Shown in pieces: positions 1 through 64,000 of a stretch of DNA of 64,000 nucleotides. The notes under the pieces are model-generated. The model saw nothing but the letters and a program-made list of their open reading frames with translations, had not been told where the DNA came from and did not search any database. Origin of the DNA: Cenarchaeum symbiosum A. Its GTDB lineage: Archaea; Thermoproteota; Nitrososphaeria; Nitrososphaerales; Nitrosopumilaceae. Numbering within the stretch: position 1 is the stretch's first letter; each line of letters begins with the position of its first letter. The stretch spans positions 1,722,849 through 1,786,848 of the forward strand of contig DP000238.1 in NCBI GenBank assembly GCA_000200715.1, given 5' to 3'. Both the position numbers and the translations under genes were made by a program.

Positions 1-135
1 CACCACGGCCTCTTTGCCAACCAGCTCGCCGGCGTCTATCTTCCCGTCCACATCCCGGTGCCTTCTAAGGGAGACCGCCTGCCGCTTGCCGTCATACTCG
101 ACGGCGGATATCAGATAGTCGGCCCACTTTGTCAT
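1..135 (-). CDS. Hypothetical protein, N-terminal part (runs off left edge)
   Basis: Forty-five codons are read from an ATG at 135 to the window edge, so the C-terminus is missing. The product starts MTKWADYLISAVEYD and continues with a charged stretch (RRHRDVDGKIDAGELVG). The pattern of a short beta strand followed by a lysine/arginine-rich strand and a DG turn loosely recalls small DUF3892-type domains, but I cannot confirm that. An AT-rich tract at about 145-175 lies just upstream and is a plausible promoter. Function unknown. Confidence 0.6.
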   Translation of the reverse strand, partial: MTKWADYLISAVEYDGKRQAVSLRRHRDVDGKIDAGELVGKEAVV

Positions 136-227
136 TTCTACGATTCGATGATTATCCTATTAAATAAATAATAATTGCAGATGCTGCCTGCCGCCGGGCG
201 CCCCTCCCCGGCAAGGCCCTGCAGGCG

Positions 228-638
228 CTAGGATCTCTTTCCCAGTTTCCGCATGATTTTGGACCAGTCCAGGTCCTCCTCGTTGCCCTGTGCGATGGCG
301 TTACTGTACAGCAGTTCAAAGACCCAGCTGCTTATCTCGCCCCAGATCTCCTTGAGCGTCTCCTCCTCCGTCCAGACGACGCTGGCCTTTACCGCGCTCA
401 TCGCAAAGGTGTACCTAGCGTCCTTGGTTGGATCGGTGTGCCACTTTTCGATGATCCTGTCGCAAAACTCCAGAATATCCTGTTTTGTGAGGGCGAGCCT
501 CTCCACGTCCACGGGGCCGGTGTCCCTATGGGAGTCCCTGGGTGTGTGCTGCGGGACATCCCCCCCGCGTGTGGTGCCGGACGTGTAGTCGGATCCATAG
601 CCGGGGCCCCGATCTGATCCCTGTCCATCCATGTACAT
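228..638 (-). CDS. Hypothetical protein with disordered N-terminus and helical C-terminus
   Basis: The predicted protein has 136 residues. The first 45 are rich in Gly, Asp, Arg and Pro and look disordered; from about residue 50 onward the sequence is helical and amphipathic (LTKQDILEFCDRIIEKW, ETLKEIWGEISSWVFELL). It has no signal peptide or membrane segment, so it is probably cytosolic. It lies downstream of the surface-protein gene at 658-2232 on the same strand with a 19-bp gap. ATG 638 is used here, but a second ATG two codons later is equally possible. I recognise no family. Confidence 0.6.
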   Translation of the reverse strand: MYMDGQGSDRGPGYGSDYTSGTTRGGDVPQHTPRDSHRDTGPVDVERLALTKQDILEFCDRIIEKWHTDPTKDARYTFAMSAVKASVVWTEEETLKEIWGEISSWVFELLYSNAIAQGNEEDLDWSKIMRKLGKRS

Positions 639-657
639 GCTCCCTAGATGCCTGTTA

Positions 658-2232
658 TTACTCTAGCCCACGCCGCCAGTGGGAGCCTGCAAGACGGCGC
701 CCAAGGCCGATGCCTACGGCCGCCGGGGCGGCTACATACATGCCCAGGTTGAGCGATATCACCGCGATTCCCAGCCCGAGCACCTGCTGCTCTGATCCCT
801 CCTCGGCCAGTGACATTATCGACAGGGTAGCAAGCATCGGGGTGATGAGGAGCCGGACCGCCTCGCGTACCTCGGGGCTTCCCCTCTCGAGGTCCGCCAC
901 CGCCGGCGAGAATGCATAGTATGCGGTGTTGAACGCCGACATGAACGCCGAGCCCGACGCAGTCGACATGAGCGTGCCGTCCCTTACCTCGCGGAGCTGC
1001 TGCACCTGCGGCGCCAGCTCCGAGCCGTATGCGGCTGTGGCGATCAGGCATCCGCCGCCCCGTGAATCATCAGCCGGTATAATCTCCGGCTCGTCCTCCA
1101 TTACAGGGCCCTGATCTACAATCACGCATTCTCCGCCCATCAGCTCCGTGCCGATCCCGCATTCGCCAAAGCCGGGATCCCGGAACACGGGCTCTTCGAG
1201 CCCCACCGCCTCGTATATCGACGGGTATTCCGGATAGCTTTCATCAAACCACTCTGCGTATCCCGGCTCATCGTTGTACCTGTCTATGTAGCTCTGCGGA
1301 TCCTTGTCCTCGTCTACAAACGGTGCTATATCCATGCGCGGCGCCGGCTCTTCGAGCCCCACCGCCTCGTATATCGACTGGTACTCCGGATAGCTTTCAT
1401 CAAACCACTCTGCGTATTCTGGCTCATTGTTGTACCTGTCTATGTAGCTCTGCGGATCCTTGTCCTCGTCTACAAACTGGGCTATGCCGAGCTCGGCCGG
1501 GGCGCGGCTGGGCTCGTTCCGGGTCGGGGCAGGCGCCGGATCCGCCCGCCGCGGCTCGTCATCCGGCTCGTCCTCTTGTTCTAAAACGGTGATCATGATT
1601 GTCTCCCTATCAGTGAGCGGCCCCTTTTCCACCACTATGTCGAGGGAATGAGAGAGTCCGCTGCTGTGCCCCTGATTGTCGGAGGGGGTCCAAGAGAACC
1701 TGCCGGTGGACTCGCCGATCTCTGCCCCCGCCGGGACCCCGCCTTCCAGGCGATACGAGAGATCCCTTAACGAGCGGTCTGTGACGCTGACGGTAAACGA
1801 GAGCTCCTCTCCCACGCTAGCTTCCTTGTTCCCGATCTGGTTGAGGGCCAGATCAAAGTCGGGCACCAGAACCACCTTATCGCCGTCATATTGCAATTGT
1901 ATAGTTATGCCCTCGGCTTCCGACTGGTTCCCCGTTATGCCGGTTGCGTTGTACACTCCAATTCTGTCAAAGATCTCACTAACCCGAAAGTTGTTGCTGG
2001 TCTGGAACGCCCCGTCTGGATCGGATACGGGATCACCGAGCAACGTAGGCGAGCCTGACGTCCCCCTTACGATCACGTTTACCATCATGCTTCCCTCGGA
2101 CTCTGTTCCGGAGAACCGTATAATCTCATTATTCTCATACGACGGCTGGTCCATCTCCAGAGTCGTGACCACTCCATGTACAGGTAAAACGACCAGCGTG
2201 CACATCAGGATCAGTACGACCGCGGCCTTCAT
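658..2232 (-). CDS. Secreted cell-surface protein with Ig-like domain, duplicated 52-residue segment and CFI-box C-terminal cassette
   Basis: A 524-residue exported protein. Residues 1-20 form a signal peptide. Residues of about 120-215 resemble a cadherin-like/putative-Ig fold (LSYRLEGGVPAGAEI, GRFSWTPSDNQG). A proline/acidic linker follows, then two near-identical copies of an acidic 52-residue segment (QSYIDRYN, EYAEWFDESYPEY). The last 130 residues carry the GGGCLIATAAYGSEL motif, a helical stretch and a final hydrophobic segment with a GRR basic tail. The same cassette ends the proteins at 49146-49973, 49977-51068 and 51238-52113; I recall NCBI naming such tails CFI-box-CTERM. Inference: the cassette anchors the protein at the membrane. 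Ligand unknown. Confidence 0.85.
   Translation of the reverse strand: MKAAVVLILMCTLVVLPVHGVVTTLEMDQPSYENNEIIRFSGTESEGSMMVNVIVRGTSGSPTLLGDPVSDPDGAFQTSNNFRVSEIFDRIGVYNATGITGNQSEAEGITIQLQYDGDKVVLVPDFDLALNQIGNKEASVGEELSFTVSVTDRSLRDLSYRLEGGVPAGAEIGESTGRFSWTPSDNQGHSSGLSHSLDIVVEKGPLTDRETIMITVLEQEDEPDDEPRRADPAPAPTRNEPSRAPAELGIAQFVDEDKDPQSYIDRYNNEPEYAEWFDESYPEYQSIYEAVGLEEPAPRMDIAPFVDEDKDPQSYIDRYNDEPGYAEWFDESYPEYPSIYEAVGLEEPVFRDPGFGECGIGTELMGGECVIVDQGPVMEDEPEIIPADDSRGGGCLIATAAYGSELAPQVQQLREVRDGTLMSTASGSAFMSAFNTAYYAFSPAVADLERGSPEVREAVRLLITPMLATLSIMSLAEEGSEQQVLGLGIAVISLNLGMYVAAPAAVGIGLGRRLAGSHWRRGLE
1191..1482 (-). repeat. Two-copy direct repeat, 156-bp period, inside the CFI-box surface gene
   Basis: The block beginning gctcttcgagccccaccgcc at 1191 recurs at 1347 with few differences, giving a period of 156 bp (52 codons). 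It encodes the acidic, aromatic-rich segment with FVDEDKDPQSYI and EWFDESYPEY. The reading frame is preserved, so this is an internal protein duplication. Confidence 0.85.
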
Positions 2233-2346
2233 AGAGTCAAGCCTGAATGTCTCACTTTTAAAATCCCCGTGTAATTTGTATCAGCAACAGCTCAAACGGC
2301 TTTCACTCATCTACAGGGGTTGCGGGGCCGCACAGGCCCCATCCGG

Positions 2347-3672
2347 CTAGTAATTCTCCAGTGATGTCCTCTTTAGCCCCGGTATCCGGGCTATCTCAAA
2401 GCCCTCTGGCCTCTTGCGGAGGGGCCTTGTGGCATCTATGCCCATCTTTGCGGTTTTGAGGTTCTTTTGGTCGCTCGACGGGTCAAGACTCGAGCCCCTG
2501 ACGTCCCTTATGATGACAAGATCCCTGTCTGCCTGGAACCGGGTGGCCATCGCATACTCGACCTGCTCGGCGGAGCCGGGGTCTATGTCCTCGTCTACGA
2601 CAGTCACCTGCTTGAGCGACCTGTGCGCCTCGAACGTCTTTTTGATGATCTTTCGGGGCTCATCCTCCTTCTTTTTGCTTGCCTGCACCACAGCATGCAG
2701 CCAGCTGCACCCCCCTCCCGTCATGGAGACGCCCCTGACCCCCGGGAACGCGCCCTTTAGCACGGTGTTAATCTTGGACTCTACTGGCATCCCCATCAGG
2801 AGGCGATGCTCCGAGTATCCTGCCAGCACGTCATGGAATATCGGGTCGTCCCGGTGGTGCAGCCGGTCGAGCTCAAACACAGGCTGCTTTCTCTTGTGGT
2901 CGTACGTCTGGAGCATCTCCACCATCCACTCTTCATGCGTCCTGTCCCGGAGGATTCTCCCCTCCATGACGATCTCCGATCCAGCCGGCACGTTGAGGCC
3001 CGTCTGCGGGCACTGCGCAAGAGAGAGCCTGCCGCCAAGTATCCCGGCGGCCAGCTCCATCTCGTCCTTCCCCCAATCCGCCTGGTACGCGCCCGCTATT
3101 GCTACTGCAGGATGCACGCCCACTACCACGGCCACCTTGAGGTCCTCGCCGTGCTCGGCGGCATCCACAAAGCACCGGTGCAGGTGCCTCCCTTCTACCA
3201 TCCTTATCGAAAAATGCGACCCGTCTATCGGCATGAGCCTGTGAAACGACGAGTTTTGCGCGCCGGTATCCGGGTTCCTGGCGTACGCTATCGACGACGT
3301 GATAAACGGCCCGGGCTCCTTCTCAAAGTGCGTGACCACCGGCAGCCCCGACGCGTCAGACAAAGTGTTCTCCAAGAACCTCGCGCCTTTCACCATTCTC
3401 GGCCTGCCCTGCTTTGCAAGCGCCGCGGCCATGCCCTCGTGTATTTTGTCGGCCCTGGATCCTATGGCCCGCGCAAACCTGCCGCGCGTGCCCACAAGAT
3501 TGGACACGACGCGAAACCCCGAGCCCCTGACGTTCTCAAAGAGCAGCGCGTCCGACCCGTCGGCGCGCGCCGTAACGGCGGCTATCTCGTACTTTTTGGA
3601 GACTGGCTTTTTGACCACCCTGAGCTCGCCTGCCTTCTCCAGCGCGCGCAGGTATCCCCGGAGGTCACTCAT
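2347..3672 (-). CDS. ubiD: UbiD-family decarboxylase (candidate anhydromevalonate phosphate decarboxylase)
   Basis: The 441-residue protein matches UbiD-type prenylated-FMN decarboxylases in length and motifs: the N-terminal MSDLRGYLRALEKAGEL, a central NSSFHRLMP/HFSIRMVEGRHLH region that would bind prFMN, the EIVMEGRI segment carrying a conserved acidic residue, and FELDRLHHRDDPIFHDVL. The original family role is decarboxylation of 4-hydroxybenzoate polyprenyl intermediates. In archaea a UbiD homologue decarboxylates trans-anhydromevalonate 5-phosphate in the modified mevalonate pathway, and I infer that is the likelier job here. The start overlaps the end of the upstream gene by 8 bp, so the two are probably co-transcribed. 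Confidence 0.85.
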   Translation of the reverse strand: MSDLRGYLRALEKAGELRVVKKPVSKKYEIAAVTARADGSDALLFENVRGSGFRVVSNLVGTRGRFARAIGSRADKIHEGMAAALAKQGRPRMVKGARFLENTLSDASGLPVVTHFEKEPGPFITSSIAYARNPDTGAQNSSFHRLMPIDGSHFSIRMVEGRHLHRCFVDAAEHGEDLKVAVVVGVHPAVAIAGAYQADWGKDEMELAAGILGGRLSLAQCPQTGLNVPAGSEIVMEGRILRDRTHEEWMVEMLQTYDHKRKQPVFELDRLHHRDDPIFHDVLAGYSEHRLLMGMPVESKINTVLKGAFPGVRGVSMTGGGCSWLHAVVQASKKKEDEPRKIIKKTFEAHRSLKQVTVVDEDIDPGSAEQVEYAMATRFQADRDLVIIRDVRGSSLDPSSDQKNLKTAKMGIDATRPLRKRPEGFEIARIPGLKRTSLENY

Positions 3673-4003
3673 CGCGCACCATCTTCATTATGCCCTCCAT
3701 CAGGGCCTTCATCACGTCGGTCCCCAGCTCGTTTTGCACGCCGGCCGAGACTATTGATATGCCGCGGGTCGCCGAGCTTATCCTCTGCGCGGCAAGCCGC
3801 AAAAAGAACGCTCCAAACTTTGCCGGTATCACCGTGGTTGCAACCGGCGAGGGCCCCGCATCGAGCGCCACCGCCAGCGAGCCCAGCCTCGCGCCGCCCT
3901 CGCTTACGGCAACAAAGCTGCCGTTGTCAAACCGTAAAAGCCTGATCAAAAAGGAGCGCCCCCCCGCCTCGACGGATTCTTCACAAAAGGACTGTCCCAA
4001 CAA
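3665..4003 (-). CDS. Conserved hypothetical protein, zinc-finger/ubiD operon
   Basis: About 112 residues if it starts at the TTG at 4003, 15 bp past the stop of the zinc-finger gene. The frame stays open further upstream to 4153, but that part overlaps the zinc-finger gene and its composition looks like frame shadow, so I reject the longer form. The protein alternates strands and helices (FDNGSFVAVSEGG, PVATTVIPAKFGAFFLRLAA, VQNELGTDVMKALMEG) with no signal peptide or membrane helix. It overlaps ubiD by 8 bp. A small alpha/beta chaperone-like protein is conceivable, but I cannot name a family. Confidence 0.6.
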   Translation of the reverse strand: MLGQSFCEESVEAGGRSFLIRLLRFDNGSFVAVSEGGARLGSLAVALDAGPSPVATTVIPAKFGAFFLRLAAQRISSATRGISIVSAGVQNELGTDVMKALMEGIMKMVRDE

Positions 4004-4017
4004 GCCCGGGGCGTACC

Positions 4018-4260
4018 CTATGTTTTTAATGCTATTGCCTCGGCTTCCTTCGAGTCGGCCTCGACCCTCGCCCGGAGCTTTGCCTTGTACTTTAGGTTCC
4101 GGGGCTTGGTCCGCAGCCTGTACCCGCAGCAGGGACACCAGAGACCCTCCCATTTTATGAAGATCTCACAGATCTGGCAGCGTCTCTGTCCTGATGCATA
4201 CCTTCCTGTTCCCACCGGCTTTTGAGCCTTGTACCTTATACAGATTCCCTTGCACGTCAT
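4018..4260 (-). CDS. Small C4 zinc-finger protein
   Basis: An 80-residue basic protein with a zinc-binding core CQIC...CPCC (CQICEIFIKWEGLWCPCCGY), followed by a lysine/arginine-rich tail (LRTKPRNLKYKAKLRARVE). The CxxC-x9-CxxC spacing fits a single zinc site, and the basic flank suggests nucleic-acid or ribosome binding. It heads a run of minus-strand genes ending in ubiD. An AT-rich region with TATA-like sequence lies directly upstream at about 4262-4285. I believe such proteins are common in Thaumarchaeota. Function unknown. Confidence 0.8.
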   Translation of the reverse strand: MTCKGICIRYKAQKPVGTGRYASGQRRCQICEIFIKWEGLWCPCCGYRLRTKPRNLKYKAKLRARVEADSKEAEAIALKT

Positions 4261-4433
4261 ACAGATTATTTATAGAAATCACGTGTATATAAGGTTGGAT
4301 CTATAATTTTCACTACATTTGACCAAAAACCATCAAAATATTTGACTGATTATTTGCTTAAATAGAATAGTTTATACAAAAACCAAAAAATGGTGTATAA
4401 ATATCTATATTTTTGAATCAGTGATCAGTATCC
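4261..4433. other. AT-rich intergenic island
   Basis: Roughly 170 bp here are far richer in A and T than any other stretch nearby, with repeated ccaaaaa motifs (ccaaaaacca near 4323, accaaaaaatgg near 4381) and several TATA-like words. It must hold the promoter of the zinc-finger gene at its left end. The rest is not explained by a gene. Confidence 0.5.
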
Positions 4434-4473
4434 CGGGCGCGGCAGAATAAGCGCGCCGGCGCCACGCTGCATC

Positions 4474-5001
4474 CTACTCCGGCTCTCCTTCCAGCACGTG
4501 CTTGCCGCGCCTCATGGGGAGAACCTTCCTTCTCGCATCCCCGTACCCCTTTGAGAGCTGCCTGCCCTCCTGGAGGCGGTCGAGGAATACGGCGAGCGCG
4601 CTGATCTCCGAGTGCGGCTGCCCCCCTATCGAGACGTTATAGTCGGCCAGCTCGTAGACGTCCCGCGGCACCTTCCCCGCGCCGACCACCGCCAGGATCT
4701 TCTCCTTGCGTCTGAGGCTGCCTATGGCGGCATCTATGGTCTCCCCGTACATTGTAAGGTGGACTATGCTGGCAGAGCCCTTTTTGCTCCTGAGCAGGGC
4801 GCGCCAGCTGTCTATGAGCTCCACCTCAAAGCCGCCGCCCCATGTAGAGCTCACGTCTGCAAGGGTGTCCCTTACCTGCGGGTTGACCTCCTCCATGAAT
4901 ATCCTCTCGGCGCCAAACGCCCGGGCCACAAGGGCGGCGTGGGTCGTAACCCGGTCGTCCCGGACCGCCCGCTGCCCTATCCGGAGCACCTCGATTCTCA
5001 T
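4474..5001 (-). CDS. trm56: tRNA (cytidine-56-2'-O)-methyltransferase, aTrm56 (SPOUT)
   Basis: The 175-residue protein has the archaeal aTrm56 signature: an N-terminal [11 protein letters not shown]...[18 protein letters not shown], then a SPOUT-like C-terminal half with [27 protein letters not shown] and [17 protein letters not shown], where the knot binds S-adenosylmethionine. The family 2'-O-methylates C56 in the T-loop of tRNA. The start codon overlaps the hflX stop by 4 bp (ATGA), so translation is probably coupled. Length is normal for the family. Confidence 0.92.
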
Positions 5002-6080
5002 GCCGCGCCAGGCCCGCCGCGGGAGCTTATGAAGCCCCGGGCCAGCCCCATCAGGCCCTCGAGGTTCTGCCCGGTTGTCGCCGATACCACCGCCCAGTTG
5101 CCGCCGCCGTCAAGGCCGAGCAGCTCCGTCTTTTTTCTTATCTCGGCCGCATCGACAAGATCCGACTTGTTGAGCGCGGTGATCACCTTGTCGGGCGGCA
5201 CCCCCAGCTCGCTGAGGGTCCTTGTGCAGCTCCGGAATTTTTTCTCGAGATCCTCCGGCGTGTCGCTGATGTCGACGACCAAGAGAATCACGTCGGTATG
5301 CAGCATCTCCTCGAGTGTCGACTTGAACGCCTCGATCATGTAGGCGGGCAGCTTGCTGATAAAGCCGACCGTATCGGAGATGAGCAGCGCGCCGGGCCCG
5401 TCGCCGACCCGCCTTGTCATCGTAGACAGCGTGGTGAACGGCCGCACATCCTCCTCCCTGGCCTCGCCGGTCAGCCTGTTGAAGAGGGTCGTCTTGCCCG
5501 CAGACGTGTACCCGGCAAGCGAGATGGTGCCAAAGCCGACCCTCCTCCTGGCCTGCCGGTGCAGCTCCCTCTGCCTGCCGGCCTTTGCCAGCTTTGAGCG
5601 CACCGAGGTCATCCTGTGCTTGATGTCGTTATAGTAGACGTCCACCTCGAACTTGCCTATCCCCATGAAGCCGGGCTGCTCCCCCATCTTAGCCAGGCGG
5701 ACCTTCTCCCGGGCCCTCGACATTTCATACCTCATCTGGGCGAGCTTTACCTGGAGCCTTGATTCGTGGCCGGTTGCGCGGAGCTCGAATATCTCGAGTA
5801 TGAGCGCCTCCCTGTCCAATACATTCCGGTGCAGGCGGGACGCAAGGTTGTAGTTCTGGCTCGGCCTGAGCATCTCGTCAAAGACTATCACATCGGGATC
5901 GATCCTCTTGGCATCCTCTTCCAGAGACTCGACTGCCCCGCCGCTGATTCCATACTTGGGCCGGTTGAGGTACTTTTGCCGGATAATCAGCTCAGGGTTA
6001 TACCCTGCCGCACCGCAGAGGTCGACGGCCTCTGCCACCGCGTCCTCCCTGTCGTATGATATGAGGATGGCCTTTTTCAA
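4998..6080 (-). CDS. hflX: HflX-family GTPase
   Basis: A 360-residue GTPase. An N-terminal HflX domain (residues 1-110) and a coiled-coil linker precede the G domain: G1 [12 protein letters not shown] (190-201), threonines at [10 protein letters not shown] for switch I, G3 DTVGFI (from residue 236), G4 NKSD (around 309) and G5 VSATTG. HflX proteins bind the large ribosomal subunit and can split stalled ribosomes. The gene is coupled to trm56 by a 4-bp overlap and follows the PhoU-like gene with a 17-bp gap, suggesting one transcript. Confidence 0.95.
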
Positions 6081-6097
6081 TCCGGCTCCGGGGGCAC

Positions 6098-7132
6098 CTA
6101 TGCCTTCTTGAGGGTCTTTTCTATGGTCATGTTAAGCACGATCTCCGCTATGTCACTGGCATACTCTGCTATCCGGCGTATGTTCTCGGTGGTCCTCCTT
6201 ATCCTGTACACCCCGGGCTCCCCCGTCTTCTTGGTAGTCTCCATGACCCTAGTCTCGTATGCAGAGATCTCCTCGGATGATTTGATCGTCTTCTCCGCCT
6301 GCTCATAGTCTTCTGTGAACAGCGAGAGGCACGCATCATCAAGCAGGGAGACTGCAAACTGGCTCATCTCCTTGATCTTGGACATGGTGGGGCCCCCGAC
6401 CCCGCCGTACTCCAGCAGGTCCCGGGCGATAAGGGACGCATGGTCGCCGGTCCTCTCTATGCTCTTGACCACCAGCCTGTATCCGAGGCAGCTCCGGGCG
6501 TCGCGGAACCCGACCTCCTTGAGCATGTGCTCGTTCTGTATGGCCATCTTGAGCTGCCTTATTATGTAAAATCCAAACCTGTCGACCTCGTCGTCTGTGT
6601 CTATCACCTCCCGGGCGAGTGCAAGGTTCTCCCGCTCTACGGCCGCTATCGCGTCAGATAGCATCATCTTTGCAAGATGGATCATCCGCTTGAATGCGCC
6701 GTCGACCGTCAGCTCCAGCAGGCTGACTAGCACCTGCAAGGTCATCCCGTTGCGCGAATCAGAGATGATCTCGGTCCCCATGAGCATCCGCCGGACGGCC
6801 TCCTTTATCGAGGCCCGCTGCTCGGGCCTGAGCCACCCCTCTTTCGGCACCACGTGGATGGTCCTAAAGCCCAGAAAGTACAGCGAGATGAGCCTTCTGA
6901 CTGTAGGCTGGGGATCCTCGTCCGCCCTTATCTCGATTGTCGCGTCCTCCTTGGGGGCGCCGCCCTCCCTGACCTGGGGCGGAAAGATCTGCAGGGTTGA
7001 CGAGTTCCGGGTAATTCTGATCTGATCGCCCCGCCTCAGGCCCAGATCGGTCACCCAGCGCTTTGGCAGCGACACAATATAGGAGGAGTTGCCTGTAAAC
7101 TGAATCTTGCGGGTCTCCTCTTTTTCGCTCAT
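6098..7132 (-). CDS. AbrB/SpoVT-PhoU domain regulator
   Basis: A 344-residue protein. Residues 8-50 form an AbrB-type swapped-hairpin domain ([29 protein letters not shown]). Two helical PhoU-like repeats follow, with acidic metal-binding motifs such as [17 protein letters not shown] and [15 protein letters not shown]. Archaeal proteins of this layout are usually annotated as phosphate-uptake regulators. No pst transporter genes are nearby, so its target is unknown. A TATA-like tatata sequence sits near 7155-7161, about 25 bp upstream of the ATG. Confidence 0.9.
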
Positions 7133-7409
7133 AGTCTATAGAATCCGGCCCGACCTATATAGATGTGCCCGGTGCCGGGGCCCAGAGTCCTCAGGAGGAA
7201 GGGCCGCATTATTCATGCGGGGGCCGCCGTGCACCGGGACGGGCTGCACAAAAACGCCGGGGGGCAGTGCGGCACCTGTGGCAAAGATGCGCCCCGGTGT
7301 GACGCAGCGGTGCATCCGCGCGCGGCGGGGGCGAACATGATTTCGATATCCTACACAGCGGGGGCCGGCGCCACAATGGACTAATATTTGGACCGGGCGC
7401 GCCCGGCAT
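7133..7409. promoter_or_regulatory. Divergent intergenic region
   Basis: The 277 bp separate the minus-strand regulator from the plus-strand PUA-NAC genes. A TATA-like element (ctatatag, 7154-7161) serves the regulator; actaatattt at about 7381-7390 lies some 20-28 bp before the PUA start. The GC-rich middle contains no ORF or structured RNA that I can support. Confidence 0.5.
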
Positions 7410-7886
7410 GTGGAGAACAGGGAGAAGCTGCTGCGCACGCTCGACGCGCTCTTTGGCAGGGGGACCTCGAGGAACGTGCCGGGGGGGCTTGAGTTTGTCC
7501 TGTCAAGAAAGAACGGTAGGATCAGGACCGTCAACCATGGAGGGAGGCTGCTCTGCACGCTCAGGACCGACGGCGGCCTTGCCATCACCCCGCACTTTGC
7601 ACAGATGCTGCTGAAAGGGAAAAACTTCAAGGAGAGCTGCGTGGAGATAGACGCCGCATCGAGGCCGTTTGTAGAGGAGGGCAGGTCGGTGTTTTGCGCC
7701 CATGTGGTGTGGTGCGGCAAGAACGTCAGGATCGCGTCGGACGCGCCGGTGCTGTTTGACGGCAGGGTGGTGGCGGTTGGAAAGGCCGTGCTGCCAGCGG
7801 GAATGATCACCTCGATGGAGAGGGGGGTGGCGGTCAAGGTCAGGGATAGTTTAAAAGGTCAGCAGGCCGGGGATGAGATGCCTTGA
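7410..7886 (+). CDS. PUA-domain RNA-binding protein
   Basis: The 158-residue protein starts with GTG. Its C-terminal 75 residues form a PUA domain: VEEGRSVFCAHVV, VRIASDAPVLFDGRVVAVGKAVL and the following hydrophobic strand. The N-terminal half (FVLSRKNGRIRTVNHGGRLL) resembles the segment preceding PUA in archaeal tRNA/rRNA-binding proteins. It has no catalytic domain, so an RNA-binding accessory role is inferred. The stop overlaps the NAC start (TGATG), and a PUA protein next to NAC is a common archaeal arrangement. Confidence 0.85.
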   Translation: MENREKLLRTLDALFGRGTSRNVPGGLEFVLSRKNGRIRTVNHGGRLLCTLRTDGGLAITPHFAQMLLKGKNFKESCVEIDAASRPFVEEGRSVFCAHVVWCGKNVRIASDAPVLFDGRVVAVGKAVLPAGMITSMERGVAVKVRDSLKGQQAGDEMP

Positions 7887-8224
7887 TGCGCGGGGGAAAC
7901 CGGAACATGAGGAGGATGATGGACCGGATGGGCCTCGACATGAACGATATCAAGGACGTCCGGGAGGTGGTCATAAAGACCAATGAAAAGGAGATCATCA
8001 TTACAAAGCCCCAGGTCAGCGAGATGAAGGGCAAGGACGGATCGGTCTTTACGGTCACCGGGGGCGACTATGAGGAGAAGGAGCTCGAGGTGCCGATATT
8101 CTCCGATGACGACATAGACCTGATCTGCGAACAGACGGGCGTGGAGAGGGAGCGTGCGATAGAGGCGCTCGGCGAGGCCAAGGGCGATCTGGCACAGGCG
8201 ATAATGCTGCTCACCGATAATTGA
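7886..8224 (+). CDS. nac: Nascent polypeptide-associated complex protein (archaeal NAC)
   Basis: The 112-residue protein begins at the ATG overlapping the upstream stop; an in-frame TTG one codon earlier is less likely. A basic Arg/Met-rich N-terminus (GGNRNMRRMMDRMG) would bind the ribosome. The NAC beta-barrel follows (EVVIKTNEKEIIITKPQVSEM), and a C-terminal UBA domain (DIDLICEQTGVERERAIEALGEAKGD, about 70-110) completes the family layout. Archaeal NAC forms a homodimer at the ribosomal exit tunnel. Confidence 0.95.
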   Translation: MRGGNRNMRRMMDRMGLDMNDIKDVREVVIKTNEKEIIITKPQVSEMKGKDGSVFTVTGGDYEEKELEVPIFSDDDIDLICEQTGVERERAIEALGEAKGDLAQAIMLLTDN

Positions 8225-8258
8225 AGGTTTAATTAGAAGATCCGGATCCGCGCCAATC

Positions 8259-8594
8259 ATGAGCAGTACGTCCGGCTCCCAGGTGACGGGGATAATCGAG
8301 TCGCTGTCGGGTCTCGAGGAGGACCTCGACTCGCTTGATGCAAGGCTTGTAGAGATGAAGCGGAGGCTTGCAGCCAAGGCGCAGGCGGAGATCGACACGC
8401 TGACGGCCAAGGTGCGCGAGATGGCATCGCGCGAGGCGGAGGCGATCATAGAGGATGCCAGGAAGAAGGCAGAAGACGAGGCCGCCAAGATAGTCCAGGA
8501 GGGCGAGGGGAAGCTCAAGGATATCCAGTCCAAGATAGATACGGGCCTCGACGACGCAGTCAAGCACGTGGTCGCGTCTGTGCTCAAGGCATAA
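8259..8594 (+). CDS. A-type ATP synthase subunit H-like coiled-coil protein
   Basis: A 111-residue, almost fully helical protein. Residues 20-95 form a heptad-rich coiled coil ending in a motif typical of peripheral-stalk subunits H/E (REAEAIIEDARKKAEDEAAKI). Archaeal A-type ATPases pair subunit H with E in their stator. The other ATPase genes are not in this window, so the assignment rests on length, composition and the AEAIIEDARKKAE-like motif. A generic coiled-coil protein is the alternative. Confidence 0.65.
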   Translation: MSSTSGSQVTGIIESLSGLEEDLDSLDARLVEMKRRLAAKAQAEIDTLTAKVREMASREAEAIIEDARKKAEDEAAKIVQEGEGKLKDIQSKIDTGLDDAVKHVVASVLKA

Positions 8595-8744
8595 TTATTA
8601 TACAAGAAGGGGTTTTTCTGCGGCATCAGCCCCTTAGAGTACCTCCGAATAGGCGTTGCCACCACCCAAGGGAGGCCATACTATAGGTTTGTAAAAACAC
8701 TCAGGGCGCTCGGAGCCGGCTTTGACTCGATCCTGCCGGAGGAG

Positions 8745-9278
8745 GTGCCCCGGTACAGGGGGAGCGTCGTGCTTACCACCAGGGAGGAGGCGCCCGCGGG
8801 CGCGCACATCCCGCTGCTGTACGAAGAGTCCGTTGAGGAGCACCCGACCGTCCTTGCCGGGCTGATCCTGCAAAAGGCCGGGGCGGGCGCGGGGGAGCGG
8901 GAGCTTGTAATCGGCATAGACCCCGGCAGCAGGACGGGGCTCTCGGTATTCTACCTTGGCAGGGAGATAGAGAGCTCCATACATTCCACGACCGAGGGGT
9001 TGGTCTCGCACATAATCACGGTGCTCGCGGGGCTGAGCACTAGGAGGAAGATAGTGAGGATAGGCAACGGCAGCATGCCCGCGGCCAAGGCGATAGGGGC
9101 CATGCTCAACCTGCGGTTCTGCTCCTCGTTTGAGCTGGAGTTTGTCGACGAGTACGGGACGAGCCCGAGATCCAAGAACAACAACCAGGCGGGAAAGCGC
9201 GACAGGCTATCCGCGAGGTACATATCGCAGAGGACGGGCCGCAGGCGCGTCGTGCTGCCGCATTCCATGACGGGCTGA
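8745..9278 (+). CDS. RuvC-like (RNase H-fold) protein; true start probably upstream
   Basis: The conserved core is IGIDPGSRTGLSVFYLG, a RuvC/RNase H-fold first strand with catalytic-type Asp, followed by NGSMPAAKAIGAMLN and a C-terminal segment with VDEYGTSPRSK and DRLSARYISQ. This is a nuclease or resolvase-like protein of unknown substrate. GTG 8745 is the first standard start, but the same frame is open back to the stop at 8592 and reads like coding sequence there (GVATTQGRPYYRFVKTLRAL from 8652), including a plausible beta-strand start. A non-standard start near 8643-8652 or a sequencing error is likely. Confidence 0.7.
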   Translation: MPRYRGSVVLTTREEAPAGAHIPLLYEESVEEHPTVLAGLILQKAGAGAGERELVIGIDPGSRTGLSVFYLGREIESSIHSTTEGLVSHIITVLAGLSTRRKIVRIGNGSMPAAKAIGAMLNLRFCSSFELEFVDEYGTSPRSKNNNQAGKRDRLSARYISQRTGRRRVVLPHSMTG

Positions 9279-9660
9279 GCGCTCCCCCCAGTAACTGCGC
9301 GCGGCAAACCCAGAAGGCTGCATCTTCCCCCGTCCTTATGCCACATGCGTGCTCCCTGTCCCGGTCCATCCTGTCTAGTTCCTTGCCCCAGTTCGTTTTG
9401 CAGACTCTTTTAATCAGGATGGTAAATCTGTTGACGAGGCGAGGACCGGCACGCGGGTAACCACAAAACAATTCTGTGTCCCCAGTCTTTGCCGATTTTC
9501 TTTTAGGTATGGATCTGTTATGGGTATTTGGGCGTGTTTTTTCACTATGCCCCTTGGCGGAGTACATGCGGCCGTTCGGTATAAAGAGATGGCATGGAAG
9601 GCATCCCTCTCAGGCCGTAGACATCCTGACAAATCTACGGTCATGCGGGGTCTGCGCCAC
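9279..9660. other. Intergenic stretch with no recognised gene
   Basis: The 382 bp lie between the convergent RuvC-like and PIN genes. Composition shifts to lower GC from about 9400. The overlapping frames here have no domain, start context or composition suggesting a real protein, and I see no tRNA-like fold. Confidence 0.5.
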
Positions 9661-10251
9661 CTAAGGAGCACGCCATCCGGCGGACAAGTCACGAGGCGTC
9701 ATTATACGCATGCCAAGAAACCCATTATGACTCCTCAACTTCAACAGTGCAGTGTCTATTGTAATGAACTTGATGCATCCCATGTTCCGCGCAGCTTTGA
9801 GTTGCAGTACGTCCGCCGAGCCGGCTATCTTACCTATTTCGTAAAAATCCTCCTTGCAGAGACAGTGAATATCCTTGGCAAGTTTTTCCATTTCAAGCTC
9901 GCCTATATCATGCAAAGCCTGTCTACAGATGATGCCCAGATCGCCGCGTATTCCGTTAACGACATCGTTGTACTCATCATTTACATTCTGGAATAGACAC
10001 GTAGTCTTTGCATTTTTCAATCCTCTGAATTGGTATTTGTGGGTTATATAGCGACGTATCTCGAGCAGGTTGATAGTGGATACCACCAGCTGAAATTTTT
10101 TCTCTCTGACCATATTGAAGATGCGCGTGAAATCATCATTTTTCTCGACGTACTCGCCGAGATAAATCATTGTGTCAAAATAAACCCTATCAGACAGATC
10201 CTCCTCGGATCCGTGCGTCGGGGCATTCTCCCCGGTCTTGTTATCTAACAC
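9661..10251 (-). CDS. PIN-domain protein (VapC-like RNase), second gene of zinc-ribbon/PIN module A
   Basis: A 196-residue protein with the four acidic PIN positions visible: D26 in VYFDTMIY, E64 in STINLLEIRR, D147 in SADVLQLKAA and D166 in FITIDTALL. PIN proteins are Mg-dependent RNases, often toxins cleaving tRNA or rRNA. It starts with GTG whose G is the last base of the upstream stop (TAGTG), so it is translationally coupled to the zinc-ribbon gene. Local GC is lower than in the flanking housekeeping genes, which hints at transfer. A homologous pair occurs at 25327-26774. Confidence 0.85.
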   Translation of the reverse strand: MLDNKTGENAPTHGSEEDLSDRVYFDTMIYLGEYVEKNDDFTRIFNMVREKKFQLVVSTINLLEIRRYITHKYQFRGLKNAKTTCLFQNVNDEYNDVVNGIRGDLGIICRQALHDIGELEMEKLAKDIHCLCKEDFYEIGKIAGSADVLQLKAARNMGCIKFITIDTALLKLRSHNGFLGMRIMTPRDLSAGWRAP

Positions 10252-11015
10252 TATGCAGGACTCCGGGCCGCATATGCCCGGCCAGTCCGCTGAGAGGCGG
10301 CCGCTGCCGATCCCCGGTGATGCTCACTAGCCTTGCCTCTGGTATAGGCGGGGAGAATTACATACTTGCCCTCGGCTAGTGAGACAGCACTCTCAGCATG
10401 CTCCCTGCCGCCAGAAGACGGAAACAGATAGCTGATGCTATCGGCTGTACGCCCTATCCCGCCTCTGAGCGCCGTCTGGGGAAAGTGCAGGTGCAGAAGG
10501 TCCCTTATCTCGGGGGCAGAATGGCTGCCCAGTACTTTGACGAGCTGCGCCATGTCATAATCTATGTCGCCATCCTCCATATCTGATGTGTGTGAATGAA
10601 TGGCGGATATCCTCCAGTTGAGCGGCCTGAGATGAGTACCGGCTGCCTTGGATGACTCGCGCAGTATCTTGATGACCTCTTTGTGTTCTAGGCATGTCAG
10701 TGCCGCCGTTATCTCGGAATTTTGGCCGGTCCCGGACATTCCAAAGTAGAATGGAGGCATGACGTGCCTAGTCTCGAGGAACTTGCACGCAAAGTGCACA
10801 ATGCCCCTGAGCTCCTCTAACATAACAACCCCGCCTAGGCAGGACAGCACCACCCGTATCAAGTCCTCCCGGGGCCCTGACGGGGACAGTCTCCGGCCCT
10901 TGTCATCGTAGTCTTCCCTGCTCCTGGCCTCGCCTATCTCGTACATGCACTGCGGGCACCTACCATCCTCTAACGAGTAAAACAGGACCCCGCACTCGCA
11001 CTTCATGACAGGCAT
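10251..11015 (-). CDS. Zinc-ribbon protein, first gene of zinc-ribbon/PIN module A
   Basis: A 254-residue protein. The N-terminus has a compact zinc-ribbon-like set of cysteines C6, C8, C20 and C23 (CECG...CPQC). A helical domain follows (GPREDLIRVVLSC, ELRGIVHFACKFLE), then a winged-helix-like stretch (EITAALTCLEHKEVIKIL) and IDYDMAQLVKVLGSH. The protein at 25327-26169 shares the ribbon position, the GPRE-LI motif and the spacing (EDGRCPQCMYEIGE against EGGKCTECLYKSEG). The gene sits directly before and overlaps a PIN gene. By position it could be the antitoxin or a targeting partner. No known family recognised. Confidence 0.75.
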   Translation of the reverse strand: MPVMKCECGVLFYSLEDGRCPQCMYEIGEARSREDYDDKGRRLSPSGPREDLIRVVLSCLGGVVMLEELRGIVHFACKFLETRHVMPPFYFGMSGTGQNSEITAALTCLEHKEVIKILRESSKAAGTHLRPLNWRISAIHSHTSDMEDGDIDYDMAQLVKVLGSHSAPEIRDLLHLHFPQTALRGGIGRTADSISYLFPSSGGREHAESAVSLAEGKYVILPAYTRGKASEHHRGSAAAASQRTGRAYAARSPA

Positions 11016-11132
11016 GGTATTTGGCCGGCCCGCAGGTATTTTATTATAACGCTGGTAACTTTGATGAAAACCACGAACATGTATGGACCATTATTCGAGT
11101 TTTACGTCAAGTGTAAGGAAGGATTTTGAAGG

Positions 11133-14100
11133 GTGCCCCGCCACAAGGATGATGCCATCCGCCCGGTAATTGTGGCAGTAATTGCCGCAGTGATGCTCTG
11201 GCCTATACTGTCGGCTGTTGCCGATGGTGACGGGGCCGGCATGCCGTCAACAGTGGACAACATGGCAACAAGCAAGAGTCTGCCGGATGGGGCAATTGCG
11301 GGGATGATCCCCAATGGTTCAGCCGGCGCGGCCCTGTCCGTTGTTGATCTTCCAGGAATGTCCGATGGAATAAACGTGTCAGTGAAAGCCGCAATACCGG
11401 GCATGCCTGCAGGTATCGATGGCATGAGTGACAGCGTGGCGGATGATACAGCGGATTATCCTGTGCGGGATTATGCCGGAGAATCACCATACAGCGGATT
11501 GAACGCGTCAGACGCACCGGGTGTTTTTGATTACTCCATTTCCAACCATCTTGTGCTGATTAATGAAGGTGGTATCACACCTGGTACAAGGAGCGAGCGC
11601 ATGACCGAGTCTGAAATTCCAATAACAGTGCTTCACAGGGGCAACGGCACGGTCACGGTTGATTTCTCAAAAGATGTCATGTCGGCCGAACACGGGAGGA
11701 TAGTGGCCAGGACCGACAAGCATGTGCAGTATGACGGGTTTGCCAACCCCGTGCGGTTTTATAACAGCAGCATCGGTGAGGATGACGGGTCTATTCTCAC
11801 ATTGTACATGGATGCCGGCAACAGGAGCAAGATTGCCCCTATCGACTTGGATGTTGCGATACTTTTTGGCGTGGATACGATAGAGTTTGCCGGGGGGGAG
11901 ATGTGGCCAAAGATGAGAATCGGCGACGGATGCATAGGGGGATCAGACTGCAGTGATGCGGGTTTTGATTTTTTGAGGGCCACAAACCGCCTCGATGACA
12001 CCCCCCGGAGCTCCAGATTCAATGTGCGGCATGCCCCCTATGACATCTATGAAACCATCGTGCCAATCGGGATACACGGGCATGAGGTATTTTTCGACGG
12101 AGCTGGCGGGGTTGAAAATGTCATGTATGGAATAAACGAACTTGGCCAAAACAATGACAAAATTGATGCATTTTCAGTTGACGACTCAGGTATGTTCGAG
12201 CTCATAGAAACAAACAGGCTCAGGGTAGATATCAGGTACATGGGCAGCGCCGGCGCTGGCTCAGACAAAGTCATAGTTGTGGACAAGCCAAAAGATGTGC
12301 CTTCCAAGTCATTCGGGGATGAGACATTCGATAATTTGCAGAGCCCGACAATTTTGCTGCGAGATTATAATTATGATGATTTCACACTCGGGGCTGCAAA
12401 TGGCAGCATCACAGATCTCCACGGCTATTATAACAACAGGGATCTCACGGCGACATGCCCGACGCTTGATGTCAATGCGGCGACCTACTCGTCTGACGGG
12501 CGGCGCCTCTATCTTGCCGGCAGAGGGGGAAGCGATGAATGCCTGGGGTTCATAGTGAAATTTTCATATCTTGAAGGGTCTGAGCACAACATAACAGGCG
12601 AGCTTGCAGGAGCAACGACGCAGCCTGCAGACGGCGAGGAGCCGACCCATTTCATCTGGTCAAAAGAGGACCTGGCCGGGCAGCTTGGCGTGGACCCGGG
12701 TGATTTGAGGCCCAGGATGACGCCACTTGGCAACGTAAATCCGGGCGATGTGGACGACATATTGCTGTCACCCGACGAGGAGACAATATTCCTGCAATTC
12801 AAGGACATGGCAGTGTCGATAGAAAATGACGCCAAAAACGACCTGGCGGACAGCCTTGAGGTCATAGAATACCACCGCATTGACAGCTCATATCTGACAC
12901 CGGGGGAAAAGGGGATTTACATGCTCAGCCAGGATGACAATATCCAGGATACCTATTACGGTGCAATGAATGCCTTCAAAATGGAAAGGCCGGCGTCGAT
13001 CGATTATATCGACAGTGGCGGCGACACGCTGGTGTTTGAGATGGAGACGATGAGGAACGTTGCATCAATGATACCCGCAGGCGATGCGCCCGTTGTGGAT
13101 GATATGATGGAGACCGGAGGCAATGCCATGTATGAGAGGGATCCGCGGGATGGGCCGCTGATAAATGACGGGTCGGGGCTTGGCCTGAAGCTGCCCGCAA
13201 ACGACATGCCTGAAGTGGAGGAGATGGCAGATGCCGGAATAATAAGGGAATTTGAGCGCGGGACATCAGATGTGCCGGCCGTGATGGATAGCGTTTCAAT
13301 TGGCGGGTCCATAGAGGCCGATGACAGGCCTGTCATAGACGACATGATGGATACAGAAAGAACAGGCATCTTCGAGCGGGAAGAGTCCGACAGTGCAGCC
13401 GTGAACGATCATGCAGATATTGGCCGGACGATTTACGCGGCAGATGCGCCGGTTATCGATGACATTATGGATACTAAAAGAGCGGGGAGCTTTGAGCGCG
13501 GGCCGTCAGATGTACCGGCTGTAAGGGATAGTGTCTTGATTGGTGGAATCATAGAGGCCGCTGACAGGCCGGTCATAGACGACATGATGAATACTGGAAG
13601 AATGGGGAGCTTTGAGCGCAGGCCGTCAGATGTACCGGCCGTGATGGATCGCGCCTCATTTGGCGAGATAATAGAGGCCGCTGATACGCCGGTTGTAGAT
13701 GACATGATGGATACCGGAGGAATGGGCATGTTCGAGCGTGTACAGTCAGACAGTCTATCCGTGAACGATCATGCAGATATTGGCCGCACACTTGACGCGG
13801 CAGATGCGCCGGTTATAGATGACATGATGGATACAGGCGGCAAGGGCATGTTTGAGAGGGAAGAGTCCGACAGTGCAGCCGTGAACGATCATGCCGATAT
13901 TGGCCGCACACTTGACGCGGCAGATGCGCCGGTTATAGATGACATGATGGATACAGGCGGCAAGGGCATGTTCGAGCGCGGGACATCAGATGTACCGGCC
14001 GTGATGGATCGTGTCACGATTGGCGGGATCATAGAGGCTGACGACAGGCCGGTCATAGACGACATGATGGATACCGGCGGCAAGATAATCCACATGAGAA

Positions 14101-15068
14101 ATGCAGCGGACGCGCCTGGCATAATGGAGGGGACCGATGTGTATGCTGACGGGATAGTTTATGCAGTTGATATGCTGCCAGGCCAGGACACGGCATCAAC
14201 CGTCCGGCACGCTGTATTATACGCGGTAGATGCCCCTGTATTCTCAAGCGGGACGCCTCCAATGGATGTGGATGATACGGATATTGTGGAGAGGGTCGGG
14301 CCCGTTATACAGCCTGCACCGCGCGGCGGAGGCGGCGGCGGAGGAGGAGGCGGCGGGGGCGGCGCCGTGGACATCGGCTCCCTGTTAGACGGCGAGACAA
14401 GGTACAGCCTGGCAGCATCATTCTGGATGGGCAATGAGAGGATATCGAGCAGCCCCATTGTCCTTACAGATATGCCGCTGGAGCTCAGATACGAGGCGAC
14501 ACCGTCGGCCCTGCCGGTCCTTGATGTTGAGATAAGGCTCTACTCGGATGACGGCCGCAACGCCACGATATACATGAGTGAGATAGGCAGGCTGGGCATC
14601 GCCCCGTGCGATGGAATGGTCCGCCAGGAGACAAATTTGTGGACATGCGACAGTGATTCGCTGCTGACAGGCAATGTATCGGCTGCAGACGGCGTCATTG
14701 AAATACCCATTATAGAGGACTATGAGGGGCGGCTGAGCATTGCCGCCAACAACATAAGGGGCATACCGCTCGAATACGGCACGTCTGGTTTTGACATAGT
14801 GCAGCCCCATGTTCCAGTGGCAGAGGCTCCGCCGCCCGCCGTGCCGGAGCCCGCTGCGCCGGAACCCGAAATCGAGCCCAAAGGCAGGGCAGCTACAGAG
14901 CCCGGGCCCGTGATACAGCCCCCGCCTGCCGCCGAGCCCGAAGCAGAGGCCGAGGAGGCGGAGCCGCCCGTGGATATACCAGAGCCTGAACGCGGCCTGT
15001 TTTCGCCAATAACCGAGTTCTTTAACAATTTAATATCAGAGATACAGAGGTCCATCTTGGGGGTTTGA
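11133..15068 (+). CDS. Giant repeat-containing cell-surface protein (1311 residues)
   Basis: The GTG-started protein has a signal peptide (residues 1-30, VIVAVIAAVMLWPIL). Residues 120-630 form a non-repetitive beta-rich region. Nine tandem 40-residue units follow (about residues 650-990; core ADAPVIDDMMDTGGKGMFER). Then come a 13-glycine linker, an Ig-like domain (DIGSLLDGETRYSLAASFWM, VLDVEIRLYSDDG), a Pro/Glu-rich stalk and the tail EFFNNLISEIQRSILGV. This architecture fits an adhesin or surface-filament protein. The next gene begins 5 bp after the stop and encodes a small secreted protein, so they are likely co-expressed. Ligand and anchoring mode unknown. Confidence 0.85.
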   Translation: MPRHKDDAIRPVIVAVIAAVMLWPILSAVADGDGAGMPSTVDNMATSKSLPDGAIAGMIPNGSAGAALSVVDLPGMSDGINVSVKAAIPGMPAGIDGMSDSVADDTADYPVRDYAGESPYSGLNASDAPGVFDYSISNHLVLINEGGITPGTRSERMTESEIPITVLHRGNGTVTVDFSKDVMSAEHGRIVARTDKHVQYDGFANPVRFYNSSIGEDDGSILTLYMDAGNRSKIAPIDLDVAILFGVDTIEFAGGEMWPKMRIGDGCIGGSDCSDAGFDFLRATNRLDDTPRSSRFNVRHAPYDIYETIVPIGIHGHEVFFDGAGGVENVMYGINELGQNNDKIDAFSVDDSGMFELIETNRLRVDIRYMGSAGAGSDKVIVVDKPKDVPSKSFGDETFDNLQSPTILLRDYNYDDFTLGAANGSITDLHGYYNNRDLTATCPTLDVNAATYSSDGRRLYLAGRGGSDECLGFIVKFSYLEGSEHNITGELAGATTQPADGEEPTHFIWSKEDLAGQLGVDPGDLRPRMTPLGNVNPGDVDDILLSPDEETIFLQFKDMAVSIENDAKNDLADSLEVIEYHRIDSSYLTPGEKGIYMLSQDDNIQDTYYGAMNAFKMERPASIDYIDSGGDTLVFEMETMRNVASMIPAGDAPVVDDMMETGGNAMYERDPRDGPLINDGSGLGLKLPANDMPEVEEMADAGIIREFERGTSDVPAVMDSVSIGGSIEADDRPVIDDMMDTERTGIFEREESDSAAVNDHADIGRTIYAADAPVIDDIMDTKRAGSFERGPSDVPAVRDSVLIGGIIEAADRPVIDDMMNTGRMGSFERRPSDVPAVMDRASFGEIIEAADTPVVDDMMDTGGMGMFERVQSDSLSVNDHADIGRTLDAADAPVIDDMMDTGGKGMFEREESDSAAVNDHADIGRTLDAADAPVIDDMMDTGGKGMFERGTSDVPAVMDRVTIGGIIEADDRPVIDDMMDTGGKIIHMRNAADAPGIMEGTDVYADGIVYAVDMLPGQDTASTVRHAVLYAVDAPVFSSGTPPMDVDDTDIVERVGPVIQPAPRGGGGGGGGGGGGGAVDIGSLLDGETRYSLAASFWMGNERISSSPIVLTDMPLELRYEATPSALPVLDVEIRLYSDDGRNATIYMSEIGRLGIAPCDGMVRQETNLWTCDSDSLLTGNVSAADGVIEIPIIEDYEGRLSIAANNIRGIPLEYGTSGFDIVQPHVPVAEAPPPAVPEPAAPEPEIEPKGRAATEPGPVIQPPPAAEPEAEAEEAEPPVDIPEPERGLFSPITEFFNNLISEIQRSILGV
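13081..14125 (+). repeat. Nine tandem 120-bp repeats in the giant surface gene
   Basis: The gatgacatgatgga-like core recurs at exact 120-bp steps near 13100, 13220, 13340, 13460, 13580, 13700, 13820, 13940 and 14060. Each unit encodes 40 residues alternating between an SDVPAVMDR variant and an SDSAAVNDHADIGR variant. Units at 13800-14040 are nearly identical, while the first two are diverged. There are no spacers, so this is not a CRISPR array. Confidence 0.9.
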
Positions 15069-15072
15069 GAAT

Positions 15073-15903
15073 ATGGATGTGCATTGTCAGGGAGTTTTGA
15101 AGGACGGTTTAATGTGCCGTGATTCCTTGCGGCTTGCGGTGTTTTATGCAGGGGTAGGTGCATTTACAATACTAGGCGCGCTTGCCCTCATCCCTGCCGG
15201 GGCCGATATCCCGCAGGGCGCCCAGTTGTACGGAATGGCGGAGGCCGTACATAGAAACGCCGAAGGCGACATTCTGGGCTCACACATAGCCCACAACAGG
15301 ATTTTGGATCCCGGCGAGGATGCATTGATCAAGTCGGTATTCAAGGTCGGCTCCCCGTTTCAACCCAATAGAAGGCTCGATGCCCTGTGTCTTTATGGAA
15401 TCAATGATGTCAACGCCCGCATGGGCGACGGGGAGTTAAAGGGACAGCCGCAATATTTCAATGATGACTCATGTGTTGACAGCAGGGGTGTTGGATATAC
15501 CCCCGGTACCGGAGTCGTAACACTTGAAGGGAGGTGGACCGGCGGCCCTGATAGGGATTGTGACTGGAGTAATACTCTCAATCGCCCGTGTGATCCCGAT
15601 ATTAATTGCGGTGAGACCAATATCAGTCCCGAACGCCACAATAACTGCATCAGGAACGGCGGTCATGGCGGGGATGCCCCTGGGGGCAGGACTGTCGGAG
15701 GAATAGTCGTATGCAGCATATTAAACGGCGCAAATCATAACAACTGCCGCAACGTTCTTGACACCATCAGGGATAATGGAAGGGTCCAGGTCAACAGGCC
15801 CACCGTGCAGTTTGCCGCTGTTGTGCTTGAACCCACAGTACTGGCCAGGGGCGACACGCTTTCAGTGACTTATACATTCAATGCTTCAACCCCGAACAGC
15901 TGA
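15073..15903 (+). CDS. Small secreted protein, STPxS family member 1
   Basis: The 276-residue protein has an N-terminal hydrophobic segment (VFYAGVGAFTILGALALI). Its mature part begins with QLYGMAEAVHRNAEGDILGSHIAHNRILDPGEDALI and ends GDTLSVTYTFNASTPNS. Proteins at 16193-16834 and 42304-43017 share the YGMA, HN-x-x-LD-x-GE and final STP/SSP motifs. The middle contains eight or more cysteines that could form disulfides. It follows the giant surface gene by 5 bp, suggesting that the two act together at the cell surface. No known family recognised. Confidence 0.75.
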   Translation: MDVHCQGVLKDGLMCRDSLRLAVFYAGVGAFTILGALALIPAGADIPQGAQLYGMAEAVHRNAEGDILGSHIAHNRILDPGEDALIKSVFKVGSPFQPNRRLDALCLYGINDVNARMGDGELKGQPQYFNDDSCVDSRGVGYTPGTGVVTLEGRWTGGPDRDCDWSNTLNRPCDPDINCGETNISPERHNNCIRNGGHGGDAPGGRTVGGIVVCSILNGANHNNCRNVLDTIRDNGRVQVNRPTVQFAAVVLEPTVLARGDTLSVTYTFNASTPNS

Positions 15904-16192
15904 CTGCCAGGCGTGCATGCATCAAATGCATGACGCGCACCCGGCATTTCATTATCCGGCAGGGCTGCGCCGGGCATGCCGGCAGCGGCAGGCCCCGGAT
16001 CCTTCAACATATTGTGGGAACATCGTTTTCACCAGATGTTGCCATGGAGCCGGCTTTCGCGCCTGCCGGTATTGCCGATCCGGACCGGCGGCCGTGATGG
16101 TGATGGCCCCAAATTCACCGCTGTCGGGCCTGCAACACCGGCCGGAGGCGGCACGCCTGTGGCAGGGCATGCGATGCTTCAACGCCTGATAG
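15904..16192. other. Convergent intergenic region with duplicated gene ends
   Basis: The two flanking paralogues converge here. Sequence similarity between them continues past both stop codons: each ends with cagctgact followed by a caggcgt word within a few bases. A short palindrome (tgcatcaaatgca, about 15920-15932) lies just after the plus-strand stop. No gene is supported. Confidence 0.5.
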
Positions 16193-16834
16193 TCAGCTGT
16201 CAGGCGTGGATACATCAAACACATATTCCACATCCAACACATCGCCGTCTGAAAAAGTCACCGGGGTTATTTCAACAACGGCAAACCTGACTGACCCCTC
16301 AACGCCACAATGCCTGGTGTTTCTATTTTCATTGCATACCGTTATGGAGCCGGCTTCCGCGCCTATTTCCGCATTTTGTCCGCCGATCCATCTTCCGTGT
16401 ATGCTGATGACGCCGGTTCCGTTTGTATATGAAAGATTTTCATCCACAACGCATGAATTTCGCATGTTAAACGGCGCTGCCGTCACAAAATCCTCCATGC
16501 TGGCATTTTCCCTGTTATTAAAATCAGGAGGGCCAAGACACAATGAATTAAACCTCTTGTCATGAAGATACTCGCCAATGGCGCGCAATGGCGTCAGACT
16601 GGCAGATTGGCCGCCCGCGTTAAACAAACCGCCAACAATCCAGTCCTCCCCCTCGTCTATCAGCCTGTTATGCACGGAATAAGACCCCAGCATCTTCCCT
16701 TCCGCGTCCATGTGTGTTATGCTGGCCATGCCGTATGGGATATCCGGCGCAACGCCGTCTGACGTGGGCGCCAGGAGCAGTATCGCAGGCAGTATGCAGG
16801 CAGGTATTGCCAATGCCATGATTGGCCTGTACAT
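16193..16834 (-). CDS. Small secreted protein, STPxS family member 2
   Basis: The 213-residue protein has a signal peptide (ALAIPACILPAILLLAP). The mature part reads IPYGMASITHMDAEGKMLGS, HNRLIDEGEDWIVGGLF, RFNSLCLG, and closes with FSDGDVLDVEYVFDVSTPDS, the same framework as the proteins at 15073 and 42304. It is convergent with member 1, and the homology extends into the 3' flanks, so an inverted duplication is likely. Four cysteines could form two disulfides. Function unknown. Confidence 0.75.
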   Translation of the reverse strand: MYRPIMALAIPACILPAILLLAPTSDGVAPDIPYGMASITHMDAEGKMLGSYSVHNRLIDEGEDWIVGGLFNAGGQSASLTPLRAIGEYLHDKRFNSLCLGPPDFNNRENASMEDFVTAAPFNMRNSCVVDENLSYTNGTGVISIHGRWIGGQNAEIGAEAGSITVCNENRNTRHCGVEGSVRFAVVEITPVTFSDGDVLDVEYVFDVSTPDS

Positions 16835-16942
16835 GAAAAACGGAATGTGGGACTGTTTTTAACAGTTTCCGGTTCTATATGGGAAGACGGCCAGGATGGC
16901 AGCCGATAAGACATAATAAGGGAGCGCCCCCCGACAGTGTCC

Positions 16943-18022
16943 ATGAAGGCTGTAGTCTACGAGGAGTATGCACCGGATGATGATTACAAAAAGATACTCC
17001 GCGTAAAGGACATCGACGAGCCCAAGCCCCGGGCCGACGAGGTGATCTTTACCGTCAAGGCGGCAGCTTTAAACTACAACGACATCTGGGGGATGCGCGG
17101 CCAGCCTGTCCCGGTCCCGCTGCCGCACGTCTCGGGCTCTGACGCGGCAGGCGACGTGACCGCGGTGGGCGAGGACGTCAAGGACATAAAGATAGGCGAC
17201 AGGGTCGTCTCGCACTCCAACATGTCGTGCAGGATATGCAGCGCCTGCACAGACGGCAGGGAGTTTGACTGCATCAAGAGGACCATCTGGGGCTTCCAGA
17301 CGGGCCCGAACTGGGGCGCCTTTCAAGAGTCCACGCACCTGCCCGAGGTCAACGTATCGAGGATACCGGAGGGCGTAAGCTACGAGCACGCGGCGGCCGC
17401 ATCAATGACCATACTGACGTCCTGGCACATGCTAGTCGGCAGGGCAAGGATCAGGCCGGGCCAGACCGTGCTGATAATGGGCGGCGGCTCGGGCGTGGGG
17501 AGCTTTGGCATACAGATAGCAAAACTGTACAACTGCGACGTGATAGCCACCGCCAGCCCCGACAAGCTCGACAAGTGCAAGGAGCTGGGGGCGGACTATG
17601 CGGTGGACCACCGCAAGGAGGACTGGCACAAGGAGGTCCGGGCGATAACCAAGGAGATAGCCAAGAGAAAGGGCGAGGCGCCGGGCATAGACGTCTCGTT
17701 CGACCACATAGGGCAGACCCACTGGAACAAGCAGCTCACCCTGCTGAAATACGGCGCGACGCTCGTCTCATGCGGGGCCACCACAGGATACGACGCAAAG
17801 ACCGACCTGCGCCACATATTCTTCAAGGGGACAAACATACTCGGTTCCACCCAGGGCACCAAGGCGGAGCTCGACCAGGCGCTCTACTGGATGGGGCAGG
17901 GCAAGATCAAGGCTGCGATAGACTCGACATACTCCTTCGGCCAGGCGGCCGAGGCGCACGCCAAGATGCTCTCCGGCAAGGGCCTCTTTGGCAAGATACT
18001 GATGAAGCCCGAAGGCGCCTGA
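16943..18022 (+). CDS. Zinc-type alcohol dehydrogenase / quinone-reductase family (MDR) oxidoreductase
   Basis: An MDR-superfamily enzyme of about 359 residues, starting at ATG 16943 with a GTG two codons earlier as the alternative. The N-terminal GroES-like domain carries AALNYNDIWGMRG and a structural-zinc loop CRICSACTDGREFDC. The Rossmann domain has the NAD(P) motif IMGGGSGVGSFGIQIAK. The layout resembles crotonyl/acryloyl-CoA reductases and related MDR enzymes. With the downstream CitE-like gene it could serve acyl-CoA metabolism, for instance near the 3-hydroxypropionate/4-hydroxybutyrate cycle of Thaumarchaeota, but that is inference. Confidence 0.85.
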   Translation: MKAVVYEEYAPDDDYKKILRVKDIDEPKPRADEVIFTVKAAALNYNDIWGMRGQPVPVPLPHVSGSDAAGDVTAVGEDVKDIKIGDRVVSHSNMSCRICSACTDGREFDCIKRTIWGFQTGPNWGAFQESTHLPEVNVSRIPEGVSYEHAAAASMTILTSWHMLVGRARIRPGQTVLIMGGGSGVGSFGIQIAKLYNCDVIATASPDKLDKCKELGADYAVDHRKEDWHKEVRAITKEIAKRKGEAPGIDVSFDHIGQTHWNKQLTLLKYGATLVSCGATTGYDAKTDLRHIFFKGTNILGSTQGTKAELDQALYWMGQGKIKAAIDSTYSFGQAAEAHAKMLSGKGLFGKILMKPEGA

Positions 18023-18028
18023 GCGCAG

Positions 18029-18895
18029 ATGGCCCAGATATTTCGCAGCCTCATATTTGTGCCAGGCAACAATGCAAAGTTTCTGGAAAATGCCAAGACA
18101 CTGCCCGCGGACATAGTATGCCTGGACCTTGAGGATTCTGTGCCCGGGCCCGAAAAGGACCAGGCCCGCAAGATGGTCGGCGGTGCAGTCACCAAGAGGG
18201 GCTTTGGCGCGTCCGTCTTTGTGAGGATAAACCCGTCGACGACGAGCGTCGCTGATGAGGACCTGCGGGAGATCACGCGGGAGGGGCTTGCCGGCGTGGT
18301 TGTCCCCAAGGTGGACCGGCCGGAGGACCTCAAGAGAATCGAGGTGCTCCTCGAGGGCCTGGAACGGGAGAGGGGCCTTGCACGCACGGACATCATACCA
18401 TCGATAGAGTCGCCCGGGGGCGTTCGCAACTGCTATGAGATAGCGTCGTATTCCGAGCGCATACCGGCTGTCGTATTTGGCATATTCGACCTGCTTCATA
18501 ACATGGGCATAGAGTACACAAAGAAGGGCAGGGGCGCCATGCACGCGCGGGCCCGGGTCGCCCTAGACGCTGCAGCAGCAAGGGTGGTGGCCATCGACGG
18601 GATCTGGCAGGACACAAAGGATGATGAGGGCCTGCGGGAGGACTGCCGGAGGGGCAGGTCCCTTGGCTACAAGGGCAAGAGCGTGATCCACCCGTCGCAG
18701 ATAGATACAGTGCATGAAGAGTTCAAGCCCAATGCGGCCGAGATTGAATGGTCCAAGAGGGTCTGCGGGGCATACCTCGAATCGATGAAAAAGGGCAGGG
18801 GCGCCACCACCCTGGACGGCCTGATGATAGACGAGGTGCACTACAAGCGCGCCGACGCCCTCCTCAAGGCGGCAGGCGAGCCCGCAGAGGGCTGA
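18029..18895 (+). CDS. HpcH/HpaI aldolase / citrate lyase beta-subunit (CitE-like) protein
   Basis: The 288-residue TIM-barrel protein has the CitE/malyl-CoA lyase motifs: RSLIFVPGNNAKFLENA, DIVCLDLEDSVPGPEK, VFVRINP, GVVVPKVDRPED, IIPSIESPGGVRN and KGKSVIHPSQID. Acidic metal ligands are E and D in LEDSVP and IES. The family cleaves or forms C-C bonds in (3S)-malyl-, citramalyl- or citryl-CoA. It lies 6 bp after the MDR reductase and is probably co-transcribed. The substrate cannot be read from sequence. Confidence 0.88.
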   Translation: MAQIFRSLIFVPGNNAKFLENAKTLPADIVCLDLEDSVPGPEKDQARKMVGGAVTKRGFGASVFVRINPSTTSVADEDLREITREGLAGVVVPKVDRPEDLKRIEVLLEGLERERGLARTDIIPSIESPGGVRNCYEIASYSERIPAVVFGIFDLLHNMGIEYTKKGRGAMHARARVALDAAAARVVAIDGIWQDTKDDEGLREDCRRGRSLGYKGKSVIHPSQIDTVHEEFKPNAAEIEWSKRVCGAYLESMKKGRGATTLDGLMIDEVHYKRADALLKAAGEPAEG

Positions 18896-18951
18896 TTTTA
18901 CATCAAAAACAAGAAAAATAAAGGCGCGGTGCCCAATATCCTTGCAAGCCA

Positions 18952-19659
18952 ATGATAGACCTGACTGACCCCGTGGCCACCATCACACGGCTGTTTGAGG
19001 GGGAGAAATACAGCGAGATCATAAGGTACTGCAGGCTCATGCTCGAAAAGGACCCCCGGGACATGACCGGCCTGCAGAACCTTGCGATGGCCCACATCCG
19101 GCTAGACGAGTATCAAGACGCGCTGGATGCATGCGAGAAGGTGCTCGGGATTGATAGCTCCGATGAATACGCGCTAAAAAACAAGGTGCTCGCGCTTGAG
19201 GGCCTGCGGCGCTTTGACGAGATACCAGGGTTCTGCGAGAAGCTGCTGTCCATGGACGCCAAGGATGTCTGGGCACTCAACAGCATGGGAATGGCGCTCG
19301 GCCAGCTGGGAAAAGACGAGGAGTCGGCTGTATTTTACGACAGGGCGCTTGCCGAGGAGCCGAAAAATGTAACCTCGCTGATGAACAAGGCGCTCGCAAT
19401 GTACCGCATGAACTATTTCGATGAATCCGCGGATCTATACGACAGGGTGCAGCAGGCCGATCCCGCGATAAAGGCCGCAGCAGCCGCAAAGTCCGATGCA
19501 TACTCGAGATCGGGCAGAAAAGACGAGGCGTTCCTGGCAGCCCAGGGCCTCCTGGCAGAAGAGATGAAGGGGATCATCTCAAGGGCCGCAGAAAACAAGT
19601 GCACAGTCTTCCACCAGTTCTGCCAGGACGAGTTTGACGAAAAGGAAAAGGGCCGGTAG
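18952..19659 (+). CDS. Tetratricopeptide-repeat protein
   Basis: A 235-residue all-helical protein with about five TPR units (YSEIIRYCRLMLEKDP, LDACEKVLGIDSSDEYAL, ALNSMGMALGQLGKDEESAVFYDRAL, ALAMYRMNYFDESADLYDRVQ). It has no signal peptide, so it is a cytosolic scaffold or protein-interaction module. Its end lies 4 bp before the riboflavin synthase ATG, so it may head the riboflavin transcript, but a functional link to riboflavin is not implied. Confidence 0.85.
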   Translation: MIDLTDPVATITRLFEGEKYSEIIRYCRLMLEKDPRDMTGLQNLAMAHIRLDEYQDALDACEKVLGIDSSDEYALKNKVLALEGLRRFDEIPGFCEKLLSMDAKDVWALNSMGMALGQLGKDEESAVFYDRALAEEPKNVTSLMNKALAMYRMNYFDESADLYDRVQQADPAIKAAAAAKSDAYSRSGRKDEAFLAAQGLLAEEMKGIISRAAENKCTVFHQFCQDEFDEKEKGR

Positions 19660-19663
19660 CGGC

Positions 19664-20251
19664 ATGTTCACCGGGATAATAGAGGGGACCGGCAGGGTCG
19701 CGGGTGTGGCCAGGCCGGCGCGCCGCAGCGCGCTGAGGATGACCGTCGATCTTGGGCCCTACGCAAAGGGGCTAAAGCAGGGCCAGAGCGTGGCGCTCAA
19801 CGGCGTCTGCCTGACGGTAACGGAGAGGACGGGCGTAAAATGCCACTTTGAGATAATAGACGAGACTGCCAGGAGGACCGACCTTGGGAGCCTCCGGAGG
19901 GGCAGCATAGTCAACATAGAGAGGAGCCTCCGGGCCGGGGGCAGCCTCGACGGCCACTTTGTCCTCGGGCACATAGACGGGGTAGGCACGATAAGGTCGA
20001 TCCAGGAGAAAAAGGGCGAGATAGTCATGCAGGTAGAGATACCCTCCCCCCTTGCAAAACAGGTGGTCGAGAAGGGATCTATCGCCATAGACGGGATCAG
20101 CCTGACCGTGACGAAAATACGGAAAAACCGCGTGACCATCTCGCTGATCCCGCATACCATCGAGATGACCAATCTTGGGTCCAGGCATACAGGCGACAGG
20201 GTGAACATAGAGACCGACATACTCGCGAAATACGCGGCGCGAAAACCCTGA
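19664..20251 (+). CDS. ribE: Riboflavin synthase alpha chain (bacterial type)
   Basis: The 195-residue protein starts MFTGIIEGTG, the invariant N-terminus of the family; the longer frame upstream is discarded. Two lumazine-binding repeats are visible: GQSVALNGVCLTVT and SLDGHFVLGHIDGVG in the first, KGSIAIDGISLTVTKI and HTIEMTNLG in the second. The enzyme dismutates two 6,7-dimethyl-8-ribityllumazines to riboflavin. Many archaea instead use a lumazine-synthase-like archaeal RibC, so this bacterial/eukaryotic type is notable. It opens the riboflavin cluster. Confidence 0.95.
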   Translation: MFTGIIEGTGRVAGVARPARRSALRMTVDLGPYAKGLKQGQSVALNGVCLTVTERTGVKCHFEIIDETARRTDLGSLRRGSIVNIERSLRAGGSLDGHFVLGHIDGVGTIRSIQEKKGEIVMQVEIPSPLAKQVVEKGSIAIDGISLTVTKIRKNRVTISLIPHTIEMTNLGSRHTGDRVNIETDILAKYAARKP

Positions 20252-20273
20252 CAACTATACTTGTAATAACAAT

Positions 20274-20295
20274 TTTACTAGTAAACTTTATAATC
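20274..20295 (+). promoter_or_regulatory. Promoter with 12-bp palindrome upstream of ribB
   Basis: The 56-bp gap before ribB is AT-rich. It contains a TATA-like ctttataatc at 20286-20295, about 20 bp before the ATG, immediately preceded by the perfect palindrome TTTACTAGTAAA (20274-20285). This suggests a second promoter within the riboflavin cluster with an operator, possibly for an RbkR-type riboflavin regulator. Confidence 0.55.
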
Positions 20296-20307
20296 AGAAA
20301 CGGAGAC

Positions 20308-20982
20308 ATGCCCGGCATGCCCCTCGAGGTTGCCATTGAATCTCTAAAGAGGGGCGAGTTTGTTCTTGTGCATGATTCAGAGGGCCGCGAGAATGAAGTG
20401 GACATGGTGGCTGCAGCAGGGCTGGTGACGCCCGAGCATATAGCACGGATGCGCCTGCACGGCGGCGGGCTGATCTGCCTTGCGATAGGCCCCGGCCTTG
20501 CGTCGGCGCTCGGCCTGAGGTACATGCACGAGATGCTGTCAGAATCGCCCGGCTTTCCCAGGGGGATGATAATGGGACTTGCCCCGTACGGGGACCGGTC
20601 CACGTTCTCGATAACGGTCAACCATCACAGGACGTACACGGGTGTGACCGACCGGGACAGGGCGCTGACCATCTCGGAGATGGCCGGGTTGCACGGCGCG
20701 GCAGATCCCCGGGCGGAGTTTGTCTCGTCATTCAGGACGCCGGGGCACGTCCCCCTGTTGATGGCGTCAGGCGGCCTGCTCGAGGAGAGGCGGGGCCACA
20801 CGGAGATGTCGGTATACCTTGCGGGGGCGGCGGGGCTCGCGCCGGCGGCGGCAATCTGCGAGATGATGGATGCCGAGACCTACACCGCGCTGTCCGCGGA
20901 TAAGGCGCGCAGGTACGCGCAGGACAACGGCATTCCCTTTGTCGACGGCAGGGAGCTCATAGAGTACGCGGGGGTGCGCTGA
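20308..20982 (+). CDS. ribB: 3,4-dihydroxy-2-butanone 4-phosphate synthase
   Basis: The 224-residue protein shows RibB motifs: the metal/substrate-binding HDSEGRENEVDMV, HGGGLICLA, the HRTYTGVTDRDRALTI segment, FRTPGHVPLL and RRGHTEMSVYLAGAAGL ending in ICEMMD. It makes the four-carbon unit for lumazine from ribulose 5-phosphate. It is monofunctional, with no GTP cyclohydrolase II fused. The ribH frame follows immediately after its TGA. Confidence 0.95.
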   Translation: MPGMPLEVAIESLKRGEFVLVHDSEGRENEVDMVAAAGLVTPEHIARMRLHGGGLICLAIGPGLASALGLRYMHEMLSESPGFPRGMIMGLAPYGDRSTFSITVNHHRTYTGVTDRDRALTISEMAGLHGAADPRAEFVSSFRTPGHVPLLMASGGLLEERRGHTEMSVYLAGAAGLAPAAAICEMMDAETYTALSADKARRYAQDNGIPFVDGRELIEYAGVR

Positions 20983-21408
20983 CTGAACATAGCGATAGTG
21001 GCGTCAGAGTTCAACGGCGAGGTGACCTCCCGCATGTTAGAGGTGGCCCGGGAGAAGGCCGGAACGCTCCAGCTGGAGATCCGGCATACATCGCGCGTCC
21101 CCGGCGCATTTGACATGCCGGTGATAGTCGACGCGCTGTTAAGGAGGGAGGATATCGACGGGGTCGTCACGCTTGGCGCGATAATCAAGGGCCGCACAAA
21201 GCATGACGAGCTGATAGCAAGGACCACGGCGAGATCCCTCTCTGATCTGTCCGTGCGGCACCAAAAGCCCGTCTCCCTGGGCATAAGCGGGCCCGGGATG
21301 CACGAGAGGCAGGCGCACGCAAGAATCAGGCCCGTGGCGGAGAGGGCAGTCGAGGCGGTGCTCTCCGTATATGACGAGCTCAAGAGGATCAGCCGGCCGT
21401 GCAGCTGA
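20983..21408 (+). CDS. ribH: 6,7-dimethyl-8-ribityllumazine synthase, likely CTG start
   Basis: Lumazine synthase motifs are clear: NIAIVASEFN (first strand), HTSRVPGAFDMPVIVDALL, GAIIKGRTKHDELIA with the catalytic-type histidine, and PVSLGISGP...QAHAR. The first strand begins directly after the ribB TGA, and the only upstream codon available is CTG at 20983. The next standard start, GTG 20998, would remove LNIAI. I therefore place the start at CTG, making about 141 residues. It condenses the RibB product with the pyrimidine intermediate. Its stop is overlapped by the next gene. Confidence 0.88.
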   Translation: MNIAIVASEFNGEVTSRMLEVAREKAGTLQLEIRHTSRVPGAFDMPVIVDALLRREDIDGVVTLGAIIKGRTKHDELIARTTARSLSDLSVRHQKPVSLGISGPGMHERQAHARIRPVAERAVEAVLSVYDELKRISRPCS

Positions 21409-22130
21409 CCGTAATCCGGATAACAGGCTACGGGCCCTGGACGCTGACTCTTGGCAGCGACAGGGAGCACGAGCTGCAGATACTCCAGGCGTCCCTTTAT
21501 GCGGACCTGCAAAAGCTATTCTCGGAGAGGGGCTGCCTCGTCTTTCCAAACAGGCATGACGAGCTGTTTGCAGTGACCAGCGGGCTGGATGCGCAGGGGC
21601 ACGCCGAGATACTGCAAAAGATCTCGGTGCGGGGCCCCGGCCTCACCATGGCGATAGGGCGCGCAGAAGAGCCGCTGGACGCCGACATGATGGCCCACAA
21701 GGCAAGGGAGGCAGGCGAGCTGCTCGGGGACGGGATATTTGGCCGGCCCGGCGGGCAGGATGGCCCTGTAACTATAATGCACCTTGATGTCGATGATGTC
21801 AGCTCGCAGGCAAGATCCCGGTCGCCGTACGAGGTCTCGTCGGCAATGTTCGGGCTGTACGCCCGGATGTCCTCGTTCTTTGTCGGGCACGGGGCGCTCA
21901 CGTTCTTTATGGGCGGGGACAACTTTATGGTCGTCTCGGGGCCCCGGGCCAAAGGGGCGGTGCGGGGCTTTCTCGACGAGATGAACGGCACGGGCGTTAT
22001 ACTCAACTGCGGTATAGGGACGGGGGGCAGCGCCAGGGAGGCTGCCTGCCGTGCCACGGGGGCGCTCGACAAGATCCGCGAGATCAGGGATTCGGGTGGG
22101 AAGAAGCCGCAGGTATACGAGCTGCCATGA
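21399..22130 (+). CDS. arfA: GTP cyclohydrolase III (archaeal, first riboflavin step)
   Basis: The 243-residue protein starts with GTG inside the ribH end. Family motifs are MQLTVIRITGYGPWT, a duplicated ferredoxin-like/nucleotidyl-cyclase fold with LVFPNRHDELFAVTSG in the first half and MGGDNFMVVSG plus CGIGTGGSAREAACRATGALD in the second. GTP cyclohydrolase III opens GTP to the formylated pyrimidine FAPy, as in Methanocaldococcus. The stop overlaps the amidohydrolase start by 4 bp (ATGA), so the two are translationally coupled. Confidence 0.92.
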   Translation: MQLTVIRITGYGPWTLTLGSDREHELQILQASLYADLQKLFSERGCLVFPNRHDELFAVTSGLDAQGHAEILQKISVRGPGLTMAIGRAEEPLDADMMAHKAREAGELLGDGIFGRPGGQDGPVTIMHLDVDDVSSQARSRSPYEVSSAMFGLYARMSSFFVGHGALTFFMGGDNFMVVSGPRAKGAVRGFLDEMNGTGVILNCGIGTGGSAREAACRATGALDKIREIRDSGGKKPQVYELP

Positions 22131-23305
22131 TACTGCGAAATGTGGGCGCCCTTGTCGGCGGGGATCTCGAGTATGTCCAGTCGACTGACATACGTATAAC
22201 CCGGGGGCGGTTTGGCGCGGTGCGCCCGGGGCAGGCGGGCCCCGGGGCTGCCGACTGCGAGGGGCTGCTTGCAATGCCAGGGCTGGTAAACGCGCACACG
22301 CACATAGGCGATTCAATAGCAAAGGATGCGGCGCCCCGCGGCACCGTAGATGACAAGATACACCCCGTACACGGCGCCAAGGCGAGGATACTGTCCCGCA
22401 CGCGGCCCGAACACCTGGCTGCATTCATGCGGAACTCGTGCATCTCAATGATCAGGGGGGGCACCACGGCGTTTGCCGATTTCAGGGAGGGCGGGCCCGC
22501 GGGGATCGCGCTTGCAAAGCGGGCCCTTGCGGGGCTCCCGATACGGCGCCGCATCCTGGGCAGGGCGGGCCTGTACCAGGACTGGGGGCAGATCGGGCGC
22601 GACGAGGGGTTCCCGCGGGGCAGGAGGGCCGAGCTCGACAGGGTGCTCCGGGAATGCGACGGGCTGGGCATCAGCGGCGCCAACGAGAACAGCGATTCTG
22701 TGCTCCGGTCCTACTCCCGGACAAAAAAGCTCAGGGCAATACACTCGTCGGAGACGGAGCAGAGCATTGCCGCATCGAGGGCGCACACAAAGAGGTCAGA
22801 GGCGGCCCGTGCCCTGCAGCTCCGGCCGCACTTTATGGTTCACATGACGCATGCGTCGCGGGCCGACTTGCGCGCTGTGGCGCGGTCCTGCGGGATAGTG
22901 GTATGCCCCCGCGCAAATGCGGCGCTAGCCGAGGGGATCCCCGACATACACATGATGCTAAAGGAGGGCTGCCGCGTGGCGATCGGCACGGACAATGTGA
23001 TGGTAAACCCGCCGGACATGTTCCGCGAGATGGACTATTTGTGGAAGGTCACCATGGCTGTGCACAAAAAGCGGATCGACCCGCGCGAGATACTCCAGAT
23101 GGCCACCGTCAACGGGGGGAGCATGCTGGGGCTGGGGGCGGGCCCTATAGAAGCGGGCATGCTGGCCGACTGCATCCTCATTGAAAAGCACTCGATAGAC
23201 CTTGAGCCTCTGCACGACCCGCATGCCGCGATAGTGCACAGGGCGTCGGCAGGATCGGTAAGGGCGGTGATCATAGGCGGCAGGATAGCACATGGCAGGA
23301 TCTAG
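22127..23305 (+). CDS. Amidohydrolase-superfamily protein (cytosine deaminase / TrzN-like) in the riboflavin cluster
   Basis: A 392-residue metal-dependent hydrolase. The N-terminal NAHTHIGDS gives the HxH metal ligands (H57, H59), a later histidine lies in IHSSETEQS, another in MVHMTHASRADL and the acidic residue in IGTDNVMVNPP. This set is that of adenosine/cytosine-type deaminases and s-triazine hydrolases (subtype III). It is coupled to GTP cyclohydrolase III and overlaps arfC, so it is tightly tied to riboflavin synthesis. It may perform the deamination or deformylation between those two steps. Substrate unproven. Confidence 0.88.
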   Translation: MILRNVGALVGGDLEYVQSTDIRITRGRFGAVRPGQAGPGAADCEGLLAMPGLVNAHTHIGDSIAKDAAPRGTVDDKIHPVHGAKARILSRTRPEHLAAFMRNSCISMIRGGTTAFADFREGGPAGIALAKRALAGLPIRRRILGRAGLYQDWGQIGRDEGFPRGRRAELDRVLRECDGLGISGANENSDSVLRSYSRTKKLRAIHSSETEQSIAASRAHTKRSEAARALQLRPHFMVHMTHASRADLRAVARSCGIVVCPRANAALAEGIPDIHMMLKEGCRVAIGTDNVMVNPPDMFREMDYLWKVTMAVHKKRIDPREILQMATVNGGSMLGLGAGPIEAGMLADCILIEKHSIDLEPLHDPHAAIVHRASAGSVRAVIIGGRIAHGRI

Positions 23306-23966
23306 GGCCCGGGTGATCCTGGGCGCTGCGGCCAGCGTAGACGGGAGAATCGCCACGCGCACGGGGGACTCGGGGATCTCGTCTGCGCGAGACCTGCGGC
23401 GCGTCCACAGGCTGCGTTCGGAGGTCGACGGCATAATGGTGGGCAGGGGAACGGTCGTATCCGACGACCCGCTGCTGACGGCAAGGCACAGGGGGGGCAG
23501 GAATCCCGTGCGGATTATAATCGACCCGCTGGGGAGGCTGCCCCCGGAATCCCAGATAGCCAGGACCGCGGGGAGGATCCCGACTATAGTGGCATGTACG
23601 GGCAGGATCCCCCCCCGGAACCGACGCAGGCTCGAGGGGTTGTCAGTGGAGGTGCTCGAGGCGGGTACAGATGAGATGGACCTTTTGGTGCTTCTGCGCG
23701 CCCTTTACCGGCGGGGACTGCGGACTATATTGCTCGAGGGCGGCGCGCGCACAAACTGGGGGTTCATCGAGCGGGGGCTTGTCGACGAGATGATAATCAC
23801 AATAGCGCCTGTGGTGATTGGGGGGACGGGATCGGTCCCGCTGGTGGGCGGCAGGGGGTTTGCAGGGGTGCACCGGCGGGCCTTTCGCCTGAAAGAAGCC
23901 TTGCGGCAGGGCGACGAGGTGGTCCTTCACTACGTGAAGAGGGCGCCCCGCCCGGCAAGGAATTAA
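23292..23966 (+). CDS. arfC: 2,5-diamino-6-ribosylamino-pyrimidinone 5'-phosphate reductase (RibD C-terminal/ArfC type)
   Basis: The 224-residue protein has the dihydrofolate-reductase-like RibD reductase fold: VILGAAASVDGRIATRTGDS, RLRSEVDGIMVGRGTVVSDDPLLTAR, NPVRIIIDPLGRLP, ILLEGGARTNWGFIERGLVDE and IAPVVIGGTG. Archaeal members reduce the ribosyl side chain using NADPH before deamination. It stands alone without the deaminase domain found in bacterial RibD. It overlaps the amidohydrolase by 14 bp and closes the riboflavin run. Confidence 0.93.
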   Translation: MAGSRARVILGAAASVDGRIATRTGDSGISSARDLRRVHRLRSEVDGIMVGRGTVVSDDPLLTARHRGGRNPVRIIIDPLGRLPPESQIARTAGRIPTIVACTGRIPPRNRRRLEGLSVEVLEAGTDEMDLLVLLRALYRRGLRTILLEGGARTNWGFIERGLVDEMIITIAPVVIGGTGSVPLVGGRGFAGVHRRAFRLKEALRQGDEVVLHYVKRAPRPARN

Positions 23967-23991
23967 TACCAAGCGGGGGGCACCGGGCGCG

Positions 23992-24507
23992 TTGATCGAC
24001 AAGTATGAGGATCCGTTCATCAGGATCGCCGTGATGATAGGCGGCGACGAGTACCTCAAGGTCGCAAGGTCGCTCCTCAAGGCAGAAGACGCCACCGACG
24101 AGGAGATTGCAAGCTCGACGGGCCTGCGGATCAACATGGTCAGAAAGGTCCTCTACGACCTGTTCGGCAAGTCGCTCATCAGCGGCGTCCGCGTCAAGGA
24201 TGAAAGAAAGGGCTGGTTTGTCTACAGGTGGAGGTCCAGGCGCGAGGAGGTCGAGAGCTTCATAGAGAACCAGAAGAAAAAGATCATGGGCAGGCTGCAG
24301 CAGAGGCTCGACTATGAGAACTCGTCAGAGTTCTACCACTGCGGGAATGACGACTGCCAGCGGATCACCTTCGAGGGGGCCCTCGAGGAGATGTTCAAGT
24401 GCCCCTCGTGTGGCAAGGTACTCAACCTGAAAAAGAACGACAAGGCGAAAAAGGCGTTTGGCAAAAAGATAGACGAGATCAAAAAGGACCTGCAGCAGAC
24501 GTTCTGA
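23992..24507 (+). CDS. tfe: Transcription initiation factor TFE, alpha subunit
   Basis: The 171-residue protein (TTG start) has an N-terminal winged helix (DPFIRIAVMIGGDEYLKVARSLL, ASSTGLRINMVRKVLYDLFGKSLI, GWFVYRW) and a C-terminal zinc ribbon (YHCGNDDC...FKCPSCG) with a lysine-rich tail. It is the archaeal homologue of TFIIE-alpha, which stabilises the open promoter complex with RNA polymerase. Length matches the family. Confidence 0.95.
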   Translation: MIDKYEDPFIRIAVMIGGDEYLKVARSLLKAEDATDEEIASSTGLRINMVRKVLYDLFGKSLISGVRVKDERKGWFVYRWRSRREEVESFIENQKKKIMGRLQQRLDYENSSEFYHCGNDDCQRITFEGALEEMFKCPSCGKVLNLKKNDKAKKAFGKKIDEIKKDLQQTF

Positions 24508-25059
24508 TCAGCCGCTGCCCAGGTGCCCGGCCAGGTCGTCGGCTAGCTTCTCATAGTGCGCCCTGTCCTTCTTTACCCCCCTGAGCTTTGCATCCTCTAT
24601 CTCGTGCACCTCGGCGTCGACCTTCCTTGCCATGTGCTGCAGGCGCGCCTCGGCCATCGGGAACAGCCGGTTGCTCTCCTTCCAGAGGTGCTCCGTCATG
24701 TGCTGCACGTACTCCTTCAGGTCCGCGACTAGATCCTTGCTGCCCCCGCCGGCGAGGTAGACGCGCGCCGAGGCCTCCATCCGGGCGCCTATCTCGCGCG
24801 TCTTTTCATGGTCCTGCAGCATCATGGCGACGGGCCCCTCCTCTGCCTCCATGCCCGCGCCCACCAGGGCGGGAAACAGCGAGTCCTCCTCCTTGCTGTG
24901 GTGGCAGATATCGGTAAAGTTTGTCGAAAAGTCGATCACCTGCATCAGTATTGTCCCGGGGACCTCCTTGCCCTCCTCGAGCAGGCTTGTAGTCGCCTCC
25001 ATCGACTTGACCACCTTGGTTATCAGGTCGTGGTCCTTTTGGAGCGAGACGGTGGACAT
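24508..25059 (-). CDS. Hemerythrin HHE-domain protein
   Basis: About 183 residues from ATG 25059 (MSTVSLQKDHDLI). Iron-binding-type residues of the four-helix bundle are visible: KDHDLI, CHHSKEEDSLFP, LQDHEKTREIGAR and HMTEHLWKESNRLFP. Such proteins bind diiron and sense or handle oxygen, nitric oxide or iron. A longer frame reaches 25104, but a TATA-like element at 25081-25090 lies inside it, about 25 bp before 25059, so I prefer the shorter start. It converges with tfe with no gap. Confidence 0.9.
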   Translation of the reverse strand: MSTVSLQKDHDLITKVVKSMEATTSLLEEGKEVPGTILMQVIDFSTNFTDICHHSKEEDSLFPALVGAGMEAEEGPVAMMLQDHEKTREIGARMEASARVYLAGGGSKDLVADLKEYVQHMTEHLWKESNRLFPMAEARLQHMARKVDAEVHEIEDAKLRGVKKDRAHYEKLADDLAGHLGSG

Positions 25060-25080
25060 TCCACGGTGTATCGACCGGCA

Positions 25081-25090
25081 AATTTTATAA
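25081..25090 (-). promoter_or_regulatory. TATA box of the hemerythrin gene
   Basis: The minus strand reads TTATAAAATT, centred about 26 bp upstream of ATG 25059. That spacing supports a nearly leaderless transcript and decides the start codon. Confidence 0.6.
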
Positions 25091-25326
25091 TTGTTTGCGG
25101 ACACACTTTGTGAGGGTTTTGGCTCTTACCTGTACCAATATCCCTTCTCCCATCCTACCGCGCGGGCAAGCCCCCTGAGCAGCGACGTGTTATCAGAGGC
25201 CATATGGATAATGCAATCCCATAACCAACAGATCCTTTGTACGGGGATCGGTTTTTGCGTCTGGCCTAAACTCTCAAGAACCAATGATCCAACAAGCTAA
25301 AATATGATTTCCTCCATTATACTACC

Positions 25327-26169
25327 ATGCCCGATGTAGAATGCACCGTCTGCAAGATGCGGAACTATGTCCCAGAGGGGGGAAAATGCACCGAATGCCT
25401 GTACAAATCCGAAGGCAGGGGGGAGATGATGGGGCCGCGGGAGTACTTGATAGAGAGGGCCATCTCTTCTGTGCGCACCATCGTGGGGATAGAGCGCATG
25501 TCTGCCATACTAGAATATGCGTGCATGCTGCTTGAGGTGCACGGAATGTCGTCCCCGTTTGTCCTTAGAGAAGGTCGCATTGACAAGGAGGAGCTTTATC
25601 AGGCCCTGCAGGACCTCGCATGCAGGGGGCACATGGAGGTAAAGGGCCCCGTAAAAGATGACACCGGTACAGGGGTCGAGGCCCCGCAGGCCTCCAAGTA
25701 CACAGAGCTTGTAAAGACGGGGCACCTTGACGGGTTGCCCGACAACATAGAATTCAGCCTGGTGGAGGAGCACTTTACCATCGATGATTCGCAGATAGGC
25801 CGCAAGATGGTACTTTTGGTAAGGGCCCTTAACTGCCATACTCCGAGAGATATACGCCGGCTTCCACTCAACCGCCACCCTCTCAAACTCACTAGAATCA
25901 TGGCCGAAAGCTCTTTCAGAATTAAGGGGCTCCTGTCCGGCCCCCCCACGAAATCGCCCGAATGGCTTTGCCCTGGACCGTGGGTTGCTACTCCGTACCG
26001 GAAGGCCGGAGATGACACCCACATAAGGAGGGTTTATTGGAAGTCCAAGGGCAAGACGATGCCGTCCGTCCCTCTTGGGACACTTCATGATTTAAAGGGC
26101 ATCCTCGAAAGATGGCCGGCCTTGGCCAAGCATGACTTCTCGGAAGCACATGAGGAGGCCAAAGTCTGA
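25327..26169 (+). CDS. Zinc-ribbon protein, first gene of zinc-ribbon/PIN module B
   Basis: A 280-residue protein with a clear zinc ribbon C6-x2-C9-x11-C21-x2-C24 at its N-terminus. The helical region has GPREYLIERAISS and AILEYACMLLEVHGM, followed by a winged-helix-like ELYQALQDLACRGHMEV and TIDDSQIGRKMVLLVRALN. These align in order with the protein at 10251-11015, so they are paralogues. The C-terminal 80 residues (PEWLCPGPWVATPY, RVYWKSKGKT) differ from the paralogue. A PIN gene follows with overlap, as in module A. Function unknown; a toxin-neutralising or RNA-guiding partner is one idea. Confidence 0.78.
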   Translation: MPDVECTVCKMRNYVPEGGKCTECLYKSEGRGEMMGPREYLIERAISSVRTIVGIERMSAILEYACMLLEVHGMSSPFVLREGRIDKEELYQALQDLACRGHMEVKGPVKDDTGTGVEAPQASKYTELVKTGHLDGLPDNIEFSLVEEHFTIDDSQIGRKMVLLVRALNCHTPRDIRRLPLNRHPLKLTRIMAESSFRIKGLLSGPPTKSPEWLCPGPWVATPYRKAGDDTHIRRVYWKSKGKTMPSVPLGTLHDLKGILERWPALAKHDFSEAHEEAKV

Positions 26170-26774
26170 CACGGGTCTACATTGATCCGGATCTGTATAT
26201 GGACTGGATTAGAGCGAACACACCGAAAGAGAGTATCGCGTACAATACACATGGCGGAGGGGCACCAGGCGGCAGGAACTCGAATGAGCATGCGCGTGCA
26301 GCAGAAGATGTGTTTGGTATGGTTGACAGGGGGATGTACCAGCTTGCAATATCGTATATTGTCATAATGGACGTATACCACAAGCTTACCCGGCCCTACG
26401 AGCCTCCAAAGAATGGGGAAGACACGAGACCCCCGGAGGACGAGTTGAGCCGGGCCGTCGAGGAGAGCTTCAGCCTGATCGAAGATTATCTTTTTTCCCT
26501 AGGCGGCAATGCATACCGCTTCGGAAGTGGGCCTGACGGGGGAGGCGAGTATGGAATGACTGAACTGGCAAGACGGGGCATGAGACATCTACCCCCGCAA
26601 CCCCGGTTAGACCCAGTAGAGGGGAGGAGTCTAAACAGCCTCCTGCCGGGAACCATGGACTATCTACACTTGCAGATTGCAGCGAAAGAATCATGTGGCA
26701 TATTCTTCACACGAGACTATAAAAAACTAAACCAGGGCAGATCTTTTAATCACATGAGAATCGAGATGGTATAG
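26166..26774 (+). CDS. PIN-like protein, second gene of zinc-ribbon/PIN module B, likely CTG start
   Basis: Read from CTG 26166, which overlaps the upstream TGA by 4 bp (CTGA), the 202-residue protein begins LTRVYIDPDLYMDWI and so contains the first PIN strand with its Asp. Later positions are ISYIVIMDVYHKL (Asp where PIN usually has Glu), MDYLHLQIAAKESCG and FFTRDYKKL. The only standard start, ATG 26199, would cut off the first acidic residue. It is the partner of the zinc-ribbon gene, matching the pair at 9661-11015. A long insertion (about residues 75-165) is rich in Pro, Gly and acidic residues. Confidence 0.72.
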   Translation: MTRVYIDPDLYMDWIRANTPKESIAYNTHGGGAPGGRNSNEHARAAEDVFGMVDRGMYQLAISYIVIMDVYHKLTRPYEPPKNGEDTRPPEDELSRAVEESFSLIEDYLFSLGGNAYRFGSGPDGGGEYGMTELARRGMRHLPPQPRLDPVEGRSLNSLLPGTMDYLHLQIAAKESCGIFFTRDYKKLNQGRSFNHMRIEMV

Positions 26775-27192
26775 ATTCGAGCGCGAAAAAAATGTCCCAT
26801 GGGGAATTCGCGCCCCAAACCAGCTCTTTACTGGAGACAAACTTTTGTTTCGGATGATACAGACCGGAAAATCATGGAGCCGCATGGCATTGAACAAAAG
26901 TGCGGCTACGGGATGGTGGAAACAGGATCATGCGGCAGATAAATGGGATTGTAGAACACCTGTACGAATGATCCGATATAATCATTTTTACGCCACAGGT
27001 ACGGAGGAATGTGGGCAGGTCCAGGCGATCATGCCGGCGAGCTCCCGTGCGGGCGTACTCTTGGCGCAGGCGCCCGGAGCCGCATCCGGCGCAGCTTCCT
27101 GTAAGAGACCATGGGGCCGCATGCGTTCATAATGCATGGATCTTTCGGCCTGAGGTCGTCAAACCCGTGCGTGGCGCAAACACTGCAAGAAA
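26775..27192. other. Intergenic stretch with no recognised gene
   Basis: The 418 bp after module B contain an inverted-repeat-like motif near 26782-26814 (gcgcg...cgcgcc) and no frame with gene-like composition. It could include the transcription stop of the PIN gene. No RNA gene was recognised. Confidence 0.4.
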
Positions 27193-27480
27193 CTATCTGC
27201 GGTTTATCTTGAATTCCCGGCGGGGCTTTTGCATGGACTGGAGTATCTGCTTGAGGTGCTCGTCGGATATCTTCCCGGCCAGCCTCCCCTGTGATGCGGC
27301 GTTTATCAGGTGGCTTTCGAGCGCAGCAGCAGTCTCGGGCTTTACCATCCTTATGTTGGAGAGGCGCATCCTGGCCTGCGGCTCGAGTATCTGCTTGAGG
27401 ATCGCCTCCTTCTGGGCGGACATCTCCGCCTCTCCGGGAACGTGCTCGGGCAGGGAGTCGTCGGGGTCCGTATAGCTCAT
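27193..27480 (-). CDS. PDCD5-family DNA-binding protein
   Basis: The 95-residue helical protein ends with the family signature ISDEHLKQILQSMQKPRREFKINRR and has the preceding EPQARMRLSNIRMVKPETAAALESHLI. Archaeal homologues of human PDCD5 are small nucleic-acid-binding proteins and are often found next to S19e, exactly as here (7-bp gap). Confidence 0.93.
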   Translation of the reverse strand: MSYTDPDDSLPEHVPGEAEMSAQKEAILKQILEPQARMRLSNIRMVKPETAAALESHLINAASQGRLAGKISDEHLKQILQSMQKPRREFKINRR

Positions 27481-27487
27481 CTCGTCA

Positions 27488-27940
27488 TCAAGAGTATACC
27501 TTTAGCTGCGGGTTCGTGGCGGCCATCTCCCCGAGTATCTCGGTCGAGAGCCGGTCCAGCTTCTGCATCCCCTGCCTGGAGACTATCCTGCCCTTTTTGT
27601 CCAGCTTTTCAATGTAGCCTAGCTTTTCGAGCCCGTGCACCGCGTTGCGTATTATGGCGCCGCCCGCCTTCCGGTGGTTTGCCGCGCCGTATCCGCGGGG
27701 CTTGCCTCCCCCGTACTCGCTGCGGAGCCCGTTTATCCCTATGGGCCCGTGCAGGTAGATCTTTCTCATCAGCGAGGCGCAGCGCGTGTGCCACCAGGCC
27801 CTGTCCTGCGGGGGCTTGTCCGCGTGCACGCCCGTCTTTACAAAGGGCACCCAGTCGGGCCGGGGCAGCTCCTCCTTTTTGAGGATCTCGGCCAGCCTCC
27901 CTATGAGGACGTCTGCCGGCACGTCATGCACTTTTGCCAT
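27488..27940 (-). CDS. rps19e: 30S ribosomal protein S19e
   Basis: The 150-residue protein begins MAKVHDVPADVLIGRLAE; a longer upstream frame is discarded because it runs through the rnp4 gene. Motifs are RPDWVPFVKTGVHADKPPQ, WWHTRCASLMRKIYLHGPIGI, GGKPRGYGAANHRKAGGAI and the C-terminal GRIVSRQGMQKLDRLS. It belongs to the archaeal/eukaryotic small subunit. Its first 17 bp overlap the end of rnp4. Confidence 0.96.
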   Translation of the reverse strand: MAKVHDVPADVLIGRLAEILKKEELPRPDWVPFVKTGVHADKPPQDRAWWHTRCASLMRKIYLHGPIGINGLRSEYGGGKPRGYGAANHRKAGGAIIRNAVHGLEKLGYIEKLDKKGRIVSRQGMQKLDRLSTEILGEMAATNPQLKVYS

Positions 27941-28298
27941 GGGACCGGGCATCCCTGCTAGTCTTATAAACCATCGATCCTTCGCGGCCCGGAATGCCGG
28001 CCCGGGGAAGCATCTTGCGGTTTGTGTGCCCACAAAAGCCGCACCTCACGCGGACCGACCTCTCGGGGCCCCCCACCCTGATCCTCGAGTGCACGCCGGG
28101 CGCGATAAAGCTCTTGCACTTTCTGCAGTAGGCCATCCGGAGCTCGTACGGCATCCGGACCCTGTGCCGCGTGCTTATCCTGCGCGCCATCTGCGCGTGC
28201 CGCCGCGACAGGGCAGGGTCGGTCCGCGCCAGCATGGCGGCGCTGTGCACCAGTATCTGCATTCTCTCGACGGCGATCATCCTCAGGGCGGGCTTCAT
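27924..28298 (-). CDS. rnp4: Ribonuclease P protein component 4 (Rpp21/Rpr2)
   Basis: The 124-residue basic protein has the Rnp4 pattern: ERMQILVHSAAMLARTDPALSRRH, ARRISTRHRVRMPYELRMAYCRKC and VRVRCGFCGHTNRKM, with a zinc site formed by CRKC and CGFC. It binds the RNase P RNA specificity domain with Rpp29. The last 17 bp overlap rps19e, forming an operon with S19e and PDCD5. Confidence 0.92.
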   Translation of the reverse strand: MKPALRMIAVERMQILVHSAAMLARTDPALSRRHAQMARRISTRHRVRMPYELRMAYCRKCKSFIAPGVHSRIRVGGPERSVRVRCGFCGHTNRKMLPRAGIPGREGSMVYKTSRDARSHGKSA

Positions 28299-28343
28299 GC
28301 GCGGCGAGATCCCCGGGCCCGCTTAAAAACCCCCGTCATTAGA

Positions 28344-28417
28344 TGCAGTCAGCGGGATTTGAACCCGCGTCGCAGGGTTGGAAACCCCGTATACTGACCA
28401 AGCTATACTATGACTGC
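28344..28417 (-). tRNA. tRNA-Gly (anticodon TCC)
   Basis: The minus strand folds into a 74-nt cloverleaf. The acceptor is GCAGTCA paired with TGACTGC, plus discriminator A. The D arm is closed by GTAT/ATAC. The anticodon stem CGGGG/CCCTG holds the loop TTTCCAA, giving anticodon TCC. The T arm is GCGGG-TTCAAAT-CCCGC. No intron is present and CCA is not encoded. Confidence 0.95.
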
Positions 28418-28440
28418 AACAGGGTGCCCTGCCCCGGATC

Positions 28441-29109
28441 CTACATAACTGTTTTTTCATACTCGTAGAGGATCCGCGCCAGGACCACGTGGGATTCCAG
28501 CGGGCGGCCCCCCACTGTATACGATTCGCCAAACAGCGCCCGGGCAGACTCTGAAAAGTGCCCCTTCTGGAAGCCGCCCACGACAAGGCATGTGTCGCCG
28601 TCCATCCGGGACGCCACGCCCTCGCATGTAGACGGGCTCCCCGCCGTCGAGAGCCCGATGGTCCTCTCTGCGTCGATTTTTTGGATCAGCCCTTTGAGGT
28701 CCAGCTTCTCCACTTTGAGCAGCATGTTCTCTCCCGCCATTATGGATCCCTCGAGCAGCAGCTTCTCCATGAGGCCCGCAAACCGGTGGTAGGACCGCGG
28801 CAGCCTGACGCCGCCGCCCACGCGTATCACCCTGTTTCCCGCAGTGTGGACGTATACCGCCAGCATCCCCTCGGTATACAGCGGCACGGACGTGGCCTCC
28901 AGCAGCGCAAAGTGGACAAGGTCCGGGCGGCCGCGCCTCACCTCGTCCTCCAGGCCCTTCATTGCGGCATAATGCCACGAGTTGTCCAGCAGAATCTCCC
29001 GTGGCCTCTTCCCCTCCCTTCTTGCCGACGCCCTGACCGACGGGTGCCGCGCCAGGGACTGCGGGACCAGCTCGAGCGCAGACTCGGCTATCACAAGCGA
29101 GAGGGTCAC
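28441..29109 (-). CDS. nep1: rRNA small-subunit pseudouridine N1-methyltransferase Nep1
   Basis: From GTG 29109 the protein has 222 residues and starts VTLSLVIAESALELVPQSL. Nep1 SPOUT features follow: REILLDNSWHYAAM, RGRPDLVHFALLEATSVPLY, YVHTAGNRVIRVGGGVRLPRSYHRFAGLMEKLL, VVGGFQKGHFS and ESYTVGGRPLESHVVLARILYEYE. The enzyme methylates a pseudouridine in 16S rRNA. The GTG overlaps the stop of the upstream gene (GTGA). The frame is open further upstream, but that part lies in the neighbour. Confidence 0.93.
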   Translation of the reverse strand: MTLSLVIAESALELVPQSLARHPSVRASARREGKRPREILLDNSWHYAAMKGLEDEVRRGRPDLVHFALLEATSVPLYTEGMLAVYVHTAGNRVIRVGGGVRLPRSYHRFAGLMEKLLLEGSIMAGENMLLKVEKLDLKGLIQKIDAERTIGLSTAGSPSTCEGVASRMDGDTCLVVGGFQKGHFSESARALFGESYTVGGRPLESHVVLARILYEYEKTVM

Positions 29110-30185
29110 AGGGGCGGCCCCGCCGCAAATGCATCCCACCCGGGCTTGGGGGCCCCGTCTGCTCCCAGCAGGCCGGCGCCGCATATGTACCCTTCAAGCC
29201 GCTGCAGAACAAACGTGCTGTTGCCTAATGTTATCGGGCCATCGTGCCCCGGATCCTCTATCCGGCATGATCCCTCCGGCCTGTCGTGCAATCTGTACCA
29301 GGTGACAAACTCCACATCATCCCTGTTCTCGGTATAGAACGAGAGCACCTCTTTTACGAACAGCGCCTGGTCCTCCTCCGAGCCGCCGGCCTCCCCGGCG
29401 GTGCTCCAGCTTACCTCGAACAGCGCCACCCTGCCCGGGGCGAGCCCCGACATCATGTCCAGGTCCGCCGCGGCTTCCTGTGGAGTCCTGTTGATCTCGT
29501 TTAGGGGGTCGGTGGGCCGGTACGTAAACGCCACAAAGTCGCCCCCGGAGAGCTCCGAGACGGTCCCCCCGAGGTTCTTGTTCAATACATTGTGCAGCTC
29601 AAACGAGTTGCCCATCTTTACCCCGGGGTGGGCCCCCTTTACCTTCCCGTATACCTCGTCAAAGAGGCCCGCATACGTGGGTATCTCCTGCTCCCTGTGC
29701 CGGAAATACTCGTCTGTTCCCGCCGCTATTATCACAGAATCTATTATGTGGTACCTGGAGAGCACGGTATCTAGGGTATCCGCCAGGCGGCTGCCCGGTA
29801 TCGACCGCAGGCCGGGATCCCCCAGCCAGTCCGGGAACGGCCCGAGTGTCCTGCCGTTAATCACCGACATATACAATGTGACCCGCATGCCGTGCCTCTC
29901 GTTTAGGCCCATTAGCGCGTCATAGCCCTCCCAGTCGTACCCGCCGGGCTCAGGCTCCAGGAGGTTCCAGAACATGTAGACGTTGCTCCTGCCCGCCCCT
30001 GCAGATGCGGCTTCTCTATACGCTTCATCGAGCTCCTGCAGTGTGACCTCGGGGCCCGGCGTGTTGATGACGAGGCCAAGGCCCGGGTCGGGGCCGTCCC
30101 CGCCGGTGCCGCCAGCCAGTATCGCAAGGGCCGCGCCGGCCGCGGCTGCCGCCCCCGCGCCGGCCAGAATTCCCCTCCTCACCAT
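29106..30185 (-). CDS. Exported glycoside-hydrolase-like TIM-barrel protein
   Basis: The 359-residue protein has an N-terminal twin-arginine start (MVRRGIL) and an alanine-rich hydrophobic segment, so it is exported, perhaps by Tat. The mature part resembles clan A glycoside hydrolases: NVYMFWNLLEPEPGGYDWEGYDALM, HGMRVTLYMS, a TDEYFRHRE segment, and ALFEVSWST, where the Glu could be the nucleophile, followed by EFVTWYRLHDRPEG. Which sugar it cleaves is not predictable. It overlaps nep1 by 4 bp, an odd partner for an rRNA enzyme. Confidence 0.7.
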   Translation of the reverse strand: MVRRGILAGAGAAAAAGAALAILAGGTGGDGPDPGLGLVINTPGPEVTLQELDEAYREAASAGAGRSNVYMFWNLLEPEPGGYDWEGYDALMGLNERHGMRVTLYMSVINGRTLGPFPDWLGDPGLRSIPGSRLADTLDTVLSRYHIIDSVIIAAGTDEYFRHREQEIPTYAGLFDEVYGKVKGAHPGVKMGNSFELHNVLNKNLGGTVSELSGGDFVAFTYRPTDPLNEINRTPQEAAADLDMMSGLAPGRVALFEVSWSTAGEAGGSEEDQALFVKEVLSFYTENRDDVEFVTWYRLHDRPEGSCRIEDPGHDGPITLGNSTFVLQRLEGYICGAGLLGADGAPKPGWDAFAAGPPL

Positions 30186-30223
30186 GCGGCGGGGGGCGCA
30201 GGCCGTAAAAAAAGTTGTGATGG

Positions 30224-32869
30224 CTAGCCCGAGGTGCAGCCGCTAAACCCGCACTCGATGCAGGTGCTGCAGCCCTCGGAGAAGACGAGGTGGTTCTTGC
30301 ACGTGGGGCAGAGGTCCTCCTCCGGCACCGTCTCGGTTATGTTGAGATCGACGGTGGGCGCCTCCTCGGTCGGCCCGGAGCTGAGCGCCGCGTTGACCTC
30401 CGTGCGCACGTACCGGTCCTGGATCTTCTCCACATATTCGGATATGTACAGGCTGGGGTACACGTCAAATGTCTTTTCCGAGTTCTCGCTTGCCATGTGG
30501 AGTACCTGCTTGTGCCTCGAGCCGTCCCTGTATACGGTCGTCCCCTTGAGGCCCAGCTCGTGGGCCAGCAGATACGACGCCTTGACGTCGTCTGCCGTGA
30601 CGTCGTTTGGCATGTTGATGGTCTTTGCTATTGCGTTTCCGATCCATTCCTGCCAGACGCTCTGCACCATCAGGTGGTCCGACCAGTGTATGTCCATTGC
30701 TGTGACGAATATCTTTTGCATCCACTCCGGTATCTCCTCGAGGCCGCGGAGGGACCCATAGTTCTCGGAGATCCTAGCCAGCAGGTCGTCGTTGTACAGC
30801 CCGTGCTCCTTGAGTATCTGCGCTATGATCTTGTTTGTGTAAAAGAACTTGCCCACGGTCACGCGCTTTTCAAAGACCAGCGCAAACGAGGGCTCCATGC
30901 CGTTGGAGCAGTCGGCCAGCATGGAGAGCGTCCCGGTCGGGGCGACGGTAGTGGTCAGGGCGTTGCGTATGCCGTGCCTCTTTATCTTGTCTATCAGCGC
31001 GTCCCAGTCGTATGTGTGCTCGTCCCGGGCGAGCTCGTAATAGCCAGCGACAGGTATCTTGCCCTCGGGGTATTCCGTCTGGGGGCAGAGCGGGAACTCG
31101 CCGCGCGATTTTGCGAGCGCGACGCTCTCCTCCATTGAATAGTATGTCAGCGCCTCGGCGAGCTTTGACTGCAGGTCATAGCCCTCCTTGGAGTTGTACG
31201 GTATGCGCAGCTTGTACAATAGATCGGCCACGCCCATCACGCCGAGCCCGATCCTTCTCGACTCCTTCGACGCCCGGTCTATCTCCTTTACAGGGTACAA
31301 GTTGACGTCTATCACATTGTCGAGGAACCTTGTCGTCTTGCGGATCATCTCCTCGTACCTCTGCCAGTCGAACTCGAACTCGCCGTCGGCCTTGCGCTTG
31401 ACAAGCCTTGCGAGGTTTATCGACCCGAGGTTGCACGATTCATACGGGTAGAGGCTCTGCTCGCCGCAGGGGTTTGTCGCCCGCAGGGCCCCGCCCATGG
31501 CCTTGGCAAGCACATTGTACTTGTTTATGTTGTCAAAGAATATCAGGCCAGGCTCGGCGCTCTTCCAGGCGGAATGGGCTATGAGGTCTATGAGCTGGTG
31601 GGCGCTTATCTCCCGCACGGGCTTGCCGGCGGTGCTCCTCAGCATGTACTTGCCCTCGCCGGGGCCCGCTAGCGCCTGCCAAAAGTCCTCCCAGACGCCC
31701 ACGCTCACGTTAAAGTTCTCGAGAATGCCCGCCTCGGTCTTGTTGGTGATGAATTTTTCCACGTCCGGATGCCACGCCTCGATTATGCCCATGTTGGCCC
31801 CCCGGCGCTTGCCGCCCTGCTTTACCACCTCGGTGACCGTGTTGATTATGTTCATGAATGAGACGGGCCCCGATGCCACGCCGGATGTAGATGCCACGAT
31901 GTCCCCCTCCTGGCGCAGGTCGGAATAGTTGATGCCGACCCCGCCGCCCGACTTGAATATCATCGCCGCATCGGATGTCGACTTCATTATGCCGCCCATG
32001 TCGTCGGGCATGTTCAATACAAAGCAGGCCGAGAGCTGTCCGAGCCTGCCGCCCGCGTTCATCATGGTGGGCGAGTTGGGGAGAAAGTCCTGCGAGGCCA
32101 TCAGCTCGTAATACTCGCTTATCCTCTCCGCATAATTGTTATGGCGCTTTGCTATTATCTGGGTCAGCAGGTCCTTGAAGCCCACCTTCATCTGGCCTTT
32201 TCCGGCCAGCGTCACATAGTGGTTTATGAGGGCCCGGAAGTGGTACTTGTTGAGGTAGTAATTTCCTATCTTGAACTTGCAGTCAAAGCTGTCCAGCTTG
32301 TCAAGGTAGCCGCGCGCCTCGCCCACGTCCTGCGGGTGCCTCCCCTCCTTGTCAAACAGCTCTGAATCGTACAACAGATCGCCCACTGAAATCAGGACCG
32401 CGACGCGCTCGAACAGCTCGGAGGGCCCCTCGGTTATCTCGCCCTTGTTGTTTCTCAATAGATAGCGCGATGCGAGCACCCTGAGCGAGTTGAGGTCAAA
32501 GCTCTTTGCAACAGGATCCAGCGCCTTTGCGTTTAGCAGCCGGAGCTTTTCGTCGCGGATCTTTCTGCGCTCGTGGCGGTACAGTATGTACGCCTTTGCT
32601 ATCTCGCTGTGGCCGCTCTCTATCAGGGTGGATTCCACCATGTCCTGTATGTCCTCGACGCTGGGGGGTATCGAGATCGAAAAGCCCTGCTGGACCAGCT
32701 TCTTGACCACGCCGTGCGCCAGCTCGCTTGCCAGATCGTGATCGGCCTCGGAGGTTGCCGCTAGCGCCTTGGATATCGCGTTGGTTATCTTGTCCATGTT
32801 GAAGTTGTCCAGCGTCCCGTTCCGCTTCCGGATTGCCCCGATCGTACTCCCTATGGTAGAATTATCCAA
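30224..32869 (-). CDS. nrdJ: Ribonucleoside-diphosphate reductase, adenosylcobalamin-dependent (class II)
   Basis: The 881-residue protein (TTG start) has an N-terminal ATP-cone (IRKRNGTLDNFNMDKITNAI, about residues 13-105). The catalytic barrel carries NSPTMMNAGGRLGQLSACFVL, KSGGGVGINYSDLR, the NPCGEQSLYPYESCNLGSINL active site and APTGTLSMLADCSNGMEPSF. A C-terminal zinc ribbon CPTCKNHL...CSTCIECG ends the protein. No NrdB-like gene is adjacent, and the layout is typical of cobalamin-dependent enzymes. It converts ribonucleotides to deoxyribonucleotides. The next minus-strand gene upstream is the HTH/ATP-cone/NRDD-like protein, which may regulate it. Confidence 0.92.
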   Translation of the reverse strand: MDNSTIGSTIGAIRKRNGTLDNFNMDKITNAISKALAATSEADHDLASELAHGVVKKLVQQGFSISIPPSVEDIQDMVESTLIESGHSEIAKAYILYRHERRKIRDEKLRLLNAKALDPVAKSFDLNSLRVLASRYLLRNNKGEITEGPSELFERVAVLISVGDLLYDSELFDKEGRHPQDVGEARGYLDKLDSFDCKFKIGNYYLNKYHFRALINHYVTLAGKGQMKVGFKDLLTQIIAKRHNNYAERISEYYELMASQDFLPNSPTMMNAGGRLGQLSACFVLNMPDDMGGIMKSTSDAAMIFKSGGGVGINYSDLRQEGDIVASTSGVASGPVSFMNIINTVTEVVKQGGKRRGANMGIIEAWHPDVEKFITNKTEAGILENFNVSVGVWEDFWQALAGPGEGKYMLRSTAGKPVREISAHQLIDLIAHSAWKSAEPGLIFFDNINKYNVLAKAMGGALRATNPCGEQSLYPYESCNLGSINLARLVKRKADGEFEFDWQRYEEMIRKTTRFLDNVIDVNLYPVKEIDRASKESRRIGLGVMGVADLLYKLRIPYNSKEGYDLQSKLAEALTYYSMEESVALAKSRGEFPLCPQTEYPEGKIPVAGYYELARDEHTYDWDALIDKIKRHGIRNALTTTVAPTGTLSMLADCSNGMEPSFALVFEKRVTVGKFFYTNKIIAQILKEHGLYNDDLLARISENYGSLRGLEEIPEWMQKIFVTAMDIHWSDHLMVQSVWQEWIGNAIAKTINMPNDVTADDVKASYLLAHELGLKGTTVYRDGSRHKQVLHMASENSEKTFDVYPSLYISEYVEKIQDRYVRTEVNAALSSGPTEEAPTVDLNITETVPEEDLCPTCKNHLVFSEGCSTCIECGFSGCTSG

Positions 32870-33033
32870 CTATAACCACGCATGATGTGCCATCTATATG
32901 CATTATTAAGAATTACCATGATCCAAAGCTCAAAAAAAATTTACCGTCGGTTGACGCGCGCAACGTCACGGATTTGGTCCAATATTTTTGACACCGCTAC
33001 TATAAAATCAGAGGCGGTCCCGCACGCACGGCC

Positions 33034-33192
33034 GATCAGAGTATGTTGGAGGACTTGCAGCGGGGGCACCTGCCCTCAAGCCTGCCGGCCGATCAGAGTA
33101 TGTTGGAGGACTTGCAGCGGGGGCACCTGCCCTCAAGCCTGCCGGCCGATCAGAGTATGTTGGAGGACTTGCAGCGGGGGCACCTGCCCTCA
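33034..33192 (-). repeat. Three tandem 57-bp repeats duplicating the 3' end of the NRDD-like gene
   Basis: The word gatcagagtatgttggagg starts at 33034, 33091 and 33148, a period of exactly 57 bp. The unit encodes the zinc-knuckle end GRLEGRCPRCKSSNIL plus its TGA stop. Only the copy at 33148 is part of the gene; the other two follow the stop codon. The copies are essentially identical, so the duplication is recent. Confidence 0.95.
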
Positions 33193-33704
33193 AGCCTGCC
33201 GTCCTTGTACCCGCAGCCCCCGCAGATCGATACCGGCTTTACGGGCCGGAACCGGGCGATCAGGCCGGCGGTCCTCTCCAGGACCTCCCTGATCTTGCCA
33301 TCATCCGCGTCCCTGTCCAGGGGCAGCATGACCAGCAGCCCCCCGTTGAGCATCTTGGAGAGCCTGTTGCACTCGGCTATGCCGTCGCTCTTTGCAGTGT
33401 ACTGCTCGCCTGAGTCAAGCACGACCCCCTCTGAATAGGTCTCCACCGTCTTGAGGGCCGAGTTCTTGCCGTACTTTTCGCCGTCCAGGACGGCAAAGCG
33501 CGACGCGCCGCCGCCTTCCGTCATGGATATGCGCACGTCATCGCCGAGCTCCTTGCCCTTTTTCTTTGCCACGTCGACTGCCGTCTCGACCACCTTGTGC
33601 AGTATCTCCCTGCCCGCCTTGTCGTTTTCGTACCCCAGCACGTTAAAGACCGCCTCGCGCAGGCCCACCAGGTTGACCGTCAGGGTGACAGAGCCCCTCT
33701 GCAT
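33150..33704 (-). CDS. NRDD-like C-terminal part, separated by a frame change from the gene upstream
   Basis: ATG 33704 gives 184 residues, but the same frame is open and homologous upstream to about 33775 (EGVSDLTRRGLNPLLARNSQYMQRGS). It matches the C-terminal half of anaerobic ribonucleotide reductase-like (NRDD) domains: SVTLTVNLVGLREAVFNVLGY, SMTEGGGASRFAVLDGEKYG, YSEGVVLDSGEQYTAKSDGIAE and a zinc knuckle CGGCGY...CPRC. The protein stops directly after the knuckle, so the glycyl-radical segment of true NrdD is missing and it cannot be a standard class III reductase. It most likely forms one protein with 33749-35227 through a -1 shift, or the gene is broken. Confidence 0.65.
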   Translation of the reverse strand: MQRGSVTLTVNLVGLREAVFNVLGYENDKAGREILHKVVETAVDVAKKKGKELGDDVRISMTEGGGASRFAVLDGEKYGKNSALKTVETYSEGVVLDSGEQYTAKSDGIAECNRLSKMLNGGLLVMLPLDRDADDGKIREVLERTAGLIARFRPVKPVSICGGCGYKDGRLEGRCPRCKSSNIL

Positions 33705-33748
33705 GTACTGGCTGTTCCTTGCCAGAAGGGGGTTGAGCCCGCGCCGCG

Positions 33749-35227
33749 TCAGGTCGGAGACTCCTTCTTTCTCATTGCCATGGCGGAGAGCGCCGGCTTC
33801 ATGAGAAGGGCCAGCCTGGCGCGGAAATAGGTCTCGTCCTTGTTGGATTCGAGCGCCAGCCTTGGCAGGTTCACCGAGACTGATTCCAAATGCACGGATA
33901 GCGACTGGCCCTTGGTACCGCCGGGAGGGGAGCCTGCGTATGACGCGCCGCCGCGGGAGATGACGACCCTGCCGCCGGCGGATATTATCTCGGATAGCTC
34001 CGCCGTTACATCGGAGAGCTTGCCCTTTTCATGGTCTATTACAAGGCCTATGCGCGGGACGGGTGTTATCCTGGCGTATTCCTTGTATGCACGTATCACC
34101 GCGCTGACCATCTTGGGCTCTGTCCCGAGCTGCAGTCTGAACGAGACCGTCACGGGGTCGCTGCCGTGCCTTGGCACGACCGATGCAGCCGACAGTGCCC
34201 CCGCAAGTCTCTCCTCGAGTCCTGTTGTGCCCTTTGCGTGCCGGGCCAGCAGCGGCGCAAGGCCGTCAAGGATGACCTCTCTTGACGCCTCCCTGGATAC
34301 CAGCATTATGACCATTGAGAGCGCGGCAGACAGCCCGTCGGGCGTCTTGATCGAGGGGATCCTGGATGCGCCGAACAGCTTGCCGCCTAGGTCCAGCCCC
34401 TCTTCCATCACCTCTCTCAGGTTTACAAACAGCGTGTCTGGAAGCAGCGACCAGGTGCCGGGGTTGGCTATGTGAAGGTCGCCTGCCAGGTGCGAATCGG
34501 CCACGTCCTTGGGCAGGATGTTGATGAGCAGGTGCTCGGCAAAGACCTCCCTGCCGGTCCTCGATAGCAGGCCCTCGGCGCCGCTGTCCATGTCGTCGAC
34601 GCTCGAGAGCATCGCCTGTATGTCGTACGGGGGCAGGCCCAGCCTGGCCAGCTTGTTCCTGTACTCTTCGTGGCCGTGCTCGAGCAGCACCGAGTTGACC
34701 ATCTCGCGTATCAGCGAGCCTGTAAGGTAGGTTGTCTGGTACTTGTAGATCCTGTTCTCCACCTCTTCTGTGATCTTTTGTGCCAGCTCCGACGGGAGGC
34801 TGCCCTCCCGTATCAGCGACTGGACGATCCTGTGCGAGTTGAACTCCTCGATGGTCTCGTGCGAGGTCCGCACGTACATCTTGCCGCTCTCTATTATCGA
34901 GCGCTCCTCTATCTGCCGGGCCAGGCTGAGGACCAGCTTGCCGAGGTTGGTTATCGTGTACCGCCTCTCCGACTTGTTGAGCGCCACGAGCGACTGCCGG
35001 AGCAGCTTGCGCAGGTGGTAGGCGAACTTGCCGCTCTCCTTCTTGGACCGGAAGCCGGCCAGCGACTTGAGCTCAGAGTATGTCAGGGGGCCCTTGGAGT
35101 TGAGGATCCGGAGTATGTCGATCCTGTTGGGGCTCGCCATTACCGAGAAGATCATCCGGACACGCCGCGATGTGGACTGCATGACGGGCCCTTTCTTGGG
35201 CTCTTCCATGTCCTCGGTTAATTCCAT
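33749..35227 (-). CDS. ArsR-type HTH + ATP-cone + NRDD-like protein, N-terminal part
   Basis: The 492-residue product has an ArsR winged helix (RVRMIFSVMASPNRIDILRIL, LTYSELKSLAGFRSK, YHLRKLLRQSLVALNKSERRYTIT; residues 20-110). An ATP-cone-like segment follows (MYVRTSHETIEEFNSHRIVQSL, ending ALLEHGHEEYRNKL-like at 210). Then comes the start of an NRDD-like barrel (HIANPGTWSLLPDTLFVNLREV). It ends at TGA 33749, where the frame shifts to the C-terminal part. HTH plus ATP-cone recalls NrdR, the bacterial nucleotide-sensing repressor of ribonucleotide reductase, and nrdJ is the next coding gene downstream on the strand. A TATA-like element lies near 35249-35257. Confidence 0.75.
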   Translation of the reverse strand: MELTEDMEEPKKGPVMQSTSRRVRMIFSVMASPNRIDILRILNSKGPLTYSELKSLAGFRSKKESGKFAYHLRKLLRQSLVALNKSERRYTITNLGKLVLSLARQIEERSIIESGKMYVRTSHETIEEFNSHRIVQSLIREGSLPSELAQKITEEVENRIYKYQTTYLTGSLIREMVNSVLLEHGHEEYRNKLARLGLPPYDIQAMLSSVDDMDSGAEGLLSRTGREVFAEHLLINILPKDVADSHLAGDLHIANPGTWSLLPDTLFVNLREVMEEGLDLGGKLFGASRIPSIKTPDGLSAALSMVIMLVSREASREVILDGLAPLLARHAKGTTGLEERLAGALSAASVVPRHGSDPVTVSFRLQLGTEPKMVSAVIRAYKEYARITPVPRIGLVIDHEKGKLSDVTAELSEIISAGGRVVISRGGASYAGSPPGGTKGQSLSVHLESVSVNLPRLALESNKDETYFRARLALLMKPALSAMAMRKKESPT

Positions 35228-35670
35228 GCGGAATTGCTCAGGCGTGGAGCTAAATAAGACTTTTGTACCCGCGTTTCGTCATTTTTAATTACTAAATACT
35301 CCGGTTTGCGCCCATACGAAAACAGGTGGGCCGAAGACCAAACCGGGATCCGGGGGATTCCCCCACTGTTGACAAAAGACAAGGCGGCGCAGGTGAACCA
35401 GATAGTCAGGGAGATCGTGGAGCTCGTGTGAACCTGCGGGGCCGAGGTCAAGACTCTAAACGTGGCAGGCCAAGTCACGAACATGAAATGGATGTAGCAT
35501 CTGCCCTGATTCCGGACCAACGGGGCCCGACCCAAGACGATTGGATAACACAAGATGCTTGATGCATTCTGGACATTCCTGTTTGACGCGGGAGGGAGAC
35601 ATCAAGGGCCCGCCCGTACATGTAGATTTGTGTAGCCTCTGTTCCAATATGGGCAAGAATTAGTACAAAA
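35228..35670. other. Intergenic region with possible small broken reading frame
   Basis: The left end holds the promoter of the HTH gene. On the plus strand a protein-like frame reads YSGLRPYENRWAEDQTGIRG from 35296, continues to a TGA at 35429, and goes on in frame as TCGAEVKTLNVAGQVTNMKW to a TAG at 35495. TTG 35306 could start it. The two halves look like one 60-70-residue protein interrupted by a stop, hence a possible gene remnant. I do not recognise it, and the rest to 35670 shows nothing. Confidence 0.35.
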
Positions 35671-36324
35671 TTAGCTGGCCCGCCCTATACTAGTCATCAA
35701 ATTCCCGAGATCGCATATCCTTGTAGCATATACGTTCTTGGAACTGTTGGCCTCTGTCTTGAGTACGTCCATGCGCCTGCGCCCTTGGGACATGCCATCA
35801 TAGAATGGCCCATCCGCTATGGCTACAAATACGTTGGTGAGTTTTTGTGATTTGTTGGCTTGGCGTATGAACGACTTTAGGTCGTTGTATTGGCTTCCTT
35901 GGGCGCCCCCTTCGTCTTTTGTGTACTTGTGGGATGCATAATACGTGTAACCGTTGCACTCCCAGCAGAAATCAATTGACTTGGCCTCGGAAGAACTGCC
36001 GGCTTCATTCAATTCGCTCTTTGTCATTATGCCACCATTGACTACGTATAATGCACTGTTGGATAGTTTCTCGAAGGATTCCACTGAAGGCAGTTCGCTT
36101 ATGTAACGTCCCGCCAGCGACTCGTAGATGTTCTGCTTCTTGGGATCTTTGATAAAGTACCATCGAAATATCTCATCAGCTTTTACCTTGTTTTTTATTT
36201 CATCTTTATCAATACCGGTCATATCTGCGAAGTTTTCAATCTTCTCTTTGACATCGTCAATGTTGAAATTCTTGTAATTCTCCAATCGTGCCTTTTTGAG
36301 CTCGTTCTCCCAGTCAACAGGCAT
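35671..36324 (-). CDS. Putative Type II restriction endonuclease
   Basis: The 217-residue soluble protein overlaps the adenine methyltransferase gene by 11 bp and has no other assignable function, which is the strongest evidence. A possible nuclease core is KSIDFCWECNGYTYYASHKY, with an acidic residue and a lysine spaced as in divergent PD-(D/E)xK enzymes. The helical N-terminus carries many lysines and acidic residues. GC content is markedly lower than in neighbouring genes, pointing to horizontal acquisition. Recognition site unknown. Confidence 0.7.
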   Translation of the reverse strand: MPVDWENELKKARLENYKNFNIDDVKEKIENFADMTGIDKDEIKNKVKADEIFRWYFIKDPKKQNIYESLAGRYISELPSVESFEKLSNSALYVVNGGIMTKSELNEAGSSSEAKSIDFCWECNGYTYYASHKYTKDEGGAQGSQYNDLKSFIRQANKSQKLTNVFVAIADGPFYDGMSQGRRRMDVLKTEANSSKNVYATRICDLGNLMTSIGRAS

Positions 36325-37261
36325 GCTTAGTAATCATTCTCCTGGCTAGCCCATAATCGAGCCTCCTCCTGTACAGACCATCCTTGCGGAGGCCCTTGAA
36401 TGGTGTAAGGAATACGTCGTGTGTTTTTTTCCTGAATTTGGAAAATTTGGCGTTTAGCTCGTCTATTGTATCGCGGGTAAACTTACGGTCCCAGCTTATC
36501 CTCGTTATCGATCTGGAGCTGAACTTGATGTCGGCGCGTATAGAGCGGCCTGGCCTGAATTCAATAGAGGGGCCTATGGTGTTGTCTACGCCATACAGGC
36601 CGAGATCGCCATCCTTATCATTGAATCGTATGACGGGATCGGCGTAGTCTGGGAGGTGCCTCTCCAGTTCTTCCAGTGTACCTAGCGGGGCATCGTCGTT
36701 GTACAATCGTATTCTTCCGGGGCGACTCCTTCCATGTTTCGTGAAAAGAGCCATACAAACCGGGTTCTCAGTCTCTGTGAACATATACCGGTTGAGGAAT
36801 ATGACCGACTCTAGTCGGCCACGAAACAGTCCGCTTTGCAGGAACGTTGCAGGTATGATAAATGCCACGTTGTCACAGTTGTCCAGGGCGAGTCGAAGAC
36901 AGTGCTTGTACAAGTCGTCATACTGTATGTGCGGCCATGAAATGCCACGCCTCTTGGCCGCATATTGCCCTAGCCAAGGCGGGTTGCTAATGCATATGTC
37001 ATACTGTGTAGGAAACGCGGATAGTGTATCCAACCGCAATACGCCGGGATCCGCAGGCTGTATATCGTATGATTTGAATTTACCCACCATCCCAAGCTCC
37101 TCTAGCATGTGGATAAGGTTGTTGCTGCCTGCGAACGGCTCCAGTACAATCTGGTCTTCTAGTTCTACACGCCGGGCCCAGCTCCTGAAGGCCTTGTGTT
37201 TAAACGGGTTCTGTTCGGTATAGTATCTACCGTGAGACCGCTTTTCTCTGCCTGTAATCAT
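36314..37261 (-). CDS. Type II adenine-specific DNA methyltransferase
   Basis: The 315-residue protein has the SAM-binding motif I VLEPFAGSNNLIHML (about 40-55), YDIQP as the next acidic strand end, and the catalytic NPPW motif in ICISNPPWLGQYA, which marks N6-adenine methyltransferases. FIIPATFLQSG and a C-terminal recognition region with FKGLRKDGLYRRRLDYGLA follow. It is paired with the putative endonuclease gene, forming a complete restriction-modification unit. GC content is lower than average for the window. Confidence 0.9.
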   Translation of the reverse strand: MITGREKRSHGRYYTEQNPFKHKAFRSWARRVELEDQIVLEPFAGSNNLIHMLEELGMVGKFKSYDIQPADPGVLRLDTLSAFPTQYDICISNPPWLGQYAAKRRGISWPHIQYDDLYKHCLRLALDNCDNVAFIIPATFLQSGLFRGRLESVIFLNRYMFTETENPVCMALFTKHGRSRPGRIRLYNDDAPLGTLEELERHLPDYADPVIRFNDKDGDLGLYGVDNTIGPSIEFRPGRSIRADIKFSSRSITRISWDRKFTRDTIDELNAKFSKFRKKTHDVFLTPFKGLRKDGLYRRRLDYGLARRMITKHAC

Positions 37262-37458
37262 ACTGCTCGGTTCTGATTAGCAATTTACGGTATATTAATG
37301 ATTCAAGGTTAAAGATGGTACAGTTTATCTGCTGACCTGCATATCATCTTTCCACGTACCAGTACGCCGTAATGGCTGTCCCGCCCACGCTTTAGAAAAT
37401 ATCAGATATATCTTCACGGCCTTGCCCAGATTTTAAAGATCGTGTTTACGGTCGAGTT

Positions 37459-40227
37459 TTACTCGGGGCAGCCGTCGCCGTCCATGTCCCCGTCGTAGTC
37501 CTCGGCGTTGAAAGGACAGACATCCAGGTCGTCTATCACCCCGTCAAGATCCCCGTCAGGTGCAAAGCGTTGCTGTTCCGGCACTATATCGGGGCAGCCG
37601 TCGCCGTCCCTGTAGTCATTCCAAGTCTCTGCGTTGTCGGGGCACCGGTCTATGTCATCGGGTATTGTATCAAGGTCAGAGTCGGGGACTATCCTGCTTG
37701 GCGCCTCCGAGGGCTGTACATCGGGGCAGCCGTCGCGATCAAGGTAGCCGTTGGGCGTCTCCGCCTCGTCCATGCACTGGTCCCACCTGTCATCTACACC
37801 ATCATTGTCCGCGTCAGGGAATGAAAACTCGGCCAGCTGGCCCGGCACTGAATCGGGGCAGCCGTCATCGTCAAGGTACCTGTTGTATTTCTCGGGCATG
37901 GCAGGGCACTGGTCCACATCATCGGGCACTCCGTCCTGGTCCCTGTCAGTGGATGCCAGCCCGCTGTCGGGGCAGCCGTCATCATCCTCAAAGCCGTTGA
38001 TCGTCTCCGCCTGGGTGGGGCACGTATCGAGCAGGTCGTTGAGCCCGTCTCCGTCTGTATCCGAGACCCTGCCCCCGTTGCTCACAAAGTCGGGGCAGCC
38101 GTCATCATCCTGGAAGCGGTTGTACCTCTCGGGGCTCTCCTTGCACTCGTCTACATCATCGGGGATCCCGTCGCCGTCAAAGTCGCCAAGCGTCTCATAC
38201 TCTTCAAGGTCGGGGCAGCCGTCATCATCCTGGAAGCGGTTGTACCTCTCGCCTGCCAGCGGGCAGAGGTCGTCCTCATCGGGTATTCCATCGGAATCAA
38301 GGTCCGATGGCATCCCGCCCGAGACGCCCCGTATGTCTATGCAGCCATCATGGTCAAGGTATCCGTTAAAGTTCTCCCTCTCACCTATACACTGGTCCCA
38401 CCTGTCATCCACGCCGTCCTCGTCTGTATCGGGAAAGTTGAACTGTGTTGACTGTACGGCCACACTGTCGGGGCAGCCGTCATCATCCTGGAAGCGGTTG
38501 AACTTTTCAGGCTGATTGGGGCATTCGTCAAAATCCCCGGCTATGCCGTCGCCATCGGGGTCTGTAATGTCGTCAAACGCATCAGGGCAGCCATCCATGT
38601 CCAGGATCCTGTTTACCACCTCGGGCTGGCCGGGGCACAGGTCCACAAAGTCGTTGAACCCGTCGCCGTCCGTATCGGCAGTAGGCGCCAGGACAGTTAT
38701 GCTGTCGGGGCAGCCGTCGGTATCCTCGAACTTGTTGTAGGTCTCGCTGGTTAGCATGCACCGGTCCACGTTGTCCGGTATGCCGTCAAGGTCCGCGTCG
38801 CCCATGGATTCGAGTATCAGCACGTCGGGGCATCCGTCCTCGTCCCTGAACCCGTTGAACCTCTCGGCCACTGTCGGGCACTGGTCTGCATCATCTGGTA
38901 TAGTATCAAAGTCAGAGTCAAGCGGGGCGGAGGCCTTGTTCCCTCTCACGTCGGGGCAGCCGTCATCATCCAGGTACGCGTTATAGTTCTCCTGCTCGTC
39001 TATACACTGGTCCCACCTGTCGTCTATGCCGTCGCCGTCCGTATCATCGAATACAAAGTTCGGCTCCTGGACCAGTACCGTGTCTGGGCAGCCGTCTGCA
39101 TCCTGGAACATGTTGAACTTTTCTGGCTCGTTGGGGCACTCGTCGAGCATGCCGGCTATGCCGTCGCCGTCTGGGTCTGTAATGTCGTCAAACCTGTCGG
39201 GGCAGCCGTCAAGGTCCAGTATGCCGTTTATCACCTCGGGCTGGCCGGGGCAGAGGTCGACAACGTCGATTATGCCGTCGCCGTCTGTGTCGGCTGTAAC
39301 CCTGTCGGATGCTATGTTATCGGGGCAGCCGTCGGTATCCTCAAACTTGTTGTAGATCTCGGCCGCAAAGGGGCACTCGTCAAGGTGGTCCGGTATGCTG
39401 TCAGAATCCGAGTCACCCATGGATACAAGGTTTGGTGTATCTGGGCAGCCGTCCTCGTCCTCAAACTTGTTAAAGTTCTCGCGCTCGGTAGGACATGCGT
39501 CTGCCGTATCCGGTATGGAGTCAAAGTCTGTATCCATTGCACCTGCTGCATCGTGTGCCTCCACGTCGGGGCAGCCGTCCCAGTCAAGGTATCCGTTAAA
39601 GTTCTCCCGGACATCTATGCACTGGTCCCACCTGTCGTCTATGCCATCACCGTCGCCGTCGGGGAATCTATAGGTGGAAGAGACCTCGGGCGCCGCGTCG
39701 GGGCAGCCGTCCGTATCCTGGAACAGATTGTAGGTCTCCTGCTCAAACTCGCACGAATCGGCCGTATCGGGTACGCCGTCCTGGTCTGAATCGATGGCCA
39801 TCATCTCGTCGTCGGGGCAGCCGTCAAGGTCGAGCAGGCCGTTGAAGGTCTCGGGCTGGCCGGGGCACAAATCGGCGGTATCTATGAAGCCGTCATCATC
39901 GCTGTCGTGTGTGACCCTCTCGCCGCCTGGGGGCGAGTCGGGGCAGCCGTCGCCATCAAGGAACCTGTTGTAAATCTCCTTTACCAGGGGACAATCATCT
40001 TGGTGGTCCTGGACCCCGTCAAAGTCCGTGTCGTACCAGGGGACAAAGTCCGACGGGCATCCGTCCGGCTCGCCCTCATAGTCCTCTCGGACGAATGGGC
40101 AGAGGTCCACCTCGTCCAGTATCCCGTCGCTGTCAAGGTCGCCCTCGGCAGCAAAGGTGGTCATGGGGGCGGTGGTCATGGTAGCCACCATAAACAGCAG
40201 CATACCCAGCGCATAGCCCCTTCTCAT
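37459..40227 (-). CDS. Secreted calcium-binding protein with 22 thrombospondin type-3 repeats
   Basis: Starting at ATG 40227 the protein has about 922 residues: a signal peptide (LGMLLFMVATMTTAPMTTFA) and then only TSP3 units of the form DxDxDGxxDxxDxCP...DxDGCPD. I count 22 closing DGCP/DGCI motifs. They are organised as a five-unit superrepeat (DRWDQC, TADAC/DADQC, LDEC/VDRC, VDLC, LDEC/FDEC). Each unit binds calcium through its Asp-rich loop and has paired cysteines. A TATA-like element at 40254-40262 supports the start; the longer frame to 40353 would run through the promoter. No membrane anchor is visible. Confidence 0.9.
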   Translation of the reverse strand: MRRGYALGMLLFMVATMTTAPMTTFAAEGDLDSDGILDEVDLCPFVREDYEGEPDGCPSDFVPWYDTDFDGVQDHQDDCPLVKEIYNRFLDGDGCPDSPPGGERVTHDSDDDGFIDTADLCPGQPETFNGLLDLDGCPDDEMMAIDSDQDGVPDTADSCEFEQETYNLFQDTDGCPDAAPEVSSTYRFPDGDGDGIDDRWDQCIDVRENFNGYLDWDGCPDVEAHDAAGAMDTDFDSIPDTADACPTERENFNKFEDEDGCPDTPNLVSMGDSDSDSIPDHLDECPFAAEIYNKFEDTDGCPDNIASDRVTADTDGDGIIDVVDLCPGQPEVINGILDLDGCPDRFDDITDPDGDGIAGMLDECPNEPEKFNMFQDADGCPDTVLVQEPNFVFDDTDGDGIDDRWDQCIDEQENYNAYLDDDGCPDVRGNKASAPLDSDFDTIPDDADQCPTVAERFNGFRDEDGCPDVLILESMGDADLDGIPDNVDRCMLTSETYNKFEDTDGCPDSITVLAPTADTDGDGFNDFVDLCPGQPEVVNRILDMDGCPDAFDDITDPDGDGIAGDFDECPNQPEKFNRFQDDDGCPDSVAVQSTQFNFPDTDEDGVDDRWDQCIGERENFNGYLDHDGCIDIRGVSGGMPSDLDSDGIPDEDDLCPLAGERYNRFQDDDGCPDLEEYETLGDFDGDGIPDDVDECKESPERYNRFQDDDGCPDFVSNGGRVSDTDGDGLNDLLDTCPTQAETINGFEDDDGCPDSGLASTDRDQDGVPDDVDQCPAMPEKYNRYLDDDGCPDSVPGQLAEFSFPDADNDGVDDRWDQCMDEAETPNGYLDRDGCPDVQPSEAPSRIVPDSDLDTIPDDIDRCPDNAETWNDYRDGDGCPDIVPEQQRFAPDGDLDGVIDDLDVCPFNAEDYDGDMDGDGCPE

Positions 40228-40253
40228 TATATCACAGGCTCCGTCCAGAGTTG

Positions 40254-40262
40254 TTATTAAAC
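40254..40262 (-). promoter_or_regulatory. TATA box of the TSP3-repeat gene
   Basis: The minus strand reads GTTTAATAA about 30 bp upstream of ATG 40227, in an otherwise GC-rich stretch. It favours this start over the upstream ATG at 40353. Confidence 0.5.
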
Positions 40263-40336
40263 GTCGGCCGGGCCCGGGGGCGCGGATGCAAAGCACTGTT
40301 CTAACTTTAACCTGTGGCGCGATCGCGCGCCCGGGA

Positions 40337-40498
40337 TCAGGCCTCGCTGACATCCAGGGTAAACTCGGTGGATGAGAGCTGCTGGCCGCAGGACGGGCAC
40401 CTGCCGCTGTAGGGCTTGAGCACGTCCTTGACCGGCTTGATCATCCTCATGATGGTGATCTTTTCACCGCACCTTCCGCATGCCACTTCCACCGACAT
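40337..40498 (-). CDS. Small zinc-ribbon protein (53 residues)
   Basis: The frame starts at ATG 40498 and encodes MSVEVACGRCGEKITIM, a short linker with MIKPVKDVLKPYSG, RCPSCGQQLSS and an acidic end. The CxxC...CxxC pattern (C7, C10, C34, C37) is a minimal zinc ribbon. It stands alone between the TSP3 gene and the DUF35 gene. Function unknown, possibly a nucleic-acid or protein-binding adaptor. Confidence 0.8.
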   Translation of the reverse strand: MSVEVACGRCGEKITIMRMIKPVKDVLKPYSGRCPSCGQQLSSTEFTLDVSEA

Positions 40499-40562
40499 GC
40501 GGATTCTTGGGGCCGGGCGATAATTAATGGTGCCATCTGATTTTTTTAATAAGCCGCGAAAA

Positions 40563-40934
40563 TTATTTTACCGCTTTCTCTATTATGATCCCGCGCTCGT
40601 CAAAGCCCGCGACCCTTGCCGGAGTCCCCACGGGCAGGTCGCCGGGGCTCCCTATTCCGGCCATAAAGCCCGATATCCGCAGGTCCGACCCGTCAAGATC
40701 CATGACCACCCATGCATAGGGCGTGTATTTCTCAAAGCCCGCCGGCGGGACCGTTATTATCGTGTACGTGGCGATGCTCCCCCGGCCCTCTATCGGGTGG
40801 TCCTCAAAGCCGCGGGAGCCGCACTTGCGGCAGAAGTAGACCGTCGCCAGGTGTATGAAACCGCAGGAGGTGCACCTCCGGGCAAGAACCCTGCCCTGCT
40901 TTGCCTGCTCGACGAACTCTGTTTTGGCCGACAT
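40563..40934 (-). CDS. DUF35 OB-fold/rubredoxin-like zinc-ribbon protein, thiolase partner
   Basis: From ATG 40934 the 123-residue protein has an N-terminal helix (FVEQAKQGRVLARRC), a zinc ribbon (CTSCGFIHLATVYFCRKCG) and an OB fold (GRGSIATYTIITVPPAGFEKYTPYAWVVMDLDG). In archaea DUF35 proteins bridge thiolase and HMG-CoA synthase and bind acyl-CoA. It begins 1 bp past the thiolase stop, supporting co-translation. The longer frame to 40985 overlaps the thiolase and is rejected. Confidence 0.9.
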   Translation of the reverse strand: MSAKTEFVEQAKQGRVLARRCTSCGFIHLATVYFCRKCGSRGFEDHPIEGRGSIATYTIITVPPAGFEKYTPYAWVVMDLDGSDLRISGFMAGIGSPGDLPVGTPARVAGFDERGIIIEKAVK

Positions 40935-40935
40935 C

Positions 40936-42090
40936 TCAGACACTCTGGAATATGTGGACTGCGCAGCTGGCCCCTGTCGCGCCAAAATTATGGGTCAGGC
41001 CGGTTGTGGCCCCCTTGACGGTCCTCTGGCCGGCCTTGCCGGTAAGCTGGTCGTAGACCTCCACCACCTGGCCCACGCCGGTGGCCCCTATGGGGTGCCC
41101 CTTGGACTTGAGGCCCCCGGACGGGTTGATTGGGATCTCGCCCCCGCGCGATGTGGCATCCTCCCTTACGGCTGCCACGCCTTTGCCCTTTTCAAAGAAC
41201 CCGAGATCCTCTGTATCCACTATCTCGGCTATGGTAAAGCAGTCATGCACCTCGGCAAAGTCGATATCCTTGGGCCCCACGCCCGCCATCTTGTACGCCT
41301 GCTCGGCCGCTATTCTTGTGCTCGGTATGGTCGTCATCTGTTCCCGCCCCTGAAGAGCGGCCGACGAGCCTCCGCGGCCCGAGCCCGTCACCCGGATGTA
41401 TTCTCCGCCGTGCTCTTTTGCGAACTTTTCTGAGCAGAGTATGACGGAGCTCGCGCCGTCAGAAAAGGGGCAGCAGTCGTATAACTTGAGCGGGCTTGCC
41501 ACAACCGCCGAGGCCATCACGTCGTCTATGGTTATCTTTTTTTGCAGGTGGGCCTTGGGATTGAGCAGCCCGTTCTCGTGGTTCTTGACGGCCACCCTTG
41601 CAAAGTCCTCCTCTGTAGCCTTGAACTCGTTGAGGTAGGCCCGGGCCATGGACGCAAAGAGCCCGGGAAATGACGCCCCCGCCTGCCCTTCGTAGAAAAA
41701 GTCCGAACAGTATGAAAAGTAGGTCGTGGTCCACTCTGTTCCTGTGTGGGTCACCTTCTCTGTGCCGGCCACCAGGACCGCGTCGTAAAAGCCTGCTGCC
41801 ACGTTTGCAAACGCCTCCCGAAATGACGCCGAGCCGCTGCCGCACGCGGACTCTATCGAGAGCGACGGCCTCTCAGGGATCCCGAGGTTGCTCATTATTA
41901 CAGGCCCTAGATGGACCTGCTTGTCCGCCACCCCGAATACGTTTGAGATGTACCCTGCTCCTATCTCCCGCGGCTCTATCCCCGCGCTGTCTATCGCGTC
42001 GACGGATGCCTGGACGGTTATATCGGAGATGCTGTCTTCAAGCTTGCCGTACTTTGTGCTCCCCGCACCTAGCACGCAGACCTGTTCCAC
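40936..42090 (-). CDS. Thiolase-family acetyl-CoA acetyltransferase
   Basis: The 384-residue GTG-started enzyme shows thiolase motifs: catalytic C83 in SIESACGSGSASF, EVHDCFTIAE with the active-site His, and GGLKSKGHPIGATGVGQ near the C-terminus. It belongs to the SCP-2/archaeal acetoacetyl-CoA thiolase group, which works in a complex with DUF35 and HMG-CoA synthase for mevalonate synthesis. Thaumarchaeota also need a thiolase to finish the 3-hydroxypropionate/4-hydroxybutyrate cycle. HMG-CoA synthase is not adjacent here. Confidence 0.92.
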   Translation of the reverse strand: MEQVCVLGAGSTKYGKLEDSISDITVQASVDAIDSAGIEPREIGAGYISNVFGVADKQVHLGPVIMSNLGIPERPSLSIESACGSGSASFREAFANVAAGFYDAVLVAGTEKVTHTGTEWTTTYFSYCSDFFYEGQAGASFPGLFASMARAYLNEFKATEEDFARVAVKNHENGLLNPKAHLQKKITIDDVMASAVVASPLKLYDCCPFSDGASSVILCSEKFAKEHGGEYIRVTGSGRGGSSAALQGREQMTTIPSTRIAAEQAYKMAGVGPKDIDFAEVHDCFTIAEIVDTEDLGFFEKGKGVAAVREDATSRGGEIPINPSGGLKSKGHPIGATGVGQVVEVYDQLTGKAGQRTVKGATTGLTHNFGATGASCAVHIFQSV

Positions 42091-42303
42091 GTGAGCGGGA
42101 TCCCCTGCTCCCTATAAAAATCGCTATGTTGCCGGTCTCTATCAATATTCCCTTCAGGCCCGGCCAGAACAAGCCCGTTTTGGGCATATTTTTTCTGTCA
42201 CCGGGCGGCTTGTATGATGGCAGTGTGCCAGAGGATGGTTGGCAGTCTGGGCTGTGAACGCACAATATGCCTGCTGGAATGCATCTCGCACGGGGACCCT
42301 GTG

Positions 42304-43017
42304 CTAGGTATCGGGGGATGAGACGTCAAAGGTGTATGTTATGGTAATCGTGTCCCCGATAGCAAAGCGCGTCCCTGTCACATCGAAGGCGGCAAAGACG
42401 TGCCCGGCGTTGTTGCAGGATATGTCATTGACTGAGCCTATCTGGGTGGAAGAACGCCGGTCGCACACCGCGACTGACTTGATGGGCACGTCGTCCTCAA
42501 AGTTGCTCTCAGAGTGGGGGAAAACTATCGGCCCTATGGTCGCCGTGCCGCTTGCAATCTCCACCGAGTTGTCGGCCTTGCAGGCGTGTCCGTTGCCCCG
42601 GTCGGGGTGGGAAAGGCCGACTATGTTGTTGTTCGTGCTGCCAAGGCCGCTGGCAGACGAGGTCTCATCGAAAGGCTGAGTAGTGGCAACAAGGCACACC
42701 GTGCTGACCCTCCGATTGCGTTCAAGCGGGTCTTCACTGGTGTCAAAGACAGCGTGGAGTATCGTCTCCTCGCCATCATCCAACACTTGATTATGAATTA
42801 CCTGCGAGAGAACTATGCCGCTGGCGTCCCTCTGGACGATCTCGGCCATGCCGTACATCTGATACCCCCCCCCCTCGATAGCTTCGCCATCGGAGGGGAT
42901 GGCGGCCAGTGCGAGGACAGCTGCCAGCCCTGCTGCTACAGCATATCTGCCCAAGTTCAGCCCCATCGAGGGCCGCACGGGCCTATTCTCTGACGTATCA
43001 TTTGCCGGTTTCGACAT
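42304..43017 (-). CDS. Small secreted protein, STPxS family member 3
   Basis: From ATG 43017 about 237 residues, with a signal segment (YAVAAGLAAVLALAAI). The mature part has YQMYGMAEIVQRDASGIVLS, HNQVLDDGEETILHAVFD and ends FAIGDTITITYTFDVSSPDT, matching the proteins at 15073 and 16193. The middle contains cysteines and a short beta-rich region. A TATA-like aatttataaa (minus strand, 43040-43049) lies about 27 bp upstream, so the longer frame to 43098 is rejected. It is far from the other two members. Confidence 0.75.
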   Translation of the reverse strand: MSKPANDTSENRPVRPSMGLNLGRYAVAAGLAAVLALAAIPSDGEAIEGGGYQMYGMAEIVQRDASGIVLSQVIHNQVLDDGEETILHAVFDTSEDPLERNRRVSTVCLVATTQPFDETSSASGLGSTNNNIVGLSHPDRGNGHACKADNSVEIASGTATIGPIVFPHSESNFEDDVPIKSVAVCDRRSSTQIGSVNDISCNNAGHVFAAFDVTGTRFAIGDTITITYTFDVSSPDT

Positions 43018-43081
43018 ATCCACGCCCCCGTCTAATCTGTTTATAAATTGTTTTAATATCAAGGCGCCGCCCGTGGCGCGG
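43018..43081. promoter_or_regulatory. Divergent promoter region
   Basis: Sixty-four bases serve two divergent genes. TTTATAAATT at 43040-43049 is the likely TATA box of the minus-strand secreted gene. TTTTAATATC at 43051-43060 fits the plus-strand zinc-finger gene at 43082. Confidence 0.5.
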
Positions 43082-43525
43082 ATGGCGCAAAAAAACACCC
43101 CCGCGCCGCGCCGCAGGGCAGGGCCGCGCCATACAGTCCGGGCGGGCAGGAGTGCGGCAGAGGCCCTGAAAAAGGAGATAAAACAGTACTATGATGCAAA
43201 CGGATTCCTGTCCTGGTCGGCAGCCAGGAAGAAATACGTCATACTGGGCACCAGCGAGCCCACAAACGGGCTGGTCCGGTGCCCCGAGTGCGGGACCGGC
43301 CAGCTTGTAGTGGTCAGATCGCGCACGACGCGCAAGCGCTTTCTCGGATGCTCAAACTATTACAACGGGTGCGCGGCCTCTGCCCCCCTGCTGCAAAGGG
43401 CCAAGCTCCGGGTGCTAAAGAGGGCGTGTCCCGGGTGCGGGTGGCCGATCGTGATGTTCCGGTACTCCAGAAAGCAGTCCTGGACCAAGCAGTGCGCCAA
43501 CCGGGAATGCGACACTAGAGGCTAA
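43082..43525 (+). CDS. Topoisomerase-type zinc-finger protein
   Basis: The 147-residue protein (ATG 43082; GTG 43073 possible) has a basic N-terminus, then a topoisomerase IA C4 zinc finger: RCPECGTGQLVVVRSRTTRKRFLGCSNY-NGC (about 75-105) and a second finger CPGCGWPIVMF...CANREC. Such fingers bind single-stranded DNA. No topoisomerase catalytic domain is present, so it is a stand-alone finger protein. Its end overlaps the nitrilase gene by 11 bp on the opposite strand. Confidence 0.85.
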   Translation: MAQKNTPAPRRRAGPRHTVRAGRSAAEALKKEIKQYYDANGFLSWSAARKKYVILGTSEPTNGLVRCPECGTGQLVVVRSRTTRKRFLGCSNYYNGCAASAPLLQRAKLRVLKRACPGCGWPIVMFRYSRKQSWTKQCANRECDTRG

Positions 43526-44324
43526 AATCAGGGTATACATCGGTCCTCCTGCTTTTCAGCAGGGGCATCGCGCGCCGCGCCTCGCCTATGATCTCGGGGC
43601 TGACCGTGGCGTATCCGAGCCCCTGCCGCTTGCCCATGTCCAGTATGATGCCCCCCCAGGGGTCCACCACGAGGCTCCTTCCACAGTAGATGTTCCCCAC
43701 GTGAGCAGGGGAGACTAGGTAGCACCCGTTCTCCATGGCCCTTGCCCTGTTCATCGTTATCCACTGATCCTCCTTGTTCTTTCCCTGGACCCACGCAGAC
43801 GGCGCGACTATCACCCCGGCACCTGACGACGCAAGCGTCCTTGCCGCCTCGGGGAACCTCAGGTCGTAGCAGATCAGCATCCCCAGGCTGCCCACGGAAG
43901 AGCCGGATGGCACCGTCATTCTGTCACCCGGCGCCAGCTTGGCCGATTCCTTGAACCCCAGGGCGTCATACAGGTGGATCTTCCTATACGAAGAGAGCAG
44001 GCTGCCGTCCCTGCCCAGAAGAAAGGAGGTGTCGTATACGCGGCCCCTCCGCGGGCTCCTCTCGTATATGGTCCCGACCACCTCTATAGAATAGTCCCTT
44101 GCCGCATCCGCCACCGATTTCACAAAGGGGCCGTCTATATTCTCTGCCAGGCGCGCGAGTTCTGCCGGCGTCTGCCCGGGGGGCGTATAGAACATCATAA
44201 ACTCTGGAAACGCCACAAGGCCGGCGCCGCCGGCTGCAGCCTCGGAGACGTACTTTACTATTCTGCGCAGGTTCCGGTCCTTGTCGGTCGAGGCCCGGAG
44301 CTGGGCCACGGCCACCCTTGCCAT
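43515..44324 (-). CDS. Carbon-nitrogen hydrolase (nitrilase superfamily, Nit2/omega-amidase-like)
   Basis: The 269-residue enzyme has the Glu-Lys-Cys triad in E41 (LVAFPEFM), K115 (SYRKIHLYD) and C152 (GMLICYDLRFP). The surrounding sequence (PSAWVQGKNKEDQWITMNRARAMENGCYL, GRSLVVDPWGGIILDMG) is closest to Nit/omega-amidase-type proteins, which hydrolyse small amides such as deaminated glutathione or alpha-ketoglutaramate. Substrate is inferred only from the family. Confidence 0.9.
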   Translation of the reverse strand: MARVAVAQLRASTDKDRNLRRIVKYVSEAAAGGAGLVAFPEFMMFYTPPGQTPAELARLAENIDGPFVKSVADAARDYSIEVVGTIYERSPRRGRVYDTSFLLGRDGSLLSSYRKIHLYDALGFKESAKLAPGDRMTVPSGSSVGSLGMLICYDLRFPEAARTLASSGAGVIVAPSAWVQGKNKEDQWITMNRARAMENGCYLVSPAHVGNIYCGRSLVVDPWGGIILDMGKRQGLGYATVSPEIIGEARRAMPLLKSRRTDVYPDFSL

Positions 44325-44354
44325 GGCATGTTCACACAGGGATAAAATAAAAGA

Positions 44355-44531
44355 CTATAGGCTCTCCCCCGCCAGATACCAGTGCTCCTTTGGCTTTTCG
44401 TCAAAGACCACTATGACATGGCGGGGTTCTGCCTTGAGTATCTCCACGGCCGATTTTGTGATGGCACGGGCCATCTCGGCCTTCTGCTCGGCGGTCCTGC
44501 CGGGAAACATCGAGATCGTTATCAGTGGCAT
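44355..44531 (-). CDS. 4-oxalocrotonate tautomerase-family protein (58 residues)
   Basis: The frame starts at ATG 44531 and reads MPLITISMFPGRTAEQKAEM, then ARAITKSAVEILKAEPRHVI and VVFDEKPKEHWYLAGESL. Proline after the initiator Met is the catalytic base of this family; the helix and second beta strand follow the usual spacing, and the length is typical. These proteins form hexamers and tautomerise or dehalogenate small acids. Substrate unknown. Confidence 0.9.
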   Translation of the reverse strand: MPLITISMFPGRTAEQKAEMARAITKSAVEILKAEPRHVIVVFDEKPKEHWYLAGESL

Positions 44532-44569
44532 GGCGGAATGCCGGAGGGGCTTGATTTATTCCTTGGGAA

Positions 44570-45337
44570 TCACCGGTAGTCGTTCTTCCACCCGTACCTG
44601 GTCCCGTACGTGAACTCCGCCCCGTGCGATTTCTTGTACAGGTAGCCGGTCACAAAGCCTATGGCAAAGCCCCCTATGTGGGCCATGTACGCGACGCCCC
44701 CGCCGGCCACGCCAAAGCCGCCTATGAAGAACGGCAGCAGGTTCTGGAATACCAGCCAGAATGGGAGGAACCACCGGGCCTGTATGTGCATCATCCTCCA
44801 GAAAAAGCCCATCATCAGGAACGTGCTGATCCTGACCTTGGGGTACAGCGCAAGGTACGCCCCGAGCACGCCGGATATCGCGCCCGATGCGCCGACCGCA
44901 GGGGTCGAGCTTGCCGGGTCGATCAGTATGTGGGCCAGCCCCGCCCCGACGCCCCAGGCGATGTATATCAGAAAGAACTTTGCCCTGCCGAACTTGAGCT
45001 CTATGTTGTCTCCAAATATCCACAGGAACAGCATGTTGCCGCCAAGGTGCATCAGCCCCCCGTGCATGAACATGGAGCTTAACAGGGATACATAGGGCAT
45101 ATCGGGGCACGCCATCCGTATCCCCTGCGGCTCGATAAAGGACGAGCCCGTCACGCAGGCGGGGACAGCCCCCCACTCGTAGAACATTGAAGCAGCGCCC
45201 GGGCTGGAGAACTCCCAGAACTGCCCCGCGACCATTGCCTGGTATATGAAGACCCCGACGTTGGCCGCCATAAAGGCGATGGTCAGCTTGGGCTTGAACC
45301 CCGGGGGGTGGGGGTTGTCATCCCTCAGTGGAAACAT
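44570..45337 (-). CDS. Rhomboid-family intramembrane serine protease
   Basis: The 255-residue protein has six or more membrane segments. The catalytic dyad is S151 in VGASGAISG and H220 in AYMAHIGGF, with the conserved loop MFMHGGLMHLGGNMLFLWIFGD at 90-110. An insertion with two cysteines (CVTGSS...MACPDM) lies in the first external loop. Rhomboids cut transmembrane substrates within the bilayer. PEFG-CTERM and other surface proteins in the region could be substrates, but this is speculative. Confidence 0.93.
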   Translation of the reverse strand: MFPLRDDNPHPPGFKPKLTIAFMAANVGVFIYQAMVAGQFWEFSSPGAASMFYEWGAVPACVTGSSFIEPQGIRMACPDMPYVSLLSSMFMHGGLMHLGGNMLFLWIFGDNIELKFGRAKFFLIYIAWGVGAGLAHILIDPASSTPAVGASGAISGVLGAYLALYPKVRISTFLMMGFFWRMMHIQARWFLPFWLVFQNLLPFFIGGFGVAGGGVAYMAHIGGFAIGFVTGYLYKKSHGAEFTYGTRYGWKNDYR

Positions 45338-45392
45338 GAATCACGCGGATCATCTGCCGTTCGTATAATAACATTATTCCGCGGTGCGCCCT

Positions 45393-45647
45393 CTACCGGC
45401 TGCCCGGGCTCTCCGCCCCGTCCGGGGCGTCCATCTCGGCCGCCCACGGGGGGACCTCGCCGAGCTTGTAAAAGTCCAGCGAGCAGGCGTTGCAGTGCCA
45501 TTTGGGGTCGTGGCCTGTGACACAGCAGCCCCCGGGATGGTACCTGCCTGAATCGATCTTTTTGAGCCAGTCTTCCATGTCGGCGGGATAGCCGTACATG
45601 AACTCGGCTATCTTTTTGGAGCCGCACTTGGGGCATGCGCGCCTCAT
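45393..45647 (-). CDS. Zinc-ribbon protein, tandem copy 2
   Basis: From ATG 45647, overlapping the stop of the preceding gene by 4 bp, about 84 residues: RRACPKCGSKKIAEFMYG, GGCCVTGHDPKWHCNACSLDFYKLG. The CxxC, CC and CxxC motifs give at least one zinc site. It is about 60% identical by eye to the upstream gene, with a longer acidic tail. Function unknown. Confidence 0.8.
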   Translation of the reverse strand: MRRACPKCGSKKIAEFMYGYPADMEDWLKKIDSGRYHPGGCCVTGHDPKWHCNACSLDFYKLGEVPPWAAEMDAPDGAESPGSR

Positions 45648-45865
45648 GTGTTCCACCCGGCCTCCGGGGGGATCTCGCCGAGCTTGTAAAATTCAAGCGA
45701 GCAGTCCTTGCAGTACCATTTGGGGTCGTGATTGGTGACGCAGCAGCCGCCCAAGACAAACTTGCCCTCGTCCAGGTCCTTCTTCCACTGGTCGCCCATC
45801 GGGGGCAGGCCGTACATGATCTCGACTACCTTTTTGGAGCCGCACTTTGGGCACTTGCGCCTCAT
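45644..45865 (-). CDS. Zinc-ribbon protein, tandem copy 1
   Basis: The 73-residue protein reads MRRKCPKCGSKKVVEIMYG, GGCCVTNHDPKWYCKDCSLEFYKLG. It is paralogous to the following gene and translationally coupled to it (ATGA). The cysteine pattern CPKC...GGCC...CKDC fits a zinc ribbon. The pair results from a tandem duplication. Confidence 0.8.
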   Translation of the reverse strand: MRRKCPKCGSKKVVEIMYGLPPMGDQWKKDLDEGKFVLGGCCVTNHDPKWYCKDCSLEFYKLGEIPPEAGWNT

Positions 45866-45948
45866 CTGTTCCGCCTGTTTTGCACGGCTCGTGCACGCGT
45901 TTCTCCCTTAATAAGATCACTCCGGGGCTCCCGCATTTTCCGGCGCGC

Positions 45949-46452
45949 CTATAACACGTTGATGATATCCTCTATTCCGCCAGCCGGCGCGTCGAGCATT
46001 CCCGGATGGTAGTCCTCTATCAGCCTGTCGACGCTTGCCCTCTCGCTGATGAAATACCTCTTTTTGCGGTTCTCCAGGGCGACCTGGACCACGCCGTCAT
46101 CGACCATGCGCGACAGGTACAGCGAGACTGTCGACGGGGACTTTGACGATTCATTTACTATCTCGCCGAACTCCAGGCCCTCCTTGTTGAGCATCAGGCT
46201 GCGGAGTATCTTGCGCGGCGTGCCCCTTCTCAGGCTCTTTATTATCTTGGATTCTGATTCCGAGATCTCCAGCGGGTAAAAGCGCGTCTGGCGCGGCTCC
46301 CTTACCGCCTGGACCGTCCCCGAGCGCTCCATTTTTCCCAGGTGGTGGCTCAGCACGCCGTTCTTGAGCCCCGTTGCCCGCATTATCTCGCGGAACTTTA
46401 TGCCCGGGTTCTTTGTTATTACCTCCATTATCTGCACGACCCTCTCAGTCAT
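45949..46452 (-). CDS. Double winged-helix transcriptional regulator
   Basis: From ATG 46452 the protein has 167 residues with two winged helices: NPGIKFREIMRATGLKNGVLSHHLGKMER and a second with EFGEIVNESSKSPSTVSLYLSRMVDDGVV. This resembles archaeal two-wHTH regulators. It is coupled to the upstream membrane protein by an 8-bp overlap, which suggests it regulates or responds to that protein. No ligand-binding domain is visible. Confidence 0.85.
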   Translation of the reverse strand: MTERVVQIMEVITKNPGIKFREIMRATGLKNGVLSHHLGKMERSGTVQAVREPRQTRFYPLEISESESKIIKSLRRGTPRKILRSLMLNKEGLEFGEIVNESSKSPSTVSLYLSRMVDDGVVQVALENRKKRYFISERASVDRLIEDYHPGMLDAPAGGIEDIINVL

Positions 46453-46846
46453 TTCTGAAGACCCCCATTGCAAGCAGCCCCAGCGAGGCTATCATTAGCA
46501 GGTGGCCCACCTCCAGCAGGGCCAGGTTGCCAATATCGTAGAGCGACGGCCACGTGGCGTCAATCAGCGTGACCACTTCTGCCAGGACAAAGATGGAGAA
46601 TGCAAATGTGGTAATCAGGAGCTTGTTTGTCCGCAGCCTGTGGTATGCGATCAGGCTCAGTATGGTAAGAAACGCGGCCAGCGTTATCCCCCCTATGTGC
46701 AACAGTATGTGCGCCATGTGGAAGCCGTGGAATACGTGCGGAAGTATCACCGGGACAGCCAGGATCCCCACCACGCCGGCCACCACCACGCTGAATAGCG
46801 CCGACTTTTTCTCCAGTATCTGCTCTGCCCTGAACAACGCGCCCAA
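46445..46846 (-). CDS. Four-helix membrane protein
   Basis: The 133-residue TTG-started protein has four hydrophobic segments (FSVVVAGVVGILAVPVIL, ILLHIGGITLAAFLTILSL, LLITTFAFSIFVLAEVV, LALLEVGHLLMIASLGLL). Histidines within and next to the helices (HVFHGFHMAHILLH) could bind heme or metal. It overlaps the downstream winged-helix regulator gene, so the two form a unit. Function unknown. Confidence 0.75.
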   Translation of the reverse strand: MGALFRAEQILEKKSALFSVVVAGVVGILAVPVILPHVFHGFHMAHILLHIGGITLAAFLTILSLIAYHRLRTNKLLITTFAFSIFVLAEVVTLIDATWPSLYDIGNLALLEVGHLLMIASLGLLAMGVFRND

Positions 46847-46897
46847 TATGCCCCGCGCTGATTTAAACCGGGTGGTACAAACGCAAAATGCCCTGTC

Positions 46898-47104
46898 TTA
46901 CGTCCAGGAACTGGCGTCCTTCTTCCAGACGCGCTTGCCGTCTATGTGCATCTGATCGCCCTCCTCGAATACCGTGTGCCATTTGCCGTTGGACGGGAAT
47001 ATCTTGTTCATCTCGTCGACGCGGCTGCTCGTGGGCGGCTTGTTCATGAGGGCGCCCCACCGCATGTTTGGCACCTTGGGCAGTATGTCGTTTATGTCCT
47101 TCAA
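46898..47104 (-). CDS. Small hypothetical protein
   Basis: A 68-residue TTG-started protein begins 4 bp after the stop of the surface-protein gene at 47109-48842. It is hydrophilic with several Trp (MRWGALMNK, GKWHTVFEEGD, RVWKKDASSW). The position suggests co-transcription with the surface gene. No family recognised. Confidence 0.55.
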   Translation of the reverse strand: MKDINDILPKVPNMRWGALMNKPPTSSRVDEMNKIFPSNGKWHTVFEEGDQMHIDGKRVWKKDASSWT

Positions 47105-47108
47105 GGCG

Positions 47109-48842
47109 CTAGATCCGCACGGAGATTATTCCGTTGGTGATAAGGTACTGCAGGCCGGAGGCAAACTCCTCGTCGGATGTGTCCCCGTCGGCCCACCAGC
47201 CGGCGCTGGTCCTGAACCAGCCGGGGATCGCGCCGTCCCCGCCCTCCTGCTGCTGCGCCCCTGCGGGCAGTGATATGATCCCCTCTTTTATCATGAATTC
47301 TATCCCGGCCAGGAACGATGCGTCGTCAACATCCCCGTCGGCCCAGAACTTGGCGCTGCTCTTGACCCAGGATGGTATTGATACTTCGGCATCGGATGCA
47401 GGCACCGCCGGTGCAGTTGCCGCTGGCGCTGCTGGCGCCGCCGGCGCGGGCATGGCCCCTCCCGGCCCCACCTCGATCAGCGCAGAGCCTATTCCTGCAT
47501 ATTTGGGGTCATAAGAGATGCCGGTCCCTAGGACTTGGATGTCCAGCCGGTAGGGCCCGCCCGAGGGCAGCCTGATCGTCTGGTGGTCGATACCCTCTAT
47601 GGACAGGATTCCCAGGCCGTCGGGGTTGCCGGGATCCGTCCCCCCCTCCAGCATGATATCATTGTTGCTTTCGTCGACCAGATAGTACGCATACCTTACG
47701 TCCTTGAGCAGCTCGCGTGTCTCGTCAAAGAATGTAATCTCAAAGGGTATTGCATCGCCTGCCCCGAACCTGCTGTCCCACGCGACGTTTATCGTCGTGC
47801 CCGTCTCCGCTAGCGTGTCCGGATCCACCAGGAAAAAGCCCACCGTGTTCTTTGCCACGCCCTCCTGCGGGACCAGCTCGAACTTCATGGTCTTGCTCTG
47901 CAGGTGCTCCTCCCCCAGCACTTCGTTTATCCTTGCAAGCTCGGCCCCGGAAACCAGAAAGTGGACTATGTTCTTGTCCTCTATCGAATACGGGTCCAGC
48001 AGGAGCACCCTCTGCTCGACCTCGACGCCGTCCACATACCCCTTGAACTGCTTGCCCTCTCCATAGGGTGCAAAGCTCTTGGGGAACTGGAGCTCCTCGT
48101 GCACCTGCGCCACCAGATCGATATACTCGGGCGCCCAGTCAAACGGCATCTCAAACGACAGTGAATCGTCGGCTGTATCATAGTCTACGTTGTACACTTC
48201 GTCATAGTAGGTCTTTATCACCATGGGGACCTCGGCGTTGGCGGTCTGCAGGGTGAACGGCTGCTCCTGCGCCACGCTGACGAATGTATCGTATATCAGC
48301 CCCGCGCTGTTGTCCACAAGTGTGCGGGGGCTGGTCGCGCCCACTATCTCCACTTTTACATTGTACAGCCCGCCCTTGTCGAAGATCGGCCCGGTTATCG
48401 TGGGCCGCCCGTTGCCGTATGCATACAGCGCGCCGGGGGAGCTGACGTGCTCCGAGCCCCCGTACTGGGAGCACTGGTGGAGCTTGGGCTCGGCGCAGTC
48501 AAGGACCGGCCTGACCTCTATGTTGAGCACGCCGTCGTCGTCAAAAAAGTGGTTCCTGGCCAGCAGGTCCCCGGACCTGTGCACCTCGAGGAGGTACGTC
48601 ACGCTGTTGAAGGTGGAGTTGTCATCTGAATCGTAGAACCGGACTGCTATGTTGGCCGTGTTGATATCCCCCACGGTGAGGTCCGCCGGGTCCAGCTGGG
48701 TGCTGACCGTAACGTTGGATCCGCCAAAGTCTATCGGCGGCGCCACATCGCCCCCCAGGCCGTGGCCGTACGCGCTGCCGCCAACCGCCGTAGCGGATGC
48801 AGCCCCCAGCAATAGTATAATGTGAAATATGTTCAAAGACAC
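47109..48842 (-). CDS. Secreted surface protein with two C-terminal WWADG repeats
   Basis: The 577-residue GTG-started protein has a signal peptide and, to about residue 440, beta-sandwich-like segments shared with the protein at 56684-58024 (SFEMPFDWAPEYIDLVAQVHEEL against SFEMPFDWDDRVISHVPVVHEEV). An Ala/Pro linker follows. Two repeats close the protein: IPSWVKSSAKFWADGDVDD and IPGWFRTSAGWWADGDTSD, a motif I know as frequent in thaumarchaeal exported proteins. It lacks a PEFG tail, so its C-terminus differs from its paralogue. A TATA box at 48867-48876 precedes it. Confidence 0.82.
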   Translation of the reverse strand: MSLNIFHIILLLGAASATAVGGSAYGHGLGGDVAPPIDFGGSNVTVSTQLDPADLTVGDINTANIAVRFYDSDDNSTFNSVTYLLEVHRSGDLLARNHFFDDDGVLNIEVRPVLDCAEPKLHQCSQYGGSEHVSSPGALYAYGNGRPTITGPIFDKGGLYNVKVEIVGATSPRTLVDNSAGLIYDTFVSVAQEQPFTLQTANAEVPMVIKTYYDEVYNVDYDTADDSLSFEMPFDWAPEYIDLVAQVHEELQFPKSFAPYGEGKQFKGYVDGVEVEQRVLLLDPYSIEDKNIVHFLVSGAELARINEVLGEEHLQSKTMKFELVPQEGVAKNTVGFFLVDPDTLAETGTTINVAWDSRFGAGDAIPFEITFFDETRELLKDVRYAYYLVDESNNDIMLEGGTDPGNPDGLGILSIEGIDHQTIRLPSGGPYRLDIQVLGTGISYDPKYAGIGSALIEVGPGGAMPAPAAPAAPAATAPAVPASDAEVSIPSWVKSSAKFWADGDVDDASFLAGIEFMIKEGIISLPAGAQQQEGGDGAIPGWFRTSAGWWADGDTSDEEFASGLQYLITNGIISVRI

Positions 48843-49145
48843 TGTGGTACAATGGTCGATTTTCCCTATTTAAATATACGATGCAGTGCGGGGCGGGGGT
48901 CTGGGTGCGTGGAGGAGAGCTTCCAGGGCAGGATTCGTGCCTGAAATCCGGTTTTGAGTGGCCGGGGGCAGGCCCACAGCCCGGGTTGAAGCATGAGTAC
49001 GCGGGGTAGGTGCGGGCTTAATCGGGCATCCTTTGACTCCGGGGCGATCTGTTGCATCCATATCGATCATGGCGGGCTCCCGGCATCCCGCAAGCATGAC
49101 GAAAACCCGGCAAGTCTTTAATTAACCCGTGGGGGTAGTTGCGTT
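48843..49145. other. Intergenic region between divergent surface-protein genes
   Basis: The left end carries the TATA box of the minus-strand gene. Near 49116-49127 a ctttaattaa element about 20-30 bp before GTG 49146 fits the promoter of the plus-strand gene. The central 200 bp hold nothing I can support. Confidence 0.45.
48867..48876 (-). promoter_or_regulatory. TATA box of the WWADG surface gene
   Basis: TATTTAAATA lies about 25-34 bp upstream of the GTG start at 48842 and is the only AT-rich block in a GC-rich gap. Confidence 0.6.
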
Positions 49146-49973
49146 GTGAGAATTCTTGCCCTGCTGCTTCTGGCCCCCCTGCTTTTTGTGCCGGCGTTTG
49201 CCCAGACCAACTCGCAGGTGCTGCCCACAACCCAGGGGACCCTCAATGTTGATGTGTCCACGGATCCCGATCCCATAAACCCGGGCGACACCGCAAGGGT
49301 CGCGATAGACTTTCTCAATCCCAGCACGGACAGGATACAGGAGCACATAGACTACCGCATGACCGTCGTAAGGGACGGGGATTCGGTGTTCGGCCCGATC
49401 CCGCTGACCCACACCTCCACGGGTTCCGTCAAGATCCCCGTCGAGTTTGCCGCCGAGGGGGTCTACATGGCGCTGATCGAGGTGGAGGGGATACTCTTCC
49501 AGCCCATCCCGCTGGAGACAGTGTCGTTCAATATCGCAGTGGGCGAGGGCCAGATGGAGAGCCCCTCATCCGGAAGCGGCGAGGACGTCATGGGCGACGG
49601 GGGCGGCTGCCTCATTGCAACTGCCGCATACGGCTCGGAGCTTGCACCGCAGGTGCAGCAGCTCCGCGAGATCAGGGACAATACCGTAATGGGTACGGAA
49701 TCTGGCAGGGCCTTTATGGGCGCGTTCAACCAGATGTACTATGCGTTCTCGCCTGTTATAGCTGATATGGAGCGGGAGAGCCCCGTGTTCAGGGAGGCAG
49801 TCAGGGTTGCACTCACGCCCATGCTGGCAACACTCTCCGTGCTGGATCATATAGAGATTGATTCAGAGGTAGACATGCTAGCATACGGGATTGGGATCAT
49901 ATCGCTGAATCTGCTCATATACGGGGGCATCCCTGCACTTGCCGTCATGTCCTTGCGCCGGTACGTGGGGTAG
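49146..49973 (+). CDS. Exported protein with CFI-box C-terminal cassette, tandem copy 1
   Basis: The 275-residue GTG-started protein has a signal peptide (ILALLLLAPLLFVPAFA). A beta-sandwich of about 115 residues follows (DPDPINPGDTARVAIDFLN, YRMTVVRDGDSVFGPIPLT). It ends in the CFI-box cassette: GGGCLIATAAYGSELAPQVQ, a long helical part and a C-terminal membrane segment. The cassette DNA is nearly identical to those of the next two genes. Unlike them it lacks a cupredoxin domain. It lies 3 bp before the cupredoxin gene. Confidence 0.82.
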   Translation: MRILALLLLAPLLFVPAFAQTNSQVLPTTQGTLNVDVSTDPDPINPGDTARVAIDFLNPSTDRIQEHIDYRMTVVRDGDSVFGPIPLTHTSTGSVKIPVEFAAEGVYMALIEVEGILFQPIPLETVSFNIAVGEGQMESPSSGSGEDVMGDGGGCLIATAAYGSELAPQVQQLREIRDNTVMGTESGRAFMGAFNQMYYAFSPVIADMERESPVFREAVRVALTPMLATLSVLDHIEIDSEVDMLAYGIGIISLNLLIYGGIPALAVMSLRRYVG

Positions 49974-49976
49974 GAC

Positions 49977-51068
49977 ATGTCCGGGGGAACATTTGTGCGC
50001 GGGGGATCCGCGGCAGCTGCCTGCATGATTGTTCTTTTTGCGGCAGTCTCCGGTGCACACGCGGATTCCCAGTCCGCCGCGGTAACCATTGTACAGGGGG
50101 CGCATGTGCCCGGATGCGGGGGCGGCGCATGTTACGACCCTGCTGACGTGACTATTTTTGCAGGGGGCGAGATAACCTGGAGTAATGCCGACACGATCGA
50201 TCCGGGGCATACAGTTGCAAGCGGGGAGCCGGGTGCGGAGGACTTTGGCGGCCATTTCTTTAGCGGGGCCGTGGAGCCTGGCGGCACCTATTCTGTGGTC
50301 CTCGGGGAGCCCGGGCGCTACCCCTACTTTTGCGTAATTCATCCGTGGATGCAGGGGGCCGTCACTGTGGTGGGGGATGGCACGGAGGAGATCGCCCCTG
50401 TAGAATCTGACGAGTCCGCGACGGGTGCCGGAGAGGAATCGGAGGCGGCGGGCCCGGCAGTCGGGGATAACGGCACAGCCGCCTTCCGGGTGATAGAGGC
50501 TACGCGGGACAGGGTGCCGGAGGTTGAAAGGGACGATAGTACAGGTGGTGCTGCCACTAGGAACGGCGGGGCAGACGGTGTCGGCGCGGGGCAAGACGCC
50601 GGGGGACCGCCTGCCGGCGATGGTGCGGGGCAGGGCCCGGAGGTACAGCCAGATGACGCTGGGCAGGGCCCTGAGCCGTCAGGCGGCGGCTGCCTCATTG
50701 CAACTGCCGCATACGGCTCGGAGCTTGCACCGCAGGTGCAGCAGCTCCGCGAGATCAGGGACAATGCCGTAATGGGTACAGAATCTGGCAGGGCCTTTAT
50801 GGGCGCGTTCAACCAGGTGTACTATGCGTTCTCGCCCGCCATAGCTGATATGGAGCGGGAGAGCCCCGTGTTCAGGGAGGCAGTCAGGGTTGCACTCATG
50901 CCCATGCTGGCAACACTCTCCGTGCTGGATCATGCGGGGATTGATTCAGAAGGGGAGATGCTAGGTGCCGGGATAGGAATCATAGCGCTGAACCTGGCGA
51001 TCTACATGGGGATACCCGCGGTCGCGGTTCTAAAGTTGTACCAGCTGGGCAAGAGACAGTCTGTGTAG
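49977..51068 (+). CDS. Cupredoxin with CFI-box C-terminal cassette, tandem copy 2
   Basis: The 363-residue protein has a signal peptide, then a plastocyanin-like domain (about 35-130). Copper ligands are visible as GHTVASG (His), YPYFCVIHPWM (Cys, His, Met). A Gly/Glu/Asp/Pro-rich linker of about 110 residues follows, then the CFI-box cassette GGGCLIATAAYGSEL and a terminal membrane segment. Thaumarchaeota use cupredoxins as electron carriers in copper-based respiration and ammonia oxidation. An extra Cys pair (GCGGGACYD) precedes the first strand. Confidence 0.88.
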   Translation: MSGGTFVRGGSAAAACMIVLFAAVSGAHADSQSAAVTIVQGAHVPGCGGGACYDPADVTIFAGGEITWSNADTIDPGHTVASGEPGAEDFGGHFFSGAVEPGGTYSVVLGEPGRYPYFCVIHPWMQGAVTVVGDGTEEIAPVESDESATGAGEESEAAGPAVGDNGTAAFRVIEATRDRVPEVERDDSTGGAATRNGGADGVGAGQDAGGPPAGDGAGQGPEVQPDDAGQGPEPSGGGCLIATAAYGSELAPQVQQLREIRDNAVMGTESGRAFMGAFNQVYYAFSPAIADMERESPVFREAVRVALMPMLATLSVLDHAGIDSEGEMLGAGIGIIALNLAIYMGIPAVAVLKLYQLGKRQSV

Positions 51069-51197
51069 AGAATGCGGACTCGTATAATCTGATTTTCTGC
51101 GGCAGGATGGAAGATTGTCAAGGTGTAAAACTGACGTTCTAAAATCGGACGGCGTTCCGGGCCCGTTCAGCGTGCCTAGTCCGGACTCATCGCCGGA

Positions 51198-51216
51198 CCA
51201 AGTGAGGTTTTTATGT
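51198..51216 (+). promoter_or_regulatory. Shared promoter element, copy 1
   Basis: The 19-base sequence CCAAGTGAGGTTTTTATGT lies 21 bp before ATG 51238 and recurs exactly at 52132-52150. It contains a TATA-like TTTTTATG and a conserved upstream part, so it is either a strong promoter or a common regulator site. Confidence 0.75.
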
Positions 51217-51237
51217 CAGCATAATTGTTCGATAACG

Positions 51238-52113
51238 ATGAGCGGGCTGGTAACAGGATCGTTGCTGTTTCTTCTTGCAGTGGGGGCAGTTGCAGGCCCC
51301 GCCGTGTACGCGGCTGAACTCTCGGCAACTGTCAGCATGCCCCTGGGCTCGAGCCATGTGACATGCAAGGACAGGAATGATTGCTACATTCCGTCGGATA
51401 CCTCAATCGCGGTAGGCGGCGAGGTGACATGGAGCAACGACGACCAGGCGGCCCACACGGTTACAAGCGGAACCGTAGAGCAGGGGCCAGATGATCTGTA
51501 CGACAGCGGCCTGATGGCACCCGGCGCGACGTTCTCCTATACATTCGAGGAGCCGGGCGAGCATCCGTACTTTTGCATTGTGCATCCATGGATGATTGGA
51601 AGCGTTACAGTAGCTGGAGAGAGAAACGAGGACATGACGGGAGACGAAGACGACATGCCTAGAGAAGAGGACACCATGATGGAAGGTGATGATACCATGA
51701 TGGAAGGTGATGATACCATGACGGGAGACGACGAAGGCGGCGGCTGCCTCATTGCAACGGCCGCATACGGCTCGGAGCTTGCACCGCAGGTGCAGCAGCT
51801 CCGCGAGATCAGGGACAATACAGTGATGAATACGGAATCTGGCAGGGCCTTTATGGGCGCGTTCAACCAGGTGTACTATACGTTCTCGCCTGCCATAGCG
51901 GATATGGAGCGGGAGAGCCCCGTATTCAGGGAGGCAGTCAGGGTTGCACTCACGCCCATGCTGGCAACACTCTCCGTGCTGGATCATGCGGGGATTGATT
52001 CAGAGGGGGAGATGCTAGGTGCCGGCATCGGCATCATAGCGCTCAACCTGGCGATCTACATGGGGATACCCGCGGTCGCAGTTCTGAAGATATACCAGCT
52101 GGGCAAGAAATAG
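51238..52113 (+). CDS. Cupredoxin with CFI-box C-terminal cassette, tandem copy 3
   Basis: From ATG 51238 the protein has 291 residues. A signal peptide precedes a plastocyanin-like domain: CYIPSDTSIAVGGEVTWSND, AAHTVTSG (His), HPYFCIVHPWM (Cys, His, Met). A short linker of repeated TMMEGDD units follows, then the CFI-box cassette and membrane segment. The frame is open further upstream to 51115, but the shared promoter element sits within it, so that extension is rejected. The Asp/Met-rich linker may bind copper. Confidence 0.88.
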   Translation: MSGLVTGSLLFLLAVGAVAGPAVYAAELSATVSMPLGSSHVTCKDRNDCYIPSDTSIAVGGEVTWSNDDQAAHTVTSGTVEQGPDDLYDSGLMAPGATFSYTFEEPGEHPYFCIVHPWMIGSVTVAGERNEDMTGDEDDMPREEDTMMEGDDTMMEGDDTMTGDDEGGGCLIATAAYGSELAPQVQQLREIRDNTVMNTESGRAFMGAFNQVYYTFSPAIADMERESPVFREAVRVALTPMLATLSVLDHAGIDSEGEMLGAGIGIIALNLAIYMGIPAVAVLKIYQLGKK

Positions 52114-52131
52114 AGTTTCACGCGTAAAAAC

Positions 52132-52150
52132 CCAAGTGAGGTTTTTATGT
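52132..52150 (+). promoter_or_regulatory. Shared promoter element, copy 2
   Basis: CCAAGTGAGGTTTTTATGT, identical to 51198-51216, lies 22 bp before ATG 52173. Exact conservation outside the coding regions suggests joint control of the two cupredoxin genes. Confidence 0.75.
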
Positions 52151-52172
52151 TAGGCGTGAAGTGTAGATCTCA

Positions 52173-53168
52173 ATGAATACATTGAATATTGGCTTGTTCT
52201 TTGTTCTTTCTGCCATTGTAGTGGTAGCGGTTACCGCTCCTGCTGCATACGCGGACCATCCCGAGGCGACTGTCATAATGCCGGAGGACTCGTACCTGCC
52301 TACTTGTGGAGAGACCAACGAGTGCTACATTCCAGCTGATGTCACAATTGATCAAGGTGGAGAAATAACATGGATCAACGAAGACATACTCTTCCACACG
52401 GTGACCAGTGGAACGGGACTAGGAGAAGAGGACGGACTCTTTGACAGCAGCAATGTGGAGGCAGGAGAATCATTCTCCAGAAGGTTCCCCGAGGCTCCAG
52501 GTGACTATGCCTACTTCTGTTCGGTACATCCGTGGATGACGGGAATGATTACCGTGGTGGCGACTGACGAAGATCACGATGAGGACTACGACGGGCACCA
52601 CGATGATGACCGTGATTCGGAGAGAATAATGGACGCAGGCTCGGTAGACGGCATGAGCACAGATGACATGGACATGGGCGGCATGGACGACGGTATGATG
52701 GACGGCATGATGGATGACGATCACATGATGGCCGACATGCCTGAAGGCGCAGCTACTGCAACGGGTATGATATCCGACGGCACCGAAGTCATGATCTGGG
52801 CTTCCGAGCCCGTGGCCGGCGAACAGATGGAGATCATGATCGCGTTCGCGGACTCTGAGCACGTAAACCACGACATAGTGGCCATGCAGGACGGCGAGGT
52901 TGTTATGCGTGACGAGGGCGCCCACCATCACACCGGCGTCGGCAAACACATGACGGATCGACTGGCATCAGACGCACCACTGGACATCATGGTTACTTTC
53001 CAAGGCTATGGTATTGACGAAATCACCGGCCCTGTCGGCGATGAAGTCGCATTCACAGAGGTGGTCCCCGAGTTCGGGGTAATAGCAACCATGATCCTTG
53101 CTGTGGCAATAGTCTCGATAATCGCAGTGACTGCAAGATCAAGGCTCAGCTTCGTACCAAGAATATAG
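52173..53168 (+). CDS. Cupredoxin with Met/His/Asp-rich linker and PEFG-CTERM tail
   Basis: The 331-residue protein has a signal peptide and a plastocyanin-like domain with copper ligands in FHTVTSG and YAYFCSVHPWM. A linker rich in Asp, His and Met follows (DEDHDEDYDGHHDDD, MDDGMMDGMMDDDHMM), then a second beta domain (TGMISDGTEVMIWASEP). It ends with VVPEFGVIATMILAVAIV and a basic tail, the PEFG-CTERM sorting signal processed by thaumarchaeal archaeosortase. Its cupredoxin domain is homologous to the two CFI-box cupredoxins upstream, but the anchor differs. Confidence 0.9.
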   Translation: MNTLNIGLFFVLSAIVVVAVTAPAAYADHPEATVIMPEDSYLPTCGETNECYIPADVTIDQGGEITWINEDILFHTVTSGTGLGEEDGLFDSSNVEAGESFSRRFPEAPGDYAYFCSVHPWMTGMITVVATDEDHDEDYDGHHDDDRDSERIMDAGSVDGMSTDDMDMGGMDDGMMDGMMDDDHMMADMPEGAATATGMISDGTEVMIWASEPVAGEQMEIMIAFADSEHVNHDIVAMQDGEVVMRDEGAHHHTGVGKHMTDRLASDAPLDIMVTFQGYGIDEITGPVGDEVAFTEVVPEFGVIATMILAVAIVSIIAVTARSRLSFVPRI

Positions 53169-53171
53169 AAC

Positions 53172-53193
53172 TATAATTTTTTATTTTCTTTTT
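53172..53193 (+). terminator. T-rich terminator
   Basis: Runs of T (aattttttattttcttttt) follow the cupredoxin stop directly. Archaeal transcription ends at such oligo-T tracts. The tract overlaps the end of the convergent gene. Confidence 0.6.
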
Positions 53194-53852
53194 GTCATGG
53201 CGACCACCGCCAGTACGGTGCCCGCAGCTCCGAGGGAGAGACCAAAGATCGCAAAGTCATATGCCGGACCCGCGTCAATCTCCTCTACATTGTCTACGCT
53301 GCCAAGCTTTGACTTGAGCACGCTTACATCCTGCTGGATGGACGAGAGCGCCGCCTTTACCGCCTCTGCATCCGTATCAGAGGATCCTGACCGGGGAGGA
53401 AAGTCCAGGATGGCGGTGGTCTCCACGTCTTCCACGGGGATCTCGATATCCACGGGGGTCCCCTCCAGATCGCCCTGCACCAATACGGACATAGATCCTG
53501 TCCTTGTGGGTATCACGTTTGAAAAGTAGTGCCCGGGGGATGTCTCGGAGTTGATGACGAGCTTCTTTGTGGCCCCGCCATACTTGACGGTAACGTCCAT
53601 GTCGCTAAACGCATTTCGCACGCCCTTCTTGACGCCCTCGACCTCGCCGGGCACGCTGATCTCAAAGACGTATGCGTTCCTGAACCCGACCACCGGGGGC
53701 TCGATCTGCCAGCCCGCCTCTATGTCATAGTCGCCCACCCTTACCGTGGTATGCGCAAGCGCCGGGGCCGTACCTGCAGCCAGTATCAGGGTAAGCAGCA
53801 CGGGAAGGATGTAATTCACTATATTATACAGGCCGCCAAGCGATTTTAACAT
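53181..53852 (-). CDS. Exported membrane-anchored beta-sandwich protein next to copper genes
   Basis: From ATG 53852 the protein has 223 residues: a signal peptide (YILPVLLTLILAAGTAPALA), an exported domain beginning HTTVRVGDYDIEAGW with VGFRNAYVFEISVPG, VTVKYGGATKKLVI and VDIEIPVEDVE, a coiled-coil-like stretch and a C-terminal membrane helix (IFGLSLGAAGTVLAVVAM). It is divergent from the CopC-CopD fusion and shares its promoter region, so a role in copper handling is plausible. A His directly after the signal peptide (AHTTV) recalls copper-binding N-termini. Confidence 0.75.
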   Translation of the reverse strand: MLKSLGGLYNIVNYILPVLLTLILAAGTAPALAHTTVRVGDYDIEAGWQIEPPVVGFRNAYVFEISVPGEVEGVKKGVRNAFSDMDVTVKYGGATKKLVINSETSPGHYFSNVIPTRTGSMSVLVQGDLEGTPVDIEIPVEDVETTAILDFPPRSGSSDTDAEAVKAALSSIQQDVSVLKSKLGSVDNVEEIDAGPAYDFAIFGLSLGAAGTVLAVVAMTKRK

Positions 53853-53912
53853 TTCGCGTCTGGTACAAGTATCAAACATGCCGTGGACTGTTTAAATTGG
53901 AAGTGCGGCTCC

Positions 53913-56696
53913 ATGATCCGGATGATAAAGATACTGGCGGTCCTTGCGCTCATATCTGCTGCCATGGTACTGCCCGCATCAGCACACCCGTTTACCGACG
54001 AGACCATCCCGCCGCAGTTCTCGAGCGCCCCCGTGGGCACCTCCGAGGTGGTGGTGTCATACTCGGAATCCGTCGAGATAAGCTTTAGCGAGCTGAGGGT
54101 CTTTGACAGCATCGGCGAGCAGGTGGACAACGGGGACACAAGCTACTTCGAGGGGGACAACTCGCTTGTAGTGACCACGGGGCCGCTCCAGGAGGGCGTC
54201 TATACAGTAACCAGCAAGGTGCTCTCAAGGGTGGACGGGCACCTTGTAGATTATGCGTTTGTCTTCGGGGTGGGCGACGTACAGATAGACCGCAGTGCAG
54301 TCGAGGGCGCAACGCCCACCGACTTGATCTTCTTCCCGGAGGCTGGCGCAAGGTTTCCCGGCCTGGTGGGGCAGACCGTGGTGCTTGGCGCGGCCATAGC
54401 CTCGCTCTTCGTCTGGGGAACACAGAGAAAGGACCTGATCGGCGAGGAGCTCGGCAGGTTCGAGAAGGCGTTCCACGGCAAATTCATGACATTAGTGGGG
54501 GCGGGCCTTGTGGCCGTCTTTGCGTCGAACATACTCATGCTTACTGTACAGACCCTGCGGCTGGAGGCCTCTGCGTTTGACGCGCTGCAGACCTCCTTTG
54601 GCATGACGTGGAGCATAAGGATGGGCATTACGGTGGCCCTGCTGGGCGTATGGTTTGCAATGGAGCGCGCGGGGCGCCTATCCCCCAGGGGCCAGGCCCC
54701 CCTGCTGGTCCTCGCGCTTCTCCTGATAGCGACCACGACGATGATGGGGCACGGGACTGCCAGCGGGCAGCCGTCGGCCATGGCGCTTGACTATGTGCAC
54801 AACCTGGTCTCTTCTGCCTGGATCGGCGGAATAATATTTCTCGCCTTTGCTCTGCTTCCCGCGCTGCGCGGGCTCGGCGACAGGGCCCGGGAGGGCCTCT
54901 CGCTTGCGGCCATGCCGAGGTTCTCGATAATGTTCATCATCGCGATAGGGATAGTAATCATAACCGGCCCCGTGCTGATGTGGCTGCTCGAGGACGACCT
55001 CGGGATGATCGCGGGATCCACCTATGGAAGGCTCATCGTGATAAAGATACTGTTGGCATCGGCCATGATCGGTATCGGGTGGTACCACCAGTTTTCAATC
55101 CAGAAAAAAGCCGAGAAGGCGATAAAGTCAGGGGCCCCCGACGTCAACAGAAAGCTCGGCCGCTCCCTGCGGGCGGAGGTAATACTGGGGGTGGCGCTGC
55201 TAGGGGTGGTCGCCCTGCTAACAAACGGCACTCTGCCAGAAGGGGAGGTGCAGACAGCAGAGGCGCAGGAGGTTGCCTACGGCCTATCTACGCGCGAGTT
55301 CTCCGGGGATGCAAGGTTTGACGTGGAGATATACCCGTTTGCCCCCGGGGTCAACACGATAACTGTACTAGCAACGGGCACCGCGGGCGATCCCATTGCC
55401 GACCTTGATACAGTAAAGGTCAAGGTGGGCAACCCTTCAAGAAACATTGTCCCCGTGATAATACCGATGGAGGCGGCAGGCGAGTCCTCTGTATTCCAGG
55501 GAGAGGCCACATTCGGGTTCTCGGGCGACTGGCAGGTGGAAGTCGAGGCAAAGCGCACAGAATCCGCAAACGAGGGAGTAACGATGGACCTCCTGGTAAA
55601 GCCAAGACTGGAGAACCTGCGGGCCGAGATAGTCGAGTATGAGCTGCCCGAGGCCGGCGCGCCGCTCTACCCCCTGTATGACGGCGCGGGAAACATCTGG
55701 ATCAGCGATTCATCGGGGCCCCAGCTGTGGAGGTTCTCGATAGCCGACGAGGAGTTTACAAAGTATGAATTTGAGGGCGAATCGAGCATCACCCTGGAGG
55801 CGGACAGGGGCAGGGTCTGGTTTACTGACGTGCCAGCAGGCAGGATAGGCTATGTGGATATGCAGACGGGCGAATCTGAAATAGTGGAGCTGCCCCCGCT
55901 TGAGCCCGCCGACGCCGGGAGCTTTCCGATAGCCATAGACGCCGACGCCGACGGGAACCTGTGGATATCCATAGCCAACAAGAACGTGCTGCTAAGGTAC
56001 GACCCGGAGACTGGCGAGTTTGACGTGCATGAGCTTCCGACGGAGAACTCGGGGCCGTTTGCTGTCGCGGTGGATGATTCCGGCAGGGTCTGGTTCTCGC
56101 AGCAGACGGTGGGGCAGATAGGCTATATCGATCCTGAGAGCGGCGAGATAACCGAGATAGCGCCCCCCGAGCCACTATCCACCCCGGAGACCATAACTAT
56201 AGGCGCGGACGGGACCCTCTGGATAGCCGAGCACCAGGAGGGCGGCGGCATAACGAGATATGATCCTGTGCTGGGCACATTTGAGAAGATATCCGCGCCG
56301 GATCCAGCTGCATTTCCCAACAGCGCCGTCTTCGACAGGTACAGAAATGTCTGGTTTGCACTGCATACGGTCGACAAGATAGCCGCATACGACCCGCAGA
56401 GGGGAGGAGTAATTGAGGTTCCCGTGCCCACTGCACAATCATGGGCCCAGTTTACCACGTCCGACGACAAAAAGAACGTCTGGTTTGTGGAACAAAAGCC
56501 CTCAAAGCTCGCCACCATAAAGCTCACCGAGGTTCCTGCCCCCGCCGCCGCCCCTCAGCAGGAGGATGTGCGCGGAGCCCGGTATACGGAGGTGGCCTCG
56601 CCGCTGATCGCACTCGGGATAATAGCAGTCTCGCTGTTCTTTGTAAAGGGCGTAAAGGACAAGCGCAGGATCAACGGGCTGGTCTACGGGGAGTAA
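53913..56696 (+). CDS. CopC-CopD-beta-propeller fusion, copper-handling membrane protein
   Basis: About 927 residues. After a signal peptide, a CopC domain begins at the mature N-terminal His (AHPFTDETIPPQF) and ends YTVTSKVLSRVDGHLVDYAFVFGV, with a likely copper-binding His. A CopD domain with about eight membrane helices follows (QTVVLGAAIASLFVWG through GVALLGVVALLTNG). Then a beta-sandwich and a Vgb/SMP-30-like propeller with repeated GNLWIS, GRVWFS, GTLWIA and NVWFAL blades, and a final membrane helix with a basic tail. CopC-CopD imports or buffers copper. I know of no such propeller fusion elsewhere. It overlaps the convergent gene by 13 bp. Confidence 0.88.
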   Translation: MIRMIKILAVLALISAAMVLPASAHPFTDETIPPQFSSAPVGTSEVVVSYSESVEISFSELRVFDSIGEQVDNGDTSYFEGDNSLVVTTGPLQEGVYTVTSKVLSRVDGHLVDYAFVFGVGDVQIDRSAVEGATPTDLIFFPEAGARFPGLVGQTVVLGAAIASLFVWGTQRKDLIGEELGRFEKAFHGKFMTLVGAGLVAVFASNILMLTVQTLRLEASAFDALQTSFGMTWSIRMGITVALLGVWFAMERAGRLSPRGQAPLLVLALLLIATTTMMGHGTASGQPSAMALDYVHNLVSSAWIGGIIFLAFALLPALRGLGDRAREGLSLAAMPRFSIMFIIAIGIVIITGPVLMWLLEDDLGMIAGSTYGRLIVIKILLASAMIGIGWYHQFSIQKKAEKAIKSGAPDVNRKLGRSLRAEVILGVALLGVVALLTNGTLPEGEVQTAEAQEVAYGLSTREFSGDARFDVEIYPFAPGVNTITVLATGTAGDPIADLDTVKVKVGNPSRNIVPVIIPMEAAGESSVFQGEATFGFSGDWQVEVEAKRTESANEGVTMDLLVKPRLENLRAEIVEYELPEAGAPLYPLYDGAGNIWISDSSGPQLWRFSIADEEFTKYEFEGESSITLEADRGRVWFTDVPAGRIGYVDMQTGESEIVELPPLEPADAGSFPIAIDADADGNLWISIANKNVLLRYDPETGEFDVHELPTENSGPFAVAVDDSGRVWFSQQTVGQIGYIDPESGEITEIAPPEPLSTPETITIGADGTLWIAEHQEGGGITRYDPVLGTFEKISAPDPAAFPNSAVFDRYRNVWFALHTVDKIAAYDPQRGGVIEVPVPTAQSWAQFTTSDDKKNVWFVEQKPSKLATIKLTEVPAPAAAPQQEDVRGARYTEVASPLIALGIIAVSLFFVKGVKDKRRINGLVYGE

Positions 56697-58024
56697 ATCC
56701 CCGGCAGCCTCCTTCCCAGGGCTGCCGCCCCCGCCATGGCCGCTGCAAGCGCCGGCAATACCACGCCGAACTCTGGGACCACAACCATGCCAAACTCGGT
56801 CTCCGCGCCGGTCCCCCTTATGTCCTCAAATCTTACTATGGTGGGCCCGGTCTGTTCCTCGTCAAACTCGTACCTTTCAAACCCGCCGCCTATCACGGCC
56901 TTGCCTGAAACGCGGTGTATCTCTTCTCCCGACTGTATTACTACAAAGTCGTATTCAGAGTTTCTAAGTGGCTCGCCCGTTGTCCCGTCCCTTATCGTGA
57001 ATACAAAGTCGACCTCGCCGCCGGGCAGTATCTCCGGGGGCTCCCAGGACAGGTTCACCGAGAACTCCTCGCCTTCCGTAAAGGCGGTCAGGGGGAACTG
57101 GCTCTTGTTGCTCATGGTCAGCTCAAAGGCCATGTTCCGCGGGATTGGGGCATCTTGCTCCCGCAGCTGGTTCTTGATGAACTTGAGGTGGTCTGCGAGT
57201 AATACAAAGTGCACTATCCGCTCATCATCCGAGCTGTAGTCGTCTATTATCACCGAGGATCTAAAGAGGTCCGTCCCGTGGACTTTTCCCTCGTAGCTCA
57301 CGCTGGTAAACTCTGCAAAGCCCTTGGGGAAGCGCACCTCCTCGTGGACCACCGGCACGTGCGAGATGACCCTGTCGTCCCAGTCAAACGGCATCTCAAA
57401 CGAGACCACCCGGGATACAGGATTGTACGTAAAGTTCGATATGCGGTCAAAGTACGACCTTGTCCTGAATGGCACCTCGGCCCCCTCCGAGTCCTCCTGG
57501 GGAAACTCCGCCTCCTCTATCACGGTAAGGTCGGCCCTGTGTATCTCGCCGCCCCCGGCCTCCCCCGGGGCCAGCAGCTCAATATCAAAGGTGTACAGTC
57601 CGGGATCCCCGAGCACCGGCCCCTCTATGGCAAGGGGCTGCTCCGGCGTGCCGTACCAGGAGCCCGCATCATCCTGCAGTCCCAGGATCCTTGCCGTCTC
57701 TGACGGCCGCGTCTCTATAGATAGGATTCCGTCCCCGGCTAGAAACCTCTCCCGGAAGACAAGCTCGCCTTGATAGTGCATTCCCAGGATATACTCGAGG
57801 TCTTTTGCGGGAGCCCCGCCCCGGAACTCTGTAGCCGTGACTACGAGCAGGCCGGGACCCGCGCCTGCATCCATGGGGCCCTCCACCGTTACGGTCACAT
57901 CCCTGCCGCCAGCCTCCGCCGAGGGTATTGAATCGAGCCCCTGGCCGTGCCCGTATGCAGCCCCCGCAGAGGCCGCCATGCACAGGGCCAGGGAGAGAAT
58001 CAGTGGCGCGTCCCGTGACATCAT
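56684..58024 (-). CDS. Exported surface protein with PEFG-CTERM tail
   Basis: The 446-residue protein has a signal peptide (LILSLALCMAASAGAAYG) and beta domains homologous in order to the protein at 47109-48842, notably SFEMPFDWDDRVISHVP and FPKGFAEFTSVSYEGKV. It ends with VVPEFGVVLPALAAAMAGAA and GRR, a PEFG-CTERM signal. The two paralogues therefore carry different tails. Its stop overlaps the CopC-CopD gene, so they converge. Confidence 0.85.
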   Translation of the reverse strand: MMSRDAPLILSLALCMAASAGAAYGHGQGLDSIPSAEAGGRDVTVTVEGPMDAGAGPGLLVVTATEFRGGAPAKDLEYILGMHYQGELVFRERFLAGDGILSIETRPSETARILGLQDDAGSWYGTPEQPLAIEGPVLGDPGLYTFDIELLAPGEAGGGEIHRADLTVIEEAEFPQEDSEGAEVPFRTRSYFDRISNFTYNPVSRVVSFEMPFDWDDRVISHVPVVHEEVRFPKGFAEFTSVSYEGKVHGTDLFRSSVIIDDYSSDDERIVHFVLLADHLKFIKNQLREQDAPIPRNMAFELTMSNKSQFPLTAFTEGEEFSVNLSWEPPEILPGGEVDFVFTIRDGTTGEPLRNSEYDFVVIQSGEEIHRVSGKAVIGGGFERYEFDEEQTGPTIVRFEDIRGTGAETEFGMVVVPEFGVVLPALAAAMAGAAALGRRLPGIYSP

Positions 58025-58080
58025 ACGATAGTAATGCCGCCACGATAAAATAAGTTGAACCCCCCTGCCGTGCGGCCCGC

Positions 58081-59220
58081 TCAGCGGGTCGAGTTGGCGG
58101 GATCCTGCCCGGAAGATACAGGCACTATCTCTGTCCCGTTTATGAGAAACTCCACCATCGTGCCGTTGACGTTGAGGAAGATTGTGGTGCCGCTGAGCCC
58201 CACGCGTATGTCAGTCCCGTTGAGCTTTGCAAGGACCTTGTCCGCGGGCGGCTCCGTGACAGGCGCCTTGGTTGAGTTGTCCGCAGGTGCGGCGCCCTCT
58301 GCTGCCTGTGTATTGTTTGCGGCACCAGTGGAGGTCCGGTTCCATGCATCCAGCACGGTCTGGTTCCCGTAGGTAAACGCCTCCATTACATTCCGGGGTA
58401 TGGCGGCCCTCTCCAGATATGCCGCCCTGGCCTCCTGGTAGGTGCCGCCCTCTTCTAGCACCCTTGCCATGGCCTTTTGCGCTTCCTCGAATACGTTTAT
58501 GGTAAAGTTCATCTGCCTCCCGACCAGATCCTTGATCTTCGGGTTGAGCCCCGATATGAATATCTCCTTGTTTACGCCGCTGAACGTGCCCGCTCCGGGG
58601 TTCTTTTCATCAATCAACCTCTGCTGTGCGAACTCTGACAATGCACGCGTCCTGTTCATCTCGTCGGCCTCCTCATCCAGGTCCCGCTGTAGCACCTCCT
58701 CCTTGAGGAACTTTGCACGAAGCTCGTGGTAGTAGTTGTAGAGCGTCTGCCCCACGGGATCCCTGTCAAAGTCGCCCTGTTCAGCGCCAAGGTACTTGCG
58801 CGCCTCCTCCGTCTGCAGCAGCCTGCTTGTGTGCGCCGAGGCGCTCAGATCCCCCTGCACGTGGAAGCTCGTACTGGACAGCCCCGCCTGCCCGTCGGGC
58901 AGCGAGGCCACCAGGTTTACAATGTGCTCGCCCGGCAGCAGGCCGAACCCGTCGATCTCGTACCCGAATATCCCGTATGTATCCGTCCGCACATGCACCA
59001 CCTCCTGGCCGGTCCTTATCTGGACAGTGGCGTTAGACACGGGGTCCCCTCCGTGGTCCACCACCCTCCCCTCGAGCACGGCATTCTCGTTATGGGAAAG
59101 GGGCGCGTTTCTGATGTTGGAGGTTATTATGAGATCCCACAGGGCGGGCTCCGCATGGGCCGATCCTGTCAGGGCCAGAGCCCCCGCCACCACAAGCGCC
59201 AAAAATCCCGTACCTGACAC
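58081..59220 (-). CDS. Exported protein with carboxypeptidase-regulatory-like domain
   Basis: Starting at GTG 59220 the protein has 379 residues and a clean signal peptide (GFLALVVAGALALTGSAHA). TTG 59274 would lengthen it by 18 residues. A beta-sandwich follows (NENAVLEGRVVDHGGDPVSNATVQIR, VRTDTYGIFGYEIDGFGL), typical of carboxypeptidase regulatory folds. A long helical stretch, then a C-terminal part rich in N-glycosylation sites (NRTS, NNTQ, NGTD, NVNGT, NGTE) closes it. It lies upstream of the PEFG gene on the same strand with a 56-bp gap. Confidence 0.78.
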   Translation of the reverse strand: MSGTGFLALVVAGALALTGSAHAEPALWDLIITSNIRNAPLSHNENAVLEGRVVDHGGDPVSNATVQIRTGQEVVHVRTDTYGIFGYEIDGFGLLPGEHIVNLVASLPDGQAGLSSTSFHVQGDLSASAHTSRLLQTEEARKYLGAEQGDFDRDPVGQTLYNYYHELRAKFLKEEVLQRDLDEEADEMNRTRALSEFAQQRLIDEKNPGAGTFSGVNKEIFISGLNPKIKDLVGRQMNFTINVFEEAQKAMARVLEEGGTYQEARAAYLERAAIPRNVMEAFTYGNQTVLDAWNRTSTGAANNTQAAEGAAPADNSTKAPVTEPPADKVLAKLNGTDIRVGLSGTTIFLNVNGTMVEFLINGTEIVPVSSGQDPANSTR

Positions 59221-59380
59221 GGGCCGGACTCGGGCCCCGGCTTGATAAGATCCTGTATCGAATGTTTTATCCAAATGGGTAAGGATTATTGATCAAGGGA
59301 ATACGGGGGGCGTGCCTGCGGCAGGGGGCGGATACGGGGCGCCTGAAAAAACTTTTCAAGCTGTGAGGGCACGGTAAGGC

Positions 59381-59512
59381 ATGATCTGCAGGGCATGCGA
59401 GAACAGGAAGCACTTTGAGTGCATAGACTGCCTCAACGGCCACAAGACGTACCTGTGCCGGTGCGACTGCCACGACAAGGACACCAAACCGCACGACGAA
59501 CAGCCGGGATAG
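59381..59512 (+). CDS. Cysteine-rich zinc-binding microprotein (43 residues)
   Basis: The frame starts at ATG 59381: MICRACENRKHFECIDCLNG followed by HKTYLCRCDCHDKD and a polar tail. Seven cysteines occur as CxxC...CxxC...CxCxC, enough for one or two zinc sites. A gtgag ribosome-binding-like word lies upstream. It stands alone between the exported protein and the SNF2 gene. Function unknown. Confidence 0.75.
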   Translation: MICRACENRKHFECIDCLNGHKTYLCRCDCHDKDTKPHDEQPG

Positions 59513-59616
59513 CGCGGGGCGGGCTCTCCCGCGGGCCATATAATACGTTTGCGCAGCACGCCGAAACAAATCAAGGTTCATAAGCAAAGCGGCCCTTAGT
59601 TGGGAAAATTGCGGAA

Positions 59617-61347
59617 ATGTCAATGAAGAGCTTCGGAACACTCGAGTATGTGCTTGACAGGTACTCACAGTCCTGGAGCTGGAAGATTACGGGCCCGCGC
59701 GCCGTCAGCATGGTGTCCAGCCTGATACCACACTCCTGGTACGGCGACGGGCCGGACGAGGCCATAGTGCCGGACAACACCCAGAACATACAGCAGATCA
59801 AGTGGATGCACGACAGGTATCCATTGGAGATACTCTCAAAGAGCACGTGGCAGCGCAAGACCGTCAAGTTCAGGCCGCCCCGGGAAAAGCCGCACAGGCT
59901 CGAGAAGCTCGACCGCGTCAGGCCCGGCGAGCAGTTCCGCGGCAAGCTGCTCGACTTCCAGAAGGAGGGGCTTGACTTTCTGATAAAGTCCTCCGGCAAC
60001 GCGCTGCTTGTCGACGAGATGGGCCTCGGCAAGACCGTGCAGACGCTGGCCTACCTCTCGTCGGAGCGGCAGGCGCTGCCCGCACTGGTCGTCGCGCCCC
60101 TTGTCACCCTCCACAACTGGCAGAGGGAGATAGAGAGGTTCGTCAAGAAAAAGAGCAAGAACGGGCGCATCCTGGAGGACCAGCCCCCCTCGTCGGTGAT
60201 GATACGAAGGGGCAGGGGCGGCAAGATAGGCGAGTACGACTTTTACATAATCAACTATGAGCTGCTCGACAAGCGCCTCGACGACCTCTCGGAGCTCAAC
60301 ATAAAATCGCTTGTCTGCGACGAGGTGCAGAACCTCCGGTCCAAGTCCACCAAAAAGTACGCGGCAGTCAAGAAGCTGGCCGAGCTCGATTCGATAAGGC
60401 AGCGCGTCGGCCTGTCGGGGACCCCGATATACAACAGGGGCTCCGAGATATGGCCGATAGTCGACATACTCAAGCCTGGCCTGCTGGGGAGCTACTCCGA
60501 GTTCTGCGAGTATTTCTGCTATGTGAACGAAAAGGGCAAGGCGATAGTGCTAGAAGGCAAGCGGGAATCGCTCCGGAGGGAGCTGCAAAAGCACGTCATG
60601 TTGAGGAGGAAGAAATCGGACGTGCTCAAGGAGCTCAAGGACAAGGTCCGGTACAAGGAGGTGATCGATTCGGACACCGACTACTACCTAAAGGAGCTCG
60701 ACCGGATATGGAAAAAGCTAGAAGAGGAGCAGAAGAGCGCCGAGAGCGGCTTTGACAGGTCCGCGTCTTTACAGCGCGCCATACAGAGCGAGCGGCAGGC
60801 GGCAGGTGCGGCCAAGATCCCCCACATAATCAACTTTGTGAGGAATATAATGGAGATTGAGGAGAGCGTGGTGGTCTTTTGCCACCACAAGGCGATCCAC
60901 AAGATCCTCCACGGGGTGCTCTCCGAGTTCTCCCCGGTCTCGATAATAGGGGGCCAGTCGGACAGGTCGCGCCAGGACCAGATAGATTCGTTCCAGGAGG
61001 GCCGGTCCAAGCTGATGATTGCGGGGCTCAGGGCAGGCAACGTGGGGATAAACCTGAGCAGGGCAAGGTACGTGATATTCGCAGAGCTCGACTGGAGCCC
61101 CGCAATACACAGGCAGGCAGAAGACAGGCTGCACCGGATAGGGCAGAAGAACACAGTCTTTGCATATTACCTGATAGGCAACGGCACCCTCGACGAGCAC
61201 GTTGCGAACATACTGGTGGACAAGAGCTATGAGATTGACAGCATAATGGACGAGACGGCCGATTCATACGAGAACAAGGAAAAAGCCGAGATGATACTGG
61301 CGCAGATCCGGGACAGGCTCAGCTCGCTGCCCCGTCCTGCAGCATAG
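59617..61347 (+). CDS. SNF2-family DNA-dependent ATPase
   Basis: A 576-residue helicase-like protein. Walker A is DEMGLGKT (133-140), motif II is DEVQ (235-238) instead of DEAH, motif III is GLSGTPIYN, and the second RecA domain carries VVFCHHKAIHK, LMIAGLRAGNVGINLSRARYVIFAELDWSP and motif VI QAEDRLHRIGQKN. It resembles SMARCAL1/HepA-type remodellers. An N-terminal 100-residue region is unassigned. SNF2 proteins translocate on double-stranded DNA and remodel protein-DNA or fork structures. The C-terminal end overlaps the convergent HTH gene by 29 bp. Confidence 0.92.
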   Translation: MSMKSFGTLEYVLDRYSQSWSWKITGPRAVSMVSSLIPHSWYGDGPDEAIVPDNTQNIQQIKWMHDRYPLEILSKSTWQRKTVKFRPPREKPHRLEKLDRVRPGEQFRGKLLDFQKEGLDFLIKSSGNALLVDEMGLGKTVQTLAYLSSERQALPALVVAPLVTLHNWQREIERFVKKKSKNGRILEDQPPSSVMIRRGRGGKIGEYDFYIINYELLDKRLDDLSELNIKSLVCDEVQNLRSKSTKKYAAVKKLAELDSIRQRVGLSGTPIYNRGSEIWPIVDILKPGLLGSYSEFCEYFCYVNEKGKAIVLEGKRESLRRELQKHVMLRRKKSDVLKELKDKVRYKEVIDSDTDYYLKELDRIWKKLEEEQKSAESGFDRSASLQRAIQSERQAAGAAKIPHIINFVRNIMEIEESVVVFCHHKAIHKILHGVLSEFSPVSIIGGQSDRSRQDQIDSFQEGRSKLMIAGLRAGNVGINLSRARYVIFAELDWSPAIHRQAEDRLHRIGQKNTVFAYYLIGNGTLDEHVANILVDKSYEIDSIMDETADSYENKEKAEMILAQIRDRLSSLPRPAA

Positions 61348-61936
61348 ACCGGATTCTTCCCAGCCGTGCAAGCAGCGCTGCCCTGAGCTCCCCGTCGGCC
61401 AGCCCGCCCTTTACAAGGCCCTCTATATCATCGAGCACCGCGTTCACATCCCCGGATGCGCCCTCCATTATCAGGTCCGTGTTTCCCGCATCGGCCTTTT
61501 CAAGCTCCTCGAGCCCCGGCGGCAGCATCTCGAACATCCTCTCGAGTCCTGCGGCCGTCCTCAGCGGCGACATCATCACGAGCCCGTTCTTTCGGAGCAG
61601 TTCCAGCTGGCGCGACACCTCCTCCTTGCCTGCGCCAAGGTACTCTGTTATGCTGGCCTGTGTAAACGGCTTGATTGATAGCACCCTGAGTATTCTTGCC
61701 CAGAGCGGCATCTCATTGTCCCAGATGAGCCGCCTCGCAGCATCGGTGATGCCAAACGAGTTGTCGCCGTTTTGCACGAGCAGCCCGCGGCCCTTGAGCA
61801 GCCCGATGGAATCGAGGACCCTTCCGACGCCCAGCTTTCCCAGCTCGGATCCCTCGATGTCCCTCTCGTCAAAGGAGCCCCCGTTTTTGTACCCCAGGTA
61901 CAGGAACTCTAGATCCGTGGGACTGATGCTCTCCAA
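61319..61936 (-). CDS. Winged-helix protein
   Basis: From TTG 61936 about 205 residues; the longer frame to 62068 has a Pro/Gly-rich start typical of frame shadow. One winged helix is clear (FTQASITEYLGAGKEEVSRQLELLRKNGLVMM), preceded by a second one (DRVLDSIGLLKGRGLLVQN-like). An acidic helical tail follows. It is probably a DNA-binding regulator, and its end overlaps the SNF2 gene antisense by 29 bp. Target unknown. Confidence 0.75.
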   Translation of the reverse strand: MESISPTDLEFLYLGYKNGGSFDERDIEGSELGKLGVGRVLDSIGLLKGRGLLVQNGDNSFGITDAARRLIWDNEMPLWARILRVLSIKPFTQASITEYLGAGKEEVSRQLELLRKNGLVMMSPLRTAAGLERMFEMLPPGLEELEKADAGNTDLIMEGASGDVNAVLDDIEGLVKGGLADGELRAALLARLGRIRSMLQDGAAS

Positions 61937-62137
61937 TGTACACCCCCGTCCTTGGCGGAATAAATTGCAACCTGCGCCCCGCTGATCGGCCGGGGCGCCG
62001 CATGGGCCTGCCCCTGCCTGCGGAGGGGCCGGATGCCCTGTTGCGTGCCTAGAAGGCGGGCCCTGCACCGCCGGGGGCGGGCCCTTGCCGCAAAAAATTG
62101 AAAAAGTATTTTAAGTGAGCAGAGGCGGCCCCCTTTA

Positions 62138-63682
62138 ATGAATAGAAAATTCAAGTATATTGCTATACTTGCGATGCTACCGCTGTTTTCAGTGGCGATA
62201 GTCTCCAGCTTTGAGGCTGCCGAGGCAGCCAAGGCCGAAGGCAGAGCTGCCTCGAACTATGGTTCCGACACACGGAAGATAGTCTGCGGGGACCGGCTCT
62301 GCTCGGATTATCCCGGCGGACGTGCAGCCTTTGAGGAGGCCCTGAGAAGCGGGGTTCCCGTAGGCGGCGAAGCCGAGGATGACGACCGCATGGAAGACGA
62401 CAGACACATGGATGACGATCACATGAAGGACGGGGACCACATGGACCGCGACCACATGGATGACGGCATGATGATGGACGACGACCGAATGATGGACGGC
62501 ATGATGATGGACGACGACCGAATGATGGACGGCATGATGATGGATGACGGCATGATGATGGATATGGATGACGGCATGATGATGGATGACGACCGAATGA
62601 TGGACAAGGACCACATGAAGGACGGCAAACACATGGATGACGACCACATGATGGACAAGGACCACATGGACCGCGACCACATGGACGACGGCATGATGAT
62701 GGACGGCGACAAGAAGACGGGCAAGGCAGTCCATCTCTCCAGAGCCAACGTGCCGGCGACAATACCCCTGCACCACGGCTACTATGAGGGCGAGGATGTG
62801 CACTTTATCATAACCGATTCCAGCGACCCGACCCACGCCGAGATAATCTCGGAGAGCCAGGGCTGGAATGTCGAGCTTGCTCCGCTTCTTGCGAACGCGC
62901 CCGAGTCTGCCACCTCAACCACATACATGTTCACAAATGGTGTAGAGGGCGGAGGCGTCCACGGATTCCAGAGTGAGGTATTCACCAGCACGCCGGCCCA
63001 GGAAGACGAGTACAGCGCGCTGACCAGCCACATCCACGTGACGTGGAACAGTGACAGGTCGAGCGTACTGACTTCCGAGCAGGATATCATGGATGCAGAA
63101 GCAGCAGGCGAGATCTTTTTGACCCCGCTTGATGTGGTGCTCAACATGCCGCACATAGTCTGGCCCGATGGCCAGATGATGGTCAAGGAGGATTCAACAC
63201 TGACAGACCACACGCCATACGGCGGAGGCCAGGTATTGGATATTGACATGGAGGAGATGACCGTGACCTTTGTCGCGCACAGGGGCTGGGGCCCGGATGG
63301 CAGGACCATATATTACATCCTGACAGACCTGACGCCAGCTGCACCCGCAGAGGCCATGGGCGTGGTCAGCGCACCGACTGCCGCCAACCTCATGTCCAGC
63401 TCTGCAGCAGTGGACCTGTTCCAGTTCAGCAACGGCCTGTATGGCACCGGACCACTGGGTTTCCAGCCGGGAATAGCCGCAGGAGCACCGGGTGATGACA
63501 ACTACTCCCCAATGTGGAGGATTCATCTGGTAAGCTGGGACGAATCATCGCATACCGCAGTATTAGAAAACCTGATGGACATCAGTGCCATGAGGGATTC
63601 GGGTGACATCACCACGACCCTTGCGCGGCCAGGCGATATGGACCACATCGTCAACTGCCCAATAATAGACCCATTCCAATAG
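62138..63682 (+). CDS. Exported Met/Asp/His-rich protein with C-terminal beta domains (DUF7482-like)
   Basis: The 514-residue protein has a signal peptide (YIAILAMLPLFSVAIV). Residues 85-205 are almost only Asp, Met, His, Arg and Lys (HMDRDHMDDGMMMDDD-like units), well suited to bind Cu(I) or Cu(II). Two homologous beta domains follow, with YYEGEDVHFIITDSSDP, TYMFTNGVEGGGVHGFQSE and the second VDLFQFSNGLYGTGPLGFQP. I recall such domains in other Thaumarchaeota. A role in copper storage or scavenging is inferred. No membrane anchor is visible. Confidence 0.85.
   Translation: MNRKFKYIAILAMLPLFSVAIVSSFEAAEAAKAEGRAASNYGSDTRKIVCGDRLCSDYPGGRAAFEEALRSGVPVGGEAEDDDRMEDDRHMDDDHMKDGDHMDRDHMDDGMMMDDDRMMDGMMMDDDRMMDGMMMDDGMMMDMDDGMMMDDDRMMDKDHMKDGKHMDDDHMMDKDHMDRDHMDDGMMMDGDKKTGKAVHLSRANVPATIPLHHGYYEGEDVHFIITDSSDPTHAEIISESQGWNVELAPLLANAPESATSTTYMFTNGVEGGGVHGFQSEVFTSTPAQEDEYSALTSHIHVTWNSDRSSVLTSEQDIMDAEAAGEIFLTPLDVVLNMPHIVWPDGQMMVKEDSTLTDHTPYGGGQVLDIDMEEMTVTFVAHRGWGPDGRTIYYILTDLTPAAPAEAMGVVSAPTAANLMSSSAAVDLFQFSNGLYGTGPLGFQPGIAAGAPGDDNYSPMWRIHLVSWDESSHTAVLENLMDISAMRDSGDITTTLARPGDMDHIVNCPIIDPFQ
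62380..62720 (+). repeat. Low-complexity repeat encoding Met/Asp/His-rich region
   Basis: Irregular repetition of words such as gatgatggacgacgaccgaatgat, catggaccgcgaccacatgg and ggcatgatgatggat, with units of 30-45 bp. It arises by slippage of Asp-Met-His codons and shows length variability typical of expanding repeats. Confidence 0.8.
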
Positions 63683-63703
63683 TAGATCCCGCACAACCAG
63701 GAT

Positions 63704-63720
63704 TCTCTCTTTTTATCTTT
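63704..63720 (+). terminator. T-rich terminator
   Basis: The pyrimidine-rich tctctctttttatcttt lies 20-40 bp after the stop of the Met/Asp-rich gene and just before the next gene. It is a plausible archaeal oligo-T terminator. Confidence 0.45.
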
Positions 63721-63734
63721 CGCTAGTGCTAAAT

Positions 63735-64000
63735 ATGCCGCGTCCCGGCATGCCGCGCATGGATTTCATGCTCGAAGAGGAGCTCTTTGACCTGATGGAG
63801 TTCTGCCTGAAGAGCCCCGATTCCCCGGAAGCAGGGGAGAAGAAGGGGCGCATAACGGAGATAGGCAGGGAGCTGTTCGATGACGGGGGCGCCGACGCCC
63901 TTGTGAACTTTTTCTTTGCCCTGAAGAACCGCCTTGTGGAGGAGACCGGCAAGAACCCCGACGTCTTCCGCCCGCTGTGGAACGGCCTTACAGAAGAGTG
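63735..64000 (+). CDS. Hypothetical protein, N-terminal part (runs off right edge)
   Basis: The frame opens at ATG 63735 and is still open at the window end, giving 88 residues. It is helical and acidic: MPRPGMPRMDFMLEEELFDL, FCLKSPDSPEAGEKKGRI, ELFDDGGADALVNFFFALKN and LWNGLTEEW. No signal peptide or known motif is seen. It lies 52 bp after the preceding stop, behind a T-rich tract. Confidence 0.65.
   Translation, partial: MPRPGMPRMDFMLEEELFDLMEFCLKSPDSPEAGEKKGRITEIGRELFDDGGADALVNFFFALKNRLVEETGKNPDVFRPLWNGLTEE

What the first reader, a model, noticed from the sequence alone, without database searches (positions are those of the whole stretch)
22127..23305. Amidohydrolase between GTP cyclohydrolase III and ArfC: candidate for a missing riboflavin step
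In archaeal riboflavin synthesis the product of GTP cyclohydrolase III is deformylated, reduced by ArfC, then deaminated. To my knowledge the archaeal deaminase is not assigned, and the known deformylase (ArfB) is a different fold. Here a deaminase-type amidohydrolase with intact metal ligands is translationally coupled on both sides to exactly these enzymes.
Basis: partly seen in the sequence, partly recalled or inferred. Interest (0 to 1): 0.7.

Follow-up and report, generated by a model that had tools for sequence, protein, structure and literature searches.

The report
Likely missing archaeal riboflavin deaminase
A gene annotated only as a generic hydrolase sits inside the vitamin B2 gene cluster of this archaeon, and of very many others, and is most likely the enzyme that removes an amino group in the one pathway step for which archaea have no recognised RibD-type enzyme; this is a strong prediction that has not been tested at the bench.

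Summary
An intact 392-aa amidohydrolase (22127-23305 +) overlaps arfA by 4 nt (ATGA) and arfC by 14 nt, in ribE-ribB-ribH-arfA-AH-arfC. It has the complete nucleobase-deaminase active site, and its predicted fold (pLDDT 96) matches SAH/MTA, isocytosine and guanine deaminases.

Of 80 homologous loci, arfA is the upstream neighbour in 74 of 77 and arfC the downstream one in 75 of 79, in Nitrososphaeria, Bathyarchaeota and Asgard archaea. Other lineages show AH-arfC-cofH/cofG (F420) or ribB-ribC-ribH-arfA-AH. Four clusters (Bathyarchaeota JdFR-04, archaeon H03B2, two Asgard archaea) also carry a creatininase-family gene, the superfamily of the deformylases ArfB and BrbF, leaving only deamination and dephosphorylation unassigned.

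The own genome has no RibD-type deaminase, only a dCMP-deaminase-like gene. In 200 Thermoproteota genomes, 55 of 56 with the family have ArfC; the exception is 76% complete.

Best reading: it deaminates 2,5-diamino-6-ribitylamino-4(3H)-pyrimidinone 5'-phosphate. The deformylase alternative is unlikely. A 2017 paper (seen only through a review) already proposed a candidate for a riboflavin gap (MJ0699/HVO_2483); I could not verify that it is this family, so priority is uncertain.

The parts
22127..23305 (+). amidohydrolase-superfamily protein (392 aa), predicted 2,5-diamino-6-ribitylamino-4(3H)-pyrimidinone 5'-phosphate deaminase
21399..22130 (+). arfA, GTP cyclohydrolase III; overlaps the amidohydrolase by 4 nt
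   Evidence: PF05165 161 bits; junction read
23292..23966 (+). arfC, pyrimidine nucleotide reductase (RibD_C only, no deaminase domain); overlaps the amidohydrolase by 14 nt
   Evidence: PF01872 165.9 bits, TIGR01508 173.2 bits; only the reductase half of TIGR00326 matched; junction read
20998..21408 (+). ribH, lumazine synthase
   Evidence: PF00885, TIGR00114
20308..20982 (+). [quoted passage not shown]
   Evidence: PF00926, TIGR00506
19661..20251 (+). ribE, bacterial-type riboflavin synthase alpha
   Evidence: two PF00677 domains; TIGR00187 205 bits over its cut-off of 156.6

Best explanation
The protein is a mononuclear-metal amidohydrolase-fold deaminase of the common riboflavin/F420 pathway. 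After ArfA opens GTP, a creatininase-family deformylase removes formate and ArfC reduces the ribosyl side chain, this enzyme hydrolyses the 2-amino group of 2,5-diamino-6-ribitylamino-4(3H)-pyrimidinone 5'-phosphate. It would use a metal-bound hydroxide (H57, H59, H206, D289), with E209 and H239 in acid/base roles, giving 5-amino-6-ribitylaminouracil 5'-phosphate and ammonia. A separate, unidentified phosphatase then supplies RibH, or FO synthase (CofG/CofH) where F420 is made. It replaces the cytidine-deaminase-fold domain of bacterial RibD and fungal Rib2. Shown by tools: gene order, co-occurrence, intact active site, fold, absence of a RibD deaminase domain. Inferred: the substrate, the reaction, and reduction before deamination.
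For: (1) Gene order: upstream neighbour arfA in 74 of 77 loci and downstream arfC in 75 of 79. Other lineages keep AH-arfC-cofH-cofG, ribB-ribC-ribH-arfA-AH, or arfC-arfA-ribB-ribC-ribH-AH with a creatininase opposite. (2) Process of elimination: L062, L063, L121 and L140 combine ribH, ribC, arfA, AH and a creatininase-family gene, with arfC in the first three and ribB in all but the short contig L062. Only deaminase and phosphatase remain unassigned. (3) No RibD deaminase domain in the own genome; in the sample the deaminase half of TIGR00326 is hit only weakly, in 11 genomes, none of them with this family. (4) Co-occurrence: 55 of 56 genomes with the family (>=110 bits) have ArfC; 115 have neither. 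(5) 141 of 152 Methanobacteriota genomes have a member over the NCBIfam cut-off. (6) Active-site residues invariant in 65 sequences; fold nearest to deaminases of this superfamily, including isocytosine and guanine deaminases, which attack the same 2-amino-4-oxopyrimidine group (general knowledge). (7) In archaea reduction precedes deamination (PMC3403918).
Against: No activity data exist. 9 of 84 ArfC-positive Thermoproteota genomes show no relative of this family at all (G052, G074, G080, G094, G115, G130, G131, G148, G160), so another deaminase must exist or those genomes are incomplete. In the methanogen loci read (L133, L154, L157, L158, L171) the gene is not beside recognisable rib or cof genes. 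Substrate specificity cannot be read from sequence; this superfamily changes substrate easily.
Confidence: 0.83

Rival explanations
1. It is the deformylase that converts the ArfA product 2-amino-5-formylamino-6-ribosylamino-4(3H)-pyrimidinone 5'-phosphate, replacing ArfB.
For: It lies directly after arfA. The own creatininase is closer to MftE (120.9 bits) than to the archaeal ArfB model (33 bits, cut-off 180). Other amidohydrolases can hydrolyse formyl or formimino groups (general knowledge).
Against: Creatininase-family genes sit in the same rib clusters in L046, L062, L063, L121 and L140, and on the opposite strand in L196. All 31 sampled Nitrososphaerales genomes have exactly one creatininase. 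ArfB and the bacterial BrbF both perform this step and BrbF is annotated as a creatininase homologue (PMC9478397). The HxxE motif and the nearest folds are those of deaminases. The deamination step would then have no gene.
Confidence: 0.05
2. It deaminates the unreduced intermediate (2,5-diamino-6-ribosylamino-4(3H)-pyrimidinone 5'-phosphate), as bacterial RibD does, so that deamination precedes reduction in these archaea.
For: The gene stands before arfC in the thaumarchaeal operon, and the same chemistry is possible on both compounds.
Against: Archaeal ArfC is reported to act on the diamino compound, reduction first (PMC3403918; M. jannaschii work cited there). Gene order is no guide to reaction order; arfC-AH order also occurs (L049, L203).
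Confidence: 0.06
3. It is a salvage or repair deaminase (SAH/MTA, 5'-deoxyadenosine, guanine or isocytosine) carried by the operon for other reasons.
For: Best solved-structure neighbours are deaminases of such substrates, and methanogen members are not next to rib genes.
Against: A separate paralogue clade exists and splits cleanly from this one (100/100 support). The family tracks ArfC in 55 of 56 genomes and its neighbours are rib or cof genes across classes and phyla.
Confidence: 0.06

Closest known systems
NCBIfam NF005552 / PRK07213 'chlorohydrolase'
   Same: Top NCBIfam hit of the window protein and of every rib- or cof-linked relative scanned; the other Nitrosopumilaceae orthologues sampled exceed its cut-off.
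   Different: The window protein itself scores 276.6 bits, under the 294 cut-off. The family name is generic and gives no pathway.
Isocytosine deaminase Vcz (7ww2, 8is4) and guanine deaminases of the amidohydrolase superfamily
   Same: Same fold (TM-score about 0.78-0.86 by query) and same type of metal site; they remove the 2-amino group of a 2-amino-4-oxopyrimidine ring (chemistry from general knowledge).
   Different: About 15-21% identity; their substrates are free bases, not a phosphorylated ribitylaminopyrimidine. K85 and E121 are invariant in this family; not compared in those enzymes.
RibD (bacteria) / Rib2 (fungi) pyrimidine deaminase
   Same: Predicted to do the equivalent pathway step next to the same reductase family.
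   Different: Cytidine-deaminase fold (PF00383); no detectable such domain here.
MJ0699 / HVO_2483, published candidate for a gap in archaeal riboflavin synthesis (Rodionova et al. 2017, seen only through PMC8305020)
   Same: Listed after arfC and before the phosphatase gap, so apparently the deaminase. M. jannaschii and H. volcanii both contain a member of the present family at E <= 1e-30.
   Different: I could not obtain the MJ0699 or HVO_2483 sequences, so identity of the families is unverified. The 2017 paper is not in the library.
ArfB / BrbF formamide hydrolase (creatininase superfamily)
   Same: Acts in the same stretch of the pathway.
   Different: Different fold, different step; a separate gene in this genome (L006).

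Membership tests
amidohydrolase-superfamily nucleobase/nucleoside deaminases (mononuclear type) | metal ligands HxH, H, D on a TIM barrel | tested here: met
   H57, H59, H206, D289 in 65 of 65 sequences; AlphaFold model pLDDT 96 matches deaminases with TM up to 0.86
amidohydrolase-superfamily nucleobase/nucleoside deaminases (mononuclear type) | catalytic HxxE and second His | tested here: met
   H206-x-x-E209 and H239 in 65 of 65
amidohydrolase-superfamily nucleobase/nucleoside deaminases (mononuclear type) | deaminase activity with a bound metal | not testable with these tools
   needs purified protein
NCBIfam NF005552 (PRK07213) | whole-protein score over 294 bits | tested here: not met
   276.6 bits for the window protein; the other Nitrosopumilaceae orthologues sampled exceed it
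NCBIfam NF005552 (PRK07213) | groups with methanogen members and apart from paralogous amidohydrolases | tested here: met
   paralogues split off with 100/100 support; methanogen, Asgard and thaumarchaeal rows lie together outside them
RibD/Rib2 deaminase | cytidine-deaminase-fold domain (PF00383 / first 140 positions of TIGR00326) | tested here: not met
archaeal ArfB deformylase | creatininase-family fold (NF033501, PF02633) | tested here: not met
   window protein is Amidohydro_1 with no creatininase match; the genome's creatininase is a different gene
riboflavin pathway enzyme | conserved operon with rib/arf genes in several lineages | tested here: met
MJ0699/HVO_2483 predicted enzyme | sequence orthology to MJ0699 | not tested

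The most novel reading that the evidence does not exclude
This clade is the archaea-wide pyrimidine deaminase of riboflavin and F420 synthesis, present in Nitrososphaeria, Thermoproteia, Bathyarchaeota, Asgard archaea and methanogens. It would be an independent, amidohydrolase-fold invention of the step that bacteria and fungi perform with a cytidine-deaminase fold, and it would close one of the two remaining gene gaps of the archaeal pathway.
Probability: 0.72. Interest if true: 0.62.

Novelty: new variant of a known kind. Interest (0 to 1): 0.55.

Why it matters
Riboflavin supplies FMN and FAD, and its precursor 5-amino-6-ribitylaminouracil also feeds F420, the key cofactor of methanogens. 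The archaeal deaminase and phosphatase lack characterised genes in the literature I could read. Here operons from several phyla point to one gene family for the deaminase, make a clean enzymatic test possible, and would let database models named 'chlorohydrolase' be renamed in hundreds of archaeal genomes.

Tried and rejected
DUF447 (PF04289) was tested as a possible archaeal deaminase family on a hunch that MJ0699 belongs to it. It is absent from all but one Nitrosopumilaceae genome (a sub-cut-off hit in G061) and co-occurs with the amidohydrolase in others, even adjacent in G109, so it is not a replacement. The own PF00383 gene was considered as the deaminase and rejected as ComEB/dCMP-deaminase-like. 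The amidohydrolase as deformylase was considered and set aside because of the creatininase genes. An 11-sequence alignment (A1) was too diverse for a collection scan; A3 was used. The 2017 paper is not held. M. jannaschii and H. volcanii genomes could not be reached for a direct MJ0699 comparison. The Fisher p-values are not used as evidence, since related genomes are not independent.

Full report
What is there. The window lies in a single-contig genome of 2,045,086 bases, a size that I recall for Cenarchaeum symbiosum; this naming rests on memory, although its relatives place it in the Nitrosopumilaceae. At 22127-23305 (+) is an intact 392-codon ORF of the amidohydrolase superfamily (Amidohydro_1, 140 bits). 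It is the fifth gene of ribE-ribB-ribH-arfA-AH-arfC (19661-23966). It shares ATGA with the end of arfA and 14 nt with the start of arfC.

The protein. Its best NCBIfam model is NF005552/PRK07213 'chlorohydrolase', 276.6 bits against a cut-off of 294. In an alignment of 65 sequences, with relatives down to 22% identity, the residues H57, H59, D62, K85, E121, H206, E209, H239, N264, G287, D289 and N290 never vary. These include the HxH, H and D metal ligands, the HxxE motif and the second histidine of mononuclear deaminases of this superfamily. The predicted structure (mean pLDDT 96) matches solved SAH/MTA-type deaminases, isocytosine deaminase Vcz and guanine deaminases (TM by query about 0.78-0.86). 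Isocytosine and guanine deaminases act on a 2-amino-4-oxopyrimidine ring, the group that the riboflavin deaminase must attack (general knowledge).

Gene order. A scan of one genome per species returned 80 loci. arfA is the upstream neighbour in 74 of 77 and arfC the downstream neighbour in 75 of 79. They cover Nitrosopumilaceae, Nitrososphaeraceae, Nitrosocaldaceae, Bathyarchaeota and Asgard archaea. In more distant Thermoproteota the gene lies as AH-arfC-cofH-cofG (L044, L045), as arfC-AH beside cofH/cofG (L046, L049, L203), or as ribB-ribC-ribH-arfA-AH (L053, L054, L200, L202, L205). cofH and cofG, which I named from their sequences without a profile search, make FO from the same intermediate.

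Elimination. Bathyarchaeota JdFR-04 (L062), archaeon H03B2 (L063) and the Asgard archaea L121 and L140 have a creatininase-family gene in the cluster too. ArfB and the bacterial BrbF, both deformylases of this pathway (PMC9478397), belong to that superfamily. What remains unassigned is deamination and dephosphorylation. The own genome has exactly one creatininase-family gene, outside the window, and all 31 sampled Nitrososphaerales genomes have exactly one. Its best model is MftE, under the cut-off, and it scores only 33 bits on the archaeal ArfB model, so its role as deformylase is inferred.

No other deaminase. The own genome's single PF00383 gene above the cut-off is ComEB/dCMP-deaminase-like. 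In the 200-genome sample the RibD model matches only its reductase half in every genome with this amidohydrolase that it matches at all; weak hits to the deaminase half occur in 11 genomes, none of which carries it. Of 56 genomes with the family at 110 bits or more, 55 have ArfC; the other, G007, is 76% complete; 115 genomes have neither. Twenty further ArfC genomes have weaker relatives, several of which fall inside the family on the tree; nine have none. Among 152 Methanobacteriota genomes, 141 have a member over the cut-off, as expected for F420 makers, although in the loci read the gene stands apart from rib genes. Of 14 control genomes only the four archaea match at E <= 1e-30.

Tree. A maximum-likelihood tree of 74 rows separates the family from seven paralogous amidohydrolases with 100/100 support; the window protein sits among Nitrosopumilaceae. 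Sulfolobales-like and Thermoproteales-like members form a divergent branch, so strict orthology with them is likely but less sure.

Mechanism. Reduction precedes deamination in archaea (PMC3403918). I therefore propose hydrolytic deamination of 2,5-diamino-6-ribitylamino-4(3H)-pyrimidinone 5'-phosphate by a metal-bound hydroxide, with E209 and H239 as proton-transfer groups. K85 and E121, invariant here, may bind the substrate; this is a guess.

What is known. PMC8305020 lists for Haloferax three riboflavin gaps, two with candidates from Rodionova et al. 2017: an ArfB candidate and HVO_2483/MJ0699, whose place in the table suggests the deaminase; the phosphatase remains open. I could not obtain that paper or those sequences. 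Since M. jannaschii and H. volcanii both hold a member of this family, the 2017 prediction may well be this family. No experimental assignment was found in the papers searched.

Verdict. The value lies in making a long-open pathway step directly testable; it is lowered by a probable earlier prediction and by the lack of activity data.

Noticed in passing
19661-20251; compare L062, L063, L121: The Nitrososphaeria operon uses a bacterial-type riboflavin synthase (RibE), whereas the related Bathyarchaeota and Asgard clusters carry the archaeal RibC between ribB and ribH: a replacement of one enzyme within the operon.
   Followed up: partly
18952-19659: A TPR-repeat protein gene ends 1 nt before ribE; TPR-gene neighbours occupy the same place in many Nitrosopumilus loci. 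Role unknown.
   Followed up: no
16937-18895: A quinone-oxidoreductase-like gene and a CitE-like lyase gene lie upstream of the rib genes here and also in L043, a member of another family of the order.
   Followed up: no
L006:1447-2184 (own genome, 27048-27677 -): The only creatininase-family gene of the genome, best model MftE under its cut-off; likely the thaumarchaeal deformylase, although poorly matched by the archaeal ArfB model.
   Followed up: partly
genomes G052, G131, G074, G080, G094, G115, G130, G148, G160: These have ArfC but no detectable amidohydrolase of this family; G080, G094 and G130 have weak RibD-deaminase-like hits (28-31 bits). Their deaminase is unexplained.
   Followed up: partly
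L045:6905-7549: A DUF447 protein gene sits directly upstream of the amidohydrolase in G109 (AH-arfC-cofH-cofG cluster); DUF447 is absent from nearly all Nitrosopumilaceae sampled. Possible link to flavin or F420 metabolism.
   Followed up: partly
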